This document shows positions 1 through 64,000 of a stretch of DNA of 64,000 nucleotides, one piece after another; positions within the stretch are counted from its first letter, which is position 1, and each line of letters opens with the position of its first letter. The translations under genes were made by a program, and so were the position numbers. The DNA comes from Gemmatimonadales bacterium (GTDB lineage: Bacteria; Gemmatimonadota; Gemmatimonadetes; Gemmatimonadales; GWC2-71-9). The stretch lies in contig DASUJH010000007.1 of the NCBI GenBank assembly GCA_036279355.1, positions 1 through 64,000 on the forward strand. The letters run 5' to 3'. The notes beneath the pieces were generated by a model. The model was not told where the DNA came from. It worked only from the letters and a program-made list of their open reading frames with translations, and searched no databases.

Positions 1-537
<537 letters not shown>

Positions 538-690
538 CTCTCCCCCAGGGGGCACACCCGTGCCCCCGGACGATTCCTCTCTGCCGCAGGCGCCAAGGCG
601 CCGGCGGCGCTCACCATCCATCTCCCGATTGTCGCGGAGCCCCTCGGGGCTCCGCTTCGATATCCGGCGCGCTTGACGCGCCGCGAGAAT
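538..690 (+). other. 23S-5S internal transcribed spacer with stem structures
   Basis: The 150-base spacer has no tRNA that I can fold. It has several strong inverted repeats: gggggca/tgccccc around 548-567, ggagccc/gggctcc around 637-654, and a gcgcg/cgcgc pair around 666-681. Such stems usually serve rRNA processing, for instance RNase III cleavage, but that role is inferred here. I see no protein-coding signal. Confidence 0.6.
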
Positions 691-809
691 CGGCTGACGA
701 CTAGCGCGCAGGGGCCACACCCGTTCCCATTCCGAACACGGCAGTTAAGCCCTGCAGCGCCGATGGTACTAGGACCGAGAGGTCCTGGGAGAGTAGGCCG
801 TCGCCAGCC
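691..809 (+). rRNA. 5S ribosomal RNA
   Basis: The conserved 5S core cacacccgttcccattccga occurs at 715-734, followed by acacggcagttaagccctgc and the gagagtaggccgtcgcc 3' arm near 790-806. The length of about 119 nt is normal. Ends were set by pairing the cggctgacga start with the tcgccagcc end and are accurate to a few bases. It follows 23S in the usual bacterial order. Confidence 0.93.
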
Positions 810-817
810 TTTCCTTC

Positions 818-856
818 GAAGGCCCGATATCCGCAAGGAGTCGGGCCTTCGCGCGT
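818..856 (+). terminator. rRNA operon terminator hairpin
   Basis: A perfect 10-bp inverted repeat, gaaggcccga (818-827) and tcgggccttc (841-850), encloses a 13-base loop and is followed by gcgcgttt. It lies 8 bases after the 5S 3' end, where an rRNA operon should stop. The U-tract is short, so termination may be partial or assisted. Confidence 0.75.
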
Positions 857-875
857 TTCAGCCCTCGCCTCGCTC

Positions 876-907
876 TTGACAGCCGCGCCATCACGTCGGA
901 CTATAGG
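876..907 (+). promoter_or_regulatory. possible promoter upstream of the hyp cluster
   Basis: A perfect TTGACA box at 876-881 is followed by TATAGG at 902-907. The spacing of 20 is longer than the ideal 17, so the -10 assignment is weak. The site lies between the rRNA terminator and hypC and is the only consensus-like element there. The remaining sequence to 1055 shows nothing else recognisable. Confidence 0.35.
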
Positions 908-1055
908 ATTACGAAGTCGGCTGACAGATCAGATCGGCAAGCCGGCCTCGTTCCGAAGGATCAGGTCCGGACGACCGCGCCCGCGCTCGCTCCGCGCTGT
1001 GTCCCGCCCGCCCGGGCGAGGATTGAGGGTATATGAAGGATCAGGGCGTCCTCTG

Positions 1056-1334
1056 ATGTGCCTGGCCATTCCTGGGCAGATTGTCGCAGTGGTCGACGAG
1101 GAGCGGCGGCTCGCCCGCGTGAACGTCGCAGGCGTGCAGCGCAACGTAAACGTCGGACTGCTGGATGCCGATGGGATCGGCGTTGGCCCCGGCGATTGGG
1201 TCCTGATCCACGTCGGCTTCGCCCTCTCCAAGGTGGACGAAGCGGAAGCCCTCGCCACCCTCCGCCTGCTGGAACGCATGGGCGGTGAGTATGAACTTGA
1301 GCTGAGCGAGCTCAGAGCGAGCGCGATCGAGTGA
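1056..1334 (+). CDS. hypC: hydrogenase maturation chaperone HypC
   Basis: HypC (92 aa) carries the Fe(CN)2CO precursor between the HypD complex and the immature large subunit of [NiFe]-hydrogenase in the cytoplasm. The ATG at 1056 gives the diagnostic start MCLAIPGQ, with the essential Cys2. The conserved His is at residue 52 (in LIHVGFAL). The open frame runs upstream in the same phase, but family length and the functional need for Cys near the N-terminus fix this start. The last codons overlap the next gene by 4 bases (GTGA). It is the first gene of a hypC-hypC2-hypD-hypE-SIS-hypF-nicO series downstream of the rRNA operon. Confidence 0.95.
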   Translation: MCLAIPGQIVAVVDEERRLARVNVAGVQRNVNVGLLDADGIGVGPGDWVLIHVGFALSKVDEAEALATLRLLERMGGEYELELSELRASAIE

Positions 1335-1606
1335 GCACTCGCCTCCCGCCCACGCCTCAGGCCTGCGACCCCGGCTCCCACTGCACCACCTGCGCCGACG
1401 AAGGCACGCCGATGCGCGTCGTCCGGATGGACGCGGACAACGCGCTCGCCGTGGGCGTTGATTCGGAAGGGCGCGAGGCCGAGATCCAACTCAATCTCGT
1501 AGGTGCGGCCGCGCCCGGCCAGCTGCTGCTGGTGCACGCGGGCGTGGCGCTGCTCCGGCTCGACGGTGGTGCCGGAGCCGGCGGCGGCGAGGAGCGGCCC
1601 AGATGA
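1331..1606 (+). CDS. second HypC/HupF-family protein with an N-terminal cysteine cluster
   Basis: This 91-aa protein begins with GTG overlapping the hypC stop. Residues about 26-80 (PMRVVRMD ... GQLLLVHAGVALLRLD) match the HypC/HupF fold. It lacks the canonical Cys2; instead Cys12, Cys18 and Cys21 lie in CDPGSHCTTC. HypC paralogues accompany hypC in some hydrogenase systems and are thought to protect or hand over the cofactor under oxygen; which role applies here is unknown. The 4-base ATGA overlap with hypD indicates co-translation. Family assignment is good, specific function uncertain. Confidence 0.82.
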   Translation: MSTRLPPTPQACDPGSHCTTCADEGTPMRVVRMDADNALAVGVDSEGREAEIQLNLVGAAAPGQLLLVHAGVALLRLDGGAGAGGGEERPR

Positions 1607-2718
1607 AGTTCGTCGACGAATTCCGGAATCCCGAGCTCGGCCGGGCCCTGTCGGCCCAAATCGCGGCGGAGGTCGAACCGCGGCGCCATTACAAGGTCAT
1701 GGAGGTCTGCGGCGGCCACACCCACACCATCTACAAGTACGGTGTGGATGACCTGCTGCCCGCCAACGTCGAGTTGGTGCACGGGCCCGGCTTCCCGGTC
1801 TGCGTGATTCCGATGGGGCGGGTGGACGACGCGATCTCCATCGCGCGCGGGCCCGGCGTGATCTTCACCTGCTTCGGCGACATGCTGCGGGTGCCGGGTT
1901 CCAGCGGCACCCTGCTCGACGCCAAGGCCGCCGGGGCCGATGTGCGCATGGTCTACTCGCCGCTCGATGCGCTCCGGATCGCGCGGGACAATCCCGATCG
2001 GGACGTGGTCTTCCTCGCCATCGGCTTCGAGACCACGGCGCCTTCCACGGCACTCACGCTGATGCGCGCCCGCGCCGAGCGGATCCCCAACTTTTTCTGT
2101 CTGTGCAATCACGTCACCATCGTACCGCCGCTCAGGGCGCTGCTCGAGTCGCCCGATCTCCGGCTCGACGGATTCATCGGGCCCGGGCACGTCTCGACGG
2201 TAGTGGGCGGCCGGCCGTTCGAGTTCATCCCGACTGATTATGGGAAGCCGGTGGTGATCTCGGGATTCGAGCCGCTCGATGTGCTCCAGTCGGTCCACAT
2301 GGTGCTCCGGCAGCTCGCCGAGGGGCGCTGTGAGGTCGAGAACCAGTACACCCGGGTCGTGCCCTACGCCGGTAACCCCCGCGCTCTGGAGGTGCTGGCC
2401 GCGGTCTTCGAGCTCCGCCCTCATTTCGAGTGGCGCGGGCTCGGCTTCATCTCGCAGAGCGGGCTCAAGCTCTCCGCGGCATACGCGGACTTCGACGCCG
2501 AGCGGCGCTATCCGGTGCCCGGCATCAGGGTGGCGGATCCCAAGGCCTGCCAATGCGGCGAGGTGCTGAAGGGCGTCATCAAGCCGTGGGAGTGCAAAGT
2601 GTTCGGCACGGCCTGCACGCCCGAGCGGCCCATCGGCACCTGTATGGTATCGAGCGAGGGGGCCTGCGCCGCCTATTACAACTACGGGCGGTTCGCCCGG
2701 GAGCGGCAGGTCGTGTAA
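1603..2718 (+). CDS. hypD: hydrogenase maturation scaffold HypD
   Basis: HypD (371 aa, normal length) is the iron-sulfur scaffold on which Fe(CN)2CO is assembled with HypC and HypE. Visible motifs are CGGHTHTIYKYG with Cys36, the region around GPGFPVCV (residues 61-68), and the C-terminal [4Fe-4S] cysteines (CQCGEVLKGVIKPWEC ... CTPERPIGTC). The usual second motif is GPGCPVC with a redox-active cysteine pair; here the first of these is Phe64 and only Cys67 remains. The ATG at 1603 overlaps the previous stop (ATGA). The stop shares one base with the hypE start. Confidence 0.95.
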   Translation: MKFVDEFRNPELGRALSAQIAAEVEPRRHYKVMEVCGGHTHTIYKYGVDDLLPANVELVHGPGFPVCVIPMGRVDDAISIARGPGVIFTCFGDMLRVPGSSGTLLDAKAAGADVRMVYSPLDALRIARDNPDRDVVFLAIGFETTAPSTALTLMRARAERIPNFFCLCNHVTIVPPLRALLESPDLRLDGFIGPGHVSTVVGGRPFEFIPTDYGKPVVISGFEPLDVLQSVHMVLRQLAEGRCEVENQYTRVVPYAGNPRALEVLAAVFELRPHFEWRGLGFISQSGLKLSAAYADFDAERRYPVPGIRVADPKACQCGEVLKGVIKPWECKVFGTACTPERPIGTCMVSSEGACAAYYNYGRFARERQVV

Positions 2719-3869
2719 TGATGCGGCATCCCGCCGCGGGTGCCGCCGACGTCGAGCGGCACGCGCAGGAGCCGAAGGGCATGCGCGCCGAGGTCGATGC
2801 GCGCGAGCAGCGGGTGCTGGGCCGCATCGAGCAGGCGCGCTCGCGGCCCGCGCACTTCCGCGATGCGCAGATCACGATGGCGCACGGCGCCGGCGGCAAG
2901 GCGACCCGCACGCTGATCGAAGGTTTGCTTGTGCCGGCGTTCGGCTCCGCTTCGCTCGGCGAGTTGGCCGATGCCGGTACGGTGCGGCTCGAGGGCCTGG
3001 GCTTGGCACTCACGACTGACAGCTTCGTGGTGAAGCCGCTCCGGTTTCCCGGCGGATCGATCGGCGAGCTCGCCGTGAACGGCACGGTGAACGACCTCGC
3101 CGTGGCTGGAGCCCGCCCGGTGGCGCTTACGCTCGCGCTGGTGCTCGAGGAGGGGCTTCCGGCCGAGGCGTTGCGGGCGGAAGTCGAGGCGATTGGGGCG
3201 GCGGCGCGGACAGCGGGCGTCGAAATCGTGGCCGGCGACACCAAGGTGGTGGAGCGGGGCCACGCGGATGGCATGTACGTCTGCACTACCGGGCTCGGCG
3301 TCCTTGATCCGCGCGCTTCGTTGTCGCCTCGCGCGCTCAAGCCCGGCGACCGGATCGTGGTGTCCGGCCCGATCGGCGCGCACGGCACGGCGATCATGCT
3401 GGCGCGCGGCGAGTTCGAGCTGGACGCGGCCATCGAGTCGGATACCTGCTCGCTCTGGCCAGCGATGGACGCACTGCTCGCGGCGGCGGGCCCGGGGCTC
3501 CGCTGCGTTCGCGATGCGACGCGCGGCGGCGTGGCGTCCGCGCTCAACGAGCTGGCCCTCGCATCCGGCGTCGCCATGCTCGTCCGCGAGCGCGCAGTGC
3601 CCGTGGACCCCGCCGTCGCGGGCGCGTGCGAGATCCTCGGCATCGATCCCATGTACGTGGCGAACGAGGGGCGACTCGTGGCGTGCGTTGCACCGGAGCT
3701 CGCGGACGCGGCGGTGGCCGCGCTCTGTCGGGTTCAAGGCTCGGAGCGCGCGGCGGAAATCGGAGAGGTCCGGTCCGAACCGCCGGGCATGGTGCTGGTC
3801 GAGACCGCATTTGGCGGCAAGCGCGTGATGGATCTCCTGGTCGGAGACCCGCTGCCACGGATCTGCTAG
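2718..3869 (+). CDS. hypE: hydrogenase maturation protein HypE
   Basis: HypE (383 aa) dehydrates a thiocarbamoyl group on its C-terminal cysteine to thiocyanate, the source of the cyanide ligands. It ends in the hallmark PRIC (Cys383). The AIR-synthase-type ATP-binding region shows AHGAGGKATR (residues 55-64), a DSF motif and GDTKVVERG. Canonical HypE would begin near residue 48, so about 45 charged residues are extra at the N-terminus. Start choice: the ATG at 2718 (or 2721) sits on the hypD stop as TAATG. An open frame continues further upstream inside hypD but is not needed. Confidence 0.94.
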   Translation: MMRHPAAGAADVERHAQEPKGMRAEVDAREQRVLGRIEQARSRPAHFRDAQITMAHGAGGKATRTLIEGLLVPAFGSASLGELADAGTVRLEGLGLALTTDSFVVKPLRFPGGSIGELAVNGTVNDLAVAGARPVALTLALVLEEGLPAEALRAEVEAIGAAARTAGVEIVAGDTKVVERGHADGMYVCTTGLGVLDPRASLSPRALKPGDRIVVSGPIGAHGTAIMLARGEFELDAAIESDTCSLWPAMDALLAAAGPGLRCVRDATRGGVASALNELALASGVAMLVRERAVPVDPAVAGACEILGIDPMYVANEGRLVACVAPELADAAVAALCRVQGSERAAEIGEVRSEPPGMVLVETAFGGKRVMDLLVGDPLPRIC

Positions 3870-3875
3870 GAAGAC

Positions 3876-3983
3876 GTGCTGGTCGGGCTCTCCGCCGCGT
3901 TCGCGCGGGCGGTGGACTGGGAGGTCGAGCTGGTGCTGCGGACGGTGGAGGAGCTACGGCCTGATGCCGCCAGTCCAGGGTAA
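3876..3983 (+). CDS. possible 35-codon ORF between hypE and the SIS gene
   Basis: A GTG-started frame of 35 codons begins VLVGLSAAFARAVDWEVELV and ends in TAA at 3981-3983, overlapping the next gene by 20 bases. Third positions are almost all G or C, as in neighbouring genes, and a 90-base gap would otherwise be unusual in this compact cluster. I recognise no family. It could be a small accessory peptide, a degraded gene end, or chance in GC-rich DNA. Confidence 0.25.
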   Translation: MLVGLSAAFARAVDWEVELVLRTVEELRPDAASPG

Positions 3984-5232
3984 GAGCGGTACGACCACGA
4001 CGCCCGCCGCGACACTCGGGGCCGCCGCGTGGATCGACCACCTCCTGCAACGCCGCACCGACGCCAACCATCGCTTCTTTGCCGCACACGCCGATCGGAT
4101 CGCGCGGCTCTGCCACCGCATGGCCGAGCGATTTGCGCGGGGCGGGCGGCTGGTGGCGTTTGGGCACGCCGCGGCGCCGCGGTCCGACGTGCGCCATGTG
4201 GCGGTGGAGTTCGTGCACCCGGTGATCGTCGGGAAACGCGCGTTGCCGGCGTTGGGGCTCGCGAGCGAAGGTGGGCCGCTCGCCGCCCAAGTCGAGCTTC
4301 TGGCCGAGCCCGAGGACATCGCGATCGCGTTCGGGACGGACGAGCGCGGAGGCGATAGCGATACGGCCGCAGCGCTCGACGCGGCGCACCGTCGCGGCTG
4401 CCTCACGATTGCGTTTTCGCCAGCGGGCGCCGCGTGGGAATTCGTGCCGCCGAGCGACGACCCGTTCGTGCGCCAGGAGCTGGTCGAGACCCTCTATCAC
4501 GTGCTCTGGGAGCTGGTGCACGTGTTCTTCGAGCATCGCGGGCTGCTGCATGGGCGGGAGGCGCGCACCGTTCACGACATTGGCGCGCCGGGATTTCTCT
4601 ATCCCTTTCTGGCGGAGCGGGAGAACGACCTCGAGTCGGTCGTGGGCGACGTGCGTGCGTCGGTGCTGCTCAAGGCCGACGAGGTGGCCGCGCTCAGGGC
4701 GCGCACGCTGTCCGAAGGGCGCGATGCGCTCGCCGCCGCCGCGACCGCGCTGCGTGCGGCGTTCGACGGTGGTGGGCGCCTCTTCGCGCTCGGCAACGGC
4801 GGGTCCGCCACCGATGCGATGGACGTCGTGGCCGACTTCCGCGAGCCGCCGCGCGGATGGCCCGCACGCCCGGCGGTGGATCTCACCGAGGACGCGGCCA
4901 TCCTGACCGCGATCATGAACGATGTGGGGCCCGAGCTCATCTTTTCCCGCCAGATCATCGCGCACGGGCGCGCGGGCGACGCAGTCCTGGCGCTCTCGAC
5001 GAGCGGCGGATCGCGCAACGTGATCGAGGCCCTGGCCGAAGCGCGCCGGCGGGCCATGGTCACGGTCGCGCTCGTGGGATATGGCGGCGGCCGCATCGCC
5101 GCGGAAGGATTGGCCGACCACGTGATCGTGACGCCCTCCGAGCACATTCCGCGCATCCAGGAGGCGCAGGCGAGCGCGTACCACGTGCTGCGCGAGTTGG
5201 TGGAGCTGGCGGGCGCGGACGCGCCCTCATGA
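3964..5232 (+). CDS. tandem SIS-domain (GmhA-like) protein of the hyp cluster
   Basis: This 422-aa protein holds two consecutive sugar-isomerase (SIS) domains. The C-terminal one (about 240-405) retains GmhA/DiaA-like motifs GNGGSATDA (near 277) and LALSTSGGSRN (near 342). The N-terminal one (about 40-175) is degenerate, with GHAAAPRSD in place of the GNGGSA loop. GmhA isomerises sedoheptulose 7-phosphate, but no heptose-pathway neighbours are present, and the position between hypE and hypF (ATGA overlap with hypF) suggests a role in hydrogenase maturation. As I recall, SIS genes occur in some actinobacterial-type hydrogenase loci; the biochemical role is not known to me. Confidence 0.85.
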   Translation: MPPVQGKSGTTTTPAATLGAAAWIDHLLQRRTDANHRFFAAHADRIARLCHRMAERFARGGRLVAFGHAAAPRSDVRHVAVEFVHPVIVGKRALPALGLASEGGPLAAQVELLAEPEDIAIAFGTDERGGDSDTAAALDAAHRRGCLTIAFSPAGAAWEFVPPSDDPFVRQELVETLYHVLWELVHVFFEHRGLLHGREARTVHDIGAPGFLYPFLAERENDLESVVGDVRASVLLKADEVAALRARTLSEGRDALAAAATALRAAFDGGGRLFALGNGGSATDAMDVVADFREPPRGWPARPAVDLTEDAAILTAIMNDVGPELIFSRQIIAHGRAGDAVLALSTSGGSRNVIEALAEARRRAMVTVALVGYGGGRIAAEGLADHVIVTPSEHIPRIQEAQASAYHVLRELVELAGADAPS

Positions 5233-7628
5233 GCCGCGCGCCGGCGATGCGGCCGCGCGGAGGCGCCGTCGATCCGACCCGGCGACCGGGCCGGCGCCGG
5301 GTGCGGGCCCGGGTCGAAGGCGTGGTGCAAGGCGTTGGCTTTCGCCCGCACGTCTACCGTCTGGCCGTGACGCTGGGCCTCGGCGGTCACGTCCGGAACG
5401 ACGTGCGCGGCGTGGTGGTGGAAGTCGAAGGCGACGCGGGTGCGGTCGAACGCTTCCTCGATCGTCTGGTTGCGGAGGCGCCGCCGCTCGCGTCGATCGA
5501 GCGGGTGCTGCGCGACGACATCGCGCCGGCCGGCGAGCGCAGTTTCTCGATTCTGGAGAGCGCCGCGGCGGGCGAACCGTCGGCGCTCGTCTCGCCCGAC
5601 ACGGCGACCTGCGCGGCCTGCCTCGGGGAGTTGTTCGACCCGGGGGACCGCCGCTATCGCTATCCGTTCATCAACTGCACCGACTGCGGGCCCCGGTTCA
5701 CCATCGTGCGCGGCGTGCCGTATGACCGGCCGCTTACGACGATGGCGGGGTTTACGATGTGCGCCTGGTGCCGGGCGGAGTACGACGATCCGGGCGCCCG
5801 CCGCTTCCATGCCCAGCCCAATGCGTGCGCGGCATGCGGCCCGAGCGTGCGGCTGGTCGATGCGCTCGGGCATCCTGCATCGCGGAATGCGCCCAATGGC
5901 GATGACGCGATCGCCACCGCGGCACGTGCGCTCGCCGGCGGCGCGATCATCGCAGTGAAGGGGCTCGGCGGTTACCACCTGGCCTGCCGCGCGGACCACG
6001 AGAGCGCGGTGGCACGACTCCGTTCGCGAAAACATCGCGAGGACCGCCCGTTCGCGCTCATGGTGCCCGACGTGGGCAGCGCGCGCGCGCTGGCAGACCT
6101 GGCGCCCGAAGACGAAGCGCTGCTCACCGGGCCCGCGCGGCCGATCGTGCTCTGCCGGAGGCTCGCCGCGGGCCAGGACCGCAGGGTGGGGGCGGTCGCG
6201 CCCTCGGTGGCGCCGGGTTCGCGCGACCTGGGCCTGATGCTTCCCTATACGCCGCTCCACCACTTGCTCGTGGCGGATGCCGGCGTGCCGCTCGTGATGA
6301 CGAGCGGAAATGTCTCCGACGAGCCGATCGCCTATCGCGACGACGACGCGCTTGCGCGGCTCGGAACCATCGCCGATCTCTTTCTCACGCATGACCGCCC
6401 GATCCAGACCCGGACCGACGACTCGGTGATCCGGACGGTCGCCGTCGGCGCCAGCGTTCGGCCGCTCGTCGTGCGGCGGTCACGCGGCCACGTGCCGGCG
6501 AGCCTCGCACTTCCGGACGAGGCGCCGCCGCTCCTGGCGTGCGGCGCGGAGCTCAAGAGCACGTTCTGCGTCGGCAAGGGGCGTCGCGCGTGGGTAAGCC
6601 ATCACATCGGAGATCTCAAGAACTACGAGACCCTCGCGGCCTTTCGTGAGGGCGTAGCGCAATTCGAGCGGCTCTTCGCGGCGCGGCCCGAAGTCGTCGC
6701 GCACGACCTTCATCCCGACTATCTCTCCACGGCCTACGCGCTCGAGCGCCAGAGTGTCCGCCACGTCGCCGTGCAGCACCACCACGCCCACCTGGCTGCG
6801 TGCCTCGCCGAGCACGGTATGCGCGGCCCCGCGATCAGCGCCATCTTTGATGGCGCGGGTTACGGACCCGATGGGACGGTGTGGGGCGGCGAGTTGCTCT
6901 TCGGCGATCTCACCGGCTTCGAGCGGTGTGGCCACCTCTGGCCGGTGCGGCTCCCGGGCGGCGACCGCGCGGCGCGAGAGCCGTGGCGGATGGCGTGCGC
7001 GTGGCTCGCGGAGGCGGAAGGCGGCGCGCCCGCGCTTCCCTGCGCGCTGCAGGATCGAGTCGAGCCACGCCGCTGGCGCGCGGTCACGCAAATGGCGCTC
7101 GGCGGGCTGGCCGCTCCGCTCACGACGAGCGCGGGGCGCCTGTTCGACGCCATCGCTGCAATCGCCGGCGTGCGGGCGGAGGTCACCTACGAAGGCCAGG
7201 CGGCCATCGAGCTGGAAGCGCTCGCCGACCCAATCGAAGAGAGCGGGTACACCGTACCCTTGGTCGAAGCGGCGGCCAATGCCACGCTCCAGCTCGACGT
7301 CCGCGAGGCGGTGCTCGCGGCCGCGCGCGACGCCGCGGCGCTCGTTCCGTCGCCGGTGATCTCGGCGCGATTCCACAACGGCCTCGCCGAGGCGACCTCC
7401 GCGGCCCTCTCGTACATGGCACGCGCGCGCGGCTGCGACGTCGTGGTCCTCTCGGGCGGCGTATTCCAGAACCGCCTGCTTCTCGAGCGCACCGCGGCGC
7501 CGCTCAGCGCGGCGGGGTTCACAGTTCTCGTGCCGGAGCGCCTGCCGCCGAACGACGGCGGCATTGCATACGGTCAGGCGGCGGTGGCGGCGGCGCTGCA
7601 CGCGGCAGCAACCGGCGCGAGCCGCTGA
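5229..7628 (+). CDS. hypF: carbamoyltransferase HypF
   Basis: HypF (799 aa) turns carbamoyl phosphate into a carbamoyl-adenylate and transfers the group to the HypE cysteine. Domain order is complete: acylphosphatase-like domain (about 22-105, VQGVGFRPHVYR and HVRND), two zinc fingers (CAAC...CTDC near 127-155; CAWC...CAAC near 178-203), a YrdC-like domain (SRKHREDRPFALM) and a Kae1-like C-terminal domain with HHHAHLAACLAEH near residue 517. The ATG at 5229 overlaps the SIS stop (ATGA); an open frame continues upstream but overlaps the SIS gene heavily. It is slightly longer than typical because of a basic N-terminal leader. Confidence 0.96.
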   Translation: MSRAPAMRPRGGAVDPTRRPGRRRVRARVEGVVQGVGFRPHVYRLAVTLGLGGHVRNDVRGVVVEVEGDAGAVERFLDRLVAEAPPLASIERVLRDDIAPAGERSFSILESAAAGEPSALVSPDTATCAACLGELFDPGDRRYRYPFINCTDCGPRFTIVRGVPYDRPLTTMAGFTMCAWCRAEYDDPGARRFHAQPNACAACGPSVRLVDALGHPASRNAPNGDDAIATAARALAGGAIIAVKGLGGYHLACRADHESAVARLRSRKHREDRPFALMVPDVGSARALADLAPEDEALLTGPARPIVLCRRLAAGQDRRVGAVAPSVAPGSRDLGLMLPYTPLHHLLVADAGVPLVMTSGNVSDEPIAYRDDDALARLGTIADLFLTHDRPIQTRTDDSVIRTVAVGASVRPLVVRRSRGHVPASLALPDEAPPLLACGAELKSTFCVGKGRRAWVSHHIGDLKNYETLAAFREGVAQFERLFAARPEVVAHDLHPDYLSTAYALERQSVRHVAVQHHHAHLAACLAEHGMRGPAISAIFDGAGYGPDGTVWGGELLFGDLTGFERCGHLWPVRLPGGDRAAREPWRMACAWLAEAEGGAPALPCALQDRVEPRRWRAVTQMALGGLAAPLTTSAGRLFDAIAAIAGVRAEVTYEGQAAIELEALADPIEESGYTVPLVEAAANATLQLDVREAVLAAARDAAALVPSPVISARFHNGLAEATSAALSYMARARGCDVVVLSGGVFQNRLLLERTAAPLSAAGFTVLVPERLPPNDGGIAYGQAAVAAALHAAATGASR

Positions 7629-7648
7629 ACGCGTCGACGGGAGCGCGC

Positions 7649-8395
7649 ATGCTCGGCTTGGACCAGTGGATCGCGACGTTCGGCGGCGGCGGCATTACGA
7701 TGGGGCTCATCGTGGCGCTGCTGCTCGGGCTGCGGCACGCCACCGACCCCGATCACCTCACCGCCGTTTCGACGCTGGTGCTCACCGGCGACCGGAGCGC
7801 CCGGCGCGCCGGCCTGCTCGGGCTCGCCTGGGGGCTCGGCCATGCGACGACGCTGTTCATGTTCGGCCTGCCGGTCGTCTTGTTCCGGCGATTCCTCCCG
7901 GAACGGCTGCTCCAGGGTGCGGAAGTGGCGATCGGCCTCGTCGTCATCGTCCTTGCGGTGCGCCTGCTGCTCCGCTGGTGGCAAGGCGAGTATCACATCC
8001 ACCCGCACCGGCACGGTACGGTGCGCCACGCCCACCCGCACGCGCACGCGACGGCGCATGCCATCGATGCCCCGGGCGACCATACCCATTCGCATGCGGA
8101 CGCGCTCGGCCGCACCCCGCTCGCGGCGTATGGCATCGGGCTGGTGCACGGAGTGGGGGGGTCCGCGGGCGTCGGCGTGCTGCTCGTGGGAGCGGTCTCG
8201 GGGCGCACCCAAGGCGTGGTCGCGCTGCTCGTCTTTGCCGCGGCGACGGCCGTGTCGATGGCGCTCGTGTCGACGGCGCTCGGCTACGGGCTGAGCCGGG
8301 GTCGGATGGCAGCGAGCTTGGCGCGGCTGGTGCCGGCGTTCGGGGTGGGCGGGCTGCTGTTCGGCGCGTGGTACGCCGTGGTCGCAATGCGATAG
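7649..8395 (+). CDS. NicO/UreH-family nickel (cobalt) permease
   Basis: This 248-aa integral membrane protein has about six hydrophobic segments and the nickel-permease signature HX4DH at His30 to His36 (RHATDPDHLTAV). A His-rich loop (about residues 110-150, many HxH pairs) probably gathers metal. Its place 20 bases after hypF suggests it supplies Ni2+ for hydrogenase maturation. The ATG at 7649 follows a gacgggag purine stretch. Cobalt transport cannot be excluded from sequence. It ends 8 bp from the convergent lipoprotein gene; I see no terminator hairpin between them. Confidence 0.85.
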   Translation: MLGLDQWIATFGGGGITMGLIVALLLGLRHATDPDHLTAVSTLVLTGDRSARRAGLLGLAWGLGHATTLFMFGLPVVLFRRFLPERLLQGAEVAIGLVVIVLAVRLLLRWWQGEYHIHPHRHGTVRHAHPHAHATAHAIDAPGDHTHSHADALGRTPLAAYGIGLVHGVGGSAGVGVLLVGAVSGRTQGVVALLVFAAATAVSMALVSTALGYGLSRGRMAASLARLVPAFGVGGLLFGAWYAVVAMR

Positions 8396-8403
8396 CACAC
8401 ACC

Positions 8404-9255
8404 TCAAATACCCGGTACAAACGACGCGCGCCCGAGCGCGCCCGCGTTCGGGGCCGGGTTATCGTCGACGATCTCGAACGAGACGCGCTTCGGCTGGCTT
8501 CGGTTGCCGGCCAGGTCGCGAAGCCTCACGTCTGCTGCCACTTTGCCCGTGGCGCAGGTGTTCACCGGGCATACGAAGATCTTGTCGATCTTGATCGTCC
8601 CAGCGGTCTTCGCGAAGAGCAAGTCCGGGCGGTTCACGATGCTTGTCGGCGGGATGACGTGGTTGGGATCCGAAACCACCTGGAACTCGAGCCCGACCAC
8701 GTTGCCTTCGGCGTCCGTGAAAGACACCCTCGCATCGACCGGATCGCCGGCCGGGATCGGAGACGGGATCTCCGCCGCCGACAACACGGGCGCCTCGTTC
8801 GTGACATCGAACGAGAAGGTGGACGGCTCGCTCTGATTGCCCGCCTTGTCTTGGAGCGTCACGGTGGCGGTTACGCGCCCCGCGTTGCAGCCGGGAGGCC
8901 CTGCGGCCGGGCAGTTGTAAAATCCCTGCCCGATCGTTCCCTCGGTGGCGTCCGCCACGTCAAGCGGGACCTCGGTTCTGCCCTGGGCCTGGACATTGGT
9001 CGGGGTGCTCGTCACGTCCACAAGCACCTTCTCCAGGTCGCCGTCGGGATCGACGAATTGCGCCGTGCCGATGACGTGCGTGCCGGCCACGCTCGGTACG
9101 CTGGAGGGAAACTCCACACTGGTAATCCGGGGCGGCCCGGATGACGCCGGCGGTTCGACGGGAGCGTCCGCTCCGCCGCTTCCGCAGCCGCTCAGGCCGA
9201 TTGCCCACGCCAGCCCAACGGCCGGCACGCAGACCATCTTTCGGGCGATTCTCAT
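8404..9255 (-). CDS. secreted lipoprotein with Ig/cadherin-like repeats
   Basis: This 283-aa protein begins with a basic N-terminus, a hydrophobic stretch and a lipobox LSGC with Cys24, so it should be lipidated and exported (possibly through the LolCD system encoded nearby). At least two beta-sandwich-like units follow, each with a DxDGDLE/DAEGNV-type segment and a DKAGNQS/DLAGNRS motif. Two short Cys pairs (CPAAGPPGC and CPVNTC) look like equivalent positions in the repeats. A GAGGTG ribosome site precedes the ATG. No enzymatic motif is visible; a surface-binding or structural role is likely. Confidence 0.75.
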   Translation of the reverse strand: MRIARKMVCVPAVGLAWAIGLSGCGSGGADAPVEPPASSGPPRITSVEFPSSVPSVAGTHVIGTAQFVDPDGDLEKVLVDVTSTPTNVQAQGRTEVPLDVADATEGTIGQGFYNCPAAGPPGCNAGRVTATVTLQDKAGNQSEPSTFSFDVTNEAPVLSAAEIPSPIPAGDPVDARVSFTDAEGNVVGLEFQVVSDPNHVIPPTSIVNRPDLLFAKTAGTIKIDKIFVCPVNTCATGKVAADVRLRDLAGNRSQPKRVSFEIVDDNPAPNAGALGRASFVPGI

Positions 9256-9306
9256 GGCGCACCTCGCGCGCTTTGGGATGACCGTCCTCGGGCCGCTGGC
9301 GGTACT

Positions 9307-9608
9307 TCATCGTCCCCAGCTCGGCGCACCGTCGAACGCCGCGTTGTTCGTGAAGTTGGCCGGGGCCGAGCCATCGGCGTTGATGACGAAGATCTCGTGG
9401 TTCGCGCCGACGATCCGCTCGAGCGCGATCCGGCTGCCGTCCGGCGACCAGGTGGGGCTGAAGTCTGCGTTGGTATTGCTGGTGAGCGGTACGGCGCCCA
9501 CCCCGTCGGCGTTCATGACGTAGATCACGTTTGCGGCCGGGCCGCCCGCGCCGTCGGGGTCGCCGCTGAACGCGATCCGGGCGCCGTCGAGCGACCAGGC
9601 CGGCCGAG
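9307..9608 (-). pseudogene. 3' remnant of a WD40-like (PD40/TolB-type) beta-propeller gene
   Basis: Reading leftwards, about 95 residues form two complete PD40 blades plus an end: PAWSLDGARIAFSG, NVIYVMNADG, SPTWSPDGSRIALER and EIFVINADG, finishing in PSWGR and a stop. Upstream of about 9608 the frame stays open but the residues no longer resemble a propeller, because that DNA belongs to an oppositely oriented TPR gene fragment. No start or signal peptide accompanies the remnant. I read this as the tail of a larger propeller gene cut by a rearrangement. Confidence 0.7.
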
Positions 9609-9609
9609 G

Positions 9610-10149
9610 GACATCACCGACTACGTGCTCGGCCTTTTGAGCGTGCGCATGGGCGACGACGCAGCGGCCGGCCGGTACCAGGACAGCCTCGTGGCGGGGC
9701 CCGACTCGTCGTACAGGCAAACCTTCGCCCGCGCGCTCGCCGCGAGCATCCGGGCAACTGCGGCGGTGGAGCGGGGGAGCCCGGAGGAGGCGTTGGCCGA
9801 GCTGGAGCGCGCGCCGCTCGATTGGCCGCGCGACTATACACCGGCGCACTTCAACACCCAGGGGCACGAGCGATTTCTGCGGGGCGAGCTGCTCCGCCGG
9901 CTCGGACGTGGTGCGGAGGCGCTAGGGTGGTTGGAGCCGATCGCCGAGCTGTCAACGGCCGATCTGGTATATCTCGCGCCGTCGGAGCTTCGCCAGGCCG
10001 AAATCCACGAAAAAAACGGAGAGCCGGCGCGGGCGGCGGAGCACTACCGGAACTTTCTCGAGCTGTGGAAGGAGTGCGATCCCGAACTGCGTCCGATGTG
10101 GCTCGAGGCGAAAGCCCAGCTCGACCGGCTGAGCGAGGCGGCGGACTGA
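9610..10149 (+). pseudogene. 3' remnant of a TPR-repeat protein gene
   Basis: From about 9610 the plus strand encodes helical repeats: DYVLGLLSVRMGDDAAAGRY, SPEEALAELERAP, LGRGAEALGWLEPI and EPARAAEHYRNFLELWKE, ending in a stop at 10149. These look like C-terminal TPR units of a large sensor or kinase-type protein. The frame continues upstream through the antisense of the propeller remnant, where it is meaningless. Reinitiation at the internal ATG near 9649 could make a 160-residue TPR peptide, so function is not ruled out. Confidence 0.65.
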
Positions 10150-10171
10150 TTCGAGCCGCGTATACTTCCGC

Positions 10172-11047
10172 ATGACCCGCTCAGGCGTGATCGCCCTCGC
10201 CGGCGCGCCCAACACCGGCAAGTCGTCGCTCCTCAACGCCCTCGTGGGCCAGCACCTCGCCATCGTGTCGCCCAAGGCGCAGGCGACGCGGCTGCCGGTG
10301 ATGGGGCTCGTGACCGAGGACGACACACAGTACGTCTTCCACGATCTGCCCGGACTGCTCGATCCCTCCTACCTCATGCAGGCCCGGATGCGCGCGCTCG
10401 CCGTGGATGCGCTCGACGGCGCCGACGTGATCCTCCACCTGCACCCTGCACCCGCCGCGCCCGCACCGCCGCTCGCCGAGGTGACGCGGCTCGAGCGGCC
10501 GCCGGCAGCTCCCGTGCTGCTGGTCTACACCATGGGCGACCTCGTAAGCGGCGGGCGTCGTGCTGAACTCGAGAGCGGCGGGGCCTCGGTCGTGGCGGCC
10601 ATCGAGGGTCAGGGCATCGCGTCGCTCCTCGCGCGTATTCGGCCGCTGCTGCCCGAGCGGCCGTTCGCCCACGACCGTGACGACGTCGGTGTGCAGCCCC
10701 TTCGCTTCTTCGTCGTGGAGTATCTCCGCGAAGCCGCGTTCGAGCTGTTGCAGGACGAGCTGCCCTACGCGTTCACCGCCGAGGTGGACGAGTTCCGCGA
10801 GGACGAGCGACCGGTGTACATTCGGGCGACGCTGTACGTCGAGCGGGAGTCGCAGAAGGGGATGGTAGTCGGCGAAGGAGGCCGGACCATCAAGGCGATC
10901 GGAACGCATGCACGCGCGCGGCTGGAGGAACTGCTCGGCGCGCCGGTCTATCTCGACACCTGGGTGAAGGTGCTCCCGAAATGGCGCCGCAGCGCCGCGG
11001 CGCTCACCCGATTCGGCTTTCCCGTTTCCCGGGAGGAATCCGCATGA
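10172..11047 (+). CDS. era: Era-like GTPase with KH domain
   Basis: Era (291 aa, normal length) binds the 16S rRNA 3' end and assists small-subunit assembly. G1 is GAPNTGKS (11-18), G3 is DLPG (58-61), and the C-terminal KH domain has [15 protein letters not shown] near 230-245. The specificity motif G4, normally NKxD, reads TMGD (120-123), so guanine recognition may be altered or lost. The switch-I region keeps PKAQATR. A TATACT box at 10161-10166 lies only 6 bases before the ATG, allowing a leaderless transcript. The stop overlaps the Trm112-like ATG (ATGA). Confidence 0.85.
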
Positions 11048-11211
11048 GCCTCGCGCCCGAATTGCTCGAGATCCTGGTGTGCCCCAAGTGCAAGGGCGAG
11101 CTGGAGTACCGGACCGAGCCGGAATGCCTCGTGTGCCAAGCCTGCCGGCTGGTGTACGCGGTGGAAGACGGCATTCCCATCATGCTGATCGACGAGGCCA
11201 CGCCGCTGTAG
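11044..11211 (+). CDS. Trm112/YcaR-family zinc-ribbon peptide
   Basis: This 55-residue protein starts [17 protein letters not shown] and contains CPKC and CQAC metal-binding pairs, followed by [15 protein letters not shown], the typical end of the UPF0434/Trm112 family. Eukaryotic and archaeal Trm112 activates methyltransferases; the bacterial partner is not settled. The ATG at 11044 overlaps the Era stop, so the two are probably co-translated. Confidence 0.88.
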
Positions 11212-11230
11212 TCCGGGCAGCACCCCGCCG

Positions 11231-12274
11231 ATGATCCGACGCCTCCTGCTCGTGGCGCTGCCCGCGAGCCTCGTGTTCGGGTGGTTGCACTTCCCTCCGA
11301 GTGTCGTATTCATCGTGGCGTGTCTCGGTGTGCTGCCGCTCGCCGGCTACATGGGCGAGGCGACGGAACACCTCGCCCATCGCACCGGCCCCACCATCGG
11401 CGGGTTGCTCAACGCGACGTTCGGCAACGCGGCGGAGCTCATCATCGCCATCGTGGCGCTCCGGGCCGGCCTGGTGTCGCTGGTCAAGGCCTCGATCACC
11501 GGCAGCATCCTCGGCAATCTGCTCCTCATCCTCGGCATCTCGCTCATCGCTGCAGGCACCGACCGGCAGGAGATCCGCTTCAACCGCACCTCCGCCGGCT
11601 CGAGTGCCGCGATGCTCGCGCTCGCGGTTGTCGGCCTTGTCTTTCCGGCGCTCTTCCACGCGGCGCATCCCGAAGCGCGGGCGCGCGCGGCCGAGCTGCA
11701 CATGTCGGAGTGGGTGGCCGCGATCCTGATTGCGACCTATGGCTTCTCACTGCTCTTCAGCCTCAAGACCCACCGGCGGCTCTTCGGCGGCGAACCGCAC
11801 GCCATGGACGGACCCACGTGGGGCGTGCGGAAGGCGGTCGTGGTGCTGGCGCTCGCGACCGTCGGTGTCGCGATCGAGTCGGAGCTGCTGGTACATGCCA
11901 CCGAGGCCGTCACGGCGAGCCTGGGCCTGAGCGAGCTGTTCCTGGGCCTCATCGTAATCCCCCTCATCGGAAACGCGGCGGAGCATGCCACAGCCGTCGT
12001 GGTGGCCCGGAAGGGGCAGGTGGACCTCGCGCTACAGATCGCCCTTGGGTCGAGCACGCAGATTGCACTACTCGTGGGGCCGCTGCTGGTTTTCATCGGG
12101 CTCGTGCTCGGCCAAGAGATGGATCTGGTGTTCCAGCCATTCGAGGTGATTGGCCTGGCGGCGGCCACGGGCGTGGCCGCCATACTCATGCTGGACGGGG
12201 AATCACACTGGTTCGAGGGGGTCCAACTCCTGGCGGTATATGCCATCCTGGCGGTCGCGGCGTTTTTCATTTGA
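11231..12274 (+). CDS. Ca2+/H+ antiporter (CaCA/CAX family)
   Basis: This 347-aa inner-membrane protein has about 11 hydrophobic segments arranged as two homologous halves. Both CAX signature repeats are present: [13 protein letters not shown] (c-1, near residue 72) and [13 protein letters not shown] (c-2, near 245), with the conserved acidic residues that bind Ca2+. It should exchange cytosolic Ca2+ (or another divalent cation) for protons. The ATG at 11231 lies 19 bases after the preceding stop; it may read through from the era unit. Confidence 0.9.
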
Positions 12275-12299
12275 CTTGGCTCGGCGGCGCGGCTTAAGT
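12271..12299 (+). promoter_or_regulatory. candidate sigma-70-type promoter for the GGDEF operon
   Basis: TTGACT (12271-12276) and TTAAGT (12294-12299) are separated by 17 bases, 34 bases before the GTG start at 12333. The -35 is close to consensus, the -10 weak. The site overlaps the end of the antiporter gene. Confidence 0.45.
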
Positions 12300-12332
12300 T
12301 AGCGTCAGGCAAACTCTTACCTGAGGGCACGG

Positions 12333-13328
12333 GTGCGGACTCGCCCGACGATTCTCTTCTTCTCGCCGGACGGTCGCCCGGTGCCGGCCCTGGTACGCCA
12401 ATGGGCCCACGCCAAGGCATTCCCCCTCTTGCCGTTCCGCCGGGCCGACGAGATCGAATCCATCGTCCTGCGGGGCCATCCGTGCCTGCTGTTCGTGGAT
12501 GCGGACCGCTCGAGCGCGGTGGGTCTCGGGCTCGTCCGGCGCCTCAAGAGTGATGCGTTCACCGCAATCGTCCCGGTCACCGTGCTGGCAGGCGAGCACC
12601 ACCCGGAGGCCGTCCAGGCCTGGTTCGAGGCGGGGGCGGACGAGGTCATTACCGGCGCCTTTGCACAGGCGGAGCAGCGGGCTCGCATGGAGGCCATGCT
12701 GGTCCGCACGCAGCGGGATGTGTCGGTGCACCCCTCGACCCGGCTCCCCGGCACCACGGAGATCGAGCGGGAGATCCGGCGCCAGTTGGAGCTGCACCAG
12801 CAGTTCGCCGTGTGCTACGCGGACCTCGACCACTTCAAGGAGTTCAACGATCGCTACAGCTACTACGACGGCGATCGGGTGATTTATCTGCTCTCGCGGA
12901 TTCTGCACGACGTCGTGAAGGGCATGTTGGGGCCGCGCGGGTTCGTGGGGCATATCGGCGGCGACGATTTCATCTTCGTCATCCCGGCGTGCGAGATCCA
13001 CGGCGTCTGCACCGAGATCCTGAGCGTGTTCGACGCTCTGATTCCGCTGCAGTACAACGAGCAGGACCGGCGCGCAGGGTACTTCTTCGGCAAGGACCGC
13101 CGGGGCCAACTTCACCGGGTGCCGCTCATGACGCTCTCGATCGGCATCGTCACGAACGTGAGCCGGCGGTTCGCGCATCCGGCGCAGGTGAGCGAGCTGG
13201 CCACGGAAATGAAGAGCTACGCCAAGACGCTGCCTGGCTCGGTGTTCGTCGTCGATCGCCGTCAGGGATCCGATGCCGACACTCGGGCCGTCCCGGCATC
13301 ACGCGAACGGGGCGAGGAATCCAAATGA
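12333..13328 (+). CDS. receiver-like plus GGDEF domain protein (putative diguanylate cyclase)
   Basis: The 331-aa protein has an N-terminal response-regulator-like domain (about 8-125) and a C-terminal GGDEF domain with signature GGDDF at residues 209-213, an accepted active-site variant; YADLDHFKEFND marks the metal and substrate region. It probably makes cyclic di-GMP. The receiver looks degenerate: the N-terminal acidic pair is SPD, and the usual TKPF lysine is ITGAF. It may therefore be phosphorylation-independent. I see no RxxD inhibitory site before GGDDF. GTG start; ATGA overlap with the next gene. Confidence 0.85.
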   Translation: MRTRPTILFFSPDGRPVPALVRQWAHAKAFPLLPFRRADEIESIVLRGHPCLLFVDADRSSAVGLGLVRRLKSDAFTAIVPVTVLAGEHHPEAVQAWFEAGADEVITGAFAQAEQRARMEAMLVRTQRDVSVHPSTRLPGTTEIEREIRRQLELHQQFAVCYADLDHFKEFNDRYSYYDGDRVIYLLSRILHDVVKGMLGPRGFVGHIGGDDFIFVIPACEIHGVCTEILSVFDALIPLQYNEQDRRAGYFFGKDRRGQLHRVPLMTLSIGIVTNVSRRFAHPAQVSELATEMKSYAKTLPGSVFVVDRRQGSDADTRAVPASRERGEESK

Positions 13329-14251
13329 ACGTCACGTGTCCGAACTGCAGCACGCTGTACCGGGTCGATCCGGCCAAGGTGCCCGAGCAGGGAGTGCGGG
13401 CGCGCTGCGCAATCTGCAGCGCCGTCTTTGCGGTGCGGCGGGAGAGCGACGCGGCGCCGGCGCGGGCCGAGCAGCAAGCCGACGCTCCTTCGGCCGCACA
13501 CGCTCCGGCGCCGGTGCCCCCGCCGGCCGCGCCGGCGCCGCAGGCTGCCAACCCCGCTGCGGCCGAGCCGACGGTCGCCGCGCAGGTCGAGAGACCCGCG
13601 GAGCCGGCGATCGAGGCGCGGAGGGAGCCGGAACCGGCACCCGCCCCCCGCGTCGAGACACATGCGCCTGAACGGCCGGGGGCGCCAGCGCCAGCGGCGC
13701 CAGAGCCACCCGCGCCACTGTCGCCGGCGCCCAGCGCATCGCCCCAGCCGGCCGCCCCGGTCCGCGGCATCGTCTTTCCGCCGCCGGCGGTGCCGCGGGC
13801 CGCACCCAGGCCCGCCATCCCCGCGGTGGCCGCGGCGGCGCCGAGCATCGGCACGCACGTGATCACGCCACCGCGGCCCGTGCCGTCAGCGCCCCAGGCG
13901 TCCGCCGCGCTCGCCACGGCCATGCCGGCCGCCGCGCCTGCAGCGCCAGCCTCACCCGCGACCGCAACGGCCCCGCCGTCGCCCCGGCCCATCAACCCGT
14001 TCCTTTCCCAAGACCCGTCGTCCAAGGCACGGCGCCTCGCACGCGCGCTCATCTCCGACATGGTGGTCTACCATCCGGGCAAGCGGCAGCAGGGCCTCCG
14101 CGACGGCAACCTTCGCGAATTGTTCAACGACGAAATCCGCAAGAGCTGGGACGAATACACCGAACAGGTGGGGCAGGAGATCGCGGAGACGACGGTCTTC
14201 TTCCGGGAGGCGCTGAACGACATCCTGGCGGACGGGCGGCAACTCTTCTAG
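13325..14251 (+). CDS. MJ0042-type zinc-ribbon protein with long Pro/Ala-rich linker
   Basis: This 308-aa protein begins with an MJ0042 zinc ribbon (CPNC at 5-8, CAIC at 28-31, TLYRV after the first pair). About 190 residues of Pro/Ala-rich, low-complexity linker follow, then a conserved-looking C-terminal domain (about 230-308, SSKARRLARALISDMVVYHP ... DEYTEQVG). No transmembrane segment is seen. The translational overlap with the diguanylate cyclase suggests a common process, perhaps localisation or c-di-GMP response. I cannot assign a biochemical function. Confidence 0.75.
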   Translation: MNVTCPNCSTLYRVDPAKVPEQGVRARCAICSAVFAVRRESDAAPARAEQQADAPSAAHAPAPVPPPAAPAPQAANPAAAEPTVAAQVERPAEPAIEARREPEPAPAPRVETHAPERPGAPAPAAPEPPAPLSPAPSASPQPAAPVRGIVFPPPAVPRAAPRPAIPAVAAAAPSIGTHVITPPRPVPSAPQASAALATAMPAAAPAAPASPATATAPPSPRPINPFLSQDPSSKARRLARALISDMVVYHPGKRQQGLRDGNLRELFNDEIRKSWDEYTEQVGQEIAETTVFFREALNDILADGRQLF

Positions 14252-14268
14252 CCCCCGCGCGAACGGGG

Positions 14269-14320
14269 TATATTCGAGCGTTCGGAGCCGTTCGTCCGCC
14301 CGCGGGCGGTCGAGCGGCTC
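14269..14320 (+). promoter_or_regulatory. prfB promoter -10 and leader hairpin
   Basis: A TATATT box at 14269-14274 is followed by a strong hairpin at 14285-14320: an outer 10-bp stem (gagccgttcg with cgagcggctc, one G-U pair), a one-base mismatch and an inner ccgcc/ggcgg stem. If transcription starts near 14281, the hairpin is the 5' end of the mRNA, 32 bases before the ATG. It could stabilise the transcript or regulate it. It might instead help end the upstream operon, though no T-run follows. Confidence 0.5.
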
Positions 14321-14352
14321 ACTCGCATTGTCACCACCCTGGAGCCCTGCCC

Positions 14353-15453
14353 ATGTCGGATCTCGCCGAGCATCTGGCCGAACTGGAGCGTCGCGTCGCC
14401 GAGCTGCGAGACTTTCTTTGACCTGACGGGCAAGGCGGCGCGGCTCTCGGCGCTCGAAGCTCGGCAGTCGGAACCGGGCTTCTGGAGCAACCCCGAAACG
14501 GCCCGCGCCGCTGTGCAGGAGCTCAAGCAACTCAAGGGATGGACCGGCCCCTACGAGACACTGCATGCGAGGCTCGTGTCCGCGCGCGAAATGGCCGAGC
14601 TGTTGAAGGCGGAGCCGGACCTCGGGCTCTCGGCCGAGCTCACCCGCGAAGCGGAGGAGCTGGAGCGTGGCGTGGAGGCGTTCGAGCTCCAGGCGATGTT
14701 GCAGGGCGCCGAAGACGAGCGCGACGCACTGCTCACGATCCATCCCGGCGCGGGCGGCACCGAGTCGCAGGACTGGGCCGAGATGCTGATGCGGATGTAC
14801 GTGCGCTGGGCGGAGCGGCGCGGATTCGAGGTGACGATCCTCGACCTGGTCCCCGGCGAAGAGGCGGGCATCAAGGCGGCATCGATCGAGATCAAGGGCC
14901 AGTACGCGTACGGCTATCTCAAGGCGGAGAAGGGCGTGCACCGGCTGGTGCGCATCTCCCCGTACGACTCCCAGGCCCGGCGCCACACGTCCTTCGCGTC
15001 GGTGTTCGTCTATCCGGAGGTGGACGACACGATCGAGATCGATCTGCGCGAGGAAGACATCAAAATGGATGTCTTCCGCGCCTCGGGCGCCGGTGGGCAG
15101 CACGTCAACAAAACCAGCTCGGCCGTGCGGCTCACCCACATTCCGACGGGCGTCGTCGTCTCCTGTCAGCAGGAGCGCAGCCAGTTCAAGAACAAGGACA
15201 CCGCGATGAAGATGCTGCGCGCCGCCCTCTATCAGCGCAAGCTCGAAGAGCAGGAGGCGGAGCGCGCCAAGCTGGAGGCCACCAAGGCGGACATCTCCTG
15301 GGGCAACCAGATCCGCTCCTACGTCTTCCAGCCCTATACGATGGTGAACGACCACCGGACGGAGGTGAAGGTCGCTGACGTGCAGCGGGTGATGGACGGC
15401 GACCTCGACGAGTTCATTCAGGCTTATCTCAGGCGCTTCGGAGGCCGCGCGGC

Positions 15454-15457
<4 letters not shown>
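14353..15457 (+). CDS. prfB: peptide chain release factor 2 (programmed +1 frameshift)
   Basis: RF2 terminates translation at UGA and UAA. The first 22 codons from ATG 14353 end at an in-frame TGA (14419-14421). Shifting +1 at CTT continues as DLTGKAARLSALEAR to the stop at 15457, giving 367 aa, the usual RF2 size. GGQ is at about 247-249 in GAGGQHVNKTSSA, with HPGAGGTESQDWAEML and SPYDSQ around the codon-reading region. The gene autoregulates: low RF2 slows decoding of the UGA and favours frameshifting. A GGAG stretch lies 8 bases upstream of the ATG. The stop overlaps the lysS GTG. Confidence 0.96.
14416..14422 (+). promoter_or_regulatory. RF2 programmed frameshift site (CTT TGA C)
   Basis: The slip site CTTTGAC sits at codons 22-23 of prfB, as in most bacteria. 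Upstream one usually finds an AGGGGG Shine-Dalgarno-like element three bases before CTT; here the sequence is gcgagacttt, so that stimulator is weak or absent. Confidence 0.93.
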
Positions 15458-16965
<1,508 letters not shown>

Positions 16966-16981
16966 GCGAGCTGGCAAACCG

Positions 16982-18316
16982 ATGACGCTGCAGCCCACCG
17001 ATCGAGTGCCCGGCGAAAGACCGCCGGTGACGGGCACGCCCGAGCTCCGGGCCGTCCTGCGCTGGCCCTCGCGGCTCGAGCGCCGGATTGCGGGGCGCTA
17101 CCTCCGCTCTCGCCGGGGCTCGCGTACGGCATCGCTCAGCACGGTCATCTCCATCGGCGGTGTCGCCGTCGGCGTGCTGGCGCTCACGGTGGTGCTCGGC
17201 GTCATGAACGGTCTGCGCGACGATCTGCGCGAGCGCATCCTGGTGGGAAGCCCGCACCTCCGGGTGCTCACGTTCGGCGCGGGGCTCCGGCTGGACGACT
17301 GGCAGCATGTGCTCGCCGAGGTGCGGAAGGTGCCGGGCGTGGTCGCGGCGGAGCCCGAGGTGATCAGCCAGGCCGGAATCACGGCGGGCCACGACTACGG
17401 CGAGGCCGTCAACGTGCTGGGCTTCGAGCCAGACACCGGCACGAAGTCGGTCACATCCTTCCCTCAGTCGATCACCAAGGGCGATCTCTCCTTCAAGCCG
17501 ACCCGCAAAGACGTGGATGGCGCGCTGCTCCTCGGCGCCCGGCTCGCGAGCCGGCTCTCGGTCTATCCTGGCGATGTGGTGACGCTGGCGCCGGTCACCG
17601 AGGCCAAGATCAATCCCGCGCTCGGCGTCGCCGTGCCCAAGTTCTGGAAGTTCGAGGTGACCGGGCTGTTCGACACCGGCATGTTCCAGTACGACAACCA
17701 GTTCGTCGTAATGTCGCGGACCATGGCGCAGAAGTTCACCGGATTGGGTGACGCGGTGTCGGGGATTGCCGTGCGGGTGACCGATCCCGACCTGGCCCCG
17801 GTGGTGGGCGCGAGGATCGAGCAGCGGCTCGGGTATCCCTATCGCACGCTCGACTGGCAGGACCAGAACGCGAGCCTCTTCAGCGCTCTCCAGCTCGAGA
17901 AGCTCGCGATGGGCCTGATTATCTTCTTCATTATGGTGGTCGCGGCGTTCAACATCGTCGGGACCCTTACGATGGTGGTGGCGGACAAGACGCGTGAGAT
18001 AGGCATCCTCCAGGCGATGGGCCTCACGGCGCCGGCGGTCGCACGGATCTTCCTCGCACAGGGCGCCATCATCGGGCTGGTCGGCACCAGCCTCGGCCTC
18101 GTCAGCGGCCTCGCGGTTTCCTACCTGGTGGACCGCTCCGGCTGGATCAAGATCAACCCCGCGGTGTACTTCATCGATCACCTGCCGGTCCATGTCGAGC
18201 TGCGAGACGTACTGGTTGTGGTGGCCGCGAGCATCGCGATCGCCGTGCTCGCGACGGTGTACCCGTCGCTCTCGGCGGCGCGGCTCACACCGGTCGAAGC
18301 CATCCGGCATGAGTGA
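16982..18316 (+). CDS. lipoprotein-releasing ABC permease LolC/LolE
   Basis: This 444-aa permease has the FtsX-like layout: one membrane helix near 50-75, a large periplasmic domain (about 80-290) and three C-terminal helices (about 300-330, 350-380, 405-430). RTASLSTVISIGGVAVGV and the VVAAFNIVGTLTMVV ... KTREIGILQAMGLT region are typical of LolC/E. With LolD it extracts outer-membrane lipoproteins from the inner membrane. Only one permease gene is present, so it may act as a homodimer (LolF-like). It is followed 9 bases later by lolD. Confidence 0.9.
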   Translation: MTLQPTDRVPGERPPVTGTPELRAVLRWPSRLERRIAGRYLRSRRGSRTASLSTVISIGGVAVGVLALTVVLGVMNGLRDDLRERILVGSPHLRVLTFGAGLRLDDWQHVLAEVRKVPGVVAAEPEVISQAGITAGHDYGEAVNVLGFEPDTGTKSVTSFPQSITKGDLSFKPTRKDVDGALLLGARLASRLSVYPGDVVTLAPVTEAKINPALGVAVPKFWKFEVTGLFDTGMFQYDNQFVVMSRTMAQKFTGLGDAVSGIAVRVTDPDLAPVVGARIEQRLGYPYRTLDWQDQNASLFSALQLEKLAMGLIIFFIMVVAAFNIVGTLTMVVADKTREIGILQAMGLTAPAVARIFLAQGAIIGLVGTSLGLVSGLAVSYLVDRSGWIKINPAVYFIDHLPVHVELRDVLVVVAASIAIAVLATVYPSLSAARLTPVEAIRHE

Positions 18317-18325
18317 GCGGCGGAG

Positions 18326-19033
18326 GTGAGTGTGCCGATTCTGGAGGCGAACGCGCTCAGGAAGGTTTATCGCGGGGGGGACGGGAGCCTGATCGAGGTG
18401 CTCGCCGGCACCGACCTCGCGGTCGCCCGGGGCGAGTTTGTCGCCATCATGGGGGCGAGCGGCAGCGGCAAGAGCACGCTGCTCCACCTTCTGGGCGCGC
18501 TCGACCGGCCGACCTCGGGCACGGTAAGGCTCGAGGGCCAGTCATACGCCGAGCTCGCGCCACCGGCGCTCGCGCAGGTGCGCAACCGGCGGCTTGGGTT
18601 CGTCTTTCAGTTTCATCACCTGCTGCGGGAGTTCACCGCGTTGGAAAACGTCATGCTGCCCCTGCTCATCGCCGGCGCGTCCGATGCGGCGGCGCGCTCC
18701 AAGGCCGAGGAGCTGCTCGCGGCGGTGGGGCTCGCGGGGCGGATGTCGCACCGGCCGACGGCGCTCTCGGGCGGCGAGCAGCAGCGGACCGCCGTGGCGC
18801 GCGCGCTCGCGACCGATCCGGTGGTGGTGCTGGCGGACGAGCCGTCGGGCAACCTCGACTTCGGGCACAGCGAGATGCTGCACGAGCTGTTCGCCAATCT
18901 CGCGCGCCAGTTCGAGACCGCCCTCGTCGTGGTCACCCACAACCGGCTCCTGGCCGCGAGAGCAGACCGGATTCTCACTCTGGAGAACGGGCGGCTGGTG
19001 CCGATGCCGGGCGTGGAGTCGATGCCGTCATGA
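18326..19033 (+). CDS. lolD: lipoprotein-releasing ABC ATPase LolD
   Basis: This 235-aa ATPase powers the adjacent LolC/E permease. Walker A is GASGSGKST (43-51), the signature is LSGGEQQR (near 145) and Walker B is [12 protein letters not shown]. The [16 protein letters not shown] segment is characteristic of the LolD/MacB/FtsE group. GTG start at 18326; a second GTG 6 bases later is also possible. The stop overlaps the mcsA start (ATGA), which couples lipoprotein transport to the quality-control genes. Confidence 0.93.
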
Positions 19034-19530
19034 CCTGCGACCAGTGCCACGAGCGCGAGGCCGCCGTCCATCTCACCCAAGCGGTAGGCGGCGAAATGAC
19101 CACAGTCCACCTGTGCGAGCGCTGCGCGGCGGAGAAGGGCATCGAGAGCGCGGGGTCGGTGGAGCAGAACCCCTTTGCGAAGCTCGTGGCCGCGAGCATG
19201 GGAAAGGGCCAGCCCGACAAGCTCGCCGGTCTGAGCGGCGCCGACCGCATGGCGTGCAGCCGCTGCGGCGCCACGTTGCAGGATTTCCGCGAGACGGGCC
19301 GGTTGGGCTGCGCCGACTGTTACCGGAGCTTCGAGGCTCCGCTGCGCGACCTGCTTCGCCGGCTGCACGGCTCGACGGTGCACATGGGCGAGCGGTACGC
19401 GGAACGCGGTGCGCCGGCGGAGCCGGGGCGGCACGAGGCCGAGCTGAGGGAACAGCTCCGCCTTGCAATCGAAACCGAGAACTTCGAGCTGGCAGCCGAG
19501 CTTCGCGACCGGCTGCGGGTGGCCGAGTGA
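19030..19530 (+). CDS. mcsA: McsA-like zinc and UVR-domain activator of McsB
   Basis: The 166-aa protein has four CxxC pairs (CDQC, CERC, CSRC, CADC) forming two zinc sites and a C-terminal UVR motif ([20 protein letters not shown]), the layout of McsA. In Bacillus, McsA activates the arginine kinase McsB and links it to ClpC. mcsB and clpC follow directly. The gene ends inside a threefold 17-bp repeat that carries its stop codon. No ctsR repressor gene is adjacent. Confidence 0.9.
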
Positions 19531-19564
19531 GGCGGGTGGCCGAGTGAGGCGGGTGGCCGAGTGA
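19515..19564 (+). repeat. 17-bp tandem repeat, three units, at the mcsA-mcsB junction
   Basis: Units gcgggtggccgagtgag lie at 19515-19531 and 19532-19548, with a 16-base third copy at 19549-19564. Unit 1 encodes the last residues of McsA (RVAE) and its TGA; the end of unit 3 supplies the GTG start of mcsB at 19561. The repeat therefore separates two genes that may once have overlapped as GTGA. Confidence 0.95.
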
Positions 19565-20652
19565 TCGATCTGAGCCTGCTCACCGACGGCGGCGTCGGGT
19601 GGCTCGACGCAAGCGGGCCGCTCAACAACCTGGTGCTCTCGACCAGGGTGCGGCTGGCGCGGAATCTGGCGGGCAACGTCTTCCAGACGCGAAGCAGCGA
19701 AACCGACCGCGAGCGCATCCTCGACACGATACAGCGGGCAGCGCGAGAGACGGTGCTGCTCCGGCGCGCGGCGCTCTTCCGCCTCGACCGATTGGAACGC
19801 ACCGACCGGCAGCTCCTGCACGAGCGGCACCTCGTCAGCAAGGAATTGGCGGGCCTCGAGGCCGATGGGCGGGTGCGGAGCGGAGCCTCGCTCCTCGTTC
19901 AGGACCGCATCGGCGTGATGGTGAACGAGGAAGATCACCTGAGGCTCCAGGGTCTGCATTCGGGCTTCGCGCTCGATGCCGCGTACGCCGAAGTGGAACG
20001 GCTCGACGCGGAGTTGGGACAACGACTTCCCTTCGCATTCCACTCTGAGTTTGGTTACCTTACCTCTTGCCCCACGAACGTCGGGACGGGGCTCCGTGCA
20101 TCGGTGCTGATCCACCTGCCGGGGCTGGTGCTCACCAAGGAGATCTCGAAGGTTCTCCAAGGGCTGGCACAGGTGGGCCTCACCTTCCGCGGGCTGTACG
20201 GCGAGGGGAGCGAAGTCGTCGGCAACTTCTTCCAGCTCTCCAACCAGACCACGCTCGGCAAGTCCGAGTCGGAATTGCTCGATCACCTGGGTAAGATGGT
20301 GCGCCAGGTCATCGACTACGAAGAGCAGGCGCGGCAGGTGCTGGTCCGGGACGCGCCGGCCATCATCGAAGACAAGGTCTGGCGCGCGTACGGTTTGTTG
20401 CGCTACGCGCGGTCGCTCTCCTTCGAGGAGGCGATGAACCTGCTGAGCGGGGTCCGGCTCGGCGTGGGGATGGGGCTGATCCCGGGCGTTGGGATGTACA
20501 CGCTGAACAAGCTGCTGGTCTACACGCAGCCGGCGCACCTCGCGGCGGGGCAGGGCTCGGGAGCCGGGCCGGCCGCCGACGCGGAGATCCCGATTCGGCG
20601 GGCCCAATACGTGCGGCGGATGCTTGAAGAGGAAGTCGGCCGGCGCGGGTAG
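19561..20652 (+). CDS. mcsB: protein arginine kinase McsB
   Basis: McsB (363 aa) phosphorylates arginine residues, tagging proteins for ClpC-dependent degradation. Guanido-kinase motifs are intact: LSTRVRLARN (26-35), NEEDHLR (near 122) with catalytic acids, and TSCPTNVGTG (near 169) with the active-site Cys. The C-terminal part (YGLLRYARSLSFEEAMNLLS) matches the regulatory domain. GTG start at 19561; clpC starts 37 bases after the stop. Arginine-phosphorylation systems are known best in Firmicutes, so its presence beside Lol and Bam genes is notable. Confidence 0.95.
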   Translation: MIDLSLLTDGGVGWLDASGPLNNLVLSTRVRLARNLAGNVFQTRSSETDRERILDTIQRAARETVLLRRAALFRLDRLERTDRQLLHERHLVSKELAGLEADGRVRSGASLLVQDRIGVMVNEEDHLRLQGLHSGFALDAAYAEVERLDAELGQRLPFAFHSEFGYLTSCPTNVGTGLRASVLIHLPGLVLTKEISKVLQGLAQVGLTFRGLYGEGSEVVGNFFQLSNQTTLGKSESELLDHLGKMVRQVIDYEEQARQVLVRDAPAIIEDKVWRAYGLLRYARSLSFEEAMNLLSGVRLGVGMGLIPGVGMYTLNKLLVYTQPAHLAAGQGSGAGPAADAEIPIRRAQYVRRMLEEEVGRRG

Positions 20653-20689
20653 GCGGCCGTGGCCAAGAATGCAGAACGCAGGTGTCGCG

Positions 20690-23167
20690 ATGAACGGGTA
20701 CAATTTTACTGATCGTGTCCGCAAGGTCCTGCAGATGGCCCGCGAAGAGGCGGCTCGCCTGCACCACGAGTACGTGGGGACGGAGCACATCCTGCTCGGC
20801 CTCATCCGCGAGGGTGAGGGCGTGGCCGCGGCGGTGCTCACCAACCTGAACGTGGACCTGGAGGAAATCCAGCAGAAGATCGAGGAGACAGTCAAGAAGG
20901 GAAAGGCGGCCGCCGCCGCCGGGCCCGACCTGCCGTACACCTCGCGCGCCAAGAAAGTCCTCGAGCTGGCGATGACGGAGGCGCGGGAGCTCAACCACTC
21001 CTACGTGGGCACCGAGCATCTCCTACTCGGGCTTCTCCGGGAGGAGAAGGGCATCGCGGCACAGGTTCTGACCGACGCGGGCGTGAACCTGGAGCAGTCG
21101 CGGGCCGAGACGCTCAGGCTCTTGGGCAGCGACATGCCACAGGCATCGGCCGGCGGCTCGGGCACTACGCCCGCGCCCAGCTCGGCGCCCAAGTCCGAGA
21201 AGAAGTCCAAGACGCCGGCGCTCGACCACTTCTGCCGCGACCTCACACAGCTCGCGGCCGAGGGGCAGCTCGACCCGACCATCGGGCGGGGTAAGGAGAT
21301 CGAGCGCGTCATGGAGATCCTGGCGCGGCGGAAGAAGAACAACCCCGTGCTGATCGGCGAGCCGGGCGTGGGCAAGACGGCCATCGTCGAGGGCCTCGCC
21401 CTCCTCATTGCCAACGGACTCTGCCCCGACGTGCTGCGCGACCATCGGGTGCTCTCGCTCGACATGGCGGCCGTCATTGCGGGCACCAAGTACCGCGGCC
21501 AGTTCGAGGAGCGGCTCAAGGCGGTCATGAACGAGATCGCCCAGAACAAGCAGATCATCCTCTTTATCGACGAGCTGCACACGCTGGTGGGTGCCGGCGC
21601 GGCCGAAGGGGCCATCGACGCCTCCAACATGCTCAAGCCCGCGCTCGCGCGCGGGGAGCTGCAGTGCGTCGGCGCCTCCACGCTGAACGAATACCGGAAG
21701 TACATCGAGAAGGACGGCGCACTGGAGCGCCGCTTCCAGACCGTCGTGGTGGACCCGCCCACGGTCGAAGAAACCGTGGAGATCCTGAAGGGCCTTCGCA
21801 AGAAGTACGAGGATCACCACCGCGTTTCGATTCCCGACGACACGCTCAAGGCCTCGGCCGAGCTGTCCGACCGGTACATCACCGACCGGTTCCTGCCGGA
21901 CAAGGCGATCGATGTGATCGACGAGGCCGGCGCCCGGGCGCGGCTCGCCTCGCAGGTGCCGCCCGCCGAAGTGGCGGACCTCAAGGCGCAGCTCGAGCAG
22001 GTGAACGTGCAGAAGGAAGAAGCGGTGCGCGACCAGAACTTCGAGCGCGCCGCCTCGCTCCGCGACCAGGAGCGCGAGTTGCAGAACCAGATCCGGCTCA
22101 AGCAGGAGGAGTGGGAGCGTGACCGGCAGACCCGCCGGCCGATCATCGACGAGGAGGCCATCGCCTTCATCGTCTCCCGCTGGACCGGGATTCCGGTCAC
22201 CCGCCTGCAGGAGGCCGAGGCATCACGGCTGCTCCGGATGGAGGACGAAATCCACGCGTCGGTGGTGGGCCAGGACGAGGCGATCAAGGCGGTCTCCCGT
22301 GCCATTCGGCGGAGCCGCGCAGGCCTCAAGGACCCCAACCGGCCGATCGGGTCGTTCGTGTTCTCCGGGCCCACGGGCGTCGGCAAGACCGAGCTCGCGC
22401 GGGCACTGGCGCGCTTCCTCTTTGCCGATGCCTCGGCCCTCATCCGGGTCGACATGAGCGAGTACATGGAGAAGTTCTCGGTGAGCCGGCTCATCGGCGC
22501 GCCTCCTGGTTACGTGGGCTACGAGGAATCGGGCACGCTCACCAAGGCCGTGCGACGGAAGCCCTACTCGGTCGTCCTACTGGACGAGATCGAGAAGGCG
22601 CACCCGGACGTCTTCAACATCCTGCTCCAGGTGCTCGACGAAGGTCACCTCACCGACAACTACGGCCGGGTGATCGACTTCAAGAACACGGTCGTGATCA
22701 TGACCTCGAACGTCGGCGCGCGGGACATCATGTCGGGCAAGTCGCTCGGCTTCCACCAGGCGGATACGAAGACGAACTTCGAGAAGATGCAGGAGCGGAT
22801 CAAGGACGAGATGAACAAGGTGTTCAACCCGGAGTTCCTGAACCGGCTGGACGACGTCATCGTGTTCCATCCGCTCGACAAGGACCACATCTCGCAGATC
22901 GTCGGGATCCTGCTCAAGGACGTGCAGCGCCGGATCGGCGACGAAGTGAAGCTCACGCCCGCGGCGATCGAATTCCTGGTGAGCAAGGGCTACGATGCGA
23001 ACTATGGCGCGCGCCCGCTCAAGCGGGCCATCCAGCGCTACATCGAGGACCCGCTGAGCGAGAAGATCCTGCTTGGCGAGTTCGGCCGCGGCGAGGAGAT
23101 CGAGGTCGACGTGGCGGCCGAAGGCGACCGGCTCGTCTTCCGCGCCCTGAGCGGCACGCAGGCGTAG
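20690..23167 (+). CDS. clpC: AAA+ unfoldase ClpC
   Basis: ClpC (825 aa) unfolds substrates for ClpP, including proteins marked by phospho-arginine. Two N-domain repeats occupy about 2-145 (each with [14 protein letters not shown] / [14 protein letters not shown]). The first AAA module has GEPGVGKT (near 223), the middle region a UVR-like motif ([19 protein letters not shown]), and the second module GPTGVGKTE (near 560). The ATG at 20690 gives the family start [20 protein letters not shown]; an in-frame ATG at 20669 would add 7 residues. A hairpin with a pyrimidine tail follows the stop. Confidence 0.97.
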
Positions 23168-23193
23168 GCGGACCGGCGACCGGACCGGTCAGC

Positions 23194-23230
23194 GGCGCCG
23201 CTCCGCGCTGCGGCGCCACCTCCTTCTTTC
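23194..23230 (+). terminator. candidate terminator after clpC
   Basis: A perfect 8-bp inverted repeat (ggcgccgc 23194-23201, gcggcgcc 23210-23217) with an 8-base loop is followed by the pyrimidine run acctccttctttc. It lies between clpC and bamA. The tail is T/C mixed, so strength is uncertain. Confidence 0.5.
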
Positions 23231-23238
23231 GAGCATTG

Positions 23239-25596
23239 ATGCGGCTTCGTTCCTTCGCGCTCGCCGTCCTGGCTCTCGGTTTGGGCAGGGCGGCTTCCCT
23301 CCCCGCACAGGTTCCAGCGCAGGCGCCCCCGCCCATCGACAGCATCGCCGTCGAGGGCAATGCGCGCGTGAGCGATGCCCAGATCATCTCCAACTCGGGG
23401 CTCGCCGTTCACCAGCGGCCCAACTACCGCGACATCCAGCGCGCCATCACCGCGATCTTCGGCACCGGGCAGTTCGACGACGTGACGGTGGAGCAGCACA
23501 ACGTCGGCGGGAAGCTGGTGCTCGCCATTCGGGTCAAGGAGCGGCCGCTCCTTGACGGGTGGTCGCTCAAAGGCGTCGAGCGGCTTCCCGAGAACAACGT
23601 GCGTGACCAGGTGCGCATCGGAGCCGGCGGGCCGCTCGACCGTGCGGCGGTGGAGCGCTCGCGCGCGGCGATCGATTCGCTCTACAAGCGCCAGGGCTAC
23701 TACGCCGCGCAGGTCAAGGTCGAAACCCTGGCGCAGGATTCGGGGCACGTGCGCGTGGTATTCGACGTCGCCGAGGGGCGGCGCGTGGCGGTGAGTGAGG
23801 TGCAGATCGACGGCAATCGCGCGTTCTCGGACGGGCAGGTGGTGAAGCATATGGCGACCCGACCCGAGGGCTTCTGGTGGTTCCGCAAGGGCGAGTACAG
23901 CGAGCGAAAGCTCGACGAAGATCTGCGCGACCGGCTGCCCCGCTGGTACGCCGAGCACGGCTACATCGACTTCCAGGCGCTGGGTGACTCGCTGGTGCCG
24001 GACACGACAACCGGCAAGGCCGTGCTCCACGTGAAGGTCGACGAAGGCCAGCGCTTCCAGGTGGGGACGTTCGACGTCCAGGGTAATCGCCGCTTCTCGA
24101 GCGAGGAGTTGAAGGTCTACTACCCCTTTGCCGCCGGCGAGCCGTTCGACCGCACCGCGTGGGACGATGCGACCCAGCGCCTGCAGGACCTCTACGCCAA
24201 CAACGGCTACATCTACGCCCACATCGTCCCGACCGAGACGCGGCGCACGGGCTCCGACGGGCAGCCGACGCTCGACCTGGCATGGCAGATCCAGGAGGGG
24301 CAACCGGCGACGATCAACAAGATCGACATCGTCGGCAACGATGTGACCCACGAGCGGATCATCCGCGAGGCAATCGTCCTCCTGCCGGGCGACCTGTTCA
24401 ATCGCGAGCTGCTGATCCGCTCCTATCAGAACATCAGCAACCTCAACTTCTTCCAGCAGCCGCTGCCGGCGCCCGACGTGAAGCCGGCGGGCAACGGCGT
24501 CGACGTCGACATCGTCTTCCGGGTCGAGGAGAAGCGCACCGGCAACATCAACTTCGGTGCCTCGCTCGGGCAGGGCACCGGGGTGGGCGGCTTTCTGGGC
24601 CTGGAGGAGCCGAATCTCTTCGGCAAGGGCAAGCGCGCCCGCCTTCAGTGGCAATTCGGCGCGAACATCAACGACTTCAACCTGAGCTACACCGACCCGT
24701 CCATCCGCGCCTCGCGGGTCTCGGGCACCCTCTCGGTGTTCGACTCCCGCCAGACGTTCATCATCGGCGACCTCGGGCGCCGCAAGCAGATCGGTGCCAA
24801 CCTGCAGCTCGGCATTCCGTTCTTCGGCTCTCGGTATACCCGGGTGTTCGCCTCGTATGGTATCCAGCGGATCAAGTTCGACGAGGGGTCGGAAGATCTG
24901 CGCGCGCGCTTCTCGTGCAACAACTGCACGCGTTCCACGCTCGGCATGAGCGTGCTCCGGGACACCCGGATCGGGCTGCCGTTCCCCACGGCGGGCACCT
25001 ACTTCAACGTGGGCGGCGAGCTCAATGGCGGCGTGCTGGGGGGCACGGGCAACTACCGCAAACTCGATCTTGAGGGCCGCTGGTACGCGCCGCTCGGCAC
25101 GCTCGGTGGCAACGGCCAGCTCGGCCAGGGCGTGCAATTCGTCCTCGGGCTGACCGCCAAGTCGGGGTTCATCTTCGGGGACGCCGGGCCTTTCTTTACG
25201 GAGCTATATTCCATGGGCGGTGTCCAGTTCGGCATTCCGCTCAGGGGATACAACGAGTTTTCGATCACGCCGGACGGCTATGACCCGAACGCCAACTCCG
25301 GCACGGCGAGCGTCAATGCGTTCGGCAAGTCGTATGCGGCGTTTACGGTGGAGGCGGGCGCCCGCATCAGCGGCGCGCTGTACGTCAACACGTTCCTGGA
25401 CGCGGGCAACGTGTACCGCACGCCGCGCCAGTACGACCCCACGCGGCTCTTCCGCGGCGCCGGGTTCGGCGCGGCCGTCGTGTCGCCCCTCGGGCCGCTC
25501 GGGATCGATATAGGATACGGTTTCGACAAGACGGACCAGTCGGGCAAGCCGGCGCCGGGATGGGAGCTTCACTTCCGGCTCGGGAACTTCTTCTGA
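23239..25596 (+). CDS. bamA: outer-membrane protein assembly factor BamA (Omp85)
   Basis: BamA (785 aa) inserts beta-barrel proteins into the outer membrane. A signal peptide covers about residues 1-25; five POTRA-type units span about 30-405 (for example DSIAVEGNARVSDAQI and VQIDGNRAFSDGQV), and the C-terminal barrel (about 430-785) ends in the F-F signature expected of outer-membrane barrels. I chose the ATG at 23239 over the TTG just before it. A CNNC pair in the barrel (near residue 560) may form a disulfide in a loop. ompH follows. Confidence 0.95.
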   Translation: MRLRSFALAVLALGLGRAASLPAQVPAQAPPPIDSIAVEGNARVSDAQIISNSGLAVHQRPNYRDIQRAITAIFGTGQFDDVTVEQHNVGGKLVLAIRVKERPLLDGWSLKGVERLPENNVRDQVRIGAGGPLDRAAVERSRAAIDSLYKRQGYYAAQVKVETLAQDSGHVRVVFDVAEGRRVAVSEVQIDGNRAFSDGQVVKHMATRPEGFWWFRKGEYSERKLDEDLRDRLPRWYAEHGYIDFQALGDSLVPDTTTGKAVLHVKVDEGQRFQVGTFDVQGNRRFSSEELKVYYPFAAGEPFDRTAWDDATQRLQDLYANNGYIYAHIVPTETRRTGSDGQPTLDLAWQIQEGQPATINKIDIVGNDVTHERIIREAIVLLPGDLFNRELLIRSYQNISNLNFFQQPLPAPDVKPAGNGVDVDIVFRVEEKRTGNINFGASLGQGTGVGGFLGLEEPNLFGKGKRARLQWQFGANINDFNLSYTDPSIRASRVSGTLSVFDSRQTFIIGDLGRRKQIGANLQLGIPFFGSRYTRVFASYGIQRIKFDEGSEDLRARFSCNNCTRSTLGMSVLRDTRIGLPFPTAGTYFNVGGELNGGVLGGTGNYRKLDLEGRWYAPLGTLGGNGQLGQGVQFVLGLTAKSGFIFGDAGPFFTELYSMGGVQFGIPLRGYNEFSITPDGYDPNANSGTASVNAFGKSYAAFTVEAGARISGALYVNTFLDAGNVYRTPRQYDPTRLFRGAGFGAAVVSPLGPLGIDIGYGFDKTDQSGKPAPGWELHFRLGNFF

Positions 25597-25657
25597 GCCG
25601 GACCCGATGCGGCCGGATGCAGCGCGCAGTACGCACCCTCACCTCTTGGAGTCGAGA

Positions 25658-26251
25658 ATGATGCTTGCCGTCCGAGCGACCTGGGCAGGGCTCGCGGTCG
25701 CGCTGGTCGCCGGGTCCGCCAGCACCGCCACCGCGCAGCAGCGCCCCGCCAAGCCGGCACCGCAGAAGGCCGCGGCGACGCCCGCCGCCGGCGGCGAGAG
25801 CACGCGGATCGGGTTCGTCAACATCCAGGCGATCCTTAAGCAGTCGCCCGGCTACGCCAAGGCCGAGTCGACGTTCTCCAAGGAGCTCGACGGATACCGG
25901 GCCGAGCTGCAGAAGCTGCAGGCGAATCTGGATTCCGCGGCGCAGGACTTCGAGGCGCAGTCGGCCGTGATGAATCCGAGCCAGCGCACTGCCAAGCGGA
26001 AGGACCTGGAGGCCGAGCAGGAGAAGCTGCAGCAGCGCAACCAGGAGCTGCAGCAGACGGCGGCCAAGCGGGAGCGCGAGCTGCTCGACCCGATCCAGGC
26101 CCGGGTGAACAGCGTCATCGAGGGCATCCGTGCGGCGGGCAATTACGCGATCATCTTCGACGTGAGCGCGCCGGGCAACGGCATCGTAACGGGTGACAAA
26201 TCCCTCGATCTCACGCAGCGCGTGCTGGATCAGCTCCAATCCTCGAAATAG
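25658..26251 (+). CDS. periplasmic chaperone Skp/OmpH family
   Basis: This 197-aa protein has a cleavable signal peptide (residues 1-27, ending ATAQQ) and an OmpH core: IGFVNIQAILKQSPGYAKAE then a long charged coiled coil (about 70-150) rich in Gln, Lys and Glu, and NYAIIFDVSAPGNGIV near the end. It should carry unfolded outer-membrane proteins to BamA, encoded next door. A GGAG stretch precedes the ATG at 25658; ATG 25661 is an alternative. Confidence 0.9.
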   Translation: MMLAVRATWAGLAVALVAGSASTATAQQRPAKPAPQKAAATPAAGGESTRIGFVNIQAILKQSPGYAKAESTFSKELDGYRAELQKLQANLDSAAQDFEAQSAVMNPSQRTAKRKDLEAEQEKLQQRNQELQQTAAKRERELLDPIQARVNSVIEGIRAAGNYAIIFDVSAPGNGIVTGDKSLDLTQRVLDQLQSSK

Positions 26252-26275
26252 CGGGAGCGGAAGACGGACAGCATC

Positions 26276-26312
26276 ATGGGGCGGTCGCCGGACGGAGGGG
26301 CGGCCGCCCCAT
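26276..26312 (+). other. 9-bp inverted repeat upstream of fabZ
   Basis: atggggcgg (26276-26284) and ccgccccat (26304-26312) are perfect complements with a 19-base loop. The hairpin ends 6 bases before the AAGGAG ribosome site (26319-26324). It could terminate ompH transcripts (no T-run is present) or modulate fabZ translation. Confidence 0.55.
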
Positions 26313-26325
26313 TGCCACAAGGAGA

Positions 26326-26353
26326 GCCGACGCGATGAGGCCGACGCGATGAC
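26326..26353 (+). repeat. 14-bp tandem duplication at the fabZ start
   Basis: gccgacgcgatgag (26326-26339) is followed at once by gccgacgcgatgac (26340-26353). Each copy holds an ATG. The first (26335) lies at a good distance from AAGGAG but opens a five-codon frame that stops at TGA 26350-26352, overlapping the second ATG (26349), the real fabZ start. Confidence 0.93.
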
Positions 26354-26831
26354 GATGGACATCGAGCGGATTCTCACGGTGCTGCCGCACCGCTACCCGC
26401 TTCTGCTCGTCGACCGGATCGTCAGCGTCGAGGGCACCACGCGCATCGTGGGGCTCAAGAACGTCACGTTCAACGAGCCCTTCTTCCAGGGCCATTTTCC
26501 CGGTAACCCGATCATGCCCGGGGTCCTCATCGTCGAGGCCATGGCGCAGGTGGGTGGCTGCCTCATGCTGGGCAGCATGGAGCGGCCGGACACGAAGGCG
26601 GTTTACCTGGCCGGGCTGGATGGCGTCCGGTTTCGGCGGCCTGTGCGCCCCGGCGACCAGCTGCGACTCGAGGTCGAGGTGCTCCAGGCGCGGGGCGGCA
26701 CCTGCCGCATGAAGGGCACCGCCTCGGTGGACGGCCAGCGCGCGGCCGAGGCGGAGATTCTTGCGCAAGTGGCAGATCGGCCGACCGCTGCCCGGCCGAG
26801 CTCGGGACATCCCGGTGGCGCGGCGCGGTGA
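26349..26831 (+). CDS. fabZ: 3-hydroxyacyl-ACP dehydratase FabZ
   Basis: FabZ (160 aa) dehydrates beta-hydroxyacyl-ACP in fatty acid elongation. The hot-dog fold signature is clear: LPHRYPLLLVDRI, GHFPGNPIMPGVLIVEAMAQ with catalytic His and Glu, and LAGLDGVRFRRPVRPGDQL. About 15 extra residues end the protein. Translation may depend on reinitiation after a five-codon leader created by the duplication upstream. In many Gram-negatives fabZ lies between lpxD and lpxA; here neither is adjacent. Confidence 0.95.
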   Translation: MTMDIERILTVLPHRYPLLLVDRIVSVEGTTRIVGLKNVTFNEPFFQGHFPGNPIMPGVLIVEAMAQVGGCLMLGSMERPDTKAVYLAGLDGVRFRRPVRPGDQLRLEVEVLQARGGTCRMKGTASVDGQRAAEAEILAQVADRPTAARPSSGHPGGAAR

Positions 26832-26841
26832 GGCGCACCGG

Positions 26842-27855
26842 ATGCTCCGCTGGCTATGGACCAGCCGGCGGCCGGAGGCGCGGCTTGTGAGGCTCGCGCT
26901 GATCCCGGCGTCGGGCCTCTGGCGCGGCGCGATGGCGGCGCGGGCCCAAGCCTACGCCCGCGGATGGCGGCCGGTGCGCGATCTGCCACTCCCGTCGGTG
27001 GGCGTCGGCAATCTCACCCTGGGCGCCTCGGGAAAGATGGCGGTCGCGAGCTGGGTGGCCGCGCATTATGCCGCGCGCGGGTGCAAGCCCGCCATCCTGG
27101 TGCCGGGCGCGGCAGATGACGAGGTTGCGCTCAGACAGCATCGTGCGCCGTCGGCGCTCATCGTCGCCGACCGCGATCTCCCGACCTGCGCCGACCGGGC
27201 CCTCGCTGGCGGAGCCGAGGTCCTCGTCCTCGACGATGCCTACCAGCGGCTCGACGTCCGGCGCGATCTCAACCTCGCCGTCGTGAGCGCTGAGACGGCG
27301 CACGCAGTACGCTGGGGACTGCCGGCCGGCCCCTGGCGCGAGGGCTGGGCAGCGCTGGCGCGCGCTGATGCCGCGGTCATAACCCGGAAGCGCGCTCCGC
27401 GCGAGGCAGCGGAAGCCGCCGCGCGGGATGTCGCGAGGCGGGTGCCGGGGCCGGTGGCCGTGGCGCGGCTCGCGATGGATCACCTCGAAGGATTGGTGAG
27501 CGGCGCCAGCCACCCGGCCGCCTTCCTTGCCGGTAAGCGCGTCGTGGCCGCGACCCGCTCGGCCGACCCGGACGCCTTCGTCGCGCAGGCCAAGGCGACG
27601 GGTGCGGCGGTCCAGGTGGCCACCTGGCGCGGCGCACCCGACTTTCGCGACGAGGACGTGGCCTGGCTGGCCCATGCGACCCGCCGCGCGGACCACGTCG
27701 TCATCACCGAGCGGGATGCCGCCCGGCTGCGCGACCGTTGGCCCAACCGGGTGGCCGAGCCGCTGGTCGCCGTGCTGGCGCTCGAGTGGGAGCAGGGCGC
27801 GAGCGACATCGTCGCGGCGCTCGACGCCGTCATCACACCCGTCGAACGGCTCTGA
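26842..27855 (+). CDS. LpxK-like protein with altered motifs
   Basis: The 337-aa sequence aligns by pattern with tetraacyldisaccharide 4'-kinase: [17 protein letters not shown] (P-loop, near 52-68), [20 protein letters not shown], and [22 protein letters not shown]. Key positions differ: the P-loop GxxGKT reads GASGKM, and DDGFQH reads DDAYQR. LpxK phosphorylates the lipid A precursor at the inner membrane; these changes raise doubt about normal kinase activity. Its place after fabZ fits lipid A genetics, yet lpxA, lpxB and lpxD are not in the window. The C-terminal part ([14 protein letters not shown]) retains the family pattern. Confidence 0.72.
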
Positions 27856-27898
27856 TCCTCACCATTACCCCGCACCCGCGGAGTCGACCGGAGATCAC

Positions 27899-29203
27899 AT
27901 GAGCACCGTCATTCCGCCGAGCACCCCGATCATCCGTCCCGACAAGGACACCTTTCTCAACGAGGAGAATCCGTTCGAGGCGATGATGTCGCGCTTCGAC
28001 TACGCGGCCGAGCGGTTGAGCCTCGACCCGGGACTCTACAAGGTGCTCCGGAGCCCGGAGAAGCAGATCATCGTGTCCATCCCGCTCCTGAAGGACAACG
28101 GCGAGGTGGACGTATACACCGGGTACCGGGTCCTCTACAACACGGCGCGCGGGCCGGCCAAGGGCGGCATCCGGTTCGACCTGGCCGTGACGCTCGACGA
28201 GGTGAAGGCGCTCGCGGCGTGGATGACGTGGAAGTGCGCGGTGGTCAACATTCCCTTCGGCGGCTCCAAGGGCGGCGTGGTGTGCGACCCGACGAGCCTC
28301 AGCATCTCGGAGCTCGAGCGGGTGACTCGCCGCTACACCGCGGCCATCATCGAGGTGCTCGGCCCCGATTCCGATGTCCCCGCCCCCGACGTGAACACCA
28401 ACGAGCGGGTGATGGCATGGATCATGGACACGTACTCGATGCACAAGCGGCACACGGTGACGTCGGTCGTCACCGGCAAGCCGGTGGCCATGGGCGGCTC
28501 GCTCGGGCGTCGTGAGGCCACGGGCCGCGGCTGCATGATCGTGACCCGCGAGGCGCTCAAGCGGCACAACCTGCCGATCGAGGGGACCCGGGTGGCAGTG
28601 CAGGGGTTCGGCAACGTCGGGTCGACCGCGGCCCAGCTCATGGAAGACGCGGGGATGCGGGTGGTCGCCGTGAGCGACAAGAACGGCGGCCTCTACAACG
28701 CCAAGGGGCTCAAGGTGCGGGAGCTGGTGCAGCACGTCCGCCAGGGCAAACCGCTCAAGGACTACCTGAACGCCGAACGGATTAGCAATGCCGATCTCCT
28801 CACCTGCGATTGTGACGTTCTGGTGCCCGCCGCGCTGGAGAACGTGATCACCCGCCACAACGCGCGCGACATCAAGGCGCGGATCATCTGCGAGGGGGCC
28901 AACGGGCCGACCACGGCCAACGCCGACCGGATCCTGGACGAGAAGGGCGTCTTCGTGATCCCCGACATCCTGGCCAACGCGGGTGGCGTCACAGTGAGCT
29001 ACTTCGAGTGGGTGCAGGATCGCGGCGGTTACTTCTGGGACGAGGACACGGTGAACCAGCGCCTCGAGCGAATCATGGTGGAGTCCTTCGACGAAGTCGC
29101 CGGCATGGCCGCGCGCCACGGGACGAATCTGCGGATCGGGGCGTACATGGTGGGGATAGAACGAGTGGCGGCGGTACACAGGCTAAGAGGGATGTATGCG
29201 TGA
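27899..29203 (+). CDS. glutamate dehydrogenase
   Basis: This 434-aa enzyme interconverts glutamate and 2-oxoglutarate plus ammonia. Motifs: [32 protein letters not shown] with the catalytic lysine region, [16 protein letters not shown] and a Rossmann loop VQGFGNVGS (near residue 240). It belongs to the hexameric Glu/Leu/Phe/Val dehydrogenase family; cofactor choice (NAD or NADP) I cannot settle. ATG at 27899 after a ccggagatc stretch. A set of interleaved inverted repeats lies after the stop. Confidence 0.94.
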
Positions 29204-29218
29204 GGAGGCGGTCGGGTG

Positions 29219-29300
29219 AGGCGGTAAAGGCGGGGCGACGGTACGGGCGGTAAGGACCTGCGCCGGCCGAGCCTTTACCGCCTGTGCCGTCCTTACCGCC
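29219..29300 (+). repeat. interleaved inverted repeats between gdh and rlmH
   Basis: Two inverted-repeat pairs interlock. aggcggtaaaggc (29219-29231) is perfectly complementary to gcctttaccgcct (29271-29283); ggcggtaaggac (29246-29257) to gtccttaccgcc (29289-29300). The order A-B-A'-B' allows either two exclusive hairpins or a pseudoknot. A and B also resemble each other, so cross-pairing is possible. There is no T-run and no gene in this 137-base interval. Confidence 0.85.
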
Positions 29301-29340
29301 TCTCCCGCCTACCTTCCCACCTTTCACCTGACCTGATCGC

Positions 29341-29808
29341 ATGGAGCTTTTCCTGCTCACGGTAGGGCGCCTGCGCCCGGCCTTTCGCTCCGCATGCGAC
29401 GACTATCTCACGCGCATTCGCCGATACTCCCGTGTCACCGAGTACGAGGTGCGGGAAGCGAGCAGGCTGCCGGCGGCGGCAGGACGGGCTCGGGAAGCGG
29501 AGGCGCTGCTCGCTCGGACGCCGGACGGGGCGACGCTCGTGGCGCTCACGCGCGAGGGACGCGGGTGGAGCAGCGCGGAACTTGCCCAGGAGGTCGGGAA
29601 GTGGCGGCGAGCGGCCGGGCCGGTGGCCTTTGCCATCGGTGGCTCAGAGGGGCTGGCTCAGGACGTACTCGAGCGGGCGCAGGCGCGGTGGAGTCTGGGC
29701 CCGCTTACTTTGCCACACGAGCTGGCGCGCGTCGTCGTATGCGAGCAGCTCTATCGGGCGTTCACGATCCTGGCGGGCACGCCGTACCACAAGCCGTCGA
29801 CGGCCTGA
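29341..29808 (+). CDS. rlmH: 23S rRNA pseudouridine-1915 N3-methyltransferase RlmH
   Basis: RlmH (155 aa, typical) methylates pseudouridine 1915 in helix 69 of 23S rRNA using SAM. The SPOUT fold motifs are present: VAFAIGGSEGL (SAM loop near 97-108), LTLPHELARVVVCEQLYRAFTI, and the diagnostic C-terminus GTPYHK. The start MELFLLTVGRLRPAF is conserved in form. A methyltransferase gene follows after 22 bases. Confidence 0.95.
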   Translation: MELFLLTVGRLRPAFRSACDDYLTRIRRYSRVTEYEVREASRLPAAAGRAREAEALLARTPDGATLVALTREGRGWSSAELAQEVGKWRRAAGPVAFAIGGSEGLAQDVLERAQARWSLGPLTLPHELARVVVCEQLYRAFTILAGTPYHKPSTA

Positions 29809-29830
29809 TCCGTCGGCGCGCGGGAGATCC

Positions 29831-30604
29831 ATGGCCGAGTGGTTCGAGGAGTGGTTTGGCGAAGAGTACCTCCAGCTCTATCCCCACCGCGACGACGCCG
29901 ACGCCGAGCGCGTCGTCGGGCTCATCCGGCGGACGCTGCCGTGGCGCGATGGATGGCGCACGCTCGACGTGGCCTGTGGCGCGGGACGCCACGCGCGCGC
30001 CCTCGAGCTGGCGGGCGCGCGGCCCATCGGGCTCGACCTCTCGGCCAGCCTGCTTCGGCGGGCGCGCGAGGTGACCGACGCGTCGCTCGTGCGCGCCGAC
30101 ATGCGCTGGCTTCCGATCCGGGCGAGGAGCACCGATCTCACCGTAAATCTCTTCACCAGCTTCGGGTACTTCGAAGGTGACGACGAGCACGCGCGGGCGC
30201 TCGCCGCGATGGTGCGGACGGTCCGTCGCGGCGGCTGGTTCGTCCTCGACTATCTCAACGCGTCGGCGGTGCGCGCGCGCCTGGCCGAGCGCCACACGAC
30301 CGGCGCGCCCCACGGCGCGGAGGCGGACCGGCGGTTGTCGGAGGATGGCCGCTTCGTCTGCAAGACGATCCGCACGCCGGACGGACGCCGGTTCGTCGAG
30401 CGGGTGCGCCTCTTTTCGCCCGCGGAGCTCGAAGCAATGCTGCAGCGCGCCGGGCTCGCCATCCGCCACCGCTTCGGTGACTACGCGGGCGCGCCCCTCA
30501 GCGACGGCGCCCCACGGACGGTGCTGATGGGGCAGATCGAGGAATCGGGGCTCAACGCCGCGGACGGCGTCTCGGGCGATGGCGCGGATGGACCGGCCCG
30601 ATGA
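29831..30604 (+). CDS. class I SAM-dependent methyltransferase
   Basis: The 257-aa protein has motif I TLDVACGAGRHARALELAGARP (the glycine loop near residue 47), an acidic residue at the end of strand 2 (IGLDLS), and FTSFGYFEGDDEH typical of a group of uncharacterised methyltransferases. The target is unknown. It overlaps bshC by ATGA, so the two are probably made together; a link with thiol metabolism is only inference. Confidence 0.8.
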   Translation: MAEWFEEWFGEEYLQLYPHRDDADAERVVGLIRRTLPWRDGWRTLDVACGAGRHARALELAGARPIGLDLSASLLRRAREVTDASLVRADMRWLPIRARSTDLTVNLFTSFGYFEGDDEHARALAAMVRTVRRGGWFVLDYLNASAVRARLAERHTTGAPHGAEADRRLSEDGRFVCKTIRTPDGRRFVERVRLFSPAELEAMLQRAGLAIRHRFGDYAGAPLSDGAPRTVLMGQIEESGLNAADGVSGDGADGPAR

Positions 30605-32166
30605 TCCCGCGTCTCGTCCCCTCACCGATTTCTCCGTCAGGCGTGGACTCGCTCGCCGCCCTCGTGGATGCGCCGGCACGCGCGGGCGGGACCCGTTCGG
30701 GCGGCGTGCCGCGCGAATTGCTGCCCGCCTTCATGCGAGTGCCCGGCAACGACGCGCTGCTCGCCCGTCTGGCGACCCCGGATCTCCTGCTCGTCACCAC
30801 GGGCCAGCAACCCGCGCTCTTTTCCGGCCCGCTCTACACGGTCCACAAGGCGCTGTCGACCGCGGCGCTCGCGCGAACGCTTGAAGAGCGGTGGGGGCGG
30901 CCCGTCGCCCCGGTCTTCTGGGCCGCCGGCGACGACCACGACTTCGCCGAGGCGGCTCACGCCGAGTGGCTGGCGCCCGACGGGTCGGTAACCGGCGCCG
31001 CGCTCCCGCCGCGCCCGGCGGAAGCGCCGCTCACGCCGATGTACCGCGAGCCGCTCGGCGCGGCGGTGTCGCAGGCGCTCGATGCGCTGGCGCGCGACCT
31101 CGCGCCCTCGGAGTTCCGCGACTGGACACTCGAATGGCTCGCCCGCCACTACACGCCCGATGCCACGATGGGGTCGGCGTTCGCCACGGCGCTCGCCGAG
31201 CTGCTTGCCCCGCACGGCATCGCCGTGTTCGACAGCACGCATCCCGCCGTGAAGCGCGCCGCGGCACCACTGCTGATGGACGCGCTGCGCCGCGCGGCGG
31301 CGCTCGACGGCTCGCTCGCCAAGCGGGCGCAGGTGCTGGCCCGCGAAGGACACGATGCCGGCATCGCCGCCGGCGACGGCGCAACGCTCGTGATGGTCGA
31401 GTGCCGGATGGGCCGGGACCGGCTGCTCGCGCACGAACACGGCTTCACGACCCGGCGCGGCAAGACCGTGTACGACCTCGCGCATCTCGAGGCGCTCGCC
31501 GCGCGCGAGCCGGAGCGGTTTTCGCCGAACGTACTGCTCAGGCCGGTGCTCGAGAGCGCGCTGCTCCCGACCGTGGCGTACACGGGTGGCCCGGGCGAGC
31601 TGCGATACCTCCGGCTCACGCCATCGGTCTACGAAACGCTGGGCGTGCGCCCGCAGGCCGTCGTGCCGCGCTGGTCCGGCGCCATTGTGGAGCCGCGGAT
31701 CGAGCGGGTGTTGGAGAAGTTCGCCATTTCACTCCACGACCTGATGCAGCCGCCGGGTGCGCTCGAGGCGCGCCTCGTGCGCTCGCGGCTGCCGGAGGGC
31801 GTCACCGGCGCGCTCGCCGAGCTGCGCCGCGCCATCGAGGCGGGCTACGAGCCGATCGCCCGCTCTGCGGTCGAGATCGATCCCACGCTGGAGAAAACGG
31901 TGCAGGCGGCGCGGCAACACGCACTCACCGGCACGGCGGACATCGAGAAGAAGCTGGTGCAGCACCTCAAGCGGCGGGAGGAGACGGAGCTGGCCCAGAT
32001 CGCGCGAGCGCGGCACGCGGTGTGGCCCAACGGCAAACCCCAGGAGCGAGTGTTGACCGCGGCGCCGTTCCTTGCCCGGCACGGCCCCACGCTGCTCGAC
32101 GCGCTGATTGGCGAAATGCGCCGCTGGTACGCCGCGGCCCTTGAGGGCGCCGCGCGCCCGGCATAG
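30601..32166 (+). CDS. bshC: bacillithiol biosynthesis cysteine-adding enzyme BshC
   Basis: BshC (521 aa, typical) adds cysteine to glucosaminyl-malate as the last step of bacillithiol synthesis. The adenylate-binding core is recognisable: LLVTTGQQPALFSGPLYTVH (near 62-81), PVFWAAGDDHDFAEAAH, and VAYTGGPGELRYLRL. The C-terminal coiled-coil region spans about 385-490. bshA and bshB are not adjacent. It implies this diderm uses bacillithiol as a low-molecular-weight thiol. Confidence 0.92.
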   Translation: MIPRLVPSPISPSGVDSLAALVDAPARAGGTRSGGVPRELLPAFMRVPGNDALLARLATPDLLLVTTGQQPALFSGPLYTVHKALSTAALARTLEERWGRPVAPVFWAAGDDHDFAEAAHAEWLAPDGSVTGAALPPRPAEAPLTPMYREPLGAAVSQALDALARDLAPSEFRDWTLEWLARHYTPDATMGSAFATALAELLAPHGIAVFDSTHPAVKRAAAPLLMDALRRAAALDGSLAKRAQVLAREGHDAGIAAGDGATLVMVECRMGRDRLLAHEHGFTTRRGKTVYDLAHLEALAAREPERFSPNVLLRPVLESALLPTVAYTGGPGELRYLRLTPSVYETLGVRPQAVVPRWSGAIVEPRIERVLEKFAISLHDLMQPPGALEARLVRSRLPEGVTGALAELRRAIEAGYEPIARSAVEIDPTLEKTVQAARQHALTGTADIEKKLVQHLKRREETELAQIARARHAVWPNGKPQERVLTAAPFLARHGPTLLDALIGEMRRWYAAALEGAARPA

Positions 32167-32175
32167 ACTCGACCC

Positions 32176-32463
32176 ATGTCCACCATCGCCCTGGTCGTGG
32201 TCCTCGTCGTGGTGCTGATGATCCCGATCCTGGGCATTCTGATCGATTCGCCGCTCGCGCGGGCACTCGCGCGCCGGCTCGAGGGGCCCGAGTCCACGCC
32301 TGCCGCCATGACGCAGCTCGCGAGGAAAGTCGAGCTGCTCGAGGCCGAGGTGGACGATCTCACCCGGAGCGTGCGGACGCTCGAGGAGGAGCACCAGTTT
32401 CTCCAACGCCTGCTCGCCGAATCGCCGCGCCGCTCGACCCTGCCACCGCCCGAGACGTCCTGA
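32176..32463 (+). CDS. small single-pass membrane protein with coiled coil
   Basis: The 95-residue protein has an N-terminal hydrophobic helix (about 4-24), then a heptad-like acidic coiled coil (about 44-82, TQLARKVELLEAEVDDLTRS). The layout recalls PspB-type or cell-division accessory peptides, but I see no specific family match. It sits between bshC and murJ with short gaps, so it is probably part of the same transcript. Confidence 0.65.
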   Translation: MSTIALVVVLVVVLMIPILGILIDSPLARALARRLEGPESTPAAMTQLARKVELLEAEVDDLTRSVRTLEEEHQFLQRLLAESPRRSTLPPPETS

Positions 32464-32498
32464 CCCCGCCGCCCGGGCGGTCCCGGCGTCCGGCGGCG

Positions 32499-34043
32499 AT
32501 GGTCGCCGCGGGCATTCTGCTGAGCCGACTCGCCGGCCTCATTCGCTCGCGGGTGCTGGCGCACTACTTCGCTACCTCCGATGCGGCGGATGCGTTCGTC
32601 GCCGCGTTCCGCATTCCCAATCTCCTGCAGAACCTCTTCGGCGAAGGGGCGCTCTCCGCGTCGTTCATTCCGGTGTACGCGGCGCTGCTGGCGCGCGGCG
32701 ACCGGAAGGAGGCGGACCGGGTGGCGGGCGCCGTGGGCGCGCTGCTCGCCGTCATCGTCTCGGTCCTCGTGTTGGCAGGCGTCGCGTTCACGCCGTCGCT
32801 CATCGACGCCATCGCCTACGGCTTTACCGGCGCCAAGCGCGAGCTCACCATCCGCCTGGTCCGCATCCTCTTTCCCGGCGTCGGGCTGCTGGTGCTTTCG
32901 GCCTGGTGTCTCGGCATCCTCAACAGTCACCGCAAATTCTTCCTTGCGTATTCGGCGCCGGTCATCTGGAACGCGGCCATCATCGCCACGCTGATCTGGT
33001 TCGGCGGGACGGTGGGCCAGTATCGGCTGGCCGCGCTCGCCGCCTGGGGTTCGGTGGCGGGCAGCGCGTTGCAACTCGGCGTGCAGTTGCCCGTGGTCAT
33101 GCGACTCGCGCGCGGGCTCCGGCCCACGTTCGATATGGCGTCGGAGCACGTGCGGACGGTCGCGCGGAACTTCTGGCCCACCTTCGCGAGCCGCGGCGTG
33201 GTGCAGATCAGCGCGTACATCGACGCCCTCATCGCGAGCCTGCTGCCGACCGGCGCCGTGGCCGCGCTCGGCTATACCCAGATCCTGTACACGCTCCCGG
33301 TGAGCCTCTTCGGCATGGCGGTCTCGGCGGCCGAGCTGCCGGAGATGTCGAGCGCCACGGGGGAGCGCGCGGAGGTGAGCGCGTATCTTCGCGCGCGGCT
33401 CGACGGGGGGCTCCGGCAGCTCGCATTCTACATCGTGCCGTCGGCGGTGGCGTTCGCGGCGCTGGGACAGGTGCTCGCGGCCGCGATCTTTCAGACCGGC
33501 CGGTTCACGCGGTCGGACAGCTTCTGGGTCTGGGGCATCCTGGCGGGCTCGTCGGTGGGGCTTCTCGCCGGCACGATGGGGCGGCTCTACTCGTCGGCCT
33601 TCTACGCGCTGCGCGACACCCGCACGCCGCTCCGCTTTGCGATCGTCCGGGTGGTGCTCACCACGGTCCTTGGCTTTCTCGCTGCACTCCCGCTCCCGGG
33701 GCTCATCGGCATTCCGCAGCGCTGGGGCGTCGCGGGGCTCACGGCCTCGGCCGGCGTCGCCGGCTGGGTCGAGTTTCTGCTGCTCCGCCGCGCACTGGAC
33801 GAGCGGATCGGCGAGACGGGGCTCGATTGGGCCTACGGCGCGCGCCTCTGGGCCTCCGCCGCGCTCGCTGCGCTCGTGGGCGGCGGCCTTGCGCTCGCCA
33901 CGCCTGCCGACCTGGCGCTGCGGCATCCGGTCGGTGTAGCGATATTTGTGATCGGCGCGTACGGCCTCGTCTACTACGGGGTCACCGGCCTGCTCGGCAT
34001 CCCGGAAGCGAGGCTCCTGCTCGCGCGATTCCGGCGGCGCTGA
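32499..34043 (+). CDS. murJ: lipid II flippase MurJ
   Basis: MurJ (514 aa) flips undecaprenyl-linked peptidoglycan precursor across the inner membrane. About 14 hydrophobic segments are present. Family marks include LSRLAGLIRSRVLAHYF and AFRIPNLLQNLFGEGALSASFIPVYAALL at the N-terminus, and AFYALRDTRTPLR near 365. The ATG at 32499 yields a slightly short N-terminus; no better upstream start is visible. Confidence 0.94.
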   Translation: MVAAGILLSRLAGLIRSRVLAHYFATSDAADAFVAAFRIPNLLQNLFGEGALSASFIPVYAALLARGDRKEADRVAGAVGALLAVIVSVLVLAGVAFTPSLIDAIAYGFTGAKRELTIRLVRILFPGVGLLVLSAWCLGILNSHRKFFLAYSAPVIWNAAIIATLIWFGGTVGQYRLAALAAWGSVAGSALQLGVQLPVVMRLARGLRPTFDMASEHVRTVARNFWPTFASRGVVQISAYIDALIASLLPTGAVAALGYTQILYTLPVSLFGMAVSAAELPEMSSATGERAEVSAYLRARLDGGLRQLAFYIVPSAVAFAALGQVLAAAIFQTGRFTRSDSFWVWGILAGSSVGLLAGTMGRLYSSAFYALRDTRTPLRFAIVRVVLTTVLGFLAALPLPGLIGIPQRWGVAGLTASAGVAGWVEFLLLRRALDERIGETGLDWAYGARLWASAALAALVGGGLALATPADLALRHPVGVAIFVIGAYGLVYYGVTGLLGIPEARLLLARFRRR

Positions 34044-34055
34044 CGAGGTTCGACC

Positions 34056-35924
34056 GTGGCGCGCCCTGACGATTGCCCCGACGTGTTCATGACCGCCCTG
34101 CCGATTCCCGATCCGCTCGCGCGCAAGCTCTACACGCTCCCCGAAGGCCCCGGCGTCTATCTCTGGAAGGACGCCGAGGGGGCCGTCGTGTACGTGGGCA
34201 AGGCAAAGCGGCTCCGGAGCCGGGTGCGGAGCTATCTCGTGGGCGAGAGTGCGGCGAGCGCCGCGGCCGCGAGCCCCAAGCTCCGGCTCCTGCAGCGGGT
34301 CATCGCCGACGTCGAGACGATCGTGGTGAACAGCGAGGCCGAGGCGCTCATCCTCGAGAACAACCTCATCAAGGAATACCGGCCACGCTTCAACGTGCGG
34401 CTCAAGGATGACAAGAGCTATCCATCGATCGCCGTCACGCTGGGCGAGCCGTTTCCGCGGCTGCTGGTGACACGTCGCCGCGACATTCCGGGCGCGCGCT
34501 ACTACGGGCCGTACACCGATGTGGGCCAGCTCCGGCGCACGCTCGCCATCGTCCGGCGGCTGTACACCATGCGGAGCTGCCCCGACGACATTCCGCGCGA
34601 GCCGCGGGAGCGGCCCTGTCTCGATTATTACATCGGCCGCTGCAAGGCACCCTGCGTCGGGTGGCAGGGCGAGGCGGACTACCGCGCCATGGTGAACGAC
34701 GTGGTGGACTTCCTCGAGGGCCGCACCCACGACGTGCGCCAGCGGGTGCGCGAGGCGATGCTGGCGGCAAGCGGACGGGAAGATTTCGAGCGCGCGGCCC
34801 AGCTTCGTGATGCGCTCCGCTGGCTCGAGAATCTCGAAGAGCCCGGCGCGGCCGAGGTCATCGGCACCGGCGACGCGGACGTGATCGGCTACGCCCGCGA
34901 CGGCGACGACGCGGTGGGCGTGCTGCTCCGCGTGCGCGAGGGGCGCGTGGTGAGCCGCGACCACACGTTTCTCGAGGGCGTGGACGAAGAGGCCGACCCC
35001 GCGATCCTCGCCGCGTTCCTGGTGCGCTACTACGTCCCGGCCGAGGCGCGCGCGCGGCGCGTGGTGCTGCCGTTCGCACCGGAGGACTGGGACGCCATCC
35101 GCACGGTGCTCGCGGGCACCGACTGGACCATCCCGCAGCGCGGCACCGCCAGCCGATGGCGCGAGCTGGCCGACCAGAACGCGCGCCACCTGCTCGAGAG
35201 CCTTCGGATCGAGTCGTTCGAGACCGACGAGCGCGCCGAAGATCCGGTCTACGCGCTCGGCCGGGATCTCGGCCTGAGCAGCGTGCCGCGGAGCCTCGTC
35301 TGCGTGGACATCTCGCACAACCAGGGGCGCGACATCGTGGGCTCGCTGGTCTGGTTCGAGGCAGGCCGGCCGCGGAAGAGCGAGTACCGCAAGTTCAAGA
35401 TCAAGGGTCTGGCGGAGCAGGACGATTTCGCGGCCATCCACGAGGTGGTGACGCGCTATCTCGCCCGCCGGCGCGACTCGAACGAGGCGCTGCCCGACCT
35501 CATGGTGATCGACGGCGGTAAGGGCCAACTCAACGCCGCGCTGGACGCGGCGCGCGCGCTCGGCTTCGACGCGCTCCCGCTCGTGAGCCTCGCCAAAAGG
35601 GAGGAGGAGATTTTCCTTCCGGGCCGCGCGGAGCCGCTTCGGCTGTCACGCCGGAGCCCCGCACTCCGGCTGCTCCAGCGGGCGCGGGATGAAGCGCATC
35701 GCTTCGGCCTCGCATACAACCGGAAGCGGCGGACGCAGCGCACACTCACGTCGGAGTTGCTCGAGATCCCCGGCGTCGGCCCCACCCGCCGGCGCGCGCT
35801 ACTGGAGCGCTTCGGCAGTCTGGCCGGGGTGCGCTCGGCCACTGCGCAAGAGCTCGCGGCGGTGCCCGGGTTTTCCACCGCGCTCGCGGAACGGATTCTC
35901 GAACGGCTGCACGCCAAATCGTGA
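34056..35924 (+). CDS. uvrC: excinuclease ABC subunit C
   Basis: UvrC (622 aa) makes both incisions in nucleotide excision repair. In order: GIY-YIG domain (about 25-115; GPGVYLWKDAEGAVVYVGKAK), a Cys-rich segment (CLDYYIGRCKAPC), a UVR motif (about 225-255), the RNase H-like domain (VCVDISHNQGRDIVGSLVWF ... LMVIDGGKGQLNAA) and a C-terminal double helix-hairpin-helix (IPGVGPTRRRALLERFGS). GTG start at 34056; an ATG at 34089 is an alternative. A glycosylase gene follows after 12 bases. Confidence 0.97.
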   Translation: MARPDDCPDVFMTALPIPDPLARKLYTLPEGPGVYLWKDAEGAVVYVGKAKRLRSRVRSYLVGESAASAAAASPKLRLLQRVIADVETIVVNSEAEALILENNLIKEYRPRFNVRLKDDKSYPSIAVTLGEPFPRLLVTRRRDIPGARYYGPYTDVGQLRRTLAIVRRLYTMRSCPDDIPREPRERPCLDYYIGRCKAPCVGWQGEADYRAMVNDVVDFLEGRTHDVRQRVREAMLAASGREDFERAAQLRDALRWLENLEEPGAAEVIGTGDADVIGYARDGDDAVGVLLRVREGRVVSRDHTFLEGVDEEADPAILAAFLVRYYVPAEARARRVVLPFAPEDWDAIRTVLAGTDWTIPQRGTASRWRELADQNARHLLESLRIESFETDERAEDPVYALGRDLGLSSVPRSLVCVDISHNQGRDIVGSLVWFEAGRPRKSEYRKFKIKGLAEQDDFAAIHEVVTRYLARRRDSNEALPDLMVIDGGKGQLNAALDAARALGFDALPLVSLAKREEEIFLPGRAEPLRLSRRSPALRLLQRARDEAHRFGLAYNRKRRTQRTLTSELLEIPGVGPTRRRALLERFGSLAGVRSATAQELAAVPGFSTALAERILERLHAKS

Positions 35925-35936
35925 CCACGCGCGCCC

Positions 35937-36836
35937 GTGCCTGAGCTGCCGGACGTGGTGGTCTATCTCGAGGCGCTCGAGCGGCGCATTGCCGGGCGCA
36001 TGCTGGAGCAGATCCGGGTGCTGAGCCCGTTCGTGCTCCGAAGTGTGGATCCGCCGGTGGCGGCGGCGGCAGGCCGCCGGGTCATGGGACTCCGGCGGCT
36101 CGGCAAGCGCCTCGTCTGGGAGCTCGATGGCGAGCTGTTCGTCGTCATTCACCTGATGATTGCGGGGCGCCTCCGCTGGCGGCCGCGCGGGGCCAAGGCC
36201 CCGGGCCGAATGGGCCTCGCCGCGTTCGATTTCGCGGAAGGCACCGTGCTGCTCACCGAGGCGGGGACGAAGCGCCGGGCATCGCTGCACCTCGTGCGCG
36301 GCGCGGCGGGGCTCGCCGCCTTCGATCGCGGCGGCGTCGAGCCGCTCGAGGCACCCCTCGAAGCCTTTGCTGAGCGGCTCCGATCGGAGAACCACACGCT
36401 CAAGCGAGCGCTCACCGACCCGACGCTCGTGAGCGGCATCGGCAACGCGTACTCGGACGAAATTCTGCACCGTGCGCGGCTCTCGCCGCTCGCGCTCACG
36501 CGGCGGCTCGCCGACGGCGAGCTCGCCCGGCTGCACGCGGCCGTGCAGGCGGTGCTCACCGAATGGACCGGTCGGCTCCGGCGCGAGGCGGTCGATGGAT
36601 TTCCCGAACGTGTCACGGCATTCCGTGAGGGGATGGCGGTGCACGGGCGGTGGCGCGAGCCATGTCCCGCGTGCGGCTCGCCGGTGCAGCGCATCCGTTA
36701 CGCCGAGAACGAGACCAACTACTGCGCCACGTGCCAGACAGGCGGCCGATTGCTCGCCGACCGCGCGCTCTCGCGGCTCCTGCACGATGATTGGCCGCGC
36801 AGCCTCGACGAAATGGAGGAGCGGCTTGGCCGCTGA
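35937..36836 (+). CDS. Fpg/Nei-family DNA glycosylase
   Basis: This 299-aa enzyme removes oxidised bases and cuts the abasic site. The GTG start gives MPELPDV, so the catalytic Pro2 and Glu3 are intact. LGKRLVWELDG carries the conserved Lys, GIGNAYSDEILHRARLSP is the helix-two-turn-helix, and a C-terminal zinc finger (CPACGSPV ... YCATCQ) is complete. Fpg versus Nei specificity cannot be settled. It follows uvrC, making a small DNA-repair pair. Confidence 0.9.
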   Translation: MPELPDVVVYLEALERRIAGRMLEQIRVLSPFVLRSVDPPVAAAAGRRVMGLRRLGKRLVWELDGELFVVIHLMIAGRLRWRPRGAKAPGRMGLAAFDFAEGTVLLTEAGTKRRASLHLVRGAAGLAAFDRGGVEPLEAPLEAFAERLRSENHTLKRALTDPTLVSGIGNAYSDEILHRARLSPLALTRRLADGELARLHAAVQAVLTEWTGRLRREAVDGFPERVTAFREGMAVHGRWREPCPACGSPVQRIRYAENETNYCATCQTGGRLLADRALSRLLHDDWPRSLDEMEERLGR

Positions 36837-38010
36837 CCCGGACTGGACCCTGCGTTGCTCGGCCTGCGATGAAACCACCGCACCCGTGGGCCTCCCTACG
36901 GTCTGCGGCCGGTGCGGGCAGCCGTGGCTGGTGCGCTACCCGTCGCGCGCGCACACCCTCGCCGACCGCGACGCGCTGCGCCAGGCGCGCGGCAGCAACA
37001 GCGCGCCGGAGGCCGACGGCATGTGGGGATTCCGGGCATTTCTCCCGCTTGCTGACGGCGAGTCGCCCATCACGCTCGGCGAGGGCGGCACGCCGCTCCT
37101 CCGCCTCGCGCGCACCGGTGAGCGCCTGGGCCTCGCGCGGCTCCGGCTCAAGGACGAGTCGGTGAACCCGACCGGCTCGTTCAAGGCGCGCGGGCTCGCC
37201 ATGGCGGTGACCCGCGCGCGGCTTGGCGGCGCCGAGTCGTTCGTCGTGCCCACCGCGGGCAACGCGGGCGTGGCGCTCGCCGCGTACGCCGCGCGCGCGG
37301 GGTGCCACGCCACGATCTTCGCGCCTGCGAGCACGCCGCCCGTCATTCTCGCGCAGGTCCGGCGGTTCGGCGCCGAGCTCAACCTGCTCGACGGCCACAT
37401 CGGTGACTGCGGCCGCGCGGCGCTCGCCCACGCCGAACGCACCGGCGCCTTTCCGGTGCACACGCTGCGCGAGCCCTATCGGATCGAGGGCAAGAAGACG
37501 CTCGGCCTCGAGCTGGCCGAGCAGCTCGGCTGGGGTCTGCCGGACGCGGTCGTGTATCCCGCCGGCGGCGGGACGGGGCTCATCGGGATGTGGCTCGCCT
37601 TTGCAGAGCTTATCGCGGCCGGGTGGGTGCGCGGCCCGATGCCCCGGATGTACGCGGTCCAGGCCGAAGGGTGCGCGCCCGTGGTGCGCGCGTTTGAACG
37701 CGGCGCCGCGCAATGTGAACCCTGGCCCGACCCGCGCACGGTCGCGAGTGGCCTCCGGGTGCCGGCGCCGCTGGGCGGGGCGCTCATGCTGCGCGCGATG
37801 TGCGAGTCGGGCGGCGGCGCGGTCGCGGTGAGCGATGCGGAGCTCGCGGCGCAGGCCGACCAGGTATCCGCGCGCGAAGGCGTGGATGTGGGGCCCGAGG
37901 GCGGAGCGAGTCTTGCGGGCGCGGCGGCGCTCCGCGCGCGGGGAGACATCGAGCCGGACGAAACCGTGATCGCATTCAACACCGGCGCGGGCTGGCTCTA
38001 TCGCTCGTGA
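36826..38010 (+). CDS. thrC: threonine synthase
   Basis: This 394-aa PLP enzyme converts O-phosphohomoserine to threonine. It has a short N-terminal zinc ribbon (CSAC ... CGRCG), the PLP lysine in NPTGSFKARG (near 119), PTAGNAGVALAAYAARAG, and AGGGTGLIGMW. The best start is TTG at 36826, preceded by GGAGGAG at a good distance; it overlaps the glycosylase end by 11 bases. A longer open frame upstream lies within the glycosylase gene and is not used. Confidence 0.9.
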   Translation: MAADPDWTLRCSACDETTAPVGLPTVCGRCGQPWLVRYPSRAHTLADRDALRQARGSNSAPEADGMWGFRAFLPLADGESPITLGEGGTPLLRLARTGERLGLARLRLKDESVNPTGSFKARGLAMAVTRARLGGAESFVVPTAGNAGVALAAYAARAGCHATIFAPASTPPVILAQVRRFGAELNLLDGHIGDCGRAALAHAERTGAFPVHTLREPYRIEGKKTLGLELAEQLGWGLPDAVVYPAGGGTGLIGMWLAFAELIAAGWVRGPMPRMYAVQAEGCAPVVRAFERGAAQCEPWPDPRTVASGLRVPAPLGGALMLRAMCESGGGAVAVSDAELAAQADQVSAREGVDVGPEGGASLAGAAALRARGDIEPDETVIAFNTGAGWLYRS

Positions 38011-38033
38011 GCATGCAATCCCTCGCGCGAGCG

Positions 38034-38061
38034 TGGACGGGTGCATAGGGGACTGTATATT
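38034..38061 (+). promoter_or_regulatory. candidate promoter for larC
   Basis: TGGACG (38034-38039) and TATATT (38056-38061) are 16 bases apart, in the 59-base gap before larC. The -10 is good and lies only 8 bases before the ATG, so the leader would be very short. The TATATT box matches the one before prfB. Confidence 0.5.
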
Positions 38062-38069
38062 CAGATGTC

Positions 38070-39389
38070 ATGCCTCAGAGCCGGTTCGCCATTCTGGACC
38101 CCGCCGCAGGGATCAGCGGTGACATGCTGCTCGGCGCGCTGGTCGCGGCGGGCGCGCCCGAGGCATGGCTCACCGGCCTGCCCGCGCGGCTCGGGTGTCC
38201 CGAGGTGTCGGTGGGGATCACGCAAGTAGAACGGTGTGGGGTACATGCGGTGAAGGCCACCGTCCGACTTCCGGGCGGCGAGGTCGAGGCCCCCGCCGCG
38301 CCGCACCGTCCCACCCGCTCCCATTCACACCCTCACCCGCACAAGTCCAAGCCCGCCGCCAACCACGCGCACGGCCCGCATCGCCACGTGGGAGAGTTGC
38401 TCGCGCTCATCGAGCGCGCACCGCTCTCGACCTGGGTCAAGGAGCGGGCCGGCGCTGCATTCCGATTGCTGGCGGAGGCGGAGGGGCGGGTGCACGGCGT
38501 GCCGGCGGAATCGGTGGCGCTGCACGAGGTGGGTGCGCTCGATGCGCTCATCGACATCGTCGGCGGGGTCGAGGGATTCGAGCAGCTCGGCGTGCGCGAC
38601 GTGTACCATCGCGCGGTGGCGGTCGGTGAGGGATGGGTGCACGCGGCCCACGGCATCATTCCGGTGCCGGCGCCGGCCACTGCGGTGCTGCTCGAAGGCC
38701 TAGAGGTGGCGCCCAACGGCCCGGTGTCGGGTGAGGCCACGACGCCCACCGGCGCGGCACTCCTCCGCGCGCTGTCGTCGGGTCCGCCGCCTGCGCGGTG
38801 GCGGGCCGTGTCCGCCGCCAACTGGGGCGCCGGCGGCCGCGACCCGGCGGAGTACCCCAACGCGCTCCGCCTCATTCTGGCCGAGCCGGCGCACGAACTC
38901 GGTGAGGTGGTGGTGCTGTCTACCGACCTGGACGACCTGAGTCCCGAGTATCTCGATCCGTTGCGCGAGGCGTTGGTGGCGGCCGGCGCGCTGGACGTGC
39001 AGACGTGGCCCACGCAGATGAAGAAGGGCAGGACGGGGTTCCGCGTCGAGGCCGTCGTTGCGCCGGCCGACGTCGACCGCGCTGCCGAGGCCTTCTTCCG
39101 GCACAGCACGACGGCCGGCGTGCGGCGCACGGGTGCGGAGCGGGTGACGCTGCCGCGGCGCGAAGTCCGACTCGACGTGGCCGGTGGCGGGAGCGTGCGG
39201 GTCAAGTTGCTCGACGGTCCCGACGGGCTCCGCGCCAAGCCGGAATACGACGACGTGGCGGCGGCCGCGCGACGCGCGGGACGTCCCGTGCACGAACTGG
39301 CAAGGGAGTTGCAAACCCGCGCCCTGACCCTGGCCGGGGCCGATCGGCCCGCGGCAACGGCGCGCGACACCACGACGAAGGAGCCGTGA
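38070..39389 (+). CDS. larC: nickel-insertion protein LarC
   Basis: LarC (439 aa) inserts nickel into the pyridinium-bisthiocarboxylate precursor of the nickel-pincer nucleotide (NPN) cofactor used by lactate racemase-type enzymes. The start FAILDPAAGISGDMLLGALV is typical, and a His-rich segment (about residues 88-112) is present. ALHEVGALDALIDIVG and GWVHAAHGIIPVPAPAT are further family marks. In some bacteria larC is split by a frameshift (larC1/larC2); here it is one continuous frame. larB, larE and larA are not in the window. Confidence 0.92.
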   Translation: MPQSRFAILDPAAGISGDMLLGALVAAGAPEAWLTGLPARLGCPEVSVGITQVERCGVHAVKATVRLPGGEVEAPAAPHRPTRSHSHPHPHKSKPAANHAHGPHRHVGELLALIERAPLSTWVKERAGAAFRLLAEAEGRVHGVPAESVALHEVGALDALIDIVGGVEGFEQLGVRDVYHRAVAVGEGWVHAAHGIIPVPAPATAVLLEGLEVAPNGPVSGEATTPTGAALLRALSSGPPPARWRAVSAANWGAGGRDPAEYPNALRLILAEPAHELGEVVVLSTDLDDLSPEYLDPLREALVAAGALDVQTWPTQMKKGRTGFRVEAVVAPADVDRAAEAFFRHSTTAGVRRTGAERVTLPRREVRLDVAGGGSVRVKLLDGPDGLRAKPEYDDVAAAARRAGRPVHELARELQTRALTLAGADRPAATARDTTTKEP

Positions 39390-39392
39390 CGA

Positions 39393-40835
39393 GTGACGAC
39401 TGAGAGGCAAACATCACGCGCGTGGTCTCCGGCGGCGCTCAACGCCGCCGGCATCGCGCTGGTCGCATTGGCGCTGCCGATGCTGGCCGTACCCGCGCGC
39501 GCGCAGACGCCGTCGGGCGGCAATGCCCGTGTGATCGCCGCGATGAAGAAGCAGGGCGGGGCCTCGGCGCTCCCCGCATGCAAGGAGGGCATTGCACCCG
39601 GCGGCCGGGTCCAGGACGGTCTCCGCGCGCTGCAGTCCGACAAGTTCGGTGAGGCCGCGCAGCGGCTCGCCGAGGCGACAAAGCGCGAACCGGAGAACGG
39701 TGGTGCATGGCTGTACCTCGGGCGCGCCTACCTCTACGAGGGCGACCTCGCCGGCGCCGACTCTGCGTTCACCAAGGCGGAACAGCTCGCGCCCGCGTGC
39801 AAGGAAGACATACTGCGCTACCGCCAGGCCGCGTGGGTGCCGCTGGTGAACGACGGCGTGGACTTCGTCAAGGCGAACCAGAGCGACTCCGCGTTCGTCG
39901 TGTTCCGGGCGGCCAATACGATCTACCGCGGCCAGCCGAACGCGTTCGCGGGATTGGGTGTGATCTACGCGAACCGCGGTGAAACCGACAGCGCCATCAC
40001 CTACCTCAAGAAGGCGGTCGAGGTGGCGGCGGCGGACAGCATGGTCGAGGAGCGCAACAACTCCACGCTCAATCTCGGCATCATGGAGACCAGGGCCAAG
40101 CGCTTCGACGACGCGATCGCGACGCTCGAGCGGTACCGCACCTGGGTGCCGAACGACACGACCGCGGCAAAGACCCTGGCCCAGGCGTACCGGGCCGCCG
40201 GCAAGGGCGACAAGGCCGCCGCGCTGGAGAAGCAGTTCGGCATCGCGCCCACCGAGGTACCCGGGGGTGACACGAAGGACCTCGCGAGCAAGGGCATCGC
40301 GCTCTTCACCGCGGGAAAGTTCGCGGAGGCGGCGGACGTGTTCGGGCAGGTGTTCGAGAAGCAGCCCTTCAACCACGACGCGCTCGTCAACCAGGCGACG
40401 GCCTATTACAAGGCAAAGGACGGTTCCCACCTGGTCGAGGCCGCGACCAAGCTCGTGGCACTGGAGCCGCTCAACGAGATCGGCCTCGAGCTGCTGGAGC
40501 AGGGCTACAAGGAGACCCATCAGACGGACAAGCAGATCGCCACGGTGGCGCGGCGCCGGGCGCTTCCGGTCAAGATCGAGAGCAAGGGCGTCAAGATCAG
40601 CCCGACCAGCCTGGAGCTCTCGTTCACGGCCACCGGTCACGAGGCGCGCGACGACAAGGACAAGCTGATCAAGCCGGCGCCCGTGACGCTCACGTTCGAG
40701 ATGATGGGGCCCGACGGCGCCACGCTCGCGACGCAGGACGTGACGGTGCCGCCGCTCAAGGCCGACGCAACGCAGGACTTTACGGTCGATGCCAAGGCCA
40801 ACGGCATCAACGCGTGGCGCTACAAGGCCAAATAG
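39393..40835 (+). CDS. secreted TPR-repeat protein
   Basis: This 480-aa protein has a signal peptide (about 1-38, ending ARAQT) and TPR-like helices from about 70 to 390 (GGAWLYLGRAYLYEGDLAGA, AFAGLGVIYANRGETDSAI). The last 90 residues look like a beta-sandwich domain (TSLELSFTATG, VTLTFEMMGPDG). It is probably periplasmic. GTG start at 39393 with AAGGAG upstream, 3 bases after larC, so it may be co-transcribed. Function unknown. Confidence 0.75.
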   Translation: MTTERQTSRAWSPAALNAAGIALVALALPMLAVPARAQTPSGGNARVIAAMKKQGGASALPACKEGIAPGGRVQDGLRALQSDKFGEAAQRLAEATKREPENGGAWLYLGRAYLYEGDLAGADSAFTKAEQLAPACKEDILRYRQAAWVPLVNDGVDFVKANQSDSAFVVFRAANTIYRGQPNAFAGLGVIYANRGETDSAITYLKKAVEVAAADSMVEERNNSTLNLGIMETRAKRFDDAIATLERYRTWVPNDTTAAKTLAQAYRAAGKGDKAAALEKQFGIAPTEVPGGDTKDLASKGIALFTAGKFAEAADVFGQVFEKQPFNHDALVNQATAYYKAKDGSHLVEAATKLVALEPLNEIGLELLEQGYKETHQTDKQIATVARRRALPVKIESKGVKISPTSLELSFTATGHEARDDKDKLIKPAPVTLTFEMMGPDGATLATQDVTVPPLKADATQDFTVDAKANGINAWRYKAK

Positions 40836-40881
40836 CGCCGCCCCATGTAGATTTCCGGAGAGTGCCGCACAGGAGGCGGGA

Positions 40882-41850
40882 ATGGCCGGGATCGAAACGC
40901 GCGAAACGGACCGGGCCGGAGGCACGGCCGGGCCGGCCGGAGTGCCGGCGGGGCTCACGACCACCCAGGCGCCATTCATCGAGCAGGCGCAGCGGGACGG
41001 GCAGCTGTACATCCACCAGCCGTACGAGTTGTACACCGAGGCGAACCACGAAGCGTGGCGGCGGCTCTTTCACCGGATGGTGCCGCGCTGGCGCGAGTAC
41101 GCCAATCCGCATTTCCTGGCGGGCATCGACAACCTGTGCCTCGATGCCGACCGGGTGCCGAAGCTCGAGGACGTGAATCGATTTCTCAATCCGCTCACCG
41201 GCTTCAAGGCGAAGCCGGTGAGCGGCTACGTGCCGGCGTTCATGTTTTTCGACTGCCTGCGCAACCGCGAGTTTCCCACCACCATCACGATCCGCGACGC
41301 CCGCCGCCTCGACTACCTGCCCGAACCCGACATCTTCCACGACATCGCCGGTCACGTGCCCATGCATACCGACCGCGCGTTCGCCGAGACGCTGGTGCGG
41401 TTCGGCGAGTGCGCCCATACGGCGGCGGACATCGTGGCGGGCATCGCGGACGAGGCCGAGAAGATCCGGCGCGTCACCAGCATCTTCAAGGGCATGGCGC
41501 GGTTCTTCTGGTTCACCGTCGAGTTCGGCCTCATGCGGAGCGGCGACGGACTCCGCGCCTATGGGAGCGGCCTGCTCAGCTCGCACGGCGAGCTGACCCA
41601 TGCCATCGATTCGCCGGCCGTGCAGCGCTACCCCATTCAGATGGAGTGGGTGGTAAATCAGTATTTCGAGATCGACCACTATCAGCCGCTGCTCTTCGTG
41701 GTCGATTCGTTCGAGCACCTGTACGACCTCGTCGGTCAGCTCGAGCGGTGGATGAAGGCCGGGCGGTTGGACAACGTCTCGCCGGGTGAGCCGGTGATGA
41801 ACGAAGCGGACGTGAAGAGCTTTCTGGAGGCCTCGCTCGCGAGGTCGTGA
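40882..41850 (+). CDS. phhA: phenylalanine 4-hydroxylase
   Basis: This 322-aa iron- and pterin-dependent enzyme converts phenylalanine to tyrosine. Iron ligands are visible: PDIFHDIAGHVPM (His153 and His158) and FWFTVEFGL (Glu near 214). It is longer than many bacterial enzymes, with an N-terminal Gly/Thr-rich stretch of about 30 residues. An AGGAGG site at 40871-40876 fixes the ATG at 40882. No pterin-recycling gene (phhB) is adjacent. Confidence 0.93.
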   Translation: MAGIETRETDRAGGTAGPAGVPAGLTTTQAPFIEQAQRDGQLYIHQPYELYTEANHEAWRRLFHRMVPRWREYANPHFLAGIDNLCLDADRVPKLEDVNRFLNPLTGFKAKPVSGYVPAFMFFDCLRNREFPTTITIRDARRLDYLPEPDIFHDIAGHVPMHTDRAFAETLVRFGECAHTAADIVAGIADEAEKIRRVTSIFKGMARFFWFTVEFGLMRSGDGLRAYGSGLLSSHGELTHAIDSPAVQRYPIQMEWVVNQYFEIDHYQPLLFVVDSFEHLYDLVGQLERWMKAGRLDNVSPGEPVMNEADVKSFLEASLARS

Positions 41851-41863
41851 GAGGAATGTTGCA

Positions 41864-42496
41864 ATGCGCGCAGGGACGAAGTGGGGGACGTGTCTGGCGG
41901 TGGGCGCGCTGCTCGCGGCGGCACCGGTACATATCGAAACCGCCGGGGCGCAAGTGTCGCTGCCCCGGGCGGCGCCCCACGGCGGGGGGGCACACCCGGC
42001 GTCCGCGATGGAAAGCATGGACTCCGTCGGCGTGAACATCGCGATGCTCAACGTGGCGCTCTATACGCGCGGTGCGAACGATCCGCAGCCGAGCGACACG
42101 GCCCGCGCGCTGCTCGCGACCAGAGTGCTGCGCGACGCGCTGCGAGAGCACCTTGGCGCGGCGGCGCTCGCCGACTCGGCGGCCGTCGCCGAGGTGACGA
42201 GCTCGGACCGGGCGCGGGAGATTACGGGCGGCAAGGCCTGCAACGTCATCGTGGACTGCGCGCGTGAAGCGGGCCGCGAGCTTGGCGCGCGCTGGGTCGT
42301 GATGAGCAAGGTGAGCAAGACGAGCAACCTGATCTGGCTCTTCTCCGGACAGTTGATCGACAACCGCACCGGTCGCTTCGTGCTCGACGACACCACCGAG
42401 CTCAAGGGCGACCCGACCACGATGATTCCGGCCGGCACGAAGATCTTCGCCGAGCGGGTTGCGCGGGCGGTGAAGCAGGGCACCCCGACACCGTAG
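41864..42496 (+). CDS. secreted protein, DUF2380-like
   Basis: The 210-aa protein has a signal peptide (about 1-30, AGAQV). The mature part contains AREAGRELGARWVVMSKVSK and LIDNRTGRFVLDD, a pattern I associate with DUF2380 or related proteins in which a conserved alpha/beta region recalls the CsgG/FlgO type. Two cysteines in CNVIVDC may form a disulfide. Role unknown; it lies between phhA and an MMPL transporter. Confidence 0.6.
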   Translation: MRAGTKWGTCLAVGALLAAAPVHIETAGAQVSLPRAAPHGGGAHPASAMESMDSVGVNIAMLNVALYTRGANDPQPSDTARALLATRVLRDALREHLGAAALADSAAVAEVTSSDRAREITGGKACNVIVDCAREAGRELGARWVVMSKVSKTSNLIWLFSGQLIDNRTGRFVLDDTTELKGDPTTMIPAGTKIFAERVARAVKQGTPTP

Positions 42497-42532
42497 GTTC
42501 ACGCCACCCTCCGGCGCCTTGCGCCCTCGCCG

Positions 42533-44827
42533 GTGCCTCCGGACCGACCCGCCCCGCGGGGGGCACGTTCCCACTGGCTCGTCGTAATCGTCTGGGCCAT
42601 CATCGGCGGCGCGGCCGCGATTTTCGCGACGCGGGTGCCCGACCGCCTCACCGGCCAGAGCACCGAAAGCCCGAGCTCCGAGGCGGAGCATGCCGAGGGG
42701 GTCGTCGACGCCGGGTTCGATGCTCCGATCGGCGAGTTCTTTGCGGTCGCGCTCAAGGGGCCGAACCCGCTCGGACGCCGGGGCGGGGGCGGCATCGCGG
42801 TGCTCGACACCCTCATCGCTGCGCTCCGCCGGCAGCCCTACGTCCGCGGCACCATCTCGGTTCGCACGTCCGGCGACTCGATGTTCGTGAGCCGCGACCA
42901 CCGCACTGCGCTCATTCTTGTCGCGTTCAATGCCTCGCCCGACAGTCTGAGCGTGCTGGTGGATCCGCTGCGCGCCGTCGTCAGCCGGACGCTCCACCAG
43001 GTGCCGGGCGGCGCAGCGTACCACGCGCTCGTCACCGGTCGAGCGCCGCTCGACCTCGACGAGCGCCGCCTCGTCACGAGCGACAGCCGCCGCGGCGAGG
43101 TGCGCATCCTGCCGTTCACCGGGATCATCCTCGTGCTCGCCTTCGGCGCGCTGGGCGCGGCGCTGCTTCCGATCGGCATCGGCATCCTTGGCGTGCCCGT
43201 GGCCGTCGCGGTGCTCGGACTCCTCACCCACGTGATGCCGGTGTCGATCTTCTCTCTCATCATCGTGACGATGGTGGGGCTTGGCGTCGGGATCGACTAC
43301 TCGCTGCTTATGGTGACGCGGTTCCGGAAAGAGCTGAGGGCTGACCAGACCCCGGCGGAGGCGGCGGCGCGCACGGTGGCCACCGCGGGCCGCGCGGTGC
43401 TCACCTCGGGACTCACCGTCGTACTCGGGTTCGGCGCCCTCCTTCTCACACCGCTCGTCGAGACCCGCAGCGTGGGCGTGGCTGGGGTCGTCGTGGTTGT
43501 GGTGATGGTGCTGCTCGCGACCACGCTGCTCCCCGCGGCGCTCGCGCTGCTCGGGCCCCGCATCGATTGGCCCCGCTGGCTCGCTCGCCGGCTCGCCTGG
43601 TATCACGGGCGCGCACTGTGGGAGCGATGGGCCCACGCCCTCACCGGCCGACCCTGGGTGGCACTTGCGCTGGGCGCCGCCGTGGTGCTGGCGCTCGTCT
43701 GGCCCGTGCGCCATATCCGGATCGGGCTGCCTGCGCTGGACTGGTGGCCGGCCGCGACCGAGTCGGGCCAGGGTGCCCGGACGCTCGAACGGATGGGCGT
43801 CGGCGGCGTGATCGAGCCGATCAAGGTGGTCGTCACCCTGCCGGACACCCAGCGCGCGACGTCGGCTCGCTCGCTCCGCGGCCTCATGGCACTCAGCGAC
43901 TCGCTCCGGGCCGATCCGCGCGTGGGGCAGGTGCGGAGCATCGTGGATCTCAAGCCCGGTACCTCGCTCCTCGCGTACTCGCTGCTTTACAGCGACCTCG
44001 CAGCAGCGCGGGCCGAATACCCCGACTTCATCCCTGCCTACCTGAGCCGCGACACCCGCACGGCGCTCATCGATGTGGTACCGGCCGATACCACCTCGCT
44101 CACCTCCGACATGGAGCTCGTACGGCGCATCCGGCGGCTCGGCACCGACAACATCCGGGGGCTCGCGGGCGCCCGGGTGCTCGTCGGCGGGTACGCCGCA
44201 GCGAACGTCGACTTCCAGCGGAACCTGCTCGACCGACTTCCGCTCCTCGTGGCCATTATCCTCGGGAGCACCGCGCTTACGCTCGCGCTCATCTTTCGTT
44301 CGGCCCTGATTCCGCTCAAGGCGATCGTGCTCAACTCCCTGTCGGTCGGGGCGACGTTCGGCGTGATCGTGCTTGTGTTCCAGGATGGGTGGGGTGCATC
44401 GCTCTTCGGGCTCAACGGGCCGACGGAGGCGATCTTCGTCGTGGTGCCGGTGATTGTGTTCGCCTCGGTGTTCGGGCTCAGCATGGACTACGAGGTGTTC
44501 CTGCTCACCCGCATCAAGGAGGAATTCGACCGCGCCGGTGACAATACGCAGGCCACGGTCGAGGGGCTCACGACCATTGCGTCGACCATCACCTCGGCGG
44601 CGCTCATCATGATCATTGTGTTCGGGTACTTCGCCTTCTCGCGGGTGCTGATGATGCAGTTCGTCGGTTTCGGGCTCGCGGTAGCGGTGCTGCTCGACGC
44701 CACCCTGATCCGCCTGGTGCTGGTGCCGGCGATCATGGATCTCGCGGGCCGGTGGAACTGGTGGCCGGGGTATCGGCAACCGATTTCCGCGCGACGCCGT
44801 CGTCCGGCCGGCGGCAGTACGCGGTGA
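42533..44827 (+). CDS. MMPL/RND-family transporter
   Basis: The 764-aa protein has about 12 membrane helices in two halves with large periplasmic loops, the MMPL layout. Conserved transmembrane motifs are GLGVGIDYSLLMVTRFRKEL (first half) and FGLSMDYEVFLLTRIKEEF (second half), with Asp residues likely to relay protons. Substrates in the family include lipids and hydrophobic compounds; here it is unknown. GTG start at 42533. Its last 95 bases overlap a gene on the other strand. Confidence 0.9.
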   Translation: MPPDRPAPRGARSHWLVVIVWAIIGGAAAIFATRVPDRLTGQSTESPSSEAEHAEGVVDAGFDAPIGEFFAVALKGPNPLGRRGGGGIAVLDTLIAALRRQPYVRGTISVRTSGDSMFVSRDHRTALILVAFNASPDSLSVLVDPLRAVVSRTLHQVPGGAAYHALVTGRAPLDLDERRLVTSDSRRGEVRILPFTGIILVLAFGALGAALLPIGIGILGVPVAVAVLGLLTHVMPVSIFSLIIVTMVGLGVGIDYSLLMVTRFRKELRADQTPAEAAARTVATAGRAVLTSGLTVVLGFGALLLTPLVETRSVGVAGVVVVVVMVLLATTLLPAALALLGPRIDWPRWLARRLAWYHGRALWERWAHALTGRPWVALALGAAVVLALVWPVRHIRIGLPALDWWPAATESGQGARTLERMGVGGVIEPIKVVVTLPDTQRATSARSLRGLMALSDSLRADPRVGQVRSIVDLKPGTSLLAYSLLYSDLAAARAEYPDFIPAYLSRDTRTALIDVVPADTTSLTSDMELVRRIRRLGTDNIRGLAGARVLVGGYAAANVDFQRNLLDRLPLLVAIILGSTALTLALIFRSALIPLKAIVLNSLSVGATFGVIVLVFQDGWGASLFGLNGPTEAIFVVVPVIVFASVFGLSMDYEVFLLTRIKEEFDRAGDNTQATVEGLTTIASTITSAALIMIIVFGYFAFSRVLMMQFVGFGLAVAVLLDATLIRLVLVPAIMDLAGRWNWWPGYRQPISARRRRPAGGSTR

Positions 44828-45359
44828 TCCGCGCGTCGACCTCGGACTGCGGACGCGGCCAGAACACGTCGTAGAGCGCGAGCCGCAGCCGTTCGACCGC
44901 CACGCCATAGCGGAGCGAGTCGAGGCCGAGCGCGGCAAGGCCGCCGCAGTATGCCTCCGCCTCGCGGTCGAGCCGGAGGGCAAGGTCCGCCTGCAACGCC
45001 CGCAGCCGCGCGTCGCAGTCGCCCGCGAGCTGGCGCCTGTGCGCTGCCTCGTGGGCCTCGGTTTCGATCCGGGTGAGCGAGTCGAGGTGGGGATTCACGG
45101 TAGTGACCGGCACGCCGTGCTCGCAGCGCGTCACGGCGAGGTACCCGTGACGAAGCGGCGGGGCCGGCGCGTTGGCCGAGACCGGCGGCGCGCCGGGCAG
45201 TTGCGCCCCCGCCGGATTGCTCATGAGTGCGAAGAATGCAAGCGCTGACAGCGCGCGACGTCCGAGACGCGGCGGTGCGCGCCTAGCGAGCGAGTGCGTC
45301 AACTCGCGAGACGGACGGCATGGAGCCTCCCTCGTTGAGCGTTGGTCCAGGCGTCGCAT
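44733..45359 (-). CDS. secreted protein with HEAAH motif
   Basis: The 208-aa protein (start uncertain; ATG 45359 used) has a hydrophobic segment ending NPAGAQL, so it is probably exported. The mature part contains TEAHEAAHRRQ (His103, Glu104, His107) and, 26 residues after His107, REAEAYC. This is the spacing of a gluzincin-like zinc metallopeptidase, but I recognise no named family. Cysteines at 79, 115 and 138 suggest disulfides. The 3' end overlaps the MMPL gene tail to tail. Confidence 0.6.
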   Translation of the reverse strand: MRRLDQRSTREAPCRPSRELTHSLARRAPPRLGRRALSALAFFALMSNPAGAQLPGAPPVSANAPAPPLRHGYLAVTRCEHGVPVTTVNPHLDSLTRIETEAHEAAHRRQLAGDCDARLRALQADLALRLDREAEAYCGGLAALGLDSLRYGVAVERLRLALYDVFWPRPQSEVDARITAYCRRPDDGVARKSVADTPATSSTGPRDP

Positions 45360-45477
45360 ATGCGCCGCGCGTGGATGCACGCGAGCGTGCACCCGGCCTT
45401 GCCGCTCCAGCGACCCGCGGCGATATTCCGCCCCGGATCGGAAGCACCTCAGCGATCCATCTTCAATGCACGAAATT

Positions 45478-45550
<73 letters not shown>

Positions 45551-45574
45551 CTCGCAGTCCCCTCCGACGCTCTC

Positions 45575-46183
45575 CTACAGCCCCGCCACCACCTTCGCCT
45601 TGATCGCCTCGTACTCGGCGTCGGTGATGAGACCGTTCGTCAGCATCTCCTTCGCCTGCTTGAGCCGGTCCACCGAATCGGCGCCCGGAACGCCGCCGCC
45701 CGCGGCCGACGCCGCACCCCCGAGCGCGTTCCCGCCCAACTGCACGCCGCCCGAACGCGCCCGCAGCTCCTCGAGATCGCGCACCCGGCGCTTCTCCCGC
45801 CACGCCTGCACCTGCGCTTGGCAGGCGCGGTAGACCGCCTGCGCCTGGTCCTTCCTCAGTCCCTCGAAGTGAAAGCCGCCCGCCCGCTGCTCGGCGCTCG
45901 CAAGGTCGGCGTGGTCGAGCACCGAGAGCGTGAGATCGGCCCCGAACACGCCCACGTCGAGCTTTGCCTCCTGCAGGTCCTGCCACCGGAGATCCTGGAC
46001 GTGAAACCCGCCGAAGAGCCCGCGCCGGAGCGCAATGAGCCGCCCGCTCGTCGCTGCCACGAGATGCCGCCGGTGCTTGAGCGCGAAGATCCGCCGCTCG
46101 ACTGCCCAGCTCTCCAGCGTCTCACCCGACACCAGCAGGCCCTTCAGCTCCCCGAGCGCCGCCTCGATGCGCGCGTCCTCCAT
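45575..46183 (-). CDS. PH-like plus SHOCT domain protein
   Basis: This 202-aa protein has an N-terminal PH-like beta region (about 25-100: RRIFALKHRRHLVAATSGRL, GGFHVQDLRWQDLQEAKL) and a C-terminal SHOCT motif (DRLKQAKEMLTNGLITDAEY). Such proteins are usually cytoplasmic or membrane-associated and of unknown role. The start is the ATG at 46183; upstream codons in frame look non-coding. TACAAT on the minus strand lies 13 bases before it. Confidence 0.75.
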   Translation of the reverse strand: MEDARIEAALGELKGLLVSGETLESWAVERRIFALKHRRHLVAATSGRLIALRRGLFGGFHVQDLRWQDLQEAKLDVGVFGADLTLSVLDHADLASAEQRAGGFHFEGLRKDQAQAVYRACQAQVQAWREKRRVRDLEELRARSGGVQLGGNALGGAASAAGGGVPGADSVDRLKQAKEMLTNGLITDAEYEAIKAKVVAGL

Positions 46184-46195
46184 ACGGTCCTCGTG

Positions 46196-46216
46196 ATTGT
46201 AGGGGTGCGATACAAT
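46196..46216. promoter_or_regulatory. divergent ATTGTA-N9-TACAAT palindrome
   Basis: ATTGTA (46196-46201) and TACAAT (46211-46216) form a perfect inverted repeat with a 9-base spacer. Read outward, each half is a good -10 hexamer (TACAAT on the minus strand for the PH/SHOCT gene, TACAAT on the plus strand towards DUF512). It may be two overlapping promoters or a regulator site. The rest of the 206-base intergenic region is G-rich, with gggcgg-type runs around 46243-46265. Confidence 0.4.
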
Positions 46217-46389
46217 GTCACCCGGACGGCCGGCGGGCAATGATGGGCGGGCGGGCGGACAGGCGGACGGAAGGTGGCCGCGGGAGGCGATGGTGCCGCG
46301 AGCCCATTCCCAGGTCACCTCAAACGTCGGGCCCGAAGTCCCACATTCGGTTGCCTTTACCCCGCCGACCCGCGATCTTCTGCGCCGGC

Positions 46390-47673
46390 ATGATCAAGGT
46401 CACGGCGATAGACCCCGATTCGATCGCGGCGGAGCTCGGACTCTCGCCCGGCAGCGAGCTCGTCTCCATCGACGGACGCGCACTGGACGACTTTCTCGAC
46501 TGGGAGTTCCTGAGCGCCGAGGAGGAGTTTGCGCTGCACGTGCGGCAGCCGGATGGAGAGGAGATCGTCTTCGAGATCGAGCGTCCCCTGGGCGAGCCGA
46601 TGGGTCTCACCCTCGAGCCGCCGCGCATCCGGCGCTGCGCCAACCGCTGCGACTTCTGCTTCGTGGACGGCCTCCCCGAGGGCCTCCGCGACGTGCTCTA
46701 CATCCGCGACGACGACTACCGGCTCTCGTTCCGCTACGGCAATTTCGCGACGCTCACCAACCTCAAGCCGCACGACTCCGCCCGCATCATCGAGTACCGG
46801 CTCTCGCCGCTCTACGTGTCGGTGCACGCCACCGACCCCGTGGTGCGCCGCTGGCTGCTGCGCAATCCCACCGCGCCCGAGATCCTGCCGCAGCTTCGCG
46901 GCTTCGCCGAGCACGGCATCGCGTTCCACACCCAGATCGTGCTCTCGCCCGGTGTCAATGACGGCGCCGTGCTGCGGCAGACGCTGGATGATCTCTGGCA
47001 CTTCGGCCCCGCGATTCTGAGCTGTTCGGTCGTGCCGGTGGGGCTCACCGAGTTCAGCAAGCATCAACTGGTGCGAGAGCCAACCGCCGGCGAGTGCCGT
47101 GCCGCCCTCGCGGAGGTCGAGCGCGCCGCTGCCCGCGCCCGCGGCGAACGCGGCATCGCGTGGGCGCAGGGCGCGGACGAGCTGTACCTGCGCGCGGAAC
47201 TCGAACTGCCCCCCGCCGGGTCGTACGACGGATTCGAGCAGGTGGAGAACGGCGTCGGCGCCGTGCGCTGGCTCGAAGGGCGCATCGCCGAGGAGGCCTC
47301 CGCGCTCGGCGGCTGGGACCGACGGCGAATCGGCGTCGTCACTGGCACCGCGATGGCGCGGCTCATGCCCGCGGTGCTGGCGCCGCTCGCGCGCGCCACG
47401 GGTGCTGAGCTCGAGCTCATCCCGGTCGAGAACACGCTCTTCGGCGCGTCCGTCACGACCGCCGGTCTTCTCCCCGGCGCCGACATCGAACGCGCGCTGG
47501 CCGACCGGCGAGATCTCGACCTCGTGCTGCTGCCGGGCGAGGCGGTGAACGACGCCGGGCTCTTCATCGATAGCCGCTCGGCCGAGGCGCTCGCCGCGGC
47601 GCTGCCGGTCGAGCTCCGCTTGTCGAAGGATTTCGCCGACGCGCTGGGCGGCGCGTCCGCCGCCCTCCGGTGA
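46390..47673 (+). CDS. DUF512 radical-SAM-like protein with PDZ domain
   Basis: The 427-aa protein starts with a PDZ-like domain (about 1-68), followed by a radical-SAM-type cluster RRCANRCDFCFVDGLP (Cys83, Cys87, Cys90, CX3CX2C) and a DUF512 C-terminal region (about 230-425). Members of this family lie beside der in many bacteria, as here (GTGA overlap). A role in ribosome or GTPase-related modification is speculated but not known to me. The start is the ATG giving MIKVTAIDPDSIAAELGL. Confidence 0.87.
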   Translation: MIKVTAIDPDSIAAELGLSPGSELVSIDGRALDDFLDWEFLSAEEEFALHVRQPDGEEIVFEIERPLGEPMGLTLEPPRIRRCANRCDFCFVDGLPEGLRDVLYIRDDDYRLSFRYGNFATLTNLKPHDSARIIEYRLSPLYVSVHATDPVVRRWLLRNPTAPEILPQLRGFAEHGIAFHTQIVLSPGVNDGAVLRQTLDDLWHFGPAILSCSVVPVGLTEFSKHQLVREPTAGECRAALAEVERAAARARGERGIAWAQGADELYLRAELELPPAGSYDGFEQVENGVGAVRWLEGRIAEEASALGGWDRRRIGVVTGTAMARLMPAVLAPLARATGAELELIPVENTLFGASVTTAGLLPGADIERALADRRDLDLVLLPGEAVNDAGLFIDSRSAEALAAALPVELRLSKDFADALGGASAALR

Positions 47674-48995
47674 GCAAGCCCACGGTCGCCATCATCGGCC
47701 GGCCCAACGTCGGCAAATCGACGATCTTCAACCGGATCCTGGGCGGCCGCCCCGCGATCGTGTCGGAGCGCGCCGGCACCACGCGCGACCGCCACTTCGG
47801 CGACGCCGAGTGGAATGGTCGCCGCTTCTGGATCGTCGACACCGGCGGCCTTATTCCCGACTCCGACGAGCCGATGGATCGCGCCATTCGCCGCCAGGTC
47901 GAATTCGCGCTCGCCGAAGCGGACGTGGTGCTGTTCCTGGTCGACGGCAAGGAGGGCGTGATGCCCCTCGACCGCGCCATCGCCGATCGACTGCGGACCG
48001 CGAACCGCCCGGTGCTCCTCGCCGTGAACAAGCTCGACGACCTGGAGCGGAGCACTGCGCAATACGAGTTCTATGAGCTGGGCTACGGCGAGCCGATCGG
48101 CGTGTCCGCCGGCGTGGGGAAGGGGAGCGGCGATCTGCTCGATGCGCTCGTCGAGCGCTTGCCGCCGCGCAGCGTGGGCGAGGACGAGGAGACGATCCAG
48201 GTGGCCATCGTGGGCCGTCCCAACGTGGGCAAGTCCTCCCTGGTGAACCGCCTCCTCGGCGAGGAGCGGCACGTCGTCGCACCCGAGGCGGGTACCACGC
48301 GCGACGCCGTGGATTCCCTCTTGCGGTTTCGAGGGGCGACGCTCAACTTCATTGACACCGCAGGCTTACGCAAACGAACTAAAGTAGCAGATGATCTGGA
48401 GTTCTATTCCACGCTTCGCACCGGGCGTGCCATCGAACGGGCCGAGGTCTGCGTGCTTGTGGTGGACGCGACGGTCGGGCTCCATACCCAGGACCTGCGC
48501 ATCGCCAATGCCGCGTGGGACCGCGGCGCGGCACTCATCATCGTGGTGAACAAGTGGGACCTGGTCGAGGAGAAAGACGCGAACACCGCGCACCGCGGAC
48601 AGCAGGCGCTGATCGAGCGTGTGCCGTTCCTCGCCTACGTGCCGTTTCTCTACGCGTCGGCCCTCACCGGGCAGCGGGTGCACCAGCTGCTCGAGCTCAT
48701 TCTCACCGTCGCCGAGGAGCGTGAACGCCGCGTGCCGACCGCGGAAGTGAACCGGGTGCTCGAGGGATTGACCCAGCGCGCGGCGCCGCCGCAGGAGGCG
48801 GGCGACGAGGTGAAGCTGCTCTATGCGTCGCAGATCGGCACCGCGCCGCCGGTGTTCGCCATCGTGACCAACCGCCCCGAGGCCGTGCCCGAATCGTATC
48901 AGCGCTATCTCGTGAACGGCTTTCGCGCCGCGTGGGGCTTCGCCGGATCCCCGGTGCGCCTGAAGCTCACGCGCCGCGGGTCGCGCGGGCGATGA
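47670..48995 (+). CDS. der: ribosome-assembly GTPase Der (EngA)
   Basis: Der (441 aa) is the double-GTPase needed for 50S subunit assembly. Two complete G domains are seen: GRPNVGKST (9-17), DTGG, NKLD in the first; GRPNVGKSS near 180, DTAG, NKWD in the second; followed by a KH-like C-terminal domain. GTG start on the DUF512 stop. A short base-composition dip (around 48360-48400) encodes the normal LRKRTKVADDLEFYS segment. Confidence 0.97.
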   Translation: MSKPTVAIIGRPNVGKSTIFNRILGGRPAIVSERAGTTRDRHFGDAEWNGRRFWIVDTGGLIPDSDEPMDRAIRRQVEFALAEADVVLFLVDGKEGVMPLDRAIADRLRTANRPVLLAVNKLDDLERSTAQYEFYELGYGEPIGVSAGVGKGSGDLLDALVERLPPRSVGEDEETIQVAIVGRPNVGKSSLVNRLLGEERHVVAPEAGTTRDAVDSLLRFRGATLNFIDTAGLRKRTKVADDLEFYSTLRTGRAIERAEVCVLVVDATVGLHTQDLRIANAAWDRGAALIIVVNKWDLVEEKDANTAHRGQQALIERVPFLAYVPFLYASALTGQRVHQLLELILTVAEERERRVPTAEVNRVLEGLTQRAAPPQEAGDEVKLLYASQIGTAPPVFAIVTNRPEAVPESYQRYLVNGFRAAWGFAGSPVRLKLTRRGSRGR

Positions 48996-49618
48996 CCGCG
49001 GCGCTCGGCTGGCTCGTGGCCTCCTACGTCGTGGGCGCGATCCCGACGAGCTACCTGGTCGCGCGGGTGTTCCGCGGCGTCGATCTGCGCGCGCACGGGA
49101 GCCGGAATCTCGGCGCCACCAATCTCTATCGGGTGCTCGGCTGGAAGTACGCCATCCCTGTCGGCGTCTTCGACGCGGCCAAGGGCGCCGTGCCGGTGTG
49201 GGTGTTCGGACCGCACGGACCGGCATGGCCGCTCTTCCCGCTGCTCTGCGGGATCGCCGCAGTGATCGGCCACGTCTTCTCCGTGTTTGTGGGATTCAGG
49301 GGCGGGAAGGGCGTGGCGACCGCCGCGGGCGTCGTTCTCGCGCTCGCCCCGTGGGCGCTGCTCGCCGTCCTGGTCGTGTGGGCGGCGATCGTGCGGTTCA
49401 CCGGCTACGTATCGCTGGGAAGCGTCGTGTCTGCGGCGCTCTTCCCGCTCGCCGCGTTCGTGATCCATTCGACGCGCGGGCCGGTGCTTCTGGCCGAAAT
49501 CGCGCTTGCGCTCTTCATCATCTGGAAGCATCGCACCAACCTGCGGCGCCTCGCGGCGGGCACGGAGAACCGCTTCGGGCGGCGCGCTTCGCCTGCCTCG
49601 GCCGGGGGGCCGTCGTGA
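48992..49618 (+). CDS. plsY: glycerol-3-phosphate acyltransferase PlsY
   Basis: PlsY (208 aa) acylates glycerol 3-phosphate from acyl-phosphate, starting phospholipid synthesis in the inner membrane. Motifs: GAIPTSYLVARVFRGVDLRAHGSRNLGATN, GHVFSVFVGFRGGKGVATAAG and KHRTNLRRLAAGTENRFG at the end. Five hydrophobic segments fit the family. ATGA overlap with der; GTGA with gpsA, which supplies its substrate. No plsX is adjacent. Confidence 0.95.
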   Translation: MTAALGWLVASYVVGAIPTSYLVARVFRGVDLRAHGSRNLGATNLYRVLGWKYAIPVGVFDAAKGAVPVWVFGPHGPAWPLFPLLCGIAAVIGHVFSVFVGFRGGKGVATAAGVVLALAPWALLAVLVVWAAIVRFTGYVSLGSVVSAALFPLAAFVIHSTRGPVLLAEIALALFIIWKHRTNLRRLAAGTENRFGRRASPASAGGPS

Positions 49619-50616
49619 CGCGCATCGGCGTGGTGGGCGCCGGGAGTTGGGGCACGACGCTCGCCGATCTGCTTGCGCGCCGGGACGGCAACGATGTCCG
49701 CATCTGGGCGTACGAGCCGGAGGTCGTGGACGCGATCAACCGCGCACACGAGAACCCGCTCTTCCTGCCGGGGGCGCGGCTCGCGCGCAGGCTCGCCGCG
49801 CGGGCGGACGCGCGCGAAGTTGTCGCGGGCGCCGAGGTGATCGTCTCGGCCGCGCCGAGCCACGCGGTGCGCGCGGTGATGGCTGAGGCCGCCGGCTGCG
49901 TGGCCGACGGCGCGCTGCTGGTGAGCGCCACCAAGGGCCTCGAGGTGGAGTCGCTCGCGCGGATGTCGACCGTGCTGGAGGAACTGCTGCCCGGCGCGCG
50001 CGTGGTGGCGCTCTCGGGGCCGAGCTTCGCGCAGGAGGTGTTCGCGGGGCAGCCGACCGCGGTGGTGGCCGCTGCCGTGGCGCCCGACGCGGCGCGCGAC
50101 GCGCAGCGGGTCTTCGCGACACCCTCGTTCCGCGTGTACACGCACCACGACGTGACCGGGGTGGAGCTGGCCGGCGCGCTCAAGAACGTCATCGCCATCG
50201 CCGCGGGCGCGCTCGAGGGGCTGGGCCTCGGCGACAACCCGCGCGCGGCGCTGGTCACCCGCGGTCTCGCCGAAATGACCCGCCTTGGCCGGGCGCTCGG
50301 CGCCGATCCTCTCACCTTCGCAGGACTCGCCGGCATGGGCGATCTCATCCTCACCGCCTGCGGCCGCCTGAGCCGGAACCGCGCGCTCGGCGTGGCGCTC
50401 GGGCAGGGCCAGAGCTTCGCCGAATACCGCGCCGCGCACCGCAGCGTGGCCGAGGGCGCCAACGCCTCGCGTGCGGGCGCGGCGCTCGCCGCCCGCGCCG
50501 GTGTCGAGCTGCCGATCACCGCTCAGGTGTGCGACGTGCTCTTCCGCGGCAAGCCGGCGCGCGACGGCGTGGCCGAGCTGATGGGGCGCGCACTCAAGCC
50601 GGAGCAGTGGCAATGA
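49615..50616 (+). CDS. gpsA: glycerol-3-phosphate dehydrogenase GpsA
   Basis: GpsA (333 aa) reduces dihydroxyacetone phosphate to glycerol 3-phosphate. The Rossmann loop GVVGAGSWGTTLA (5-17) binds NAD(P)H; VSATKGLEVES, LSGPSFAQEV and GALKNVIAIAAGALEGLGLGDN (substrate region with catalytic Lys) are typical. GTG start overlapping plsY. It feeds the PlsY reaction. Confidence 0.97.
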   Translation: MTRIGVVGAGSWGTTLADLLARRDGNDVRIWAYEPEVVDAINRAHENPLFLPGARLARRLAARADAREVVAGAEVIVSAAPSHAVRAVMAEAAGCVADGALLVSATKGLEVESLARMSTVLEELLPGARVVALSGPSFAQEVFAGQPTAVVAAAVAPDAARDAQRVFATPSFRVYTHHDVTGVELAGALKNVIAIAAGALEGLGLGDNPRAALVTRGLAEMTRLGRALGADPLTFAGLAGMGDLILTACGRLSRNRALGVALGQGQSFAEYRAAHRSVAEGANASRAGAALAARAGVELPITAQVCDVLFRGKPARDGVAELMGRALKPEQWQ

Positions 50617-51026
50617 GTCCCGCCCGGAATGCGGCGCAGGCTCCGGTCCAGGAGTTCTACTCGATCGGCGAGGTGTGCGCGCTCACCGACTTGAAGCCGC
50701 ACGTCCTGCGCTACTGGGAGAGCCAGTTCCGCTTCCTCAATCCCGCCAAGAACCGCTCGGGAAACCGGGTGTACAAAGCGAGGGAAGTGGAGCTCATCAT
50801 GCTGGTGAAGCACCTCCTCTACAGCGAGAAGTACACGATCGAGGGGGCGCGCCAGCGGGTGGACGAGTATCGCCGGAGCGGTGAGCTCAAGCCGATGGCG
50901 CGCCAGGCATTCGAGGCGCAGATGCTCCACGAGCTGCGCGAAGGGCTCGACGCGCTGCTGGCACTGCTCGACGGCTCGCGTGCGGAAGGCACGCGTGCCG
51001 GCGAATCGTCGCGGACCGAGCGTTGA
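50613..51026 (+). CDS. MerR-family transcriptional regulator
   Basis: This 137-aa protein has an N-terminal MerR winged helix (about 16-85): YSIGEVCALTDLKPHVLRYWE and NRSGNRVYKAREVELI. The C-terminal part is short and lacks metal-binding cysteines, so it may sense something else or work by dimerisation alone. The gpsA-merR-surE overlap chain means it is made with housekeeping genes rather than next to an obvious target. Confidence 0.87.
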   Translation: MSPARNAAQAPVQEFYSIGEVCALTDLKPHVLRYWESQFRFLNPAKNRSGNRVYKAREVELIMLVKHLLYSEKYTIEGARQRVDEYRRSGELKPMARQAFEAQMLHELREGLDALLALLDGSRAEGTRAGESSRTER

Positions 51027-51772
51027 ACATCCTGGTTTCGAACGACGACGGCGTGCTCGCGCCCGGGCTCGCGCTGCTCGCCGACGCCTGCCGCGCCGTC
51101 GGCACCGTCACCGTCGTCGCCCCCGACCGCGAGCAGAGCGCCACGTCGCACTCGCTCACGATGCACCGGCCCATCCGCCCGACGCGCCGCCCCGACGGCG
51201 CGTTCCAGCTCGACGGCACGCCCACGGACTGCGTCATGCTCGCGCTCGAGGCGCTCATGCCGGAGCGCCCCGCGTTCGTCTTTTCCGGAGTCAACCTCGG
51301 CCCCAACATGGGCGAGGACGTGCTCTATTCGGGGACCGTGGCCGCCGCGATGGAGGCGGTGATGCTGGGCGTCCCGGGCATCGCCATCTCGTTCGCCGGC
51401 GATGAGCCCGAGATGCTCGCCACCTACCGCGGCCGCCTCGTGGAGCTGGTGCGCCGCATCGCCGGCGTGCGCGACTATCCCCGCACCACGCTGCTCAACG
51501 TGAATCTGCCGGCGGTGCCGGCGCCGGACGTGCGCGGCATCAAGGTCACTAAGCTCGGCAGCCGCTTCTTCTCCGAGTCGCTCAAGCGGATGCAGGACCC
51601 CTCGGGCAAGGAGATCTACTGGATCGGCGGCGGTACGATCACCTGGACCGGCGACCAGGAGTCGGACCACGTCGCGGTGGCCGAGGGCTACATTTCCGTG
51701 ACGCCGCTCCAGATGGACCTGACCAACTACTCGCTGCTCGAGACGGTGCGACAGTGGTGGCTCACGGACTAG
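51023..51772 (+). CDS. surE: 5'/3'-nucleotidase SurE
   Basis: SurE (249 aa) is a metal-dependent nucleoside monophosphate phosphatase. The diagnostic N-terminus ILVSNDDGVLAPGL (Asp8, Asp9 for metal), APDREQSATSHSLT and SGVNLGPNMGEDVLYSGTVAAAMEA are all present. TTG start at 51023 overlaps the merR stop (TTGA). surE and pcm are frequent neighbours in bacteria, as here (19-base overlap). Confidence 0.95.
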   Translation: MNILVSNDDGVLAPGLALLADACRAVGTVTVVAPDREQSATSHSLTMHRPIRPTRRPDGAFQLDGTPTDCVMLALEALMPERPAFVFSGVNLGPNMGEDVLYSGTVAAAMEAVMLGVPGIAISFAGDEPEMLATYRGRLVELVRRIAGVRDYPRTTLLNVNLPAVPAPDVRGIKVTKLGSRFFSESLKRMQDPSGKEIYWIGGGTITWTGDQESDHVAVAEGYISVTPLQMDLTNYSLLETVRQWWLTD

Positions 51773-52413
51773 CCGACAGCTACGGCGGCTATCGCACGCA
51801 GCTGGTGGACGCGCTCCGCGCCAAGGGGATCCGCGACCTCGCGGTGCTCCATGCGGTGCAGCAGGTGCCGCGGCACCGGTTCGTGCCAGAGAGCGTGCGG
51901 CACCGGGCGTACGACGACGCGGCGCTGCCGATCGGGAGCGGGCAAACGATCTCCCAGCCGTTCGTGCAGGCGCGCTCGCTCGAGGTGGTCGGCTTGAACG
52001 GGCGCGAGCGAGTGCTCGAGGTGGGGACCGGCTCCGGGTATCAGACGGCGCTTCTCGGACTCCTTGCCGACACGGTGTTCAGCGTCGAGCGCGTGCCGGC
52101 GCTCGCCGCCGCGGCGCGCGGCGCGCTCGAGGCCGCGGGGCTGCGCAACGTCACGGTGCTCGTCGGCGACGGCACCCTGGGCTGGCGGGCGTTCGCGCCG
52201 TATGACGTCATTCTCGTCGCGGCCGCGTCGCCCGACATCCCGCTCCCGCTGGCGGAACAGCTCGCGCCGGGTGGCCGGATGGTGATCCCGCTCGGCGATC
52301 GTGACGGGCAGACCCTCACGCTCGTGCGGCGGGACGCCGGTGGGGTCCATACGAGCACCATCGGCGACGTGCGCTTCGTGCCGTTGCTCGGCCAATTCGG
52401 CTTCGCCGGCTGA
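51754..52413 (+). CDS. pcm: protein-L-isoaspartate O-methyltransferase
   Basis: Pcm (219 aa) repairs isoaspartyl damage in proteins with SAM. Motifs: QVPRHRFVPESVRHRAYDDA, IGSGQTISQPF (active-site region), VLEVGTGSGYQTALLG and GGRMVIPLGDRDGQTL. GTG at 51754 inside the end of surE. The pair is associated with survival in stationary phase in E. coli; regulation here is not visible. Confidence 0.94.
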   Translation: MVAHGLADSYGGYRTQLVDALRAKGIRDLAVLHAVQQVPRHRFVPESVRHRAYDDAALPIGSGQTISQPFVQARSLEVVGLNGRERVLEVGTGSGYQTALLGLLADTVFSVERVPALAAAARGALEAAGLRNVTVLVGDGTLGWRAFAPYDVILVAAASPDIPLPLAEQLAPGGRMVIPLGDRDGQTLTLVRRDAGGVHTSTIGDVRFVPLLGQFGFAG

Positions 52414-52435
52414 CGCCGGCCGGGAAGAGATCGCG

Positions 52436-53086
52436 ATGCTCGCCTCGTTCTTTCACTGGCTGGCCGAAACGGTGTTTGCCCTGGGCTATCCGGGGATCAT
52501 CATCCTGATGGCCATCGAATCGTCGGTGCTTCCGCTGCCGAGCGAGCTGGTGATGCCGCCAGCGGGATACCTCGCGGCCGAGGGGCGGATGAACGCCGTG
52601 GTGGCGGTGCTCTGCGGTACGCTCGGCAGCGTGCTCGGCGCGCTCATCAACTACGCGCTCGCGGTGTACGTGGGCGAGCCGGTGCTTCGTCGCTACGGCA
52701 AGTACGTGCTCATTTCCGAACGCTCGCTCGACCGGAGCGAGGCGTTCTTCCGCCGCCACGGCGAGATCAGCACGCTGCTCGCCCGCCTGCTGCCCGTCGT
52801 GCGCCACCTCATTTCCATTCCGGCGGGCCTCGCCCGCATGCGGCTCGTGCCGTTCGTCGTGTTCACCGCGCTCGGTGCGGGCACGTGGTGCGCGGTGCTC
52901 ACCTATCTCGGCTGGCTCATCGGGCGACACGGCGAGGAGGTCGACCGCGCGATCGGCCCCTACGTGCACCAGACGCTCACCCGCTACATCCTGCCCGCGG
53001 TGATCGTCGTGCTGGTGGGCTATATGCTCTGGCAGCGGCGGCGCTCGAAGCCTGCGCCCGTGCCGGAGCGCAAGGCGGCTCCGTGA
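52436..53086 (+). CDS. DedA-family membrane protein
   Basis: This 216-aa protein has about five hydrophobic segments and DedA marks: ESSVLPLPSELVMPPAGYLA (acidic residue and re-entrant loop) and FFRRHGEISTLLARLLPVVRHLISIPAGLARM with conserved Arg residues. Some DedA proteins flip undecaprenyl phosphate or phospholipids; the substrate here is unknown. GGGAAGAG precedes the ATG at 52436. It overlaps acyP by GTGA. Confidence 0.88.
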   Translation: MLASFFHWLAETVFALGYPGIIILMAIESSVLPLPSELVMPPAGYLAAEGRMNAVVAVLCGTLGSVLGALINYALAVYVGEPVLRRYGKYVLISERSLDRSEAFFRRHGEISTLLARLLPVVRHLISIPAGLARMRLVPFVVFTALGAGTWCAVLTYLGWLIGRHGEEVDRAIGPYVHQTLTRYILPAVIVVLVGYMLWQRRRSKPAPVPERKAAP

Positions 53087-53355
53087 CCGGCGCGCGCTAT
53101 GTGGTTGGCGGCCGCGTGCAGGGCGTGGGATTCCGCTGGTTCGTGCTGCGGCACGCGCAGGTGCTGCACCTCAAGGGCTATGCGCGCAATCTTCCCGACG
53201 GACGCGTGGAGGTCATCGCGACCGGATCGCCCGACGACCTCGCGGAGCTGGAGGCGCAGCTTCGCGTGGGGCCGGCGCGGGCTGCCGTCGCGTCACTCGA
53301 AATCACGCCGCTCGCCACCGAAGCGGCGCCGGCCGGAGGCTTCGAGATCCGATGA
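53083..53355 (+). CDS. acyP: acylphosphatase
   Basis: This 90-aa enzyme hydrolyses acyl phosphates. GGRVQGVGFRWFV holds the phosphate loop and Arg18; YARNLPDGRVEV holds the catalytic Asn36. It is a stand-alone relative of the N-terminal domain of HypF in this same window. GTG start on the dedA stop; ATGA with apt. Confidence 0.93.
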   Translation: MTGARYVVGGRVQGVGFRWFVLRHAQVLHLKGYARNLPDGRVEVIATGSPDDLAELEAQLRVGPARAAVASLEITPLATEAAPAGGFEIR

Positions 53356-53918
53356 ACGAGACCAACGCTCCCGCTCGCGAGTCCGCGACGCGCGACGCAC
53401 TCACGCACGAGGTGCGTCAAGCGCTGCGCGCGATTCCCGACTATCCCAAGCCCGGCATTCTCTTTCAGGACATCACCCCGGTCCTGCGTGATGGCGCCCT
53501 CTTTCGCCGCGTAGCCGATGCGATGGCGGCGCCGTTCGCCGGGGTGGGCATTACCCACGTGCTCGGGATCGAGGCGCGCGGATTCATCCTGGGCGGCCCG
53601 GTGGCGACGGCGCTCGGCGCGGGCTTCGTCCCCGCGCGAAAACCGGGCAAGCTGCCGTGGGAAAGCGTGCGCGAGGCCTACGCGCTCGAGTATGGGAGCG
53701 ATGCGCTCGAGGCGCACCGCGACGCGTGGAGCCAGGGCGCCCGGGTGCTCATCGTCGACGATGTGCTCGCGACCGGCGGCACCGCACGCGCGGCGGGGTT
53801 GCTCGCGCGCGCGCTCGGCGCCGAGCTCGCAGGCTGGACGTTCCTGCTCGAGATCGGTGCGCTCGCGGGCCGGAGCCGGCTCACCGGCGCCGAGTGCCGG
53901 GCGCTGGTGTACGTCTGA
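53352..53918 (+). CDS. apt: adenine phosphoribosyltransferase
   Basis: Apt (188 aa) salvages adenine with PRPP. PDYPKPGILFQDITPVLRD, GIEARGFILGGPVATALGAG and the PRPP loop VLIVDDVLATGGTARAA are complete. It ends the overlapped operon that begins with DUF512; a gap of 94 bases follows. Confidence 0.95.
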   Translation: MNETNAPARESATRDALTHEVRQALRAIPDYPKPGILFQDITPVLRDGALFRRVADAMAAPFAGVGITHVLGIEARGFILGGPVATALGAGFVPARKPGKLPWESVREAYALEYGSDALEAHRDAWSQGARVLIVDDVLATGGTARAAGLLARALGAELAGWTFLLEIGALAGRSRLTGAECRALVYV

Positions 53919-54012
53919 TGCCGCGGCGCGGGCCGGCGCCGGCTGGCGCGCAGTGGCCGGGCATGGCAGATTGGCGGCGGCTGTTTCCGTGGTATCCCAC
54001 AGGAGGGCAGGT

Positions 54013-54810
54013 ATGATGCGCAGCATCGCGGCAGTACTGGCCGGCGTTGGCGCTCTGGCGCTCGCGGCGCCATACGTGGCGGCTCAGAGCAGATTCGAGG
54101 GGACTATCACGTTTCGCACAATGGACGACAACGGCAAGACCGACACCCTGGTGCAGACGACCAAGGGCCACGCCACGAAGATCGAGCAGGCGGGCCTCGG
54201 CGCCTACATTGTCGACGGCGACCAGCACCAGATCGCGATGATCGATCCGCGCCAGAAGCGCTACATGGTGATGACCGACGCCGCGATGCAGCAGATGCGC
54301 GCCATGGGCGAGCAGATGCGGGCCAAGTACGGCCAGAAGGGTACGACCTCGGGCGGGGACTCGGGCGATGACGAGCAGATCAACTTCTCCGACACCGGGC
54401 GGAAGGAAACGGTGGCGGGCACAAGCTGCGAGGTCTGGCATGGATACCGGATCGAAGACGGCGTGAAAAAGGAAGGCGAGGCCTGCATCGCCAACGGCGT
54501 TGGCCTGTTCCCGTTCGACGCGATGTCGAGCCCGATGTCCGGCGAAGGGCGGCGGTCCAAGGCGATCGAACGATACCGCAAGATCCTGGGCCCGAACGGG
54601 GGCGTCCTGAAGGTGGTCGAGATCAAGGACGGCAAGCCGATCACGGCAATCGAGGCAATCCGGATCGACCGCACCCCCGTGAGTGCCACGGCTTTCCAGG
54701 CGCCCGCCGGCTACACCAAGGTCGACATGGGCGAGCAGATGATGAAGATGCACCAGATGCAGCAGCGGTCGCAGGAGCATGCGCCCGCCGCCAAGCCGCC
54801 GACGCGCTGA
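54013..54810 (+). CDS. secreted protein of DUF4412 type
   Basis: The 265-aa protein has a signal peptide (about 1-24, YVAAQ). The mature part is beta-rich (FEGTITFRTMDDNGKTD, YIVDGDQHQIAMIDPRQKRYMVM) with a Cys pair (CEVWHGYRIEDG ... CIAN) and a Met/Gln-rich end. It resembles DUF4412, proteins presumed to sit in the periplasm or outer membrane. A clear AGGAGG at 54001-54006 precedes the ATG. Confidence 0.7.
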   Translation: MMRSIAAVLAGVGALALAAPYVAAQSRFEGTITFRTMDDNGKTDTLVQTTKGHATKIEQAGLGAYIVDGDQHQIAMIDPRQKRYMVMTDAAMQQMRAMGEQMRAKYGQKGTTSGGDSGDDEQINFSDTGRKETVAGTSCEVWHGYRIEDGVKKEGEACIANGVGLFPFDAMSSPMSGEGRRSKAIERYRKILGPNGGVLKVVEIKDGKPITAIEAIRIDRTPVSATAFQAPAGYTKVDMGEQMMKMHQMQQRSQEHAPAAKPPTR

Positions 54811-54880
54811 CGGACCGCCCCGTCGAGGGACCTGAGAGATTACTTTAAGGGTGGCAGATAACGCCCTATTTCGCTTGACC

Positions 54881-54954
54881 GCCCCCGTAGCTCAGCTGGA
54901 TAGAGCAGCAGTTTCCTAAACTGTTGGCCGCGTGTTCGAATCACGCCGGGGGCA
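54881..54954 (+). tRNA. tRNA-Arg (anticodon CCT)
   Basis: A 74-nt cloverleaf: acceptor GCCCCCG/CGGGGGC, D-arm gctcagctggatagagc, anticodon stem GCAGT/ACTGT with loop TTCCTAA (anticodon CCT, reading AGG), T-arm gtgttcgaatcac, discriminator A. CCA is not encoded. A GC-rich hairpin (ccggggg/cccccgg around 54967-54984) follows and may end the transcript, though no T-run is seen. Confidence 0.95.
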
Positions 54955-55059
54955 CTGGCGCGGGTCCGGGGGCCGCCCCCCCCGGCGCTGGCGTCGGCCC
55001 GCGCGGGGCGTGTAGCTTTCACGGCTTGGCAGTGGGCAGACATTTTCATTCGGGATATC

Positions 55060-55776
55060 ATGGCTACGACAGTGCCATCGAAGAAGCAGCAGCAGGGAAA
55101 GAAGATCCAGCCGGCTCCGGCCACTCAACCAGTTCCGGCCGCGCCGGCTGCCGCCCCATTTGCGCTCGCGGGCTGGGCGCGCGCGCATATCCGCCTGGGC
55201 GTTGGGGCGCTCGCGGCCGTGGCGCTCGTCCTGCTGGGCATCTGGTTCGTCATCAGCAGCAACCGACGGAAGCAGGAATACGCCACCCGGCTGCTCTCGC
55301 AGGCACTCGCCACCGCCGACCAGGGCAACCTCCCGCAGGCGGCCGGCGACCTCCAGAAGCTCATCCAGACCTACCACGGGACCAGTGCTGCCACCGAGGC
55401 GGTCATCGCGCTGAACCAGGTTCGATTGGTGAGCGGGCAGGGCGAGCTGGCGGCGCAGAACCTCCGCGAATTCGTCGCCACCAATCCGCCGCCGCGCTAC
55501 GCGGCCTCCGCCTACGGCCTCCTCGGCGCCGCCGAGGAGAACACGGGCAAGCCGGCCGAGGCAGCTCAGGCGTACGAGAAGGCCGCGGCCAGCACGGAGC
55601 TCGACTATCTCAAGGCGGACTACCTCGTGGAGGCCGGGCGCGCCTACACCGACGCGGGGAAGGCTTCCGACGCCATCCGGGTATACCGCACGGTGGTGGA
55701 GAAGTACACGACGTCGCCTTCCTTCGGCGAGGCGCAGGTGCGTCTGGCCGAGCTTACTGCCGGGGCTTCTTCCTAG
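55060..55776 (+). CDS. single-pass membrane TPR protein (YfgM-like)
   Basis: The 238-aa protein has a Pro/Ala-rich cytoplasmic start, one membrane helix (about 47-66) and a periplasmic TPR-like domain (about 75-235: YATRLLSQALATADQGNL, ASAYGLLGAAEENTGKPAEAAQAYEKAA). The layout matches YfgM, an ancillary factor of the SecYEG exit site, but sequence identity cannot be judged by eye. It is monocistronic between a tRNA and a permease. Confidence 0.72.
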   Translation: MATTVPSKKQQQGKKIQPAPATQPVPAAPAAAPFALAGWARAHIRLGVGALAAVALVLLGIWFVISSNRRKQEYATRLLSQALATADQGNLPQAAGDLQKLIQTYHGTSAATEAVIALNQVRLVSGQGELAAQNLREFVATNPPPRYAASAYGLLGAAEENTGKPAEAAQAYEKAAASTELDYLKADYLVEAGRAYTDAGKASDAIRVYRTVVEKYTTSPSFGEAQVRLAELTAGASS

Positions 55777-55869
55777 GATCCGCAGCCCGAACCACGTCGG
55801 GACGCGCCCCCGGGCCACCAAAGCCGACCAAACCCATTGCAGCCATTCCATTTGGAGCAATCGCTTCGC

Positions 55870-55898
55870 CTGACGAGCAAAGTCGTATAAGATATGTT
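55870..55898 (+). promoter_or_regulatory. candidate promoter before the TauE/SafE gene
   Basis: CTGACG (55870-55875) and TATGTT (55893-55898) are exactly 17 bases apart, inside an AT-rich island (55885-55905) that stands out from the GC-rich surroundings. Each box has four of six consensus bases. The gene starts about 40 bases later. Confidence 0.5.
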
Positions 55899-55939
55899 AT
55901 GTTAAGTCGCCGTGTGAACAAGCGTGGAAAACCCCCGGT

Positions 55940-56800
55940 TTGCCTGCACCCTCTGTCCCTCTATCTTCTTCCCCCCAGTTCCGCCAGCATCCCGCATCCG
56001 CGCTCCACAGTGACGGTGCCGCCCTGGGCCATCTTCTCCTCGTCTCGCTTGCCGCCGCCATTGGCGGCGCCATCAACTCGATCGCCGGCGGCGGGACGCT
56101 CGTCACGTTTCCCGCGATTGTCTGGCTCGGCGTCCCGCCCCTCGTGGCCAACGCAACCAGCACGGTCGCGCTGTGGCCCGGCACGGCCGCGAGCATGTGG
56201 GGGTATCGGCGCGAGCTGAGCGGCGCCCGCGCATGGGCGTTCCCGTTCGCGGTTCCGAGCCTCGCCGGGGGTGCGGCGGGCGGATGGCTCCTCCTCCGGA
56301 CGCCGCCACGCGATTTCACCCGCATCGTCCCGTTCCTGGTTCTGGGTGCGACCGTGCTGTTCCTCGTCCAGGGCCCGCTGCATCGCTGGGCCCGCGGGCG
56401 GCGCACGAAGAAGGGGGCGGCGCCGGCCGGCAAGCTGCCGGCGCCCTCCCCCGCATTCGTCGCAATCCAGTTCTGCATCGGGGTGTACGGCGGCTACTTC
56501 GGCGCCGGCGCCGGCATCGTGATGCTCGCCGTGCTCGGTTTCCTCGGGTTCGCGAACATCCACCGGATGAACGGGCTCAAGAATTGGGGCGGGCTCTGCA
56601 TGAACGCGGTGGCGGCGACGATGTTCGCCGTGAGCGGAATCGTGGATTGGCCGGTGGCGCTGGCGATGGTGGTGGGGGCGCTGCTAGGAGGCTACGGCGG
56701 CTCGCGCATGGCGCAGCGGGTGCCTCAGCCGTGGGTGCGGCGGGCCATCGTCGCGATCGGCCTCGCGGCGTTCGTGTGGCTGCTGGTGCGGAGCTGGTGA
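55940..56800 (+). CDS. TSUP (TauE/SafE) family permease
   Basis: The 286-aa membrane protein has about eight hydrophobic helices in two halves, with the TSUP marks AAAIGGAINSIAGGGTLVTFPAIV at the N-terminus and GVYGGYFGAGAGIVMLAVLG in the second half. The family exports sulfite, sulfoacetate or similar organosulfur anions; the substrate here is unknown. The start is uncertain: TTG at 55940 gives a leading stretch without membrane character. It ends 10 bp from convergent dapF. Confidence 0.87.
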   Translation: MPAPSVPLSSSPQFRQHPASALHSDGAALGHLLLVSLAAAIGGAINSIAGGGTLVTFPAIVWLGVPPLVANATSTVALWPGTAASMWGYRRELSGARAWAFPFAVPSLAGGAAGGWLLLRTPPRDFTRIVPFLVLGATVLFLVQGPLHRWARGRRTKKGAAPAGKLPAPSPAFVAIQFCIGVYGGYFGAGAGIVMLAVLGFLGFANIHRMNGLKNWGGLCMNAVAATMFAVSGIVDWPVALAMVVGALLGGYGGSRMAQRVPQPWVRRAIVAIGLAAFVWLLVRSW

Positions 56801-56810
56801 GAGGTCTCGC

Positions 56811-57677
56811 TCAGCCGCTCCACGCCCCGCTGAACACGAGCCGCCCCTGCCCGCCGAGCCAGATGTCGGTGGCCCATCCGGCCTCGAGCCGAGCCCGGAC
56901 CGTGAGGACTTCTCCGCCCGCGGTGAGAAACGCGGCCGGTAGCGTAAGCCGGCAATCCGCCGCGAGGGCGAGCGCCGCCGCCACCGTGCCGGTGCCGCAG
57001 GCCAGCGTTTCGCCCTCGACGCCGCGCTCGTAGGTGCGGATGCGCCAGGGGCCGCCCGGTTCGCGGGGCGGCGCCACGAAGTTCGCGTTGGCTCCCGCGG
57101 GCCCGAACGCGGGCTCGAATCGCAACGGACGACCCCGGGCCGCCAGATCCACGCGCGCCGTATCTCCAACGAGCACGACCAGGTGCGGCACCCCCACGAC
57201 GCCGAACCACATCGCCTGCTCACCCGGCGCGCGGACCGCGGCAGTGACCGGCGCCGGCATCGCCGCGTCGGGGAGCCGGATCTCGGCACGGTCGTCCGCG
57301 TCGCCCGCGGCATTCACGGCACTCGAGACAGGCTCCGCATCGTCCACGCACCGGCTCTCGACTACACCTGCGTCGGTCAAGAGCCGCATCCCCTGCGCGC
57401 GCCCGAGGCCGAGCCGCGCTGCGAGCCGGGTGCTGCAAAGGGCCGCGTTGCCGCACATGGCGGCGCGCGAGCCGTCGGCGTTCCAATAACCCATGCGCAC
57501 GGCGCCGCCCTCCGCCGGCGAAAGCACGACGAGGCCGTCCGCGCCGATGCCGGCGCGGCGGTCGCAGGCCGCCGCGATGCGCGCGGGCGTCCAGCGCTCG
57601 GCCGGCTCCTCGCGGCCGTCCACCATGACGAAGTCGTTGCCCGACCCCGTCATCTTGTGAAAGGCCACGCCGCTCAT
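56811..57677 (-). CDS. dapF: diaminopimelate epimerase
   Basis: DapF (288 aa) converts LL- to meso-diaminopimelate for peptidoglycan and lysine. FHKMTGSGNDFVMVDG, NADGSRAAMCGNAAL (Cys75) and GETLACGTGT (second catalytic Cys near 228) are intact. The ATG at 57677 overlaps the end of the upstream glycosyltransferase by 4 bases. It is the last gene of a seven-gene minus-strand run. Confidence 0.95.
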   Translation of the reverse strand: MSGVAFHKMTGSGNDFVMVDGREEPAERWTPARIAAACDRRAGIGADGLVVLSPAEGGAVRMGYWNADGSRAAMCGNAALCSTRLAARLGLGRAQGMRLLTDAGVVESRCVDDAEPVSSAVNAAGDADDRAEIRLPDAAMPAPVTAAVRAPGEQAMWFGVVGVPHLVVLVGDTARVDLAARGRPLRFEPAFGPAGANANFVAPPREPGGPWRIRTYERGVEGETLACGTGTVAAALALAADCRLTLPAAFLTAGGEVLTVRARLEAGWATDIWLGGQGRLVFSGAWSG

Positions 57678-58393
57678 GCGCGGCGAAGCAGGGAGCGCAG
57701 CCGCAGCCACGGCACCATCCAGATGGCTTCGCGCACGATCTTCTTGTTCATCTTGCTCTGCCCCTCCACCCTGTCTGTGAAAACGATGGGAATTTCCTTG
57801 AGCCGGAAGCCCCGCCGCCACGCCAGAAAGCTCATCTCGATCTGGAAGGCGTAGCCGTTGGACCGCACCCGGTCCAGCGGAATTGCCTCAAGCACCTTCC
57901 GGCGGAAGCACTTGAACCCGCCCGTCGAATCCTCCAACGGAAGCCCCGTGATCCAGCGCGCGTACTGGTTGGCGCCGATCGAGAGCAGCAGGCGCGACAT
58001 CGGCCAGTTGATCACGTTGACGCCGGTCTTGTAGCGCGAGCCCACGACGAGGTCGGCGTCGGTGACGGCGGCGAGGAACTCCGGGATGAACTTGGGGTCG
58101 TGGGAGAAGTCGGCGTCCATCTCGAATATCAGATCGTAGCACCGCTCGAGCGCCCAGCGGAACCCCGCGATGTACGCCTTGCCCAGCCCTTCCTTTGCCG
58201 TCCGATGGAGCACGTGCACCCGCGGATCGGCGGCCGCGTGCTCGTCGGCCAGTTGCCCGGTACCGTCCGGTGAATTGTCGTCCACGATGAGCAGCTCGAC
58301 CCGCGGATCCTGCGCCAGGATCTCGGGCACGAGGAGCGGCACGTTGGTCCGCTCGTTGTACGTCGGCACCACGACCAGCACCCGCTCGGCCAC
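57674..58393 (-). CDS. GT2 glycosyltransferase, polyprenol-phosphate mannose synthase type
   Basis: The 239-aa protein has the DPM1-like GT-A fold: VLVVVPTYNERTNVPLLVPE, LIVDDNSPDGTGQLAD, FEMDADFSHDPKFIPEFLAA and VGSRYKTGVNVINWP. No C-terminal membrane helices are present, unlike GtrB-type enzymes. It probably makes a polyprenyl-phosphate sugar donor used by membrane glycosyltransferases. It overlaps dapF by ATGA and follows the YfhO-like gene by one base. Confidence 0.88.
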   Translation of the reverse strand: MAERVLVVVPTYNERTNVPLLVPEILAQDPRVELLIVDDNSPDGTGQLADEHAAADPRVHVLHRTAKEGLGKAYIAGFRWALERCYDLIFEMDADFSHDPKFIPEFLAAVTDADLVVGSRYKTGVNVINWPMSRLLLSIGANQYARWITGLPLEDSTGGFKCFRRKVLEAIPLDRVRSNGYAFQIEMSFLAWRRGFRLKEIPIVFTDRVEGQSKMNKKIVREAIWMVPWLRLRSLLRRA

Positions 58394-58394
58394 C

Positions 58395-60755
58395 TTACCT
58401 CCGTCGGCGCCACCGCGGACTGGTGAGGAGCACCAGGGTCACCGCCAGCGCGAGCGCCGTCACGAGCTGCCCCCGGCGATAGTCGGCCGACGCGAAGTCG
58501 AGCCGCACCTCCCTGGCGCCCGGGGGAAGGACGACACTCAGGAAGGCGTTGTCGGCGCGGTGGACGGCGGCGGGCCGGCCGTCCACGACCGCATGCCAAT
58601 CAGGATACCACGTCTCACTCACGAGAAGATAGGTGGGACGCGGCGCGGCGCCATCGAGGGCGATCCGCATGCGGCCCGGCATCCACTCGACCACCCGGGC
58701 GCGGACGCCGGCGGAGTCGATCGGCTGGTTGGGGCGGATCGGGCCGGGCGTAACCGACGTGGTGTCCGGATACAGAGCGATCCGGTCGTAGGGGAAGCGC
58801 TGATCGATGACGGTCGGGACGATCTGATCTTCGGGCACCTTGGCGGCCGCGGCCAGCACCCGCGCGTAGGGCGCGGGATTGGCCGAGTCGCGCTCGAAGA
58901 GAATGCCGGGACCGCCGGGCGTCGTCGGCACCGGGCCCAGCACGTGATGGTAGCCGGGGAGCGAATCGGCCTTGGGCACCACGATGTAGCGCGCGGCCAC
59001 GAGGTCGACCACGTTCGGGTTGCCGAAGTTGCTCCAGACGTTCTTGCCGCCGAGCAGGTCGTCGTAGAAGCGGATCTCGTTGCCATGATGGCCGAGCACG
59101 GTCTCGATATCGTGCACCATGAGGAAATCGCCCGGATAGACGCCGGGGTCGAGTACCCGGAAGGGTGGCCTGTCCTGCTTGATCCGGCTGGTCAGCTCGT
59201 CCAGATGGTAGAGCGCGGCGGCGGACGGGCTGTAGTCGAAGAAGATGCGGTCGATGCTCCAGAGGTCGCCGCCCACGACGAGGGCGAGGAGGGCCACGGC
59301 CGCGCCGCCGCGCAGGCGGCCGAAGGCGATGCTCAGAACGACGACGGCTGTGGCGGCCACAACGATGAGGAGTCGGAGCGAGCCCAGCTGAAGCGCGGTG
59401 GCGTTCGCGGAAACGAGATCGAACCGATCCGGCGAGGCGATCGCAAAGGCGACCGGCTCGAGCGCCCCGACGACACCGAGCACCGCGAGGAGCCCGATCA
59501 CGCCGAGGCCGGCGATGAGCGTGCGGGGCGGAACCTCGCCCCGTAAGAGCCGCTCCGCGCCGATGGCCGCCCACGTCGCGACCGGAAGCGCCACGAGGAA
59601 GAACGCCATGCCGGGAGCACGGACCTTCTTCATCATTGGCATCAACTCGTACCAAAGTCGATAGAACGGCGTGTGCCCGCCGAACGACACCAGCAGGAAA
59701 AGGAGCGCGATGATGCCCGTGATGCGGAGCAGCGGGCGGCGGGCACGGTCGCCCCAGCCCACGGCAGCGAGCAGAAGAACCCCCGCCCCGAGATACTCGG
59801 TGTGCAGCTTGAAAAAGTTGCGGCCCCAATAGTGTCCAAGCACGCCGTTGAACTGCGGCAGGATGGTGCTGATGATTTCTTCCGGCGGCATCGAGAACGC
59901 CGTCGCGTACTCCCACCCGCCGCTCGGCCCGGCCGCGGCGCGGGGCGAGTAGGGGATGTAGCGCCAGAACGGAATAATCTGAATGGCCGCGATGGCGAGG
60001 CCCAGCAGCACGGCACCGAAGCTCGCCGCCACCGGGATCCACCACGGGCGGCCGGCCGGGCGCTCCGGGTCTCCCAGCGCAAGCCACAGTGTCCAGATGG
60101 CACACGCCACCAGCAGGTAGTACGTCATCTGATAGTGCGGGCTCAGCATGCAGAGCCCGATCACCAGCGCGAACAATCCGTAGTGCCCGATGCGCCGCTC
60201 GCGGATGGCGCGGAGAAGCGCAAGGAGCGCCAGCGGTGCGAGCGCCGACACGAACAGCTTGCCGTCGTGCCCCGGCTTCACCAGCGAATCCAGGATGCCC
60301 GTGAGCTCGTACGCGAGGCCGCCTGCGAGCGCGCCGGACCAGGAGATCCGGAGCCCGCGGAGGAGCGCGTACATCGTGCATCCCGCGATCACGAAATGCA
60401 CGGCAAAGCCGAGGTTCATCGCGGTGTCGACCGGGAGAATCCAGCGGAGCCATGCGGTCGGATAAAAAATGTCGCCGTGCTGCGCGGCGATGAACGGCAA
60501 CCCCCCGAAAAGATAGGGATTCCACTCGGGAATCCGCCCATGCGCGCGAAAGAACTCGGCGCCGAAGGCGCGGAAGGCATAGCCGGCCACGTATTGGTCG
60601 CTCTGCTCGCTCACGAGGAAGCGTCCGAGCAGCATCGGCCAGCAGAGCGTGAAGGTGGCAAACGCGAAGACGACGAGCGCCACGAGCGCCGGCCGGCGCG
60701 GTTCCAGGGCGCCGGCCGGCGGAAGGTCGATGGGCTGGGCCTCAGGGGACGGCAC
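58395..60755 (-). CDS. YfhO-family multi-pass membrane protein
   Basis: The 786-aa protein has an N-terminal membrane part of about 12 or more helices (FLVSEQSDQYVAGYAFRAFGAEFFR, IPEWNPYLFGGLPFIAAQHGD are typical of the GT-C-like YfhO group) and a C-terminal soluble region (about 510-760). In Firmicutes YfhO-like proteins glycosylate lipoteichoic acids; the acceptor here is unknown, and the adjacent sugar-donor synthase suggests a working pair. The best start is GTG at 60755, overlapping the UPF0104 gene by 14 bases; a further in-frame upstream stretch is unlikely. Confidence 0.82.
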   Translation of the reverse strand: MPSPEAQPIDLPPAGALEPRRPALVALVVFAFATFTLCWPMLLGRFLVSEQSDQYVAGYAFRAFGAEFFRAHGRIPEWNPYLFGGLPFIAAQHGDIFYPTAWLRWILPVDTAMNLGFAVHFVIAGCTMYALLRGLRISWSGALAGGLAYELTGILDSLVKPGHDGKLFVSALAPLALLALLRAIRERRIGHYGLFALVIGLCMLSPHYQMTYYLLVACAIWTLWLALGDPERPAGRPWWIPVAASFGAVLLGLAIAAIQIIPFWRYIPYSPRAAAGPSGGWEYATAFSMPPEEIISTILPQFNGVLGHYWGRNFFKLHTEYLGAGVLLLAAVGWGDRARRPLLRITGIIALLFLLVSFGGHTPFYRLWYELMPMMKKVRAPGMAFFLVALPVATWAAIGAERLLRGEVPPRTLIAGLGVIGLLAVLGVVGALEPVAFAIASPDRFDLVSANATALQLGSLRLLIVVAATAVVVLSIAFGRLRGGAAVALLALVVGGDLWSIDRIFFDYSPSAAALYHLDELTSRIKQDRPPFRVLDPGVYPGDFLMVHDIETVLGHHGNEIRFYDDLLGGKNVWSNFGNPNVVDLVAARYIVVPKADSLPGYHHVLGPVPTTPGGPGILFERDSANPAPYARVLAAAAKVPEDQIVPTVIDQRFPYDRIALYPDTTSVTPGPIRPNQPIDSAGVRARVVEWMPGRMRIALDGAAPRPTYLLVSETWYPDWHAVVDGRPAAVHRADNAFLSVVLPPGAREVRLDFASADYRRGQLVTALALAVTLVLLTSPRWRRRR

Positions 60756-61680
60756 GGGCGCTCCGGCGAGGCACGAAGAGGAAGGGCGCCGCGGCACCGA
60801 ACTCGGTGAGCGTGAGCAGCACCCGCGAGGCGAGTGCGAGGACCGTGGCGGCGCCAAGGCCGAGCGGGCGCTGCAGCATCAGGATGAACAAGCCCTCTCG
60901 CACGCCAAGGCCGCCGGGAGCGAGCAGCGCGAGGAAGCCGGCGAGATACGACGCCGTGAAGACGGCGATGGCGCTTACCAGATCGAGTGGCGCGTGCGGC
61001 AGGAGGCCCCGCGCGAGGAGCCAGAGTGCCACGCCGTAACCCACCCAGGCCACCGCGTTCGCCACCACGCCCGCGGCGATGCCGGAGGGGCGCGGGGCCG
61101 CCGTCGCCGGCGCCACCGAGGCAAGGCGCAGGAGGCGGCGCATGAACGGCGGCCAGAGCACGAGGGCCACGCCCCCGATGCTGGCCGCCACGAGCAACGC
61201 GAGCGCCGCGCGCGCGCCGGGATGTGCCGCCTCGAGTGCCACGCTGCCGGTGAGGCCGACAATGCCGGCGCCGGTACCGACGGCGAGTGCTTGCAGCACC
61301 ACGGCCGATCCGGTTGCAGCCCAGGGCGCCACGCCCACCTTCTGCGCCATCACCGCCATGCCCGCGATTGCCCACACCTTGCCCGGCAGGTATTTGCCGA
61401 GGCTGGAGACGGTCCAGATGCGCGCAGCGTCCCACGCGCCGAGCGGCTGATCCCAGCTCGCGAGCATCACGCGCCAAGCCCAGATGAGTATCGCGTACAT
61501 GGCCCACACGGCGACGGCGCTCAGCAGGAGCTGCAGCGGGCGAAGGTCGAGCGCCACCGGCTGTGCGCGGAGCTGGTCCCAGTTGGCGATGAGCGCGCGC
61601 GCGGCAAGGCCCACGACAACGAGTCCGAGCGCCCATTGGGCGGCCCGCCAGAGCCGTCTCGGCCAGGTGCGATCAGGCAT
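60742..61680 (-). CDS. UPF0104 / lysylphosphatidylglycerol-synthase-like membrane protein
   Basis: This 312-aa protein has about eight hydrophobic helices and resembles the membrane domain of MprF/UPF0104 proteins: WTVSSLGKYLPGKVWAIAGMAVMAQK and GFLALLAPGGLGVREGLFILMLQ. It lacks the soluble aminoacyl-transfer domain. Such domains flip lipids; in glycan clusters they are suspected to move lipid-linked sugars. It sits between two glycosyltransferase genes. Confidence 0.85.
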   Translation of the reverse strand: MPDRTWPRRLWRAAQWALGLVVVGLAARALIANWDQLRAQPVALDLRPLQLLLSAVAVWAMYAILIWAWRVMLASWDQPLGAWDAARIWTVSSLGKYLPGKVWAIAGMAVMAQKVGVAPWAATGSAVVLQALAVGTGAGIVGLTGSVALEAAHPGARAALALLVAASIGGVALVLWPPFMRRLLRLASVAPATAAPRPSGIAAGVVANAVAWVGYGVALWLLARGLLPHAPLDLVSAIAVFTASYLAGFLALLAPGGLGVREGLFILMLQRPLGLGAATVLALASRVLLTLTEFGAAAPFLFVPRRSARAVP

Positions 61681-62845
61681 CGTCCGATTCGGCGGCGGGC
61701 GTCGGCGTTGGCAGCGCTTCGCGATACCAGCCCTCGGCCACCGCGGCCACGTGGTCGGGCGAGAGACGGTGGCGCCACGATTCGCCTTCGGCGCGGCCCA
61801 GCTCGAGGCGCCGGGGATCGTTCAGAATATCGAGCGCGGCATCGGCGAGGGCTTCGCCGGAGGGGAGCGTGAGCCGGCCCGCGCCCTTCTCCGGGATTAC
61901 GTCGAGCACGCCGCCCCCGTCCCAGCAGCCGACGGCCGGCACGCCGGCCATGAGCGCCTCGGCGGCGGCGAGCCCGAAGCCTTCGCCCTTGGCGGGGAAA
62001 AGCATGAGATCGGCGCGGGCGAGATACTCGGGAACGCGCTCGGGCGCCACCGCGCCTTCGAACCGCACCAGCGAGGCGACGCCGAGGCGGCCGGCGAGCG
62101 CTTCGAGCGCGCTTCGCTCGGGACCGTCTCCCACGATGGTAAGCGGAAGCGGGCGGCCCAGCTCGACGAGGCACGCGACCGCCTCGATCGCGAGCTGCAC
62201 CCGCTTCTGCGCCGTGAGTCGCGCGATCACGACGGCGCCGGCGCCGCCCGCGGTCCACGGCCAGCTGGTCGATTCAACCGGCATCGGCTGCACGTGCTCC
62301 CTGGGCACGAATCGGTGCACGGCGGCCTGCACCCATCCGGCCAGCTCCTTCGACACGGTGGTGACGACGCGCGCGCGGCGAAAGACGGGCGCCGCAACGC
62401 CCCGCGCGAGCGCCGAGCGCCGGAGCAGCGCCGCGTCGGTGCCATGCACGGTGAGCACGGCCGGCGCGCCGGCCGGGATGGCGAGCCCGGCCGGCACCCA
62501 CCAGTGTGCGTGGATCAGCTCCGCGCCGGCCTCCAGCTCGCGGCGCACGCCGCGCCGGAGCGCGCGCCAGAGACCGCCGAGCGCTATCCACCCGGCGGGC
62601 CCGCGGAGGGCGGAGAGCATCGTCCCCTTGTACGCGATGGTCTCGCGCCGCGGGGAGGCATAGCGCACCCGCCGCACGCGCACGCCGTTCAGCTCCGCGT
62701 CCCCGCCCTGCCCCGCATCGCTCGGGGCCACGACGCTCACGACGTGCCCCCGGCGCACCAGTGCTTCGGCAAGGGTGGCCAGAAAGCTGCCGGAGAGATC
62801 GCCCGCGTGGCGCGGGTAGTTGTGGGTCACGAAGACGACCCGCAC
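61673..62845 (-). CDS. GT4-family glycosyltransferase
   Basis: The 390-aa GT-B enzyme has the GT4 N-terminal marks THNYPRHAGDLSGSFLATLAEALVRRGH and HAHWWVPAGLAIP, and the C-terminal donor motif FPAKGEGFGLAAAEALMAGVP with EX7E. The nucleotide-sugar donor is unknown. It overlaps the UPF0104 gene by 8 bases. GTG start at 62845, 8 bases after the upstream GT2 stop. Confidence 0.9.
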   Translation of the reverse strand: MRVVFVTHNYPRHAGDLSGSFLATLAEALVRRGHVVSVVAPSDAGQGGDAELNGVRVRRVRYASPRRETIAYKGTMLSALRGPAGWIALGGLWRALRRGVRRELEAGAELIHAHWWVPAGLAIPAGAPAVLTVHGTDAALLRRSALARGVAAPVFRRARVVTTVSKELAGWVQAAVHRFVPREHVQPMPVESTSWPWTAGGAGAVVIARLTAQKRVQLAIEAVACLVELGRPLPLTIVGDGPERSALEALAGRLGVASLVRFEGAVAPERVPEYLARADLMLFPAKGEGFGLAAAEALMAGVPAVGCWDGGGVLDVIPEKGAGRLTLPSGEALADAALDILNDPRRLELGRAEGESWRHRLSPDHVAAVAEGWYREALPTPTPAAESDDA

Positions 62846-62853
62846 GGGGGCAC

Positions 62854-63885
62854 TCAGGGCGGTCCGGCGGTCGGGCGGTCGGGCGGTCGGGCGGTCCGAC
62901 GCTCGGGCGGCCGGGCGGCCGGGCGGTCGGGGGCGTCGGCGGCATCGGCACCGATCGACTCGCGAGCGAGCTCACCTGCGAGTTCGCGGGCCAGCTCGCG
63001 CTGCTCCTCGCGCATTCCGGCGATCATCTCGCCCACGAAGCCGAACCCGAAGAGCACGATTCCGCTGATGACCATGGTCTCGACGAGGTTGAGGAACGGG
63101 CGGAAGCCGATGCCGTAGCCGAAGCGGAGGATGAGTGCGGCGACGCCGACCAGAAAGCCGATGGCGAAGAGCACCGCGCCGACCACGCCGAAGAAGAGCA
63201 TCGGCTTCCGGCCGAAGCGGAGCTGAAACCAGACGGAGAGAAGATCGAGCACGCCGACGGGAATGCGGCGCCAGTTGAACTTGGAGACGCCGGCCATGCG
63301 CGGGTAGAGCCGTACCGGATGCGAGGCGAGCCGGAAGCCGTCGGTGGCGGCGATCACGACCATGTAGCGGTGCCAGTCGGGCCGGAGCGCCGCGCCCGCC
63401 ATGACGCCGCGGCGCCAGGCCTTGACCGAGTTGAGATCGGTGACGCCCACGCCGAAAAGCGCGCGGCAGAGCGCGTTGTAAATGCTCGAGACGAACGCCT
63501 TCTCGTACTTGCCCTGCTTGGTGCCGGTGACGATGTCGGCCCGGTCGTCGAGAATGGGGCGCACGAGCGGCGGGATGTCCTCGGGCAGGTACTGCAAGTC
63601 GGCCGGATAGAAGACACACACTTCGCCGCGGGAGGCCTCGACGCCGGAGCGGAGCGCGTCGGCGATGCCGCGCTGGCGGCGGTGCGTCACCACATGGAGA
63701 AAAGGATACTTGGCGCGCAGCTCGCAGAGTACGCGGGGCGTTTCGTCACGCGAGCCGTCGTCCACCACCACCACCTCGAACGAAAACCCCGCCGGCCCGA
63801 GGGCGTCGGCGCAGCGCGCCACGAATTCGGGCAGATTCGGCGCCTCGTCCTTGGCGGGGACGAGCACGCTCACGTCCAGCGTCAT
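62854..63885 (-). CDS. GT2 glycosyltransferase with C-terminal membrane helices and RPPDR tail
   Basis: This 343-aa protein has a GT-A domain ([45 protein letters not shown]) and two membrane helices (about 225-295), a GtrB/ArnC-like layout. It probably makes a polyprenyl-phosphate-linked sugar. The last 25 residues are a repetitive Arg/Pro tail ([18 protein letters not shown]) encoded by an 8-bp DNA repeat; the tail is likely not conserved. The ATG at 63885 overlaps the rpoN stop (ATGA). Confidence 0.88.
62858..62930. repeat. 8-bp tandem repeat (gggcggtc-like)
   Basis: Imperfect units of gggcggtc and gggcggcc repeat about eight times inside the 3' end of the GT2 gene, on the plus strand as gcggtcgggcggtcgggcgg. 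It is a simple-sequence tract prone to slippage; changes that are not multiples of 24 bases would alter the reading frame of the protein tail. Confidence 0.9.
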
Positions 63886-64000
63886 ACCCGCTTTCGCATT
63901 CTCGCTGGCAGGATCCCGAGCTGGTCCCGGTACTTGGCGACGGTGCGCCGCGCGATCTGGATGCCCTGCTCCTGGAACAGATGCACGATCTGCTGGTCGG
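63882..64000 (-). CDS. rpoN: RNA polymerase sigma-54 factor RpoN, C-terminal end (partial)
   Basis: The window edge cuts this gene; only the last 38 codons are present. They contain the RpoN box [13 protein letters not shown], which contacts the -24 promoter element, preceded by [15 protein letters not shown] and ending MRKRV. Sigma-54 depends on ATP-driven activators. It is the first visible gene of the minus-strand operon running to dapF. Confidence 0.93.

Follow-up and report, generated by a model that had tools for sequence, protein, structure and literature searches.

A tandem SIS-domain protein encoded in a hyp operon of Gemmatimonadota is a candidate accessory for the maturation of aerobically made [NiFe]-hydrogenases

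SIS proteins and CO supply in hydrogenase operons

Atmospheric H2 is removed in soils by hydrogenases of groups 1h and 2a, whose Fe(CN)2CO cofactor has to be assembled in air. To our knowledge, HypX is the only enzyme that makes the hydrogenase CO ligand under these conditions. In air, HypX converts formyl-THF to CO by way of formyl-CoA (PMC12134894), and high-affinity H2 oxidisers are described as a group in which hypX is "not always present" (PMC4767420).

Genes annotated as sugar-phosphate isomerases have been noted in hydrogenase operons. A "phosphoheptose isomerase (gmhA)" is marked in acidobacterial 1h operons (PMC5900883), GmhA is among the maturation proteins listed for the hup operon of A. 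ferrooxidans (PMC7735108), M. smegmatis induces a gmhA-annotated gene along with its hyp genes (PMC5445863), and a SIS cluster is found among [NiFe]-hydrogenase neighbours (PMC12727194). DENSE ties GmhA to HypD/HypE in Clostridium (PMC3231954), a weak support because the link is a functional-association network only. None of the literature covered assigns a function to the SIS protein, reports that it exists in tandem or connects it with HypX; novelty is not thereby proven, because most subscription journals lay outside the search. The original prediction of an "undescribed component" therefore holds with respect to function, but not to the gene itself, which had been drawn or listed as phosphoheptose isomerase/gmhA in 1h and hup operons (PMC5900883, PMC7735108, PMC5445863).

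In GmhA, the zinc ligands are His-64, Glu-68, Gln-175 and His-183, and the active site is located at the interface of three chains (PMC5705639). The closest described counterparts of the protein analyzed here are single-domain, hyp-associated SIS proteins (hyp-SIS), such as H16_RS31885 from the AH cluster of C. necator plasmid pHG1, with which it shares the operon class, the VEFxHPVxxGxxAL signature and the clade. The hup-operon "GmhA" of A. ferrooxidans is classed with these single-domain proteins from its listing alone.

Locus, fold and active-site elements of the tandem SIS protein

The window, a stretch of 64,000 nucleotides from a Gemmatimonadales bacterium, contains a hyp operon on the forward strand. 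Pfam/NCBIfam profiles define the gene order hypC, hypC-like, hypD, hypE, SIS, hypF. The first hypC (positions 1056–1334; PF01455, TIGR00074) is followed by the hypC-like gene, termed HypC2 (1331–1606; PF01455), hypD (1603–2718; TIGR00075), hypE (2718–3869; TIGR02124, with the profile match starting at residue 51), the SIS gene and hypF (5229–7628; TIGR00143). The SIS open reading frame (3964–5232, forward strand) starts with ATG and encodes a tandem hyp-associated SIS protein of 422 amino acids, as judged from the reading frame, a SIS_2 match, an AlphaFold2 model and a 33-sequence alignment. It begins 94 bp after the hypE stop (3869), and its own stop shares four bases (ATGA) with the hypF start (5229), confirming the predicted placement between hypE and hypF. 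A NicO-family nickel permease gene (7649–8395) lies directly 3′ of hypF. Upstream, positions 1–809 hold the 3′ end of a 23S rRNA gene (1–540) and a 5S rRNA gene (693–809); the contig opens within an rrn operon, directly followed by the hyp operon. The structural genes of the host 1h hydrogenase, together with hypA and hypB, reside on a separate contig, C14. The window contig (C7) begins in 23S rRNA and C14 in a repeat array, and comparison of the contig ends revealed no common sequence that would place the two adjacent. The array on C14 (L149, positions 5–330) comprises at least four full and one degenerate CRISPR-like repeat copies with a spacing of 71–72 nt, located at the same contig end as the 1h structural genes.

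A profile search detects only the C-terminal SIS domain (SIS_2, PF13580, residues 239–372). An AlphaFold2 model, built from 33 window and locus sequences, reveals two SIS folds (pLDDT 87.7, pTM 0.87). Over residues 11–420 the model aligns with tandem-SIS enzymes such as the isomerase domain of GlmS (Z 27.5, r.m.s.d. 3.8, 329 residues) and GKRP (Z 26.9, 362 residues). The C-terminal half (residues 228–417) superimposes on GmhA structures with Z about 28 (best 28.3), an r.m.s.d. of 1.5–1.8 and 34–36% sequence identity; DiaA is also structurally close (Z 27). The duplicated sugar-isomerase fold that had been proposed from the sequence is borne out, since the model aligns with both tandem-SIS enzymes and GmhA. 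Like our protein, GlmS/GFAT and GKRP have two SIS domains per chain and align over the whole length, but they share only 8–15% identity with it and differ in partners and context.

The N-terminal half (residues 20–191, positions 4021–4536, forward strand), delineated by alignments and by model elements H20–58 to H167–189, retains the GmhA zinc-ligand positions as His-78, Glu-82, Gln-171 and His-179. Alignments of the halves with single-domain relatives indicate that it lacks the ND.G and STSG phosphate loops. It carries the VEFVHPVIVGKRALP block, in which HxxVEFVHPVIVGKRALP is nearly invariant. In a cross-phylum alignment, the signature block DVRHVAVEFVHPVIVGKRALPAL (residues 75–97, positions 4186–4254, forward strand) has a mean column identity of 93%, with 17 of 23 columns invariant. 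The family signature HxxVEFxHPVxxGxxAL maps to residues 78–94 of the window protein and is also present in proteobacterial single-domain hyp-SIS. The C-terminal half (residues 209–416, positions 4588–5211, forward strand; PF13580) opens with FLYPFL and bears all of the sugar-phosphate loops (GNGGS, ND.G and STSG). They include a GNGGSATD loop, which together with Asp-287 and Asp-291 spans positions 4792–4836 (forward strand) and is invariant in 33 sequences, and an STSGGS phosphate-binding loop identified in the alignments (residues 345–350, positions 4996–5013, forward strand). The two aspartates, each invariant in the 33 sequences, occupy the positions of GmhA His-64 and Glu-68.

Proteobacterial single-domain hyp-SIS proteins keep all four zinc positions and the GNGGS, ND.G and STSG loops, and so contain a complete GmhA-like residue set in one domain, whereas in the window protein the set is spread over both domains. 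The single-domain form starts with LYPFL, as does the C half, and ends with WDLVH, as does the N half. In the simplest reading of these alignments, a single-domain ancestor would have been duplicated, followed by a division of labour between the halves. Estimates of dN (about 0.2) and dS (0.7–1.2) give a dN/dS of about 0.2 in both halves, indicative of purifying selection of about equal strength on each. One half had been described as degenerate, which calls for correction: both halves have losses, and these are complementary, with the zinc positions kept in the N half and the phosphate loops in the C half. We reject decayed filler as an account of the N half, since the block of highest conservation lies there and its rate of evolution is as low as that of the C half.

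The highest-scoring profiles for the protein are GmhA-type isomerase models (127–134 bits), but TIGR00441 scores 127 bits, below its curated cut-off of 209.45, and the DiaA profile PRK10886 scores 93 bits, again below its cut-off of 352. The window protein resembles GmhA in its SIS_2 fold, in the phosphate loops of its C half and in the zinc-ligand positions of its N half; it differs from it in that neither half alone provides the full GmhA site of four zinc ligands and phosphate loops in one domain. In our tree, the N-half clade and the single-domain clade are each supported at 100/99, the C-half clade is less certain (92/90 without M. intracellulare), and the hyp-SIS clades split from GmhA of the host phylum at 100/99. 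No match for HldE domain II (TIGR02199) was found in the host genome, whereas 11 of the 15 genomes compared have one. A second GmhA-like gene was likewise not found in the host assembly, which is 97.5% complete. Two tandem-bearing relatives, G057 and G011, additionally carry a GmhA. A heptose role is very unlikely because the hyp-SIS clade stands apart from GmhA and because HldE and any further GmhA are missing from the host; the reported lack of heptose genes near the locus extends to the whole genome.

Distribution of the SIS gene relative to group 1h hydrogenase and HypX

A scan of genome contigs located at least 576 stretches encoding relatives, and the best 80 were retrieved as loci. Hyp or hydrogenase genes are present in 74 of these 80, and in most cases they belong to enzymes of group 1h or 2a; two of the other six have a neighbouring glutaredoxin-like gene only, and four have none. 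The 80 tandem loci derive from Actinomycetota, Acidobacteriota, Gemmatimonadota, Bacillota, Armatimonadota, Rhodothermota and other phyla. Tandem, split or single SIS genes lie within hyp sets of Thermus, Sulfobacillus, Mycobacterium, the C. necator AH cluster and Afipia, and in Novosphingobium, Mesorhizobium, Methylocystis and Bradyrhizobium plasmids. Single-domain genes take the same operon place in C. necator pHG1, Afipia pHCG3 and Bradyrhizobium, the proteobacterial form being located between hypC and hypD. The gene is not strictly tied to 1h/2a enzymes, because the SIS-bearing hyp set of Afipia pHCG3 adjoins group 1d and 2b hydrogenase genes. The tandem protein is thus not found mainly outside hyp clusters, and its distribution supports a dedicated partnership with hydrogenase maturation genes, those of 1h/2a hydrogenases in particular.

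Tandem SIS genes outside recognised hyp clusters were seen at L056, L087 and L094; the L056 genome has a second copy in a full cluster (L069). A gene for a Uxx-star glutaredoxin-like (seleno)protein often lies between the tandem SIS gene and hypF (L035, L036, L007, L089–L122) and is absent in the window. In G057, a member of the Gemmatimonadales, both halves of the tandem protein are identical to those of a Gemmatimonadaceae assembly.

Of 297 genomes from the host phylum, 76 contain hypE; G011 was added since it has the SIS gene (n = 77). The SIS signature, checked by translation, is present in 12 of these 77 genomes. The same 12 encode a full-length 1h or 1h-like large subunit, and the other 65 have neither (Fisher p = 3e-14). 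The 12 large subunits share either 74–78% or 43–45% identity along their length with the C. necator 1h enzyme; that of G011 is split over two contig pieces. Motif matches in G282, G157, G061, G063 and G057:C93, possible cases of SIS without 1h, were discarded as translation shows that they are not SIS.

HypX could not be detected in the host genome (threshold 1e-40) in a search whose positive controls were C. necator, Acidovorax and the Bradyrhizobium plasmids. Searching the 77 genomes of the host phylum, plus three others, with C. necator hypX likewise gave no match. This absence alone is uninformative on alternation, because hypE-positive genomes lacking 1h are also devoid of hypX. Actinobacteria allow for a comparison. 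Forty actinobacterial genomes encode a 1h or 1h-like large subunit; the SIS signature is found in 31 of them, and one more (G354) has a SIS C half with a HypC-like part. Four of the 40 encode HypX, three of these without SIS, and the fourth (G396) has HypX on a different contig from the 1h cluster, which contains SIS. In a separate actinomycete-class sample, HypX is present in 20 of 297 genomes and the SIS signature in none of the 20. In 14 of them, and also in S. cattleyicolor, HypX is part of the 1h/hyp cluster, and all 15 clusters lack SIS. When the two samples are pooled, uncorrected for relatedness, SIS occurs in 1 of 15 HypX-positive versus 32 of 36 HypX-negative actinobacterial 1h genomes (Fisher p = 3e-8). 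No HypX match was obtained in 139 SIS loci (1.54 Mb), many of them short. C. necator and Bradyrhizobium guangzhouense each have a plasmid with two hyp sets, of which one includes SIS and the other HypX.

SIS and HypX hence alternate in 1h clusters, as had been predicted for the tandem gene. HypX-positive 1h clusters are largely from large-genome, streptomycete-like actinomycetes; the alternation follows lineages and so represents few independent switches, and could reflect inheritance. Some 1h genomes have neither gene (G320, G350 and G492, and the fragmentary G451 and G567). The 1h clusters of G350 and G492 (L201 and L203, respectively, in our set of loci), in which neither was found, may use a third solution or contain a missed variant. 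Some HypX homologues of actinomycetes, Acaryochloris and Mycetohabitans (L222, L223, L225, L236, L161 and L163) lack a recognised hydrogenase gene within ∼10 kb, possibly reflecting CO or formyl chemistry outside hydrogenases. HypX and SIS share the kind of operon and the hydrogenase (1h) they accompany, but have no relation in sequence or fold: HypX combines a formyltransferase with an enoyl-CoA-hydratase-like domain, and the window protein gives SIS-type profile matches only, with neither of these domains.

Possible roles in [NiFe] cofactor assembly

Several loci connect the SIS protein with HypC. In M. intracellulare (L037) and in L181 and L182, the N half is fused to a HypC-family domain, and a separate C-half gene follows; in G137, a HypC-like gene sits between separate N and C genes. 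The window counterpart of the fused domain is the separate HypC2 gene, whose product lacks the N-terminal MC of HypC and has a C12-x5-C-x2-C motif. Because the N half is fused to a HypC-like domain, these arrangements point to an action of SIS at the HypC/HypD scaffold.

The SIS protein is very probably a true hydrogenase maturation accessory. We picture it as dedicated to [NiFe] cofactor assembly of aerobically made uptake hydrogenases (1h, 2a), where, in the presence of O2, it would supply the HypC-HypD scaffold with the CO ligand or a C1 precursor of it. That it takes the part of HypX in the CO step appears to us about as probable as not; we favour this idea because of the exact co-occurrence with 1h in the host phylum and the alternation with HypX. 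The N half may contribute the metal and acid-base side and the C half may bind the phosphate of a sugar-phosphate-like metabolite, and the two could form one composite site per pair, reminiscent of the three-chain sites in GmhA. Such a site might isomerise or break a small phosphorylated metabolite beside HypC2/HypCD. CO could be supplied either by a sugar phosphate that is isomerised or cleaved at the metal, or by delivery of a C1 unit. We know of no SIS protein that makes CO. A second, HypX-independent aerobic Fe-CO route, in which a composite two-SIS metal site would act directly on HypC2/HypCD and produce CO, or a C1 unit that stays bound, from an enediol-type metabolite derived from a sugar phosphate, is a tentative proposal with a limited chance of being right in this form. 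More generally, the protein may make or bind a phosphorylated metabolite that serves one of the two ligands, CO or CN, as first suggested; among all evidence gathered on SIS, nothing points to CN.

A non-catalytic role is possible, if rather unlikely. DiaA is a SIS protein that works as a binding partner, with a GmhA-like SIS fold; it differs from our protein in being a single domain that acts in replication initiation, with no hyp context. By analogy, SIS could be an assembly scaffold or adaptor that holds HypC/HypC2, HypD, HypE and HypF during ligand transfer and perhaps shields Fe-CO from O2. The structural proximity of DiaA, the physical contact suggested by the HypC-domain fusions and the tight operon linkage, and the loss of phosphate loops from the N half all fit such a scaffold. 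A pure scaffold, however, would not need metal positions and phosphate loops that are invariant across phyla and split over the halves, and since HypX, with which it alternates, is an enzyme, the role of SIS would seem to lie in supply.

GKRP is a regulator that binds phosphate or fructose-1-phosphate, and the entire tandem aligns to it. The SIS protein might similarly bind a sugar phosphate and switch maturation with carbon supply, 1h enzymes being made in carbon starvation. Up-regulation of 1h genes in stationary phase (PMC5445863, PMC5900883) is in line with such metabolite gating, which leaves both the HypX alternation and the conservation of the zinc positions unexplained, and we consider it improbable.

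Translational coupling to hypF and the position next to hypE could instead suggest a role in the cyanide branch, such as repair or channelling of a phosphorylated intermediate for HypF/HypE. This is very improbable, given that cyanide derives from carbamoyl phosphate via HypF/HypE (PMC12134894), that the proteobacterial single form lies between hypC and hypD instead, and that the alternation partner HypX is a CO enzyme. Least credible of all is an ordinary sedoheptulose-7-phosphate isomerase for heptose that sits in the operon by chance: despite the top-ranking GmhA profiles and the resemblance of the C half to GmhA structures, an ordinary GmhA identity is contradicted by the profile score, by active-site residues (the only half with phosphate loops has Asp for two of the four zinc ligands), by the tree and by the lack of a detectable heptose pathway in the host, with G057 and G011 having a GmhA besides the tandem protein.

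The maturation accessory that we propose would clearly illustrate how, after duplication, the active-site elements of a homo-oligomeric enzyme can become divided between two domains. Many 1h/2a organisms lack HypX, and a conserved stand-in in the operon offers a concrete gene for the question of the CO source. We consider the SIS protein a good candidate for this missing HypX alternative.
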